This document shows positions 1 to 20,489 of a stretch of 20,489 nucleotides of DNA, in pieces (position 1 is the first letter of the stretch; the number at the start of each line of letters is the position of its first letter). The notes beneath the pieces are model-generated. The model saw only the letters and a list, made by a program, of their open reading frames with translations. It did no database searches and had not been told where the DNA came from. The stretch lies in the IMG/VR virus record IMGVR_UViG_3300014839_000053, positions 1 to 20,489 of that record. The stretch is one strand, 5' to 3'. The translations under genes were made by a program, and so were the position numbers. This DNA comes from a virus.

Positions 1-117
1 GATCGCGGCAACTAGATTGTCCAACTGAGCGTTTAAATCCATGATAAATTTAGACGCCTGGTTTTGATCTGTGAAATCTGTACCGCTATTAAAATATGTT
101 CTTCCTGATTGTGCCAT
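1..117 (-). CDS. Partial structural protein, N-terminus only
   Basis: The first 39 codons of a gene that continues past the left edge of the window, beginning MAQSGRTYFNSGTDFTDQNQ. The start is supported by an AGGAG site partly formed by the TAG stop of the upstream gene. The visible part is polar and then turns into an amphipathic stretch (KFIMDLNAQLDNLVAAI) that could be a short coiled coil. It is the last visible gene of the head/tail operon, so a tail or fibre-associated role is likely by position. The sequence itself does not identify a family. Confidence 0.7.
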   Translation of the reverse strand, partial: MAQSGRTYFNSGTDFTDQNQASKFIMDLNAQLDNLVAAI

Positions 118-123
118 ACTCTC

Positions 124-873
124 CTAGTTAAGCTGGTATAGTATTGCCGTCCCGCTTATTGTCCCCGCGCTTGTCCCTATTGCTATTGATGATAAGTTTG
201 AACCGCCTACATACGAACCGGAAAAATCGCTAATTGTTATAGCCGATGTTTGATTATTATACCATGTACCTTTGCCGTTTATTATTACTGTTTTGTTATC
301 TCCGTATTTAGTCGTGAAAAAGGACTCTATGACAATGTACGTTCCAACCGACGGGTAAACCGTACTGTAATGAAGTGGCGCAATATAATTAGCTCCAGCA
401 CCTACATAACTAGCCGGGGCTCCGGCATTATAACACCCTACACTTGCCCAATTATAATTAGCACCTGTATCTCCATTGAACTGAATCTCAAAATCTCCAG
501 CCGTGGTATTCTGAATAAGATTCAGAATCATCTTATACCGGTTGCCTGGGTTAAGTCCGGTAATAAGCTGTGATGCCTGCGTTACGATCGTGGTGTTCGA
601 GATTTGAACAAGTGCCAAACCAGAAAAAAAGCTCGGGTCAAGCGCTCCTCCGGCTCCTGTTACGGGAACGGAGAAAGCCGCAGCTACCGGAGATGCTGGT
701 CTGCCGGCATTGCCTACAGAGTCCCATAAAAGATTAGCAGGCTGTACAACCCTATTATTACCATCGACCGATGCAGCTCCTGACGCAATAGCGTTAAAGT
801 TGGCATCAATCTGAGTTGTGATTACTCCTGTTGAGTTTGCGAAAACATTAGGTATTGAGATATTGACTGGCAT
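124..873 (-). CDS. Tail fibre/appendage-like structural protein, 249 aa
   Basis: The N-terminus (IPNVFANSTGVITTQIDANFNAIAS) resembles the short attachment segments of phage fibres and needles, with the common 'n.nF.ai' pattern. Residues about 85-249 are rich in Thr, Asn, Gly and aromatic residues in alternating beta-strand patterns and end in SSIAIGTSAGTISGTAILYQLN, as in jelly-roll appendage domains. It follows the hub gene directly, with an AAAGGAG site 12 bases before the ATG. In P22-type operons the gene after the hub encodes a tail needle or fibre, which fits. The fibre call rests on position and composition; no catalytic motif is visible. Confidence 0.55.
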   Translation of the reverse strand: MPVNISIPNVFANSTGVITTQIDANFNAIASGAASVDGNNRVVQPANLLWDSVGNAGRPASPVAAAFSVPVTGAGGALDPSFFSGLALVQISNTTIVTQASQLITGLNPGNRYKMILNLIQNTTAGDFEIQFNGDTGANYNWASVGCYNAGAPASYVGAGANYIAPLHYSTVYPSVGTYIVIESFFTTKYGDNKTVIINGKGTWYNNQTSAITISDFSGSYVGGSNLSSIAIGTSAGTISGTAILYQLN

Positions 874-874
874 A

Positions 875-2953
875 TTACCACTCTGCTCCTTTCTGAGCTT
901 GCAGGAAGAATGACTGTATCTGATACAGTTGACTTCCGGTTTCCATGAAATCGACGATTAGAGTTTTGCCCCTTGCACTAACTGATTTGTAACCAAGCAT
1001 ATCGTTCACAAGAGCCGAAATATATATAACCTGCGCAGAAGCATTGGTCAAAACTACCGGATTACCTGATGCGTTTGTAAAAAGAATTGACGACCCGGAG
1101 AACTGGATAGAAACATTGTCTGACGACACATTCCCTATGACGGTCATTACAACATTGATAGGAGCATTTAATCCCGTTATATTATAAAGCTCTGCTCCAA
1201 CCTTTAATGACTGCTTATCATTTACAGGAAGTCCGAAATTGTAATCTTTCGTCCTGCATTGCCTTGTCAAGACAGCGCTTGAGTTGGCATAAAAAAGCTG
1301 TACTATAGTATTTCCTACAGCTCCAAAAACATTTGTCGAGCTGGAATTTTCCTGCGCTGCACAGTAGTTAAGGTTTGCAAGACCGTAATCAACCTGGAAC
1401 CATCTATTCTCATAGTAGCAGACAAGATACTTATGGTTTGTCCCGTCAACCGGAGAAGGCGCAAGGCAAAGAATACAGTATAATAGTTTGTTATACACTC
1501 TTGCAAGGAACGCCATTGGCGTAAATCCAGTTGATATTGTAGGGTAAAACCCATCAAGGTAGTGAGATAATAGTTTGTACGACGAAGCCTGCGCAGCGTG
1601 AATGCCATAATCTCCCATCATGTAAACGAATTGCGCATAAGGAATCACCGTCTCCGGATAGAACGCCCCGATCTCGGGAAGAGTATCTGCTATCTGGAAC
1701 GTTGTCGTTCCTGTAGAAAGCATTTGAAGTCCGAATATGATATGGGTAGAATGGTCGCCGCATACATAGAGATAGTCTTGCGTACCAACCATATTGTTTA
1801 TGGTTGTAGTAAGGTCTGAATAATAATCCTGGACAGCTCCGGCCCCGTCCAATACGGTCCAATCAGTAAAGGAAGAAGGAGCGGAAAACATGATTGCTCG
1901 AGTTCCCGTTGCTATCCACACTCTCAATTTCCACACGCAAATGGCCGTCCCTGTCGCAATATTCGGAACCATCATAACGCTTGTTTGGTTTGCATAAACT
2001 ACGCTTGGAAGAACAACGCCGTCAGTTAAAGAGGTTGTGCCACCGATAAAATTCCCACCCGAAGGATTAACGGTAAGGATTCCTACCAATGATCTTGCCG
2101 TATCTATTGCAGGAAGTACTACTCCGGCAAGCGTAACGGCCTGGGTTCCTGTAACCATTGATGCTGCGCCGGCGGCGTTTATATAGAGATAACACTGGTT
2201 ATAGTTCCCCTGCGTGCAGTTGAATCCGGTCAAGTCCCAAAAGTTGTCAGTTGCAGATTTTGTGTAGTGGTTATTGCCTATGACATATTCTATAAAGTTG
2301 GCGAGCTTGACCTTCGTAAGTGTCGTTGCCTGCGCTATGTTGGCGGACATAACAGGGCTATTGTTGTTGTTAATATAGAAATATCCGTTTAAAGGGTCAA
2401 CACCGACGACCGTAGTAAAGCTCCACTGATCGACCATGGGATTAGTAAGAAGCGCCGGCATGGATATGCGGCTCACGTTCCATGATGAATCAATACGGTA
2501 CACCATCCCGCCGAGAGTAAAGACTATCCAGTAGAACACATTATTAAAATTTGCATAGAAGAAACGCTGAATTGTACAGTCGTATGCTCTCCACGTTACT
2601 CCGCCGTCTGTCACGCTATTCCCATTGATCACTGGCCATGTTGGAGGAGCGGCAGCGGAAGTCCCGCCTACAGTACAAAGATAGATGAACCCGTTAGGGG
2701 TCGCGGGACTAACAATTTGATTTACGACATACGGGGTAAGGTTTGCTCTTGAGGTCTCTCCGGCCCCGATAGTAGCAAGCGCGGAAGAATAGGCTGGTAC
2801 GGCATAAAGGGCATTGCCGACCGGCATGAAGTTAATACAAATAGCAAGCTCATCAGATTCAAGGTCAACGCCCTGCTCTGCCGAGTTCCACGTTCGGAAA
2901 CTCGTCATTTCGGTGCTGAAAGGTGCTAGTCCTTTTGAAACCTGGGTGGGCAT
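875..2953 (-). CDS. Large tail hub / DNA-stabilisation protein, P22 gp10-like, 692 aa
   Basis: Probably the beta-propeller-like hub that plugs the head-tail channel below the adaptor. Typical patterns are an N-terminal 'pFsteMTSFRTWNS...EsDELAicINFMPvGNALYAVPAY', a middle 'RVWIATGTRAIMFSAPSSFTDWTVLDGAGAVQDYYSDL', then 'YLYVCGDHSTHIIF' and 'VYMMGDYGIHAA...HYLDGF'. P22 gp10 is about 470 aa; the extra length comes largely from two inserted modules. Residues about 70-124 (GGTSAAAPPTWP, SVTDGGVTW) match a segment of the adaptor gene. Residues about 220-322 (YTKSATDNFWDL, FIGGTTSLTDG) match the 188-aa protein at 5715-6281. The ATG overlaps the adaptor's TAA stop (TAATG). The hub role is inferred; the module sharing is seen directly. 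Confidence 0.65.
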   Translation of the reverse strand: MPTQVSKGLAPFSTEMTSFRTWNSAEQGVDLESDELAICINFMPVGNALYAVPAYSSALATIGAGETSRANLTPYVVNQIVSPATPNGFIYLCTVGGTSAAAPPTWPVINGNSVTDGGVTWRAYDCTIQRFFYANFNNVFYWIVFTLGGMVYRIDSSWNVSRISMPALLTNPMVDQWSFTTVVGVDPLNGYFYINNNNSPVMSANIAQATTLTKVKLANFIEYVIGNNHYTKSATDNFWDLTGFNCTQGNYNQCYLYINAAGAASMVTGTQAVTLAGVVLPAIDTARSLVGILTVNPSGGNFIGGTTSLTDGVVLPSVVYANQTSVMMVPNIATGTAICVWKLRVWIATGTRAIMFSAPSSFTDWTVLDGAGAVQDYYSDLTTTINNMVGTQDYLYVCGDHSTHIIFGLQMLSTGTTTFQIADTLPEIGAFYPETVIPYAQFVYMMGDYGIHAAQASSYKLLSHYLDGFYPTISTGFTPMAFLARVYNKLLYCILCLAPSPVDGTNHKYLVCYYENRWFQVDYGLANLNYCAAQENSSSTNVFGAVGNTIVQLFYANSSAVLTRQCRTKDYNFGLPVNDKQSLKVGAELYNITGLNAPINVVMTVIGNVSSDNVSIQFSGSSILFTNASGNPVVLTNASAQVIYISALVNDMLGYKSVSARGKTLIVDFMETGSQLYQIQSFFLQAQKGAEW

Positions 2954-3765
2954 TAGTATCCTTTCAATCTGCGCTGGATTCCGTTGGCGAGCGTCCTGCC
3001 TCTCATATTGAAATACCCGTTCATAAAGGCATTGGCATCATCCCATCTCTGGTCCTTTATCTTTGCTAGATATGCCATGTAGAACTGCACACATTCGTTA
3101 TAGGGCGATAGAACCTCCAGGTCAGGGTCGGTAAGATTTACCAACGGAGCAGGGTCGAGAATTATATCCAAGTCCATTATGTATGCAATGGACGGAGATT
3201 GCGCGATATAGAGTATCTGGTTATTTTGAGACCACATTGACGGCATACCGGGGACGTTATAGACAACGGACCCCTGCCGGGAGAATTGCGAATATGGCAA
3301 ATAATTAAGCGGAAGCCTTTGCGTACCGCTGTACCACATATACACATCGAGACATCCAAGAGCCGTTCTTCCGGTTACGATTCCCGTTAAGGGATATTGA
3401 TAGACATAGCCCTGAATCGCGGTCCATGTAACCCCGCCGTCTGTTACAGTCCCGCCATTTGTTGTAGGCCATGCCGGTTGATTTGCGCCGGACGTTCCGG
3501 CGATAGAGCAGCAATAATAAAATCCATTGTACGGATTGAGCGCAACCCTATCGTTCAGATTAAAGGCTGTTAATTTAACCCATGATAGTTGCGGATAAAC
3601 TTTGACGGCAGTGGCCAACTGACGAGTGCAGCCAGTTTCCGCTGCCGTCATAGATCGTGCTTTATTGCAGTACCTAATCAGCTCTGCGGTTGTCCAATAC
3701 TTATTCGTCGCATCGTGGAGTAGGTTCTGACAATCCGACAAGTAATCGGAAAGCAATGTTGACAT
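2953..3765 (-). CDS. Head-tail adaptor (connector), 270 aa, with inserted module
   Basis: The N-terminus STLLSDYLSDCQNLLHDATNKYWTTAELIRYCNKARSMTAAETGCTRQL is a helical bundle start typical of short-tailed phage adaptor/tail-accessory proteins that bind the portal, the P22 gp4-type position. The C-terminus (SPYNECVQFYMAYLAKIKDQRWDDANAFMNGYFNMRGRTL) is again helical, as expected for such connectors. Between them, residues about 61-118 carry a separate aromatic module (NGFYYCCSIAGTSGANQPAWP, GGTVTDGGVTW) that recurs in the hub gene downstream. The gene starts after a GGAGGG site close to its ATG and its stop overlaps the hub ATG. Adaptor assignment is by pattern and gene order. Confidence 0.6.
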   Translation of the reverse strand: MSTLLSDYLSDCQNLLHDATNKYWTTAELIRYCNKARSMTAAETGCTRQLATAVKVYPQLSWVKLTAFNLNDRVALNPYNGFYYCCSIAGTSGANQPAWPTTNGGTVTDGGVTWTAIQGYVYQYPLTGIVTGRTALGCLDVYMWYSGTQRLPLNYLPYSQFSRQGSVVYNVPGMPSMWSQNNQILYIAQSPSIAYIMDLDIILDPAPLVNLTDPDLEVLSPYNECVQFYMAYLAKIKDQRWDDANAFMNGYFNMRGRTLANGIQRRLKGY

Positions 3766-3780
3766 GGACCCTCCACGTTG

Positions 3781-4212
3781 CTAAGTAGTGAGTGATGCTA
3801 CCTGCTTTTGCAGATCAGCGATTTCCTGGGTCTGCTTTGCAAGTAGCTCGTTTGCTGTGGCAAGCGCCGTGACGTTGTTACCGAGTTCGGTCTCAACTGC
3901 ATCGAGCTTGCCCTGACATTCCTCCAGAGCGATTTTAAGGGCATCGGCCTCGTCCGCCACTTCTTGCGGCACCATTTGAATAAGGGCGAAGTCGAAATTA
4001 TCCATATACTGCTTTCCGTTCGTGGTATTCCAGCCATGCCTGCGGTATGCAGCTGCGATCACAACGGGGTCGGTAACTCCATACGCAAACATGAAAACGG
4101 CAGCGTCAAGGGGAACCGTTACCTTTTGATTAGGTAAAAAGTCCCATGACATGCCGTCATACCCATCGGATATAGTTATATCGTTATTGTTCGTAACAAC
4201 GACGCTGTGCAT
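3781..4212 (-). CDS. Coiled-coil virion-associated protein, 143 aa, unknown function
   Basis: Two parts are visible. Residues 1-80 are a compact mixed domain with DGYDGMSWDFLPNQKVTVPLDAAVFMFAYG and AAAYRRHGWNTTNGKQYMDNF. Residues about 85-143 form a long heptad-patterned helix (ALKIALEECQGKLDAVETEL ... LAKQTQEIADLQKQVASL), which predicts a coiled coil. An AAGGAG site lies 7-8 bases before the ATG. It sits between the decoration-like gene and the adaptor gene, so it is probably a minor head or head-tail junction protein. I do not recognise the family. Confidence 0.7.
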   Translation of the reverse strand: MHSVVVTNNNDITISDGYDGMSWDFLPNQKVTVPLDAAVFMFAYGVTDPVVIAAAYRRHGWNTTNGKQYMDNFDFALIQMVPQEVADEADALKIALEECQGKLDAVETELGNNVTALATANELLAKQTQEIADLQKQVASLTT

Positions 4213-4233
4213 TGTTTATCTCCTTTTATGAGA

Positions 4234-4665
4234 TTATCGGTCGCTCAACCTAATGAGCACCTTGGTTTGAGTTACCGTACCTGACACGTCGCCAATGGCC
4301 AGACCTACGGACTTGCCTGCCGCCGGAGTTCCAGCTGCGCCAGAACCATTGCCGCCGCCGTTGGTTACGATCAATGCTCCCGGTGTCGTATAAGTTGCCG
4401 ATGCTACGTTCACATCAGCAATGCCGGCAATCTGAATCCTGCCAATCCCGCCGGTTGCAATGCCACCCGGCTCGCAGCATACGCCGAGAATGGCTATGCT
4501 ATCGGCTTGCGACTGCTTGCCGACAAGATAAGGCTGACCGGCAACTTCGGTAGCGCCTGTAATGGTAACAATGTCGCCATAGTTGATCGCGCCGGAAGCG
4601 ATAATGTTCATAGTCATTCCGTCGTCGATAGTTGTTTTCTGTCCTACAATGTTCTTGAATTGCAT
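4234..4665 (-). CDS. Capsid decoration (cement)-like protein, 143 aa
   Basis: A small Gly/Ala/Thr/Ile-rich beta protein immediately downstream of the coat gene. The run ASGAINYGDIVTITGATEVA, then SIAILGVCCEPGGIATGGIGRIQIAGIADV and AAGKSVGLAIGDV, resembles phage capsid-cement/decoration proteins of the DUF2190 type, in which 'GD.V.....GVA...' is followed by a turn-rich beta barrel. An AAGGAGG site precedes the ATG. Position beside the coat gene and size support a role in stabilising the shell. The family match is from pattern memory only. Confidence 0.5.
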   Translation of the reverse strand: MQFKNIVGQKTTIDDGMTMNIIASGAINYGDIVTITGATEVAGQPYLVGKQSQADSIAILGVCCEPGGIATGGIGRIQIAGIADVNVASATYTTPGALIVTNGGGNGSGAAGTPAAGKSVGLAIGDVSGTVTQTKVLIRLSDR

Positions 4666-4677
4666 TGTCAGTCCTCC

Positions 4678-5691
4678 TTAGATGTTCTCGTAGTTCAGAC
4701 CGCGAATCTGCGAGTTTGCCTTTGGCTTGACACCGACCAGTTCAGCAACCGTTACGACGGCGCCGACGTAGCCAAGCTGCATATTCGGGATAGTTGACTG
4801 GAATCCCGTAAATGCCATTGCCGCTGCCTCATGGATATGGAGAGACAGGTAGTTTGAATTGACCAGATAGCAGTAGCCTTCCGGACAATAGGGGTCGCCG
4901 TAAATAGGAACGCCGGCAACCATAAGAGCCCTGAACCCTGACTCGACACCGCCGAGAGAGAATCCGGACCTTACATCATATCGCTCCTGCGAGAGGAAGT
5001 CCTCTGCTAGACGCGTCCATGTGCCGAAGCCCATGAGACCGAATGTCGGAGCCTCACCGCACGCCTTGACGAGCTGGTTGATATAGACCAGCAGGAGAGC
5101 ACGCGTCGGGTTTACCGTCGGGGAGTTCGCTGTATATGACGACTTCCAGAATGTGTTGCTTGACCTGGCGATATTCGCATAGGTCCCTACGTTGGTTGAA
5201 TCGTCAATATATGCCGGCAAGCCGATGAAGGCCGACGTATTTGATGTGTTGTTATAGAGAGCGGTCGCCCATGCGTCCTTGGCAACGGCCTCCACGTCGT
5301 TCATTCTTGCTTCGATTAGAGGGATAACATCATGCCCGAGCTGGACAATGCCCTCCATTCCCAAAAACGGGACAGGGATAATGCTGAGTTTCAGGTCATA
5401 CTGCGCGTCGAGAGCGCCGGTAAGAACTGCCGGTTGTGAGAATGCTCCCGAGTAGTCCGACCACTGATGGTTCACGAATGACGAACCCTGAACCGGCTGG
5501 TTGATTGAATCAATACCACCGGAAGCAGTGTTGGCATTGGCGAGAACAGAAGCTACCAATGGGCAGGACTTGTACAACTGTACGATCATCTTGGGTATAA
5601 ATCCGCGTCTGGTAACTGCCGTCAATTCGGTCTGTACGTTGCCAGCTCCAGGAATTACACCTGTGCCGAGAGTTGTTACATAAGCTGCCAT
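4678..5691 (-). CDS. Major capsid protein, HK97-fold type, 337 aa
   Basis: Forms the icosahedral shell. The sequence reads as an HK97-fold coat protein: N-terminal arm, then a long 'spine' helix region (LGHDVIPLIEARMNDVEAVAKDAWATALYNN), a loop naming a target strand (FIGLPAYIDDSTNVGTYANIARSSNTFWKS), and a C-terminal axial domain (YLVNSNYLSLHIHEAAAMAFTGFQS ... GYVGAVVTVAELVGVKPKANSQIRGL). That ending is typical of podovirus-type coat proteins of about 330-350 aa. AAAGGAG precedes the ATG. It lies downstream of a scaffold candidate and portal, upstream of the decoration-like gene, the usual head-gene order. No protease domain or long propeptide is evident. Confidence 0.85.
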   Translation of the reverse strand: MAAYVTTLGTGVIPGAGNVQTELTAVTRRGFIPKMIVQLYKSCPLVASVLANANTASGGIDSINQPVQGSSFVNHQWSDYSGAFSQPAVLTGALDAQYDLKLSIIPVPFLGMEGIVQLGHDVIPLIEARMNDVEAVAKDAWATALYNNTSNTSAFIGLPAYIDDSTNVGTYANIARSSNTFWKSSYTANSPTVNPTRALLLVYINQLVKACGEAPTFGLMGFGTWTRLAEDFLSQERYDVRSGFSLGGVESGFRALMVAGVPIYGDPYCPEGYCYLVNSNYLSLHIHEAAAMAFTGFQSTIPNMQLGYVGAVVTVAELVGVKPKANSQIRGLNYENI

Positions 5692-5714
5692 ACTGTTTCT
5701 CCTTTCTTTTTAAT

Positions 5715-6281
5715 TTAGGTTAATAGTGAAAAATATCCAGGGAATGTCATGTCATAGAACACGGCATTAGGAACTACCGTGCCGTCGCTCAATGACGTTG
5801 TGCCGCCAACAAAGTTTCCTGTCCCTGTAGGGTTGATTGTTAAATACGCTATAACGCAATATGCTACGTTAGGCGTAGGCATGACAATGCCAGCCTGCGA
5901 AGATGCCTGAGTTCCAGCAGCAAACTGAGCTGCGCCGGAAGCATCCATCATAAGCCAAATTCCATTCCAGTTTCCGTTTGTCACATTGCATGTCGTGTCC
6001 AGCGTCCAGAAGTTATCTGCGGCCGCCTTGGTGTATGCTTTTCCCTTAATGGTATATTGCACCGCGTTTACGGTCTTTGCCTTTTGCGTCGTTGTAGCGA
6101 TAGCGGAGCCGGCCACGGAGAAGCACATAGAGTTAAGCGCCTGCATGATCGTGTTGAAGAGCTGCCCCATTTGGATAGAGTGGGCTGCCGGTGAATTGTC
6201 ATTCACTCTGCCAAGATTCGCCGTTGATTCTAGGGGCGGCTGGTAAATTGTTACAGGCAATACTGGTTGGACGTATGCCAT
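5715..6281 (-). CDS. Virion protein between scaffold and coat, 188 aa, carries hub-shared module
   Basis: Residues 1-70 include a proline-rich start and a helix (AAHSIQMGQLFNTIMQALNSM). Residues about 74-176 form a module (QYTIKGKAYTKAAADNFWTL ... GNWNGIWLMMDASGAAQFAAGTQA ... AYLTINPTGTGNFVGGTTSLSDGTVVPNAVF) that aligns end to end with residues about 220-322 of the 692-aa hub encoded 3 kb downstream. The helix could anchor it to the capsid or oligomerise it and the module could be displayed, but this is inference. AAGGAGG lies 5 bases before the ATG. I do not know a named family for the module. Confidence 0.7.
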   Translation of the reverse strand: MAYVQPVLPVTIYQPPLESTANLGRVNDNSPAAHSIQMGQLFNTIMQALNSMCFSVAGSAIATTTQKAKTVNAVQYTIKGKAYTKAAADNFWTLDTTCNVTNGNWNGIWLMMDASGAAQFAAGTQASSQAGIVMPTPNVAYCVIAYLTINPTGTGNFVGGTTSLSDGTVVPNAVFYDMTFPGYFSLLT

Positions 6282-6290
6282 AGGACCTCC

Positions 6291-6788
6291 TTATCTGCGA
6301 CCTCTGAGTTCATCGACGGCCGCGTGTGCTTCGTTCCTTGCCCATTCAGTTGGATTTTCAAGTAGAGCTTTTTCAGTAGGCATCTTCAACTGAACATACG
6401 AACTGCCATCAACCGTTGGAGTTGCTACCCTGCTGTTCATCTGCATTACTTCGGCTGCAGTCTTATGATCGCCTATTTTCTTCTCGATCATAATTTTCTC
6501 AACCTTCTCAATCCCCGCATCGTCAAGGCCAAATTCCCTCTTGACGGATTCGCGCTGCTTGTTTATTCCGGCAAGAATGGCATCTTTTTCGTTTTGGGCT
6601 TTGAGAGCTGCAAGTTCCTTCTCCAATGGCGCTACTCGTTCCATGACTCGGGCTTCGGCATCGACCTCTGGTATGGGCAGATTAGGCTCAACTTCCTTAA
6701 CAAGTTTCAGCTGCCTGTCCCTTGTTTTCGGATTGCCCAGTGTTTTTCTGAACATCTTAACTAATTCTTCATCGGTTCCGTCAGCCAT
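6291..6788 (-). CDS. Head scaffolding protein candidate, 165 aa
   Basis: A highly charged, helix-rich protein: residues about 40-75 form a coiled coil (DAEARVMERVAPLEKELAALKAQNEKDAI), followed by KREFGLDDAGIEKVEKIMIEKKIGD and a basic C-terminus (AVDELRGRR). Internal scaffolds of tailed phages share this profile: acidic/basic coiled coil, basic C-terminal coat-binding tail, no cysteine, located just upstream of the coat gene. The length (165 aa) is short but within the range of known scaffolds. Its start follows AGGAGG. The alternative scaffold candidate is the 125-aa protein at 7936-8313. Confidence 0.55.
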   Translation of the reverse strand: MADGTDEELVKMFRKTLGNPKTRDRQLKLVKEVEPNLPIPEVDAEARVMERVAPLEKELAALKAQNEKDAILAGINKQRESVKREFGLDDAGIEKVEKIMIEKKIGDHKTAAEVMQMNSRVATPTVDGSSYVQLKMPTEKALLENPTEWARNEAHAAVDELRGRR

Positions 6789-6800
6789 GACGAACCTCCT

Positions 6801-6968
6801 TTATTTGGGTTTTTTGATTGCCAGCGCATCGCGCTTCTTGATATCTTTGCCTCCAGCCATTGCCGCGATCTCGGGGATTTCGGGTGGCTTTCCTGTTACT
6901 TTCGAGCTGTTGTTCCTCTTGAATCCTACTGCGTTCACTCTCGGGAAAAATAATTCTTTGCCTGCCAT
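6801..6968 (-). CDS. Small basic head-operon protein, 55 aa
   Basis: Translates as MAGKELFFPRVNAVGFKRNN and onward to a Lys-rich end (KDIKKRDALAIKKPK), ending in TAA that leads straight into the ribosome site of the scaffold candidate. An AAGGAG site lies 6-7 bases before the ATG. It is basic and Pro/Ile-punctuated (GKPPEIPEIAAMAGG), with no predicted membrane segment. It fills what would otherwise be a gap in a tightly packed operon, so it is very likely real. A minor capsid or assembly role is possible; the family is unknown. Confidence 0.75.
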   Translation of the reverse strand: MAGKELFFPRVNAVGFKRNNSSKVTGKPPEIPEIAAMAGGKDIKKRDALAIKKPK

Positions 6969-6983
6969 AGCTGTCTCCTTTCT

Positions 6984-7238
6984 TTATTCGTGTTTTGCTT
7001 TTGACATTATGCTCGCCGCACCCATTACGGCCATAAGTATAGGGTTGTTATTCTCTGTGTCCTTTGGCTTTACCGTACTTCTGTCGACCGCATTGAATCC
7101 CGGCCACTTGTCCTTTGCCGGTTTAAGCCCGACCCTGAACTGGTTGTCCATTTGCGTACGGACCACAACATCGGCCTTCTGTACCGCATCCGTACCTTGT
7201 TCACATACATGATCGAACATGCAAACTTTTTTCTTCAT
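6984..7238 (-). CDS. Small unknown head-operon protein, 84 aa
   Basis: Begins MKKKVCMFDHVCEQGTDAVQ. The start is set by an AAAGGAG site 6 bases upstream and by the TAATG overlap with the stop of the 227-aa gene; the reading frame is open further upstream but lacks such a site. The middle (RVGLKPAKDKWPGFNAVDRSTVKPKD) is polar and the end (NNNPILMAVMGAASIMSKAKHE) is a short amphipathic helix. Two cysteines lie near the start. Family and function are not recognised; co-transcription with head genes suggests virion assembly. Confidence 0.75.
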   Translation of the reverse strand: MKKKVCMFDHVCEQGTDAVQKADVVVRTQMDNQFRVGLKPAKDKWPGFNAVDRSTVKPKDTENNNPILMAVMGAASIMSKAKHE

Positions 7239-7921
7239 TACAAACTCCTTTCCACAAAACCAAGCTGGTATGAAGCTGCCGGGCTTGTAGTGGCCATTGA
7301 GGGACCCCAAGTATAGAGAGCCCAAAAGAATCCAGGCCAAATGATCACTGGCGGCGCTGCGAACATCTGCGCTATTGAGTTTGTTCCGCTGTCCTGCGAT
7401 TGAGATATCCCCTGCTCTACGGAGCCGAAATTCAGGGTGTACATATCGCCTACTACCGGAATTGCGTTCCTGAAAATGCCCTTGCCAAGAAATCTTACGT
7501 TCGCTCCTGCGGCCGCTGCTGTTATGGCCCCGAAGTAGATTACTGCAGCCGAAGCTGTGAACGTCGCAAGTGACATGTCAGGACGGTTAACAACGGCTGC
7601 TACGGTCCCGCCGGAAGTATATCTGTTCGTTGTATCGCCGTACATCGCCCAACGCCATGATGTTAAAGAGGCTCCGCCTACCGTCATAAAGAGTGTAAGG
7701 AAGTCGAGATATATCTTGTTCGTGCCGTTATTGAAAATCGTCATTGTCGGAGTGGTAGCAACGTAGCCGGTCTGAGTTACCCCGCCGGTGTTTATACCAG
7801 TTCCGTCTGCCGAATTTGTTGAATCAGACGTCACGAAGTACGTTCCCTCATCAGCGAACACATGGGACTTTAACCACAACTGCTGCGTAACTACAGCTGT
7901 TCTGCTGAGTGCCTGTACCAT
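7238..7921 (-). CDS. Structural protein, 227 aa, beta-rich
   Basis: A low-charge, Thr/Gly/Ala/aromatic-rich protein with alternating strand patterns through its length (e.g. TPTMTIFNNGTNKIYLDFLTLFM, AAVIYFGAITAAAAGANVRFLG, PPVIIWPGFFWALYTWGPS, ASYQLGFVERSL). This composition is typical of phage virion surface or minor head proteins rather than enzymes. It has an AAAGGAGG site 5 bases before the ATG and sits between the portal-proximal genes and the scaffold candidate. It may be a minor head protein; no known family is recognised with confidence. Confidence 0.7.
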   Translation of the reverse strand: MVQALSRTAVVTQQLWLKSHVFADEGTYFVTSDSTNSADGTGINTGGVTQTGYVATTPTMTIFNNGTNKIYLDFLTLFMTVGGASLTSWRWAMYGDTTNRYTSGGTVAAVVNRPDMSLATFTASAAVIYFGAITAAAAGANVRFLGKGIFRNAIPVVGDMYTLNFGSVEQGISQSQDSGTNSIAQMFAAPPVIIWPGFFWALYTWGPSMATTSPAASYQLGFVERSL

Positions 7922-7935
7922 TTATCCTCCTTTCC

Positions 7936-8313
7936 CTACATTCCCGGCGGTGCGCCTGCCGGCTTTCCGCCTGGTTTACTTTGCTGCATAATTTTTTTAT
8001 AATCATCCGGCAAGCCCGCCATTGCATCAGCGACCTGTGCCGGTACTATCTCCTCCGATTTGTTGCCGGAGAATTTCTTTGCAAGCGTAGCAAGGGCTTT
8101 TAATACTGCCTGACCTTCTTCGCTTTGAGAGCCGAAGGAAGAAAGGGATTGTTCGAGCATAGAGATAGCGACGTGGATATTAGACTTTGCTACCTCTGCG
8201 TCTCCCTTTGGTTCCTGCGGTTCTCCTTGAGGAGTAGCCTGCGGAGCTGGCATCGGAGGACTTCCCGCTCCTGGCACTGGTGTTGACGCCGGCATTGCAT
8301 CTTGATCTGGCAT
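7936..8313 (-). CDS. Pro/Gln/Ala-rich portal-proximal protein, 125 aa
   Basis: The first 40 residues are a flexible Pro/Ala/Gln linker (PASTPVPGAGSPPMPAPQ, then QGEPQEPKG), followed by a helical core (AKSNIHVAISMLEQSLSSFG, EEGQAVLKALATLAKKFSG, EEIVPAQVADAMAGLPDDYK) and a Gly/Pro tail (KPGGKPAGAPPGM). Small proteins of this type often follow the portal gene in short-tailed phages; it could be a scaffold or internal head protein. An AAAGGAG site precedes the ATG, and a strong RNA hairpin lies just upstream of that site. Function not established. Confidence 0.65.
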   Translation of the reverse strand: MPDQDAMPASTPVPGAGSPPMPAPQATPQGEPQEPKGDAEVAKSNIHVAISMLEQSLSSFGSQSEEGQAVLKALATLAKKFSGNKSEEIVPAQVADAMAGLPDDYKKIMQQSKPGGKPAGAPPGM

Positions 8314-8334
8314 GTCGGTTCTCCTTTCGTTAGT

Positions 8335-8374
8335 GGATGAGGGGCAGACGCGGCTTGTATCTGCCCCTTCATCC
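8335..8374 (-). other. Strong intercistronic RNA hairpin
   Basis: On the minus-strand transcript an 8-bp GC-rich stem (GGGGCAGA with TCTGCCCC, loop 11 bases) extends through one more A-T pair and, past a single bulged A, five further pairs (GGATG with CATCC), about 14 bp in all. It starts 8 bases after the stop of the 14-aa gene and ends just before the ribosome site of the next gene. There is no U-tract, so it is more likely an RNA-processing or mRNA-stabilising element than an intrinsic terminator. Confidence 0.65.
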
Positions 8375-8382
8375 GAAATTAC

Positions 8383-8427
8383 TTACCGTTTCTTGCTGCG
8401 CTTGCCGCCACGTTTCTTTCTCGCCAT
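8383..8427 (-). CDS. Tiny arginine/lysine-rich peptide, 14 aa
   Basis: Reads MARKKRGGKRSKKR and then TAA: 10 of 14 residues are Lys or Arg. The start has one of the best ribosome sites in the window, AGGAGGTGA eight bases before the ATG, in a gap between portal and the next head gene that otherwise has no function. A peptide this basic would bind nucleic acid or the acidic face of head proteins. Known phages do encode small basic head or DNA-packaging peptides, but I recognise no homologue. The strong ribosome site argues for real translation; chance cannot be ruled out at this length. Confidence 0.55.
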   Translation of the reverse strand: MARKKRGGKRSKKR

Positions 8428-8488
8428 GGATGTTGTCACCTCCTCTCGCTCTTGTAAGCCAGCTGTGTTCCCCGACCTACAATTATTA

Positions 8489-10195
8489 TCAGCCTTTGGC
8501 CGGTTTAGCGGTCATTTTCTTGAGCTTTTCGAGCATTTGAAGCATGTTTTGCTCGTTTATCTCGTTCACTATTCCGGCAATGGCATTCAGTTTGTTGTTT
8601 TCTTCCTCGCGTTTATGGAGTTTAGACTTCATATAAGCGCTGTTCTGGAACCTCATCATATCGATAAGGTCCTCTTTATCGATAGCCCCGGCCTTAAATG
8701 CCTGCTCCGCTTTGTCCATTTGCTGGTCTATGAATATCGGAGAGCTGGAATGGGAGTCAACTTTGACGGCAGATCGGCTTGAAAGCATCTTGGCGGTGAA
8801 TTTATACCCCTTTGGCTCGTCCAATTCGTAGTGGGTGGGGTCATATTTACGCATAAAGGCAAGTATCAAAGAGCCCACTTTTTCGACTGAATCTTCCAAA
8901 ATAGCGGCCTTTTTCTTCACTCTGGAGCTTCCAACCCTTACCAAAAGGTCTGCGTGTGAGGTCGCGCGAACTCCCTTCTCGCCTTTTCCCTGCATCAACT
9001 CCCTGATTCCCGATACTTCGTCGAACATTGTCTCTATCATTTTGAGCTCGGAAAAGAGGTCGCCGGCCTGCGCCTGGAATAAATTGAGGATATTGCCCGA
9101 AGGAATATCGGTTGCAATCCTGTCCCCAGGGTTTTCCAGCCATTTTTCTTCCACCACGCCTGACATTCCTATGCCGGCAAGAGGCGGGTCGGCTATTTTT
9201 GCCAGTACCCTGCGTATCTCCTGCACCCTTGTATTCATCCATTCCTGGAGCGGGATAAGGTGCATCAGCTCGGTCTTACCCCAAAAGTAATTCGCTATCA
9301 TGTTCGGGGTTATTTTGATCAGGGGGAGCTCGTTCGGGACAAAAGTGTTCTCCATAGCATCGAAGAACGTAACCTTGCTATCGGCCATGAGGACCATTCG
9401 ATAGTCTTGCGCGTCATCGTCATAGACCATAAGCTCATGGCAAACGAGCACTTTCTCGTTTATCTTTGGGTTCATGTCATACGTTGCGGTCACGTTTGAC
9501 ATTTGCCCCTGTACTCCGCCAGTTTGGGGATTGGTAGCGGTAACAATGAGCTTCGCTACCGGCAGCGGAAGGGTATCTCCGCCGGTCTCTACCTCGCTGA
9601 ATCCGCCCCCTATTGCGTTCATTATGCGTGTCTTTTCTTCCTCTCCGAACTTCTCTATCCTTCGTTTGAACTCAGACTCTCCCATGTAGAACTCATGGCA
9701 TACGCACTCTTGATTATCGAGCATAGGCACATCTTCACGAAGCACGCCGACAAGTTGAGGCTCGACAAGATAAGCCCCAAAACGCGCATTCTCATACGGG
9801 ACGAGCTTTATGAACATGGTCGAATATACCAGCGCCCAATTCAATGCTTCGTTAAAGAGAATGTCGAGATTGCTGTCATGCCAATTCTCTACCACTTTCG
9901 GAAGTATTACCTGGGCCTTGCGCTGTTCTGTGATGGGGTCCTGGCTATCTGAATCAACGGATGTTTCTATGACAAAAGCTGTGGTTTCGCCTGAAAAAAG
10001 GAATGAGGAGAGAAGGTCGATGTGGGCATAAAGTTTATTGTAATCAACCGCTTGAGGGAGTGATTGATTGCCATACAGGTAGTAGTTCTTGAGGACGGAA
10101 TAGAGGTTCTTGCGATCTTCTCGCGAAGCGAAACATCGCGTGATAAGGTCAACGTAAAATGCTTCTCTTTCGTTAGGCTCTTTGGGAATTTTCAC
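8489..10195 (-). CDS. Portal protein, 568 aa
   Basis: Forms the dodecameric ring at the packaging vertex through which the terminase pumps DNA. The N-terminus (REAFYVDLITRCFASREDRKNLYSVLKNYYLYG) and the central block (LPLIKITPNMIANYFWGKTELMHLIPLQEWMNTRVQEIRRVLAKIADPPLAG) are typical of podovirus-type portals, followed by the long helix region (FDEVSGIRELMQGKGEKGVRATSHADLLVRVGSSRVKKKAAILEDSVEKVGSLI). A C-terminal charged helix (KLHKREEENNKLNAIAGIVNEINEQNMLQMLEKLKKM) fits the barrel or crown. It overlaps the zinc-ribbon gene by 23 bases. Length and position downstream of the terminase agree with the call. Confidence 0.8.
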   Translation of the reverse strand: MKIPKEPNEREAFYVDLITRCFASREDRKNLYSVLKNYYLYGNQSLPQAVDYNKLYAHIDLLSSFLFSGETTAFVIETSVDSDSQDPITEQRKAQVILPKVVENWHDSNLDILFNEALNWALVYSTMFIKLVPYENARFGAYLVEPQLVGVLREDVPMLDNQECVCHEFYMGESEFKRRIEKFGEEEKTRIMNAIGGGFSEVETGGDTLPLPVAKLIVTATNPQTGGVQGQMSNVTATYDMNPKINEKVLVCHELMVYDDDAQDYRMVLMADSKVTFFDAMENTFVPNELPLIKITPNMIANYFWGKTELMHLIPLQEWMNTRVQEIRRVLAKIADPPLAGIGMSGVVEEKWLENPGDRIATDIPSGNILNLFQAQAGDLFSELKMIETMFDEVSGIRELMQGKGEKGVRATSHADLLVRVGSSRVKKKAAILEDSVEKVGSLILAFMRKYDPTHYELDEPKGYKFTAKMLSSRSAVKVDSHSSSPIFIDQQMDKAEQAFKAGAIDKEDLIDMMRFQNSAYMKSKLHKREEENNKLNAIAGIVNEINEQNMLQMLEKLKKMTAKPAKG

Positions 10196-10577
10196 TCTTT
10201 ATGTCCCGGGTGTCATATATTTTGGTGACCTTTCCTATCTGGCTAAGTACTTTCCGTGTCTCGTCAACCTTCACTCCGCCGAACATTGAAGGGTTGCTTG
10301 CGAGTACCTTGGCGAACTCTTTTTTATCGCCCCATAAACTTTTTGTGTCGCGTGTATGTTTTGTGTTCTCGTTATTAGAATAATCTTTAAGGCCGGTTGA
10401 CGCGACAAGAGCAGCAATGTTCCTGTCCTTGAATTTTGTCATATCGCCTTTGAGCTGGATTGGTGTTCTGAATTGTCTTTTGAGATTTGGTTCTGTGGCC
10501 CCGCATTTGGGGCATACTGGAAGGGTGTGTTCTACTTCTCCGCAACGGATACAAAGATATTCTTTCATTACCGGCAT
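10173..10577 (-). CDS. Zinc-ribbon protein upstream of portal, 134 aa
   Basis: The start is fixed by AGGAGG five bases before an ATG that begins MPVMKEYLCIRCG; a longer frame upstream lacks a site. Residues 9-25 hold two Cys pairs (C9, C12, C22, C25; CxxC-x9-CxxC), a rubredoxin-like zinc ribbon. The remainder is basic and polar (LKRQFRTPIQLKGDMTKFKDRNIAALVAS ... DTKSLWGDKKEFAKVLASNPSMFGGVKVDETRKVLSQIGK), suggesting a nucleic-acid or protein-binding tail. It is the first gene after the internal promoter and overlaps the portal start. A packaging or regulatory role is possible; the family is unknown. Confidence 0.75.
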   Translation of the reverse strand: MPVMKEYLCIRCGEVEHTLPVCPKCGATEPNLKRQFRTPIQLKGDMTKFKDRNIAALVASTGLKDYSNNENTKHTRDTKSLWGDKKEFAKVLASNPSMFGGVKVDETRKVLSQIGKVTKIYDTRDIKSENSQRA

Positions 10578-10615
10578 ATACGCCTCCTGTGGTAAAAGTG
10601 ACACACTAGTAGCGC

Positions 10616-10644
10616 ATATACCATAAGATTCGTGGTACAGTCAA
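10616..10644 (-). promoter_or_regulatory. Sigma-70-like promoter for the portal/head genes
   Basis: On the minus strand TTGACT (10639-10644) is separated by 17 bases from GTATAT (10616-10621; shifting by one gives TATATG with 18). The start would lie near 10609, about 30 bases before the ribosome site of the zinc-ribbon gene. It sits in the longest non-coding gap of the minus-strand block, directly after a seven-base T-run, which supports a transcription-unit boundary here. Confidence 0.5.
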
Positions 10645-10645
10645 T

Positions 10646-10668
10646 AAAAAAACGTGTACTATCTTTGT
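10646..10668 (-). terminator. Weak terminator-like element before the head promoter
   Basis: On the minus strand a short imperfect hairpin built on GTAC...GTAC is followed by ACG and seven consecutive T (10646-10652). The stem is only 4-5 bp with a bulge, so termination would be leaky at best. It directly follows the stop codon region of the 76-aa gene and precedes the -35 box of the promoter at 10616-10644. Confidence 0.25.
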
Positions 10669-10889
10669 ACGGAGATATACTTCTTGATGTTATTCAGGCT
10701 AGAGGGGCGCAGAAGTTCGCCCCTCACCATGAGGAAGGAACGCCCAAGGTCGAGTGTGATGAGCTTTCCGCAGACGGTAATATACTTCCCGACCTTGACT
10801 GCAGGCGGCACGCGAGCATCTTTCCATTTGAGGTATATCTGTCCTGACGTGGGGCAGTTCAGGAGCGTCTGCCCTTTGAGTATCGCCAT
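10659..10889 (-). CDS. Small beta-rich protein, possibly OB-fold-like, 76 aa
   Basis: From the ATG at 10889 it reads MAILKGQTLLNCPTSGQIYL and continues with alternating strands (VPPAVKVGKYITVCGKLITLDLGRSFLMVRGELLR). The spacing of hydrophobics and glycine turns is compatible with a small five-strand barrel, but this is only a pattern impression. I chose this ATG because AAGG lies about 8 bases upstream; an upstream TTG at 10937 would add 16 residues and overlap the previous gene by 8 bases. Function unknown; last gene before the terminator-like/promoter gap. Confidence 0.55.
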   Translation of the reverse strand: MAILKGQTLLNCPTSGQIYLKWKDARVPPAVKVGKYITVCGKLITLDLGRSFLMVRGELLRPSSLNNIKKYISVQR

Positions 10890-10929
10890 GACGTAACCTT
10901 GTACGATCAGTATGCTTGTTGCGTTCTTG

Positions 10930-11112
10930 TTAAGCAATTTTCAAAGCAATCGCTACGCGCTCGACTGTAAGCTCTCTCATTGCCGGCGTTTCGCCCCTGC
11001 GAAGCCGCAGCGCAATCTGGCGGTTAATCCCGAGCTTGTCGATCTCAACCCACTTCATAACTTTGATCTTCCTGCCGATCTTCCTGATGAGCCGTTCCAT
11101 TTCTCTCGTCAT
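10930..11112 (-). CDS. Small helix-turn-helix-like protein, 60 aa
   Basis: Residues 20-60 (KWVEIDKLGINRQIALRLRRGETPAMRELTVERVAIALKIA) show the hydrophobic spacing of a Cro/CI-type helix-turn-helix: 'lGinrqialRlrrGe', then 'vervaiAL'. The first 20 residues are very basic. It overlaps the preceding gene by 4 bases (ATGA), implying translational coupling. It could be a DNA-binding regulator of the head promoter about 300 bases downstream or a packaging-site binder. The domain call is tentative because the protein is short and the recognition helix is not sharply defined. Confidence 0.6.
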   Translation of the reverse strand: MTREMERLIRKIGRKIKVMKWVEIDKLGINRQIALRLRRGETPAMRELTVERVAIALKIA

Positions 11113-11468
11113 TGTGATATTTCTCCTTTCTTCTTGGTAAAGTCAAACAGATTCATAGGCGGTTGTCCTTGGGGCTGTTGTGGTACTAATTGGGCCGTTA
11201 CAAGGTTAGACGTTACGTTCACCCATTCAAGATAATAGCTGTTCCTCTCGGACAGTACGGCTATCATTCTATCTTCGGGCAATTCGCTAAAGTCTCCCAC
11301 CATCGTCCCGACCGTAACAAGGTTTATTCCTTGAGGGCCAGGAAGCGGCAAGTCTTTCATGCTGACGGCATCTTTAAGCCCCGTAACCTTTCCATCGGTG
11401 TACATAGGGAGCCCGGCGAATATACCGAACTTTGTAAATACCGCGATCTTGTTATTTTCTGGTATCAT
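11109..11468 (-). CDS. Unknown protein, 119 aa
   Basis: Begins MIPENNKIAVFTKFGIFAGLPMYTDGKV and has a beta-rich core (GINLVTVGTMVGDFSELPEDRMIAVLSERNSYYLEWVNVTSNLVTAQLV) ending in a flexible Gln/Pro tail (PQQPQGQPPMNLFDFTKKKGEISQ). It overlaps both neighbours by 4 bases (ATGA), so it is certainly a coding gene in a coupled run. The RNSYYLEWV segment resembles short beta-barrel proteins found near phage packaging genes, but no family is recognised. Confidence 0.75.
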   Translation of the reverse strand: MIPENNKIAVFTKFGIFAGLPMYTDGKVTGLKDAVSMKDLPLPGPQGINLVTVGTMVGDFSELPEDRMIAVLSERNSYYLEWVNVTSNLVTAQLVPQQPQGQPPMNLFDFTKKKGEISQ

Positions 11469-11824
11469 TTTTCCTCCTTTTTAATTTTTACAATTTTGTC
11501 GGCGGTGTTTTCTTCTTCGTACACTACTCCTAGATGTTCCATGAGAAGGTTGACTACCCTGCTTATCTCTACGCGCTTGCTAGGCGTAATATCAAGATAG
11601 TGCCGCGCACTTCTTAACGGATACATCTTTTCCGTATTGGCGGCAGTGTTTGCGATTGCTATTTCAAGGATTCTAACTTCATCTATCCGTCTTTCCTCCT
11701 CATGTCTTATTCTAAGATAAAGACCATCCTCGCAGATGTTCACATAGACAAACACGATGATGAACATGACTACAGTTACGACCCATCCGATGATAGAGCA
11801 TACTGTTAAGGTTTCTAGTGTCAT
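11465..11824 (-). CDS. Single-pass membrane protein with charged C-terminal domain, 119 aa
   Basis: Residues about 8-29 (VCSIIGWVVTVVMFIIVFVYVNI) form one clear transmembrane segment near the N-terminus. A charged helix (YLRIRHEEERRIDEVRILEIAIANTAANTEKM) and a Lys/Glu-rich end (EEENTADKIVKIKKEEK) follow. The layout would suit an inner-membrane lysis accessory such as a spanin subunit, or a membrane-anchored helper; there is no endolysin nearby to support lysis. Coupled by 4-base overlaps to both neighbours. Confidence 0.65.
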   Translation of the reverse strand: MTLETLTVCSIIGWVVTVVMFIIVFVYVNICEDGLYLRIRHEEERRIDEVRILEIAIANTAANTEKMYPLRSARHYLDITPSKRVEISRVVNLLMEHLGVVYEEENTADKIVKIKKEEK

Positions 11825-12357
11825 TTGAATTTCCTTTCCTGGATTTTTTTAAGAAGCTCGGGCCTATGGGTTGGAGTTTTCCTGGCCAGCTCTTTGACCC
11901 ATTGCTCGAATGGATAACAATCTCCAAACGTTCCGCGCCGTCTCTTGTACTCAGTTCCGAAAATATCCATGAGATAGCGTTTTGCAATATAGTCAAGTTT
12001 GCAGCAGATGAAGCCTGCCTCGTCCTTTGACATGTTGGACTTTTTGGGGATTGCATATTTTTTTCTCACTCCTTCGTGTTCAAGTATCTCGCACCATCGT
12101 ACAAGATTGTAATACCGTATCAGGTAGCGTTTGAAGTGTCCCGGCTTCCTTTTCGGCGGAGCCACTGCGGGCGCATGAGGCGAAATAGTTTTAAGTACCA
12201 TTGCCAGCCGTACTTGCGTTTGCTCCGATATGTCTCCGGATAGAGCTCTGGATATGGTTTCTCTCGACAGCGCTGCTTGTGCTGCAAGCGCAGATATCGA
12301 CCATAGCCCCACAAAGTGCAATCGTACCAGCGCATCAGTTATTTCCTTTTTTGTCAT
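11821..12357 (-). CDS. Helix-turn-helix protein, 178 aa, regulator or small-terminase candidate
   Basis: The N-terminal 60 residues (MTKKEITDALVRLHFVGLWS, then ISALAAQAALSRETISRALSGDIS and QTQVRLAMVLKTI) contain a typical lambda-repressor-type helix-turn-helix: 'lAaqaalSretiSraLsGd'. A Pro/Ala linker leads to a basic helical domain (KRYLIRYYNLVRWCEILEHEGVRKKY ... MSKDEAGFICCKLDYIAKRYLMDIFGTEYKRRRGTFGDCYPFEQWVKELARKT) that I do not recognise. It lies two genes after the large terminase and is transcribed with it. A small terminase (DNA-recognising) role or a transcription regulator are both open. Its ATG lies inside the end of the 53-aa membrane gene. Confidence 0.65.
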   Translation of the reverse strand: MTKKEITDALVRLHFVGLWSISALAAQAALSRETISRALSGDISEQTQVRLAMVLKTISPHAPAVAPPKRKPGHFKRYLIRYYNLVRWCEILEHEGVRKKYAIPKKSNMSKDEAGFICCKLDYIAKRYLMDIFGTEYKRRRGTFGDCYPFEQWVKELARKTPTHRPELLKKIQERKFK

Positions 12358-12496
12358 ATTCCCTCAATGCCTGGACTACCCGCTTCATCCGCATTGTCTG
12401 TTCCGATTCCCTTTTCCGGTGATTGAACTTTTCAATAACCCACACAGCGAAGCACGCGGAAGCTATGATAAGTATTATTACCCATGTATCAGCCAT
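12335..12496 (-). CDS. Small membrane protein, 53 aa
   Basis: Reads MADTWVIILIIASACFAVWV followed by a basic, charged tail (IEKFNHRKRESEQTMRMKRVVQALREYDKK). One hydrophobic segment spans residues 5-21. Its ribosome site AGGGGGTG lies upstream of the ATG, which starts two bases after the large terminase stop, and its last 23 bases overlap the next gene. Size and layout are like small phage inner-membrane proteins, including some holin-like ones, but with a single segment and no enzyme partner in view the role is unknown. Confidence 0.7.
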   Translation of the reverse strand: MADTWVIILIIASACFAVWVIEKFNHRKRESEQTMRMKRVVQALREYDKKGNN

Positions 12497-12498
12497 TT

Positions 12499-14259
12499 TT
12501 ATTTCACCCCCTGTTGTTTGAGAAAATTTAATACCAGCGATTGTATCCCGTTAGGATTGTTCTTTTCCTGTTTTGATACCGTCTCATACGTCTGTCCTGA
12601 TCTCATAAGTGCAGGCCATTTCCACCTGATATGGGCCAGCACCGCGAGCGCAACGCCTATAACCCTGTCGTCATTGGCCCCTCCTCTCCCTTCAAGCACG
12701 TTGCCGTCCCTTGCGAAGTACTTTGCTTCGCTGATCATATCTGCGGAGTTTATGATAAGCTCTCCGCGCTCCCACATGTCCTTCATTCTGTTAAGCATGT
12801 TCTCTTTTTGTTCGCCCGACGTTTTCGAGTGGTAGGCGAATGACGTGCCGATCGAGTCCTCGCGCGAGTAGAGGAACCATGACATGCAGGATAGCGCGTC
12901 CCATATTTTGCCTCCATCTGTTTTACTAATGTGCCTAAATGATTTTTTAATGTTGTTGAGTTCATTGAGCACAGAATAGCCAGGTCCCGTAAGCTCAACG
13001 TTAAGCATCGAGCCGCGATAAGCTCCGGCAAGGTGAAGAAGGACCCAAGCGAATTGATCTGTTCGAATGCCTGGAGCACAAAATTCTGCGACCTGCACAA
13101 GTCTGTTAGAATAGCACCTAAAGACTTCCGCAACTGATTTATCCGACTTATCATTAAGTCCATATGCAGGGTCTCCTCCGACGACATAGACACCTCCTTT
13201 TACCGGCTCTTCCCATATCTTCAACTCGGCATTTACCTTCGTTGTAGGATGAATCATGGTATCTTCGAAGTTCGACCCGAAGGTATATCTGGCGCTCCTG
13301 TACGTTTGCTTCAAGGCATGTTTAAACGCTTTCGTGAGGAGCGTCGAGTTAAAGAACTTGTACCCGCTTACGACGAACGCCATGTCCGCCGTCGGCGGAT
13401 GTTCCTGATACATATTGTTAAGATCGCCGTGTTTCTCTTCGTGCAGCATCCACCGCCACCATGCCATTTGTTCTCCGGTGATCTCATGGCCATGGACTGC
13501 CTTTACTTCCTTGACCCACTCTTTTTCCTCGCCGGACAGCTTGCCGTCCCAATACACGCGATAGATTTGAGTGTCCTTCGCAAATTGGTAAATTTCTTTA
13601 AGCCACCATCCGATGAATATAGCCTTTTGAGTGTGAGCTTTTTTAGCATCTTCCCACATATCGTAAAAGACTCCAAATCCACGAGCTGTGGACTCGAAGA
13701 TGTAAAGGCGATGCTCATAGATTTGCGCAAGCGAATCGACAAGGGATAGCAGTTCATCTTCATCTGCGTAGGAAGCGCATTCGGTTGAATGCAGATAATT
13801 AAGTCCTTTAGCCCTTCCAAGCTCTCCTCCTTCCCGTTTTTTCCTTGTGCCGGCAGTAAGGTACGTCAAGAGGGATTTGTTCTTGAATACCAGCATTTCC
13901 CTGTTATGCGACAGCACCGGGACCTTCATGTTCCTGGGCAGGGAATCAAGGTAGCCGTTCAGTATAGACCTGAAATACGTCTTGTTGGAGTCCGTATCGG
14001 TTATGAATGCGCCTTGTATGCCCGGATACTGAAACAGCCAGTATGGCACTATGGCCACACCAGCTGTTGTAATCCCTCCCTGCCTGCCTTTGAGCACTAC
14101 GAAATGATGTATCCCGTTCTCCAGCCCGCTCTCTATCTCCGTGGCGAAATGGCGCTGCGTGCCCCAAAACCTTAGAGGCACGCTGCCGTATTCCTTGCTC
14201 TGGATAACGAGCTTCGAGCAGAACTTTTCGTAGTTGGCGAATGGCCTTATGACTGCCAT
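12499..14259 (-). CDS. terL: Terminase large subunit, 586 aa
   Basis: The ATP-driven packaging motor and nuclease. A Walker A-like motif KGRQGGITT is at residues 57-65, a Walker B region with catalytic Glu ends at E160 (LNYLHSTE), and a motif-III-like ESTARG is at 189-194. The RNase H-type nuclease domain begins with VVGGDPAYG (359-367, key Asp363), continues through VELTGPG (421-427) and ends with the acidic pair at 530-531 (ANDDRVIGVALAV). The start MAVIRPFANYEKF is chosen because it has AGAAGGA upstream and overlaps the stop of the 52-aa gene (TAATG); a longer frame exists but lacks a site. Length is normal for the family. Confidence 0.9.
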   Translation of the reverse strand: MAVIRPFANYEKFCSKLVIQSKEYGSVPLRFWGTQRHFATEIESGLENGIHHFVVLKGRQGGITTAGVAIVPYWLFQYPGIQGAFITDTDSNKTYFRSILNGYLDSLPRNMKVPVLSHNREMLVFKNKSLLTYLTAGTRKKREGGELGRAKGLNYLHSTECASYADEDELLSLVDSLAQIYEHRLYIFESTARGFGVFYDMWEDAKKAHTQKAIFIGWWLKEIYQFAKDTQIYRVYWDGKLSGEEKEWVKEVKAVHGHEITGEQMAWWRWMLHEEKHGDLNNMYQEHPPTADMAFVVSGYKFFNSTLLTKAFKHALKQTYRSARYTFGSNFEDTMIHPTTKVNAELKIWEEPVKGGVYVVGGDPAYGLNDKSDKSVAEVFRCYSNRLVQVAEFCAPGIRTDQFAWVLLHLAGAYRGSMLNVELTGPGYSVLNELNNIKKSFRHISKTDGGKIWDALSCMSWFLYSREDSIGTSFAYHSKTSGEQKENMLNRMKDMWERGELIINSADMISEAKYFARDGNVLEGRGGANDDRVIGVALAVLAHIRWKWPALMRSGQTYETVSKQEKNNPNGIQSLVLNFLKQQGVK

Positions 14260-14417
14260 TACTTGATGTCCTTCTGCGAACATGCCTCTATGATCTTCCC
14301 TTCGACGGTCGCGGCCTGTTCGTCCAGCTTGGCAAGCTCGAGCTCCGCCATCATCTTCGCAAACATCCTCGCACACTCCAGACCTACCCGACCATCACTA
14401 TGAAAATTACTCGACAT
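14259..14417 (-). CDS. Small unknown protein coupled to terL, 52 aa
   Basis: Reads MSSNFHSDGRVGLECARMFA and continues KMMAELELAKLDEQAATVEGKIIEACSQKDIK, an amphipathic, mostly acidic helix that could be a coiled coil. GAGGT lies 6 bases before the ATG, the start overlaps the previous gene by 11 bases, and the TAA stop shares its last base with the terL ATG. These overlaps make it a confident gene despite its size. The position just before terL is where a small terminase would be, but 52 aa is well below the usual length and no DNA-binding motif is visible. Confidence 0.75.
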   Translation of the reverse strand: MSSNFHSDGRVGLECARMFAKMMAELELAKLDEQAATVEGKIIEACSQKDIK

Positions 14418-14610
14418 CTATTACCTCGTTCTTATCACAAAACCTGCTCCAATCCACATACCTCAAACACTTGCGATACTCCAATAACTGCTCGACTATA
14501 AGCTCCAATAACTCCTCACGGCCCATGTCCCGTATTAACCTGCCCTTGTACGTCGCAGTATCGCTTAACTGCTCGACTATAAGCTCTAAATCGCTTAACC
14601 GATTCTCCAT
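14407..14610 (-). CDS. First gene of the packaging operon, 67 aa, internal repeat
   Basis: Reads MENRLSDLELIVEQLSDTAT and onward; the octapeptide LELIVEQL occurs twice (about residues 8-15 and 35-42), matching a perfect 21-bp DNA repeat 81 bases apart. The helix is acidic with heptad-like leucines, probably a self-associating coiled coil. There is no clear ribosome site before this ATG, and the promoter at 14621-14649 would place the transcript start only a few bases upstream, so translation may be leaderless. A GTG at 14664 would add 18 residues but would lie upstream of that promoter start. Confidence 0.6.
   Translation of the reverse strand: MENRLSDLELIVEQLSDTATYKGRLIRDMGREELLELIVEQLLEYRKCLRYVDWSRFCDKNEVIDVE
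14485..14505 (-). repeat. Direct repeat, copy 1 (21 bp)
   Basis: A perfect 21-base copy of the segment at 14566-14586, inside the 67-aa gene and offset by exactly 27 codons, so that both encode LELIVEQ(L). Recent internal duplication is the simplest explanation. Confidence 0.85.
14566..14586 (-). repeat. Direct repeat, copy 2 (21 bp)
   Basis: Second perfect copy of the repeat at 14485-14505. Near it, a 9-base motif (TCGCTTAAC on the plus strand) is also duplicated at 14561 and 14591, so the region may have grown by short tandem events. Confidence 0.85.
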
Positions 14611-14620
14611 ATTGATGGCA

Positions 14621-14649
14621 ATCGTACCAAAGAATGTACGCTCTGTCAA
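14621..14649 (-). promoter_or_regulatory. Strong sigma-70-like promoter for the terminase operon
   Basis: On the minus strand a perfect -35 TTGACA (14644-14649) is followed after 17 bases by TACGAT (14621-14626), which is preceded by TG one base upstream (extended -10, TGGTACGAT). The start of transcription is expected near 14613-14615. A second copy of TGGTACGAT lies at 14655-14663 without a matching -35 box, possibly a tandem promoter. Confidence 0.65.
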
Positions 14650-14664
14650 GCAAAATCGTACCAC

Positions 14665-15059
14665 TCTTTTTTTTGGGGTGGGAAATCAAGCGGGGCGATG
14701 ACTCCACCAACCCCACGTCCCGATGCCTTTCCGGGTAACACCATCGGTTCACACTCATAACGACAACCACCTCGGCTTGGCTCACTACGCCTGCCTCGGC
14801 TAGAACCACCGTCCGTACCTTGTTGACCAATGAGAAAACGGTCAGAGGCCACATAGCCACTACCGCCACGGCTAGTCATAGTCAATACAAGGTTAAAGAC
14901 AATACCTGATATGCCCCCGCCGACAGGGAAGAACAACGGCTCATTTGCCAGCCTCGGCTCATATGGCTTCCGTCGCCCGCCCGTTTGGTTGGTGAGTCTC
15001 GGGCGGGCTGGTTAGTTCGCCTACTCGTAGTTAAAATTCAATGTCAAAGGAGAATCACA
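14665..15059. other. Divergent spacer between structural and early blocks
   Basis: About 395 bases with no well-supported gene. By eye it is richer in G+C than the early genes beside it. It holds three copies of CCTCGGCT (14769, 14793, 14952 region) and a perfect 9-bp GC inverted repeat at its right end. One minus-strand frame (14646-15011) stays open with a Gly/Arg/Ser-rich reading, but lacks a ribosome site at its ATG (14879). I could not find a convincing plus-strand promoter, though one should lie here to drive the early genes. Confidence 0.6.
14975..15008 (+). other. GC-rich 9-bp inverted repeat in the early leader
   Basis: GCCCGCCCG (14975-14983) and CGGGCGGGC (15000-15008) are perfect inverted copies separated by 16 bases. 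The hairpin lies about 50 bases before the first early gene. No T-tract follows on either strand, so termination is unlikely; it could be a transcript 5' structure or a protein-binding site. Confidence 0.6.
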
Positions 15060-15476
15060 ATGTTAGACATCACAAAGTTTCCCGCAGTACCAAAGTACAT
15101 GCCGTTAGTTTCAAAGAATAAAGCCTTCACGGCCATCAAAGCATTCGTAAAGGCACGCCAGACCATGATCTCCACCTACGGCGAAGTTCTTGGCGAAAAG
15201 TATGCACAGAGGGTTTTCAACGACAAGTTTGGACCCGACATTACGTTCGACGAAATTTGCGAATTATTTGCCGTCCATAAGCGTTATGACCTTATCCACG
15301 GCAGATTGATTCAGTTCGACGCCGAGAACCAGAAAAAGCGCTCTGCGCTGCAGAACGCCGAAACTGAAATCTTGCAACTCATCGCCACACGAAAGATGAT
15401 AAATGCAAAAAACAACGACGGACAACTCACCAACGAACAACTCGACAAGCAACTTTCCGAAGGAGAATCATTCTAA
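15060..15476 (+). CDS. First early gene, 138 aa, unknown
   Basis: Begins MLDITKFPAVPKYMPLVSKN. AAAGGAG lies 7 bases before the ATG. The first 75 residues mix short helices (AFTAIKAFVKARQTMISTYGEVLGEKYAQRVFNDKFG) and the second half is a charged helix with coiled-coil spacing (AENQKKRSALQNAETEILQLIATRKM) and an acidic/polar tail. It is the first gene of the rightward block after the divergent spacer, where phages often place host-takeover genes. No family is recognised. Confidence 0.75.
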   Translation: MLDITKFPAVPKYMPLVSKNKAFTAIKAFVKARQTMISTYGEVLGEKYAQRVFNDKFGPDITFDEICELFAVHKRYDLIHGRLIQFDAENQKKRSALQNAETEILQLIATRKMINAKNNDGQLTNEQLDKQLSEGESF

Positions 15477-15489
15477 CGCAAACCTCTCA

Positions 15490-15513
15490 TGGCAGGCGGT
15501 AAAACGCCTGCCA
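15490..15513 (+). other. Perfect 9-bp intercistronic hairpin
   Basis: TGGCAGGCG and CGCCTGCCA enclose a six-base loop (GTAAAA), 14 bases after the stop of the 138-aa gene. No T-run follows, so it is more likely a 3'-end stabiliser or processing site than a terminator. Confidence 0.6.
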
Positions 15514-15539
15514 CTTGAAATGAACCAAAGGAGAAAAAA

Positions 15540-15754
15540 ATAAACGACTACTAATTGAACCCTGTAGGTAGTCAAATTCTCTCTTTTCTCGACAGCCAAC
15601 GGCAAGCCACGCCAGCAAACCTTGAGAACAAAAACTTGTCATGCCTTGCTAAACCGTTAACCGTCGAAAGCGAAAAGCGAGAATTTTGACGCTCTCTCTC
15701 TCGGGGGCTTATCAGCTGCGAAAGCCCCCTCGGAGAGAGGGAGCTACTCTAAAA
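15540..15754 (+). ncRNA. Highly structured untranslated RNA region (candidate ncRNA or leader)
   Basis: Two large folds stand side by side. First, 15571-15593 pairs with 15663-15690 (about 22 bp: GTCAAA, TTCTC, CTTTTC, TCGAC blocks with small bulges) around a 69-base loop that can itself pair (AACGG 15598-15602 with CCGTT 15654-15658; CAAG with CTTG). Second, beginning on the very next base, 15691-15702 pairs with 15733-15744 (12 bp, one G-U) and 15703-15710 with 15722-15729 (8 bp), leaving an 11-base loop. A small stem (GACTAC/GTAGTC, 15546-15573) competes with the first. No reading frame is supported. It ends a few bases before the ribosome site of the next gene. Confidence 0.5.
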
Positions 15755-15766
15755 AAGGAGAAAAAA

Positions 15767-16378
15767 ATGCTATTACACCACAGGCAATTAATAATCGAAA
15801 AAGCAATACAAGACTATGAAAGCGTATTAGGAAAAGCGTCAGAGGAAGCAAAAGAGATCATTGAACTCTGTATCGACCAATTTTTAGACACGGAAAAAGA
15901 CCCGCTAAACATGCCTGTAGAGATATACGACGACGACAAAAGAGGGGAGCAAGACATAGCCAATATGTATGGTTTTGAATCTTTAGACTCTGAATCAATC
16001 CCTTGTAACCAGACGTTTTGTAATGCCATAGCAGGCAAATTCTCATGTAAACTGTATAACGCACACGAACCAGAACACAGCCGCTGCCCGCGGTACAAAC
16101 AAAATTTTACCCCCCCGACCATCACCGTAAAAAACAACACGCACGTAATAACTCTCCACTCCACAGCAAAACAACGAACCCACCTCGCCATCACGCTGGA
16201 CAGAATCAGAACGTCTGCGAACGCAGAGATAAACACCACTCGCAGAATGGAAAAAAGATATTCAACAACAAAGCATAAAAGCCAACCATCACAGCAAATC
16301 ACTTACACAGCCGGATATTATGAAAACCCCAATCCAAAAAAAGGGCATTATATCCCTTGCGAAATCCACCCATATTAA
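15767..16378 (+). CDS. Cysteine-cluster early protein, 203 aa, unknown
   Basis: Begins MLLHHRQLIIEKAIQDYESV after an AAAAGGAG site. Residues 1-50 are helical and acidic, followed by an acidic stretch (IYDDDKRGEQDIANMYGFESLDSES). A cysteine group at residues 80, 85, 94 and 107 (PCNQTFCNAIAGKFSC ... SRCPRY) could bind zinc or another metal. The last 90 residues are Thr/Lys/Arg/Tyr-rich and basic (RRMEKRYSTTKHKSQPSQQITYTAGYYENP), plausibly nucleic-acid binding. Translation may be affected by the large hairpins immediately upstream. No family is recognised. Confidence 0.7.
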   Translation: MLLHHRQLIIEKAIQDYESVLGKASEEAKEIIELCIDQFLDTEKDPLNMPVEIYDDDKRGEQDIANMYGFESLDSESIPCNQTFCNAIAGKFSCKLYNAHEPEHSRCPRYKQNFTPPTITVKNNTHVITLHSTAKQRTHLAITLDRIRTSANAEINTTRRMEKRYSTTKHKSQPSQQITYTAGYYENPNPKKGHYIPCEIHPY

Positions 16379-16391
16379 ACCACCATATAAA

Positions 16392-16413
16392 ACGGCTCAA
16401 AACACCGAGCCGT
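16392..16413. terminator. Terminator-like hairpin after the cysteine-cluster gene
   Basis: ACGGCTC and GAGCCGT pair perfectly (7 bp) around eight bases, about 14 bases after the gene's stop codon. On the plus strand it is followed by CAAAACTTT, a poor T-tract; on the minus strand by TTTTATAT, which is better. Weak or partial termination is possible; it may only stabilise the 3' end. Confidence 0.35.
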
Positions 16414-16588
16414 CAAAACTTTAACACTCAAAAAAAAAATTTCGCTCGCTTCGCTCGCCAAAGCGGTTGGTGAACCGTTGAATCGGTTAATGATAAAAGC
16501 CAAAACTTACTCCGCCCGCCGGTTTTCTTGCGATTCGCCGTCGGGCGATAAATGCTGCCGGTACAGAATCAAAGGAAAGGAATTGTCT
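16414..16588 (+). other. Non-coding spacer with A-tract, tandem repeat and alternative stems
   Basis: Holds a ten-base A-run (16430-16439), then TTCGCTCGC twice in tandem (16441-16458). Next come CGGTT (16464-16468), AACCG (16473-16477) and CGGTT (16484-16488), so the middle arm can pair with either neighbour. A further GC-rich pairing (CGCCCG near 16515 with CGGGCG near 16542) follows before the ribosome site of the 39-aa gene. No supported reading frame lies inside. Confidence 0.45.
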
Positions 16589-16708
16589 ATGATTCGCCAA
16601 ATCCGTATCGTAAAAAACACAAACATTGAAAAATATCGGTGTCACTTCATAAACGACAGAACCGTTATAATAAAAACAAAGGCAAGGCAACCCGCGGTGC
16701 TGTTATAA
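16589..16708 (+). CDS. Small basic early protein, 39 aa
   Basis: Reads MIRQIRIVKNTNIEKYRCHF and continues INDRTVIIKTKARQPAVLL. The ATG follows AAAGGAAAGG by 8 bases; the frame is open upstream but without a site. It is basic with three short strands (IRIV, YRCHFI, RTVIIKT), like a very small beta protein. The call depends on its ribosome site and its place in a run of rightward genes; the function is unknown. Confidence 0.5.
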   Translation: MIRQIRIVKNTNIEKYRCHFINDRTVIIKTKARQPAVLL

Positions 16709-16771
16709 TCAATCGCAGTCCTTTTCGATTCGCCGATACAAAATAAAAAAGAAAGAAGAATGAGGACGATC

Positions 16772-17005
16772 ATGGCCAACAAACAAAACGAAAAAGCAGT
16801 CCAGATGTACATTCGGCTTATGAGCAAAATGATTGCCGGCGCATTACCAAAGATCAAGATACCGACAATAAAGCCCAAAGCCAAACTTATCCGCGTAGTC
16901 AGCATCACGTCCGGAAAACATCACACATGGTGTGACAGCGACCAGGGACTCATTCGGAAACCGATTTCGGCAATTCCGAAACGACTTCTTAAGGAGAAAA
17001 TATGA
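16772..17005 (+). CDS. Small very basic early protein, 77 aa
   Basis: Reads MANKQNEKAVQMYIRLMSKM and is rich in Lys/Ile/Pro (GALPKIKIPTIKPKAKLIRVVSITSG, then KPISAIPKRLLKEKI), suggesting a nucleic-acid binder. I chose the ATG at 16772 because GAGGA lies 6-7 bases upstream; an ATG at 16760 would add four residues but has a weaker site. The stop overlaps the next ATG by 4 bases (ATGA), implying coupling. The family is unknown. Confidence 0.6.
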   Translation: MANKQNEKAVQMYIRLMSKMIAGALPKIKIPTIKPKAKLIRVVSITSGKHHTWCDSDQGLIRKPISAIPKRLLKEKI

Positions 17006-17232
17006 ACCTCAACCTAAGACTTTTGCCAACAGACAAGTTTCAAATATACAAGGAATCTCTAGAAGTTCATTATTTGACCGGACTTGCCTGTACAACCCAT
17101 TGTCAAATCAACACTGTAAAAAACCTTTCAAAGCCGGTAAAAATATCCATTGTCAATACCCTGGACGAAATTGAAACCCACCTAAGAGCACTCAGGGCCA
17201 GAATGCTTGGCTATGCATTAAAACGATCATAA
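17002..17232 (+). CDS. Small early protein, 76 aa
   Basis: Reads MNLNLRLLPTDKFQIYKESL and continues through THCQINTVKNLSKPVKISIVNTLDEIETHLRALRARMLGYALKRS. AAGGAGAAAAT precedes the ATG, which overlaps the previous stop. A mixed alpha/beta pattern with a basic C-terminal helix is visible and two cysteines are present. No family is recognised. Confidence 0.7.
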   Translation: MNLNLRLLPTDKFQIYKESLEVHYLTGLACTTHCQINTVKNLSKPVKISIVNTLDEIETHLRALRARMLGYALKRS

Positions 17233-17240
17233 AAACCTTA

Positions 17241-17312
17241 TACCGACGGATTGACCGAATTTTGTCACCGCGAGATTAAATATCGGTACGCGGGATAACT
17301 CGTGAAGCCCGC
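17241..17312 (+). other. Two tandem RNA hairpins before the 62-aa gene
   Basis: TACCGA (17241-17246) pairs with TCGGTA (17283-17288), enclosing a second stem (CGG/CCG then GAC/GTC, 17247-17270). A separate stem GCGGG (17290-17294) with CCCGC (17308-17312) follows, ending 5 bases before AAAGGAG. A possible promoter (TTGACC at 17251-17256 region) lies inside but has no good -10 box. Confidence 0.4.
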
Positions 17313-17329
17313 AGCTGAAAGGAGATACC

Positions 17330-17518
17330 ATGAGAGACGCTAAAGACCTTCACGCCTACATTAAATGGCTAGAGAAAAAAGAAAAAAAACACAAACTATT
17401 CTCACTTCATACTGTTCTTGAAGCTATAATTTTTTGGGAGTTGATCATGCTATTTGGGTTCCTAATATTTAAGGGGGAAAAGCTATGGAATATTGTCAAA
17501 CAACATTTGCTATTTTAA
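17330..17518 (+). CDS. Small single-pass membrane protein, 62 aa
   Basis: A basic N-terminus (MRDAKDLHAYIKWLEKKEKK) leads into one hydrophobic segment (FSLHTVLEAIIFWELIMLFGFLIF, about residues 24-47) and a short tail (KGEKLWNIVKQHLLF). By the positive-inside rule the N-terminus would be cytoplasmic. A GAAAGGAG site precedes the ATG. Its end overlaps the start of the next small gene by 34 bases. Early phage membrane proteins can alter the host envelope or exclude other phages, but nothing here shows which. Confidence 0.65.
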   Translation: MRDAKDLHAYIKWLEKKEKKHKLFSLHTVLEAIIFWELIMLFGFLIFKGEKLWNIVKQHLLF

Positions 17519-17610
17519 ACCCTAATGCAGATTGTTACACCTGCCCCAACATCCTTGTTTGTATTTCCAAGCTAGCACCAATCGAAAACGAAAAGAAAAT
17601 CGCCGCATAA
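17485..17610 (+). CDS. Small cysteine-rich protein, 41 aa
   Basis: Reads MEYCQTTFAILNPNADCYTC and continues PNILVCISKLAPIENEKKIAA. Four cysteines (4, 17, 20, 26) with a CxxC pair suggest a small zinc- or metal-binding knuckle. An AAGGGGG site lies 8 bases before the ATG. It overlaps the end of the membrane protein gene in another frame and is followed, 33 bases on, by another cysteine-rich gene. Confidence 0.6.
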   Translation: MEYCQTTFAILNPNADCYTCPNILVCISKLAPIENEKKIAA

Positions 17611-17643
17611 TAAAAATTGCGGTAATAAAAAAGGAGAGGAAAA

Positions 17644-18072
17644 ATGATCTTACAATGGAATAGAAAAAATGGTCTCGATTTAAAAACAGCGTTCTTTCTT
17701 TGCTGGAAATTATGGGAATGGCTCGCAAAAACAGGTAATCAATTTAAACGATACTGGCCTGAATGGAAAGAGAACGGAGGCGACGTTAATCTATGTTTTA
17801 ATGAATGCCCTTGTTGCGAATATACATTCTCCACCTCCACCCCAAATAGAGGATGCCACGAATGTATAATGATTGACCTATGGGGAGAACCTGATGAAAA
17901 AGACAAAGAAGAAAACGGAGTCCCATGTTCATTTTCAGATTCTCCGTTTAATCTTTGGTATGCAACCAAAAGCAAACCCTTAGCAATAAAAGAACGTAAA
18001 AAATACGCGAAGATCATTGCTAAAGAAGCAAAGAAAAAATATAAAGCCTTGTGCTTAAAGGAGAGAAAATGA
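17644..18072 (+). CDS. Cysteine-rich, zinc-binding-like protein, 142 aa
   Basis: Begins MILQWNRKNGLDLKTAFFLC. The N-terminal helix is aromatic (FFLCWKLWEWLAKTG, WPEWKENGG). A cysteine block follows: C51, C55, C57, C58, then C71 and C74 (GCHEC) and C95, enough for one or two metal sites. The C-terminus is a long Lys-rich helix (KERKKYAKIIAKEAKKKYKALCLKERK). AAGGAG precedes the ATG, and the stop overlaps the next ATG by 4 bases. Cys-dense small proteins of this general look occur in phage early regions; the function is unknown. Confidence 0.7.
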   Translation: MILQWNRKNGLDLKTAFFLCWKLWEWLAKTGNQFKRYWPEWKENGGDVNLCFNECPCCEYTFSTSTPNRGCHECIMIDLWGEPDEKDKEENGVPCSFSDSPFNLWYATKSKPLAIKERKKYAKIIAKEAKKKYKALCLKERK

Positions 18073-19169
18073 CAGGAGCAAAAGAGAAATTACAAAGCAT
18101 TATCGATGCAGGAACATCAAACGTCGAAGATACCCTGATGGATATCGAGGCAGAATTTAACTCACGCAAAGACATCATGGTAAAGCCGGCAATGATAAAC
18201 TACGATATTCTGCCGCGCTACAAGGAAGGAGAGAGACAAGAAATAAGCGGAGGAGATTTGCTTATCAAAGTGAAAGACATTGGCGATTTCGAGCTGACTG
18301 ACCACTCTGAACAGCAAATGTACGACAGACTTGCAATCCCTCGAGCATACGGAGACAAGCTGCTAAAACTTGGCGAATTTGCCTTGCTGGAAAACAACCT
18401 CGATACTATGACGCACAGAATGGCGGAAGATGGACTCCTTTTCAGAACCGTCAATAAGAAACTTAAAGGCTGGCTTTCGCCGTCATTTAAACGCATGGAC
18501 GCTTCGCCAATATTTGAAGAGTTTGTACATGGCGCCCTAAGAATGGGTTTTGTGCCTATGGTCGGTCATAACACCAGCTATCGGTATCAAATAACCATGT
18601 TAATGCCTGAACTCTTTGAATTGGTACACGATGAATACATTGTTTTTACCCTGACAATCACTACGGGCGATTACGGCGGAGTTGCAAATTCCATGCACCT
18701 TGGAATACTGCGTGTTATCTGCACAAACCTGGCAACCGGAATTGAAATGCTGCGAAAAGTACATCTTGGCAGACGCTTCGACATGGAAGATAAGGACAGC
18801 ATGATTCTTTCTCAACAGACCCATGAACTCGATACGAAAACGGTAGCCAGCGCAATCAAAGACATGATAAACACCACACCAAATTACATTGACGCGGTAA
18901 AGAAACAACTTCCGGCACTTGCAGGCAAGCCGATCAGCGTCAAAGAAGCCCTCGCGACACTTAAACGGCGCGGAATAGGGAAAGACATAGCCGAACAGGT
19001 TGCAACGCTGTATCAGGTACAAACGGCAGGAGCGCAGATACTTCCACAAGCCCCTGGACTTTGGCGATGGTCAAACGCAATCAGCGCCATTGCACAATCA
19101 CATAAACCCGATATTCGTATTGACCTTGAACGCGAAGCCATGAACGTTCTTGGTATCTCACTTAACTAG
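18069..19169 (+). CDS. DUF932-like phage protein, 366 aa
   Basis: The largest early gene in the window. The central part matches the layout of DUF932 phage/plasmid proteins: a 'TDHSEQQMYDRLAIPRAYGDKLL' start region, 'GLLFRTVNKKLKGWLSPSFKRMDASPIFEEFV' in the middle, then 'FTLTITTGDYGGVANSMHLGILRVICTNLATG' (the 'RvvC.Nl' signature) followed by a basic 'RKVHLGRRFD'. Such proteins are often found near phage recombination or replication genes; their biochemical role is not settled. AAAGGAG lies 5 bases before the chosen ATG, which overlaps the previous stop. The C-terminal helices (residues about 250-366) include a helix-hairpin-helix-like TLKRRGIGKDIAEQV segment. Confidence 0.55.
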   Translation: MTGAKEKLQSIIDAGTSNVEDTLMDIEAEFNSRKDIMVKPAMINYDILPRYKEGERQEISGGDLLIKVKDIGDFELTDHSEQQMYDRLAIPRAYGDKLLKLGEFALLENNLDTMTHRMAEDGLLFRTVNKKLKGWLSPSFKRMDASPIFEEFVHGALRMGFVPMVGHNTSYRYQITMLMPELFELVHDEYIVFTLTITTGDYGGVANSMHLGILRVICTNLATGIEMLRKVHLGRRFDMEDKDSMILSQQTHELDTKTVASAIKDMINTTPNYIDAVKKQLPALAGKPISVKEALATLKRRGIGKDIAEQVATLYQVQTAGAQILPQAPGLWRWSNAISAIAQSHKPDIRIDLEREAMNVLGISLN

Positions 19170-19177
19170 GAGGACAA

Positions 19178-19201
19178 ATGGACTATCATTCCAGCTGGTA
19201 A
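19178..19201 (+). CDS. Seven-codon leader-like reading frame
   Basis: ATG GAC TAT CAT TCC AGC TGG TAA (MDYHSSW), with AGGAGG 4 bases before the ATG and 8 bases after the previous stop. The stop is followed 22 bases later by a 7-bp stem structure. The layout resembles a leader peptide in front of an attenuator-type structure, but the frame is so short that chance is a real possibility. Confidence 0.35.
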   Translation: MDYHSSW

Positions 19202-19223
19202 CACTAACCCGACGGTGTGAGTA

Positions 19224-19283
19224 TCGGTGAGGCAGTTCAGGAATCAGCCTGATAGAGAGCATGTGCGCCACTGAGTTCACCGA
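19224..19283 (+). other. Nested RNA hairpin before the 71-aa gene
   Basis: TCGGTGA (19224-19230) and TCACCGA (19277-19283) form a perfect 7-bp outer stem; inside, TCAGG (19237-19241) and CCTGA (19248-19252) form a 5-bp hairpin with a 6-base loop. The element ends about 17 bases before AAAGGAG. Part of it (CAGCCTGATAGAG) looks like a tRNA D-arm, but a T-arm and anticodon arm are missing. Confidence 0.5.
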
Positions 19284-19311
19284 GCCGCCACAATTCTTAA
19301 AGGAGAAAACT

Positions 19312-19527
19312 ATGATTATTTTGAAAGAATGGGGAGTAAAAATCATTGACGGCGAAAAGAAGATTAGCGGTACGTTTGCCGTAATGAACGGAACGAAGGA
19401 AATTGCCGAACAACTTTTCAACACTCAGTACGGTAACAAAAAGATAAATTTTCCGGCAAAACTCATGGTCGAAATAGAAGCACTCGACAAGAAAATCCTG
19501 GACGAACTCGATAGGTATTTCAGCTAA
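19312..19527 (+). CDS. Small early protein, 71 aa
   Basis: Reads MIILKEWGVKIIDGEKKISG and continues TFAVMNGTKEIAEQLFNTQYGNKKINFPAKLMVEIEALDKKILDELDRYFS. AAAGGAG lies 6 bases before this ATG; the open frame extends upstream through the hairpin, but that ATG (19261) has no site. A short beta hairpin is followed by two acidic helices. No family is recognised. Confidence 0.7.
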   Translation: MIILKEWGVKIIDGEKKISGTFAVMNGTKEIAEQLFNTQYGNKKINFPAKLMVEIEALDKKILDELDRYFS

Positions 19528-19535
19528 AAACAATC

Positions 19536-19592
19536 GGGGACTGGAGAGGTACGATCTAACGGAAAGCTGTTTTGAAACCTGCCGTGGTCCCC
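19536..19592 (+). other. Three-stem RNA hairpin before the 142-aa gene
   Basis: GGGGAC (19536-19541) pairs with GTCCCC (19587-19592); inside, AGGT (19547-19550) pairs with ACCT (19577-19580); innermost, AACGG (19558-19562) pairs with CTGTT (19567-19571, one G-U) around an AAAG loop. The three coaxial stems make a compact fold of about 57 bases that ends about 7 bases before AAAGGAG. It occupies nearly the whole spacer. Confidence 0.55.
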
Positions 19593-19614
19593 ACAACTTA
19601 AAGGAGAAAGATAA

Positions 19615-20043
19615 ATGAACATTCATCAAAAACGCTACATGCAGAAAAGAGTACAGCAAGTTGCAGACAAAACACGACACGACATAAACGAAAAATTCAA
19701 TTATAATGACAAGTGTTACCAGCCAAGCTACAAAACAAAAATCGATGAGATTGACAATGGCCGAATGAAGGCTCTTATTATGAGCCTAACAAATTTCAAG
19801 ATCATGGATTATAACAACTACAACGCAGTTTCAATATACCATCCAAAACTTAAGGCTCTAAAAGCAAAGCTTGACAAAGAAGTTGATACAATGGACGCCA
19901 ACAAAGAAAAAAAGCGCATGGCACTTATGGCCAAAGTTGATAAACTGCAAGCGTCAATCACCGACAGCGTTATGCTCGGCGGAGTAGGCGAAAAAGAGCT
20001 CGAGAAATTCCTCAAAAAATTAGAAGCACTATCGGAGGTCTAA
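19615..20043 (+). CDS. Helical charged early protein, 142 aa
   Basis: Begins MNIHQKRYMQKRVQQVADKT. The N-terminus is strongly basic, the middle is aromatic and polar (FNYNDKCYQPSYKTKIDEID, NFKIMDYNNYNAVSIYH) and the C-terminal half is a long charged helix with coiled-coil spacing (LKALKAKLDKEVDTMDANKEKKRMALMAKVDKLQ ... GEKELEKFLKKLEAL). AAAGGAG precedes the ATG. The next gene starts two bases after its stop region. Unknown function. Confidence 0.75.
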   Translation: MNIHQKRYMQKRVQQVADKTRHDINEKFNYNDKCYQPSYKTKIDEIDNGRMKALIMSLTNFKIMDYNNYNAVSIYHPKLKALKAKLDKEVDTMDANKEKKRMALMAKVDKLQASITDSVMLGGVGEKELEKFLKKLEALSEV

Positions 20044-20044
20044 C

Positions 20045-20368
20045 ATGGGACTACAGGACGAGATCAAGAAAATAAACGATGTTTATACAGAAGGACTAAA
20101 ACAAGGCAAAAAAATAGAAATAAATAAAGAAAAACCGATCAACATATCAGAAACATTCTGGAGGATACAGATATTCATTCCCGACGGCAGAACAAAATCA
20201 GATATGCGGGAAGCTGTAATTGAATTTGTGCGTGCACTAGGACTTCATGCCGGCGAGTTTATCATTGATTATGCCACACCAAAACATTCATGGGATAGAA
20301 ATATCGACGGAGTTCATTACGGGGAAATACTCCCTGCCAGTGAACGCAAGAGAAAGGAACTATTCTAA
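20045..20368 (+). CDS. Unknown early protein, 107 aa
   Basis: Begins MGLQDEIKKINDVYTEGLKQ. The second half has an alpha/beta pattern (SETFWRIQIFIPDGRTKSDMREAVIEFVRALGLHAGEFIIDYATPKHSWDRNIDGVHYGEIL) and ends basic (SERKRKELF). GGAGGT lies 5 bases before the ATG, adjoining the previous gene's stop, so the two are probably co-translated. No family is recognised. Confidence 0.75.
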   Translation: MGLQDEIKKINDVYTEGLKQGKKIEINKEKPINISETFWRIQIFIPDGRTKSDMREAVIEFVRALGLHAGEFIIDYATPKHSWDRNIDGVHYGEILPASERKRKELF

Positions 20369-20403
20369 GGATGCTGTATATCGACTGTTAAAGGAGAAAA
20401 TAC

Positions 20404-20489
20404 ATGACGGAAAATACATTACAGAAACATACGAACAACTTGCCGGCACAACTGCCAAAGAGTGATGTTGAAACATATATCATGTCAGC
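20404..20489 (+). CDS. Partial early gene at the right edge
   Basis: The first 28 codons are visible, MTENTLQKHTNNLPAQLPKS and then DVETYIMS, running off the window. TTAAAGGAG lies 8 bases before the ATG, the same ribosome site used by its neighbours. The short sequence cannot identify a function. The start of annealing-type recombinases (RecT/Bet) is one thing worth testing, given the DUF932-like gene nearby, but this is a guess. Confidence 0.6.
   Translation, partial: MTENTLQKHTNNLPAQLPKSDVETYIMS

Follow-up and report, generated by a model that had tools for sequence, protein, structure and literature searches.

Two adjacent virion proteins, a head-tail adaptor and a hub, each carry an inserted copy of one and the same module, predicted to be a self-contained domain of about 60 residues with a chitin-binding (CBM5/12-like) fold. 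The function that we consider most likely, at about even confidence, is that of a weak, multivalent, putatively glycan-binding decoration plugged into virion proteins. The two genes lie in the virus record IMGVR_UViG_3300014839_000053, analyzed over its whole length of 20,489 bases (the window), within a minus-strand structural operon that encodes terminase, portal, capsid protein, adaptor, and hub. The features discussed here are as follows.

8489-10195, minus strand: portal protein, given for context, with a match to phrog_332 'head-tail adaptor' (connector) at E 3.3e-4
2953-3765, minus strand: head-tail adaptor, 270 aa, SU10/T7 gp11-type, helix bundle plus beta domain
3598-3624, minus strand: strand 48-56 of the adaptor, 5' side of the module-receiving hairpin (model secondary structure)
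3406-3594, minus strand: module copy 1, adaptor residues 58-120, within the beta-hairpin of the beta domain
3391-3402, minus strand: strand 122-125 of the adaptor, 3' side of the module-receiving hairpin (model)
875-2953, minus strand: hub or tail nozzle-type protein, 692 aa, gene directly after the adaptor
2579-2770, minus strand: module copy 2, hub residues 62-125, insertion near the N terminus

A first-pass annotation, made from the sequence alone, had noticed a segment common to the two proteins at 3412-3585 (adaptor residues 61-118) and 2582-2746 (hub residues 70-124). These coordinates are correct, and the shared segment is real: BLASTP aligned adaptor residues 59-122 with hub residues 66-133 at 31 of 68 identical positions (E 6e-14), and the Smith-Waterman score between the proteins was 150, far above the scores of 1000 hub shuffles (mean 38.8, standard deviation 5.6, maximum 65). 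With the module removed from both adaptor and hub, the score dropped to 32. The profile phrog_20658 matched both copies (2.1e-11 and 1.1e-10), and at an E of 0.01 our module profile found nothing else among the window's open frames of 60 aa or more. The additional claim that part of the segment is near identical in DNA did not survive. Across 58 gap-free aligned residues, 92 of 174 bases match; the same codon is used at 10 of the 28 identical residues; the best ungapped DNA repeat between the copies spans 30 nt with 73% identity; and no identical run exceeds 11 bases. This low DNA and codon match indicates conservation at the protein level with no recent copying, and the two copies are old at the DNA level. 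GC content is 0.497 in the adaptor module versus 0.470 in the rest of that gene, and 0.542 versus 0.448 in the hub.

The position of the copies in adjacent genes would suit a recent duplication within this genome, one that made two rings touch, yet we rejected this explanation as very improbable. In addition to the codon divergence, each copy has better matches in other phages than in its neighbor: the adaptor copy is 54% identical to the module of locus L166, and the hub copy 55% to that of L221 and 60% to that of L189, against 48% between the two, in a comparison confined to a sample drawn with the two window copies as query.

The adaptor is a neck protein of the SU10/GP4/T7 type, in keeping with the placement at the neck that had been proposed for it. 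The window protein alone gave no Pfam match at E ≤ 1; among the members of its alignment, to which it is 29-35% identical, 69 of 72 matched PF24175 (SU10_adaptor) at E ≤ 0.1, the best at 2.9e-20. As a positive control, SU10 gp11 matched PF24175 at 2.5e-29; our own three-sequence profile of the adaptor core missed SU10 gp11 (E 0.095). A structural model built from 72 sequences (pLDDT 85.8) gave fold Z scores of 15.4 to 8jov_2 (GP4 portal-tail), 14.5 to 9k09_d (cyanophage A4), 12.8 to 7z47_A (SU10 tail), and 9.4 to 7box_N (T7 gp11), where values below about 13 may, by the tool's own caution for helical bundles, reflect a common arrangement only. Foldseek assigned a probability of 1.00 to the GP4, cyanophage A4, and SU10 chains, and we retain the fold reading despite this caution because the PF24175 family match backs it. 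The adaptor gene follows portal and capsid genes in the window, in MW202825, in MW202753, and in SU10, and the MW202825 gene annotated as portal matches PF23899 (SU10_portal) at 8.3e-13.

Within this protein, the module had been described as interrupting an otherwise helical connector. The interruption stands, but the part that receives it is not helical: the model combines a helix bundle with a beta domain, and the insert lies in the latter, between strands 48-56 and 122-125, where insert-free homologs close the hairpin by a short loop. We gathered 173 distinct adaptors, the window's included, from 240 loci (some sharing contigs) after a further scan. Of these, 120 have the insert and 53, MW202825 among them, have the short loop, counts that are not frequencies in nature, since the loci were picked by similarity to our queries among the matches listed. 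Relatives without the insertion therefore exist, and the module is an insert in the adaptor beta-hairpin, not a core part of the fold in all homologs. The window's two copies form part of the module profile, which matched 117 of the 120 inserts, all but those of MW202753, L321, and L324. In our first set of 164 sequences (window included; 83 with and 81 without the insert), it had matched 80 of 82 insert-bearing homologs at E 0.05 and none of the 81 others. When the collection was reduced to representatives below 90% core identity (n = 53; 37 with the insert, 16 without), the closest pair differing in the insert shared 73% core identity.

Several of these relatives call for comment. The MW202753 adaptor carries its insert at the same place as the window's. 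Searching MW202753 directly with the window module gave no match; because the module profile also misses this insert, its homology is read from the family alignment. A match between MW202825 and the window's module (E 9e-4, 25% identity) contained two internal stop codons and was taken as noise. SU10 gp11 aligns to the adaptor family at 16% identity, too poorly for the insert to be placed residue by residue on the SU10 fiber dock. A single-sequence search of IMG/VR for close relatives of the window adaptor returned none, so that the history of the site is seen coarsely, through relatives about 33% identical.

In the strongest rival to glycan binding, the module serves as a structural brace or fiber dock, clamping adaptor or hub subunits or forming a platform for fibers. 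We regard this as a serious alternative, with prospects somewhat below even. In SU10, twelve adaptors lie between the portal and a hexamer of nozzle proteins, each made of a helix bundle, a long-tail-fiber dock domain, and an embracing loop (PMC9509320). The dock is present in the SU10 and T7 adaptors and absent from those of P22 and Sf6, which have no long fibers (PMC9509320). The 53 module-free adaptors among 173, together with the pair at 73% core identity, argue on the other side that assembly in general needs no module.

The ancestry of the insert bears on the same question. The window adaptor's module scored 82.5 bits with a profile of canonical modules, a set fetched with the window's copies as query, and 17.4 bits with a profile of sister-adaptor modules. 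Canonical modules score a median of 16.8 bits on the latter, so the window copy is no nearer to the copies of its sister adaptors than are the modules of unrelated proteins. In a module tree, a single split (support 0.995) gathered all 69 sister-adaptor modules and left the window's copy outside. A distinct lineage of this kind is expected if the module acts as a brace and has co-adapted to its adaptor; the window's module, which fits the general phage pool and not the sister-adaptor profile, shows the reverse of co-adaptation. This could mean two separate fillings of the slot or strong divergence in the sister lineage; with 60 residues to compare, we do not argue for the former over the latter. 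A midpoint tree of the adaptor core from 45 representatives, in which the root is unsure and the window lies on a long branch, nests the insert-free sequences as one group among insert-bearing ones, which favors one loss. We tentatively suggest, as a possibility well short of even, that in a large SU10-like group, known mainly from metagenomes, the hairpin serves as a permanent docking site at the neck. CBM-like modules drawn from a phage-wide pool would have occupied it on two or more occasions, one lineage being old and shared by most relatives and a different one present in the window, and would have been lost from it once, leaving a swappable glycan-binding neck surface paired with the hub copy.

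On the basis of gene order, the hub is probably the nozzle. It is 30% identical over 271 columns to the corresponding MW202825 gene (E 2e-27), in the C-terminal half; it matched no PDB sequence at E ≤ 1, and a BFVD match to a protein annotated as P22 gp10 is confined to the module. The hub module is also an insertion. When 162 hub-like ORFs of relatives (L003-L164) were searched with the module at E ≤ 1, only the window's own proteins matched; 157 of these ORFs begin within the locus and are 130 aa or longer, and 155 of the 157 have the family's N-terminal anchor, of N-x-P-x-G type. Elsewhere in the hub (875-2953), residues 204-324 share a domain of about 120 residues with a small protein whose gene, at 5715-6281, precedes that of the capsid protein (59 of 123 identical, E 8e-32). 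In MW202825, MW202753, and L247, the central part of the hub has GGGG-type repeats with matches to numerous other families of phage structural proteins. The MW202753 hub gene (MW202753.1 9314-11302, L004) is annotated 'baseplate wedge initiator', perhaps owing to such repeats, which match baseplate wedge families.

Beyond these two proteins, the module's domain type is common in phages. Similar segments had been said at first pass to be widespread in phage structural proteins, and we found the module in six or more kinds of phage protein, tail and other structural proteins among them. A scan with the two window copies, which used the TDGGVTW stretch as a pattern, matched at least 599 stretches; 143 were confirmed and the best 80 of the 143 kept. 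Module-bearing open frames ranged from 98 (incomplete) to 1419 residues, with the module N-terminal, central, or repeated. In L202 it lies between PF09931 and PF09356 of a baseplate hub, and in L203 inside a major tail protein (phrog_807). Among ten module proteins scanned, two matched phrog_644, two had the module beside a GP4 fiber gp80 domain, one was a gp53-like fiber, and one a collar fiber; L176 gave a weak major tail match and L189 module matches only. Named BFVD matches comprised tail fibers, baseplate wedge, major tail, pectate-lyase, and P22 gp10-annotated proteins. Searches of a phage collection returned no match to the window module alone and two weak matches to the L166 module. 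A scan of genome contigs found the module in three MAG contigs, labeled beta proteobacterium, Bacteroidetes, and Mucilaginibacter, which we did not take as hosts.

The profile phrog_20658, labeled 'head decoration', matches all ten of the module proteins scanned through positions ~128-191 of its own 211. As these include tail proteins, the label is probably transferred in error to proteins simply because they contain the module. No Pfam model exceeded its cut-off over the module in the proteins scanned. Naming the module would help to annotate many phage proteins.

Such highly varied contexts are what one would expect of a neutral or selfish mobile module, a stable fold that is tolerated in surface loops and spread by recombination without serving a function. 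MW202825 and MW202753 fit this picture as well, differing in the module with no other obvious change in gene order from portal to hub. We nonetheless think it unlikely. G90 and P97 are each kept in 55 of 55 modules across these contexts, and position 99 has an aromatic residue in 54 of 55; the TDGGVTW stretch, having served as a search pattern in the scan, is not counted here. It also speaks against neutrality that 120 of the 173 distinct adaptors, in a similarity-selected sample, have the module.

The case for carbohydrate binding begins with the fold. Modeled alone from 55 sequences (pLDDT 92.9), the module matched a domain of the cyanophage Pam1 tailspike (7eea) at Z 8.2 with 33% identity. 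Of the 50 matches listed, 33 were to enzymes active on chitin or to entries named as chitin-binding domains, with a few proteins recurring many times; 14 were to phage or injection-system proteins and two to unrelated proteins. Bar the entries so named, we take the matched part of the chitin enzymes to be their CBM5/12 domain. Z was 5.6 to 3wx7 (rmsd 2.5 over 52), 5.5 to 4nz1, 4.7 to 4tx8, and 4.0 to 1ed7 (over 44 of its 45 residues), where a Z of 5-6 can mean a common arrangement only, phage baseplate and fiber proteins reaching 4.9 and 4.7; families absent from the fold lists are not counted as excluded. Adaptor residues 58-120 taken from the whole model behaved alike (7eea, Z 8.6, rmsd 1.9; 3wx7, Z 6.0, rmsd 2.0). 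With the module alone, no PDB entry passed E ≤ 0.001 in Foldseek, 7eea coming at 1.7e-3 and the best chitin enzyme at 0.34. The predicted model has the small beta fold of the PF02839 chitin-binding type, at modest Z.

Sequence relates the module to this family weakly. Pfam CBM_5_12 was matched by 24 of 55 modules at E ≤ 0.05 (best 2.3e-5). None of the 55 reached the PF02839 cut-off, 26.2 bits; L189 came closest at 24.8, and the window adaptor copy scored 14.5. The hub copy had no CBM_5_12 match at E ≤ 0.05, and a PF02839 family search on the window record gave none. In the window copy, the CBM_5_12 match covers residues 5-38 of 64 and ends before the TDGG-VTW part. L189 matched the chitin-binding domain of chitinase A1 (1ed7) at 4.9e-4 and CBM_5_12 at 2e-4; when the module profile was run against the PDB, 1ed7 (E 0.45) ranked behind a sialidase (0.028) and demethylase 4B (0.036). 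Trp687 of chitinase A1 is the known chitin-contact tryptophan, and we take module position 95 as its equivalent. This position is aromatic in 1 of 55 modules and in none of 69 sister-adaptor inserts (alignment extended by hand), and the usual ligand tryptophan thus seems, from the aligned sequences, to be missing. In favor of binding, position 99 (Trp99 in the adaptor copy) is aromatic almost throughout, in 54 of 55 modules and all 69 distinct sister-adaptor inserts. The comparison with carbohydrate-binding modules that the first-pass annotation had called for is divided, with the CBM5/12 fold and a weak sequence relation on one side and 0 of 55 modules above the Pfam cut-off and a non-aromatic tryptophan position on the other. 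Given the Pam1 and chitin-domain fold, the weak sequence relation, and no cut-off reached, carbohydrate binding is plausible but putative.

The fold matches also include one that favors a brace. In 6uzc_C, which would be the T4 capsid protein, residues 162-228 matched the module at Z 3.9, and the same range of 8gmo_0 (T4 capsid shell) at Z 2.8. In T4, a chitin-binding-like insertion domain bridges neighbors within one capsomer (PMC3185693). The LSH1 authors face this uncertainty too, in their case for a galectin-like domain carried by a distal tail protein (PMC13243795).

Glycan binding remains our preferred reading, and we envisage it as follows. Phages would plug a CBM5/12-like domain into the loops and linkers of many virion proteins. 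By analogy with SU10, the adaptor copy would be present at the neck 12 times per virion and the hub copy, if the hub resembles the SU10 nozzle, six times; with 12 adaptors and six hubs, about 18 modules would stand round the neck and upper tail. Probably exposed at the virion surface, they could bind weakly and multivalently to a host surface polysaccharide or an environmental glycan and so lengthen residence, a benefit that would come before the dedicated fibers engage. Sugar-binding decorations of phages are usually sought on fibers, tail tips, or heads. Neither the motif nor such an adaptor insert was found in the literature titles and abstract openings listed, and a search for the motif letters returned no paper that contains them. 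A removable CBM-like module at the neck, combined with natural relatives that have or lack it (up to 73% core identity), makes a role of the neck in adhesion directly testable.

Set against known systems, the window's module-bearing protein belongs to the same family as the adaptors of SU10 and T7 (gp11; PF24175), but SU10 gp11 itself is unmatched by the module profile. Gene order differs as well: in SU10 five genes separate adaptor gp11 from nozzle gp17, whereas in the window, MW202825, and MW202753 the hub gene follows that of the adaptor immediately. The T4 capsid insertion domain resembles the module in being a chitin-binding-like insertion in a virion protein; it differs in bracing capsid subunits (PMC3185693), and it is not among the PDB sequence matches of the module profile. 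With the CBM5/12 domains of chitooligosaccharide deacetylase and chitinase A1 (PF02839), the module shares the fold and a weak sequence relation, but it falls under the Pfam cut-off and is non-aromatic at the usual ligand tryptophan position. The receptor-binding domain of the Pam1 tailspike (7eea residues 586-644) has the same fold, is 33-35% identical over 57-58 residues, and is matched by the module profile at E 7e-4; Pam1 carries its module in a tailspike, whereas the window's virus carries it in a neck adaptor.
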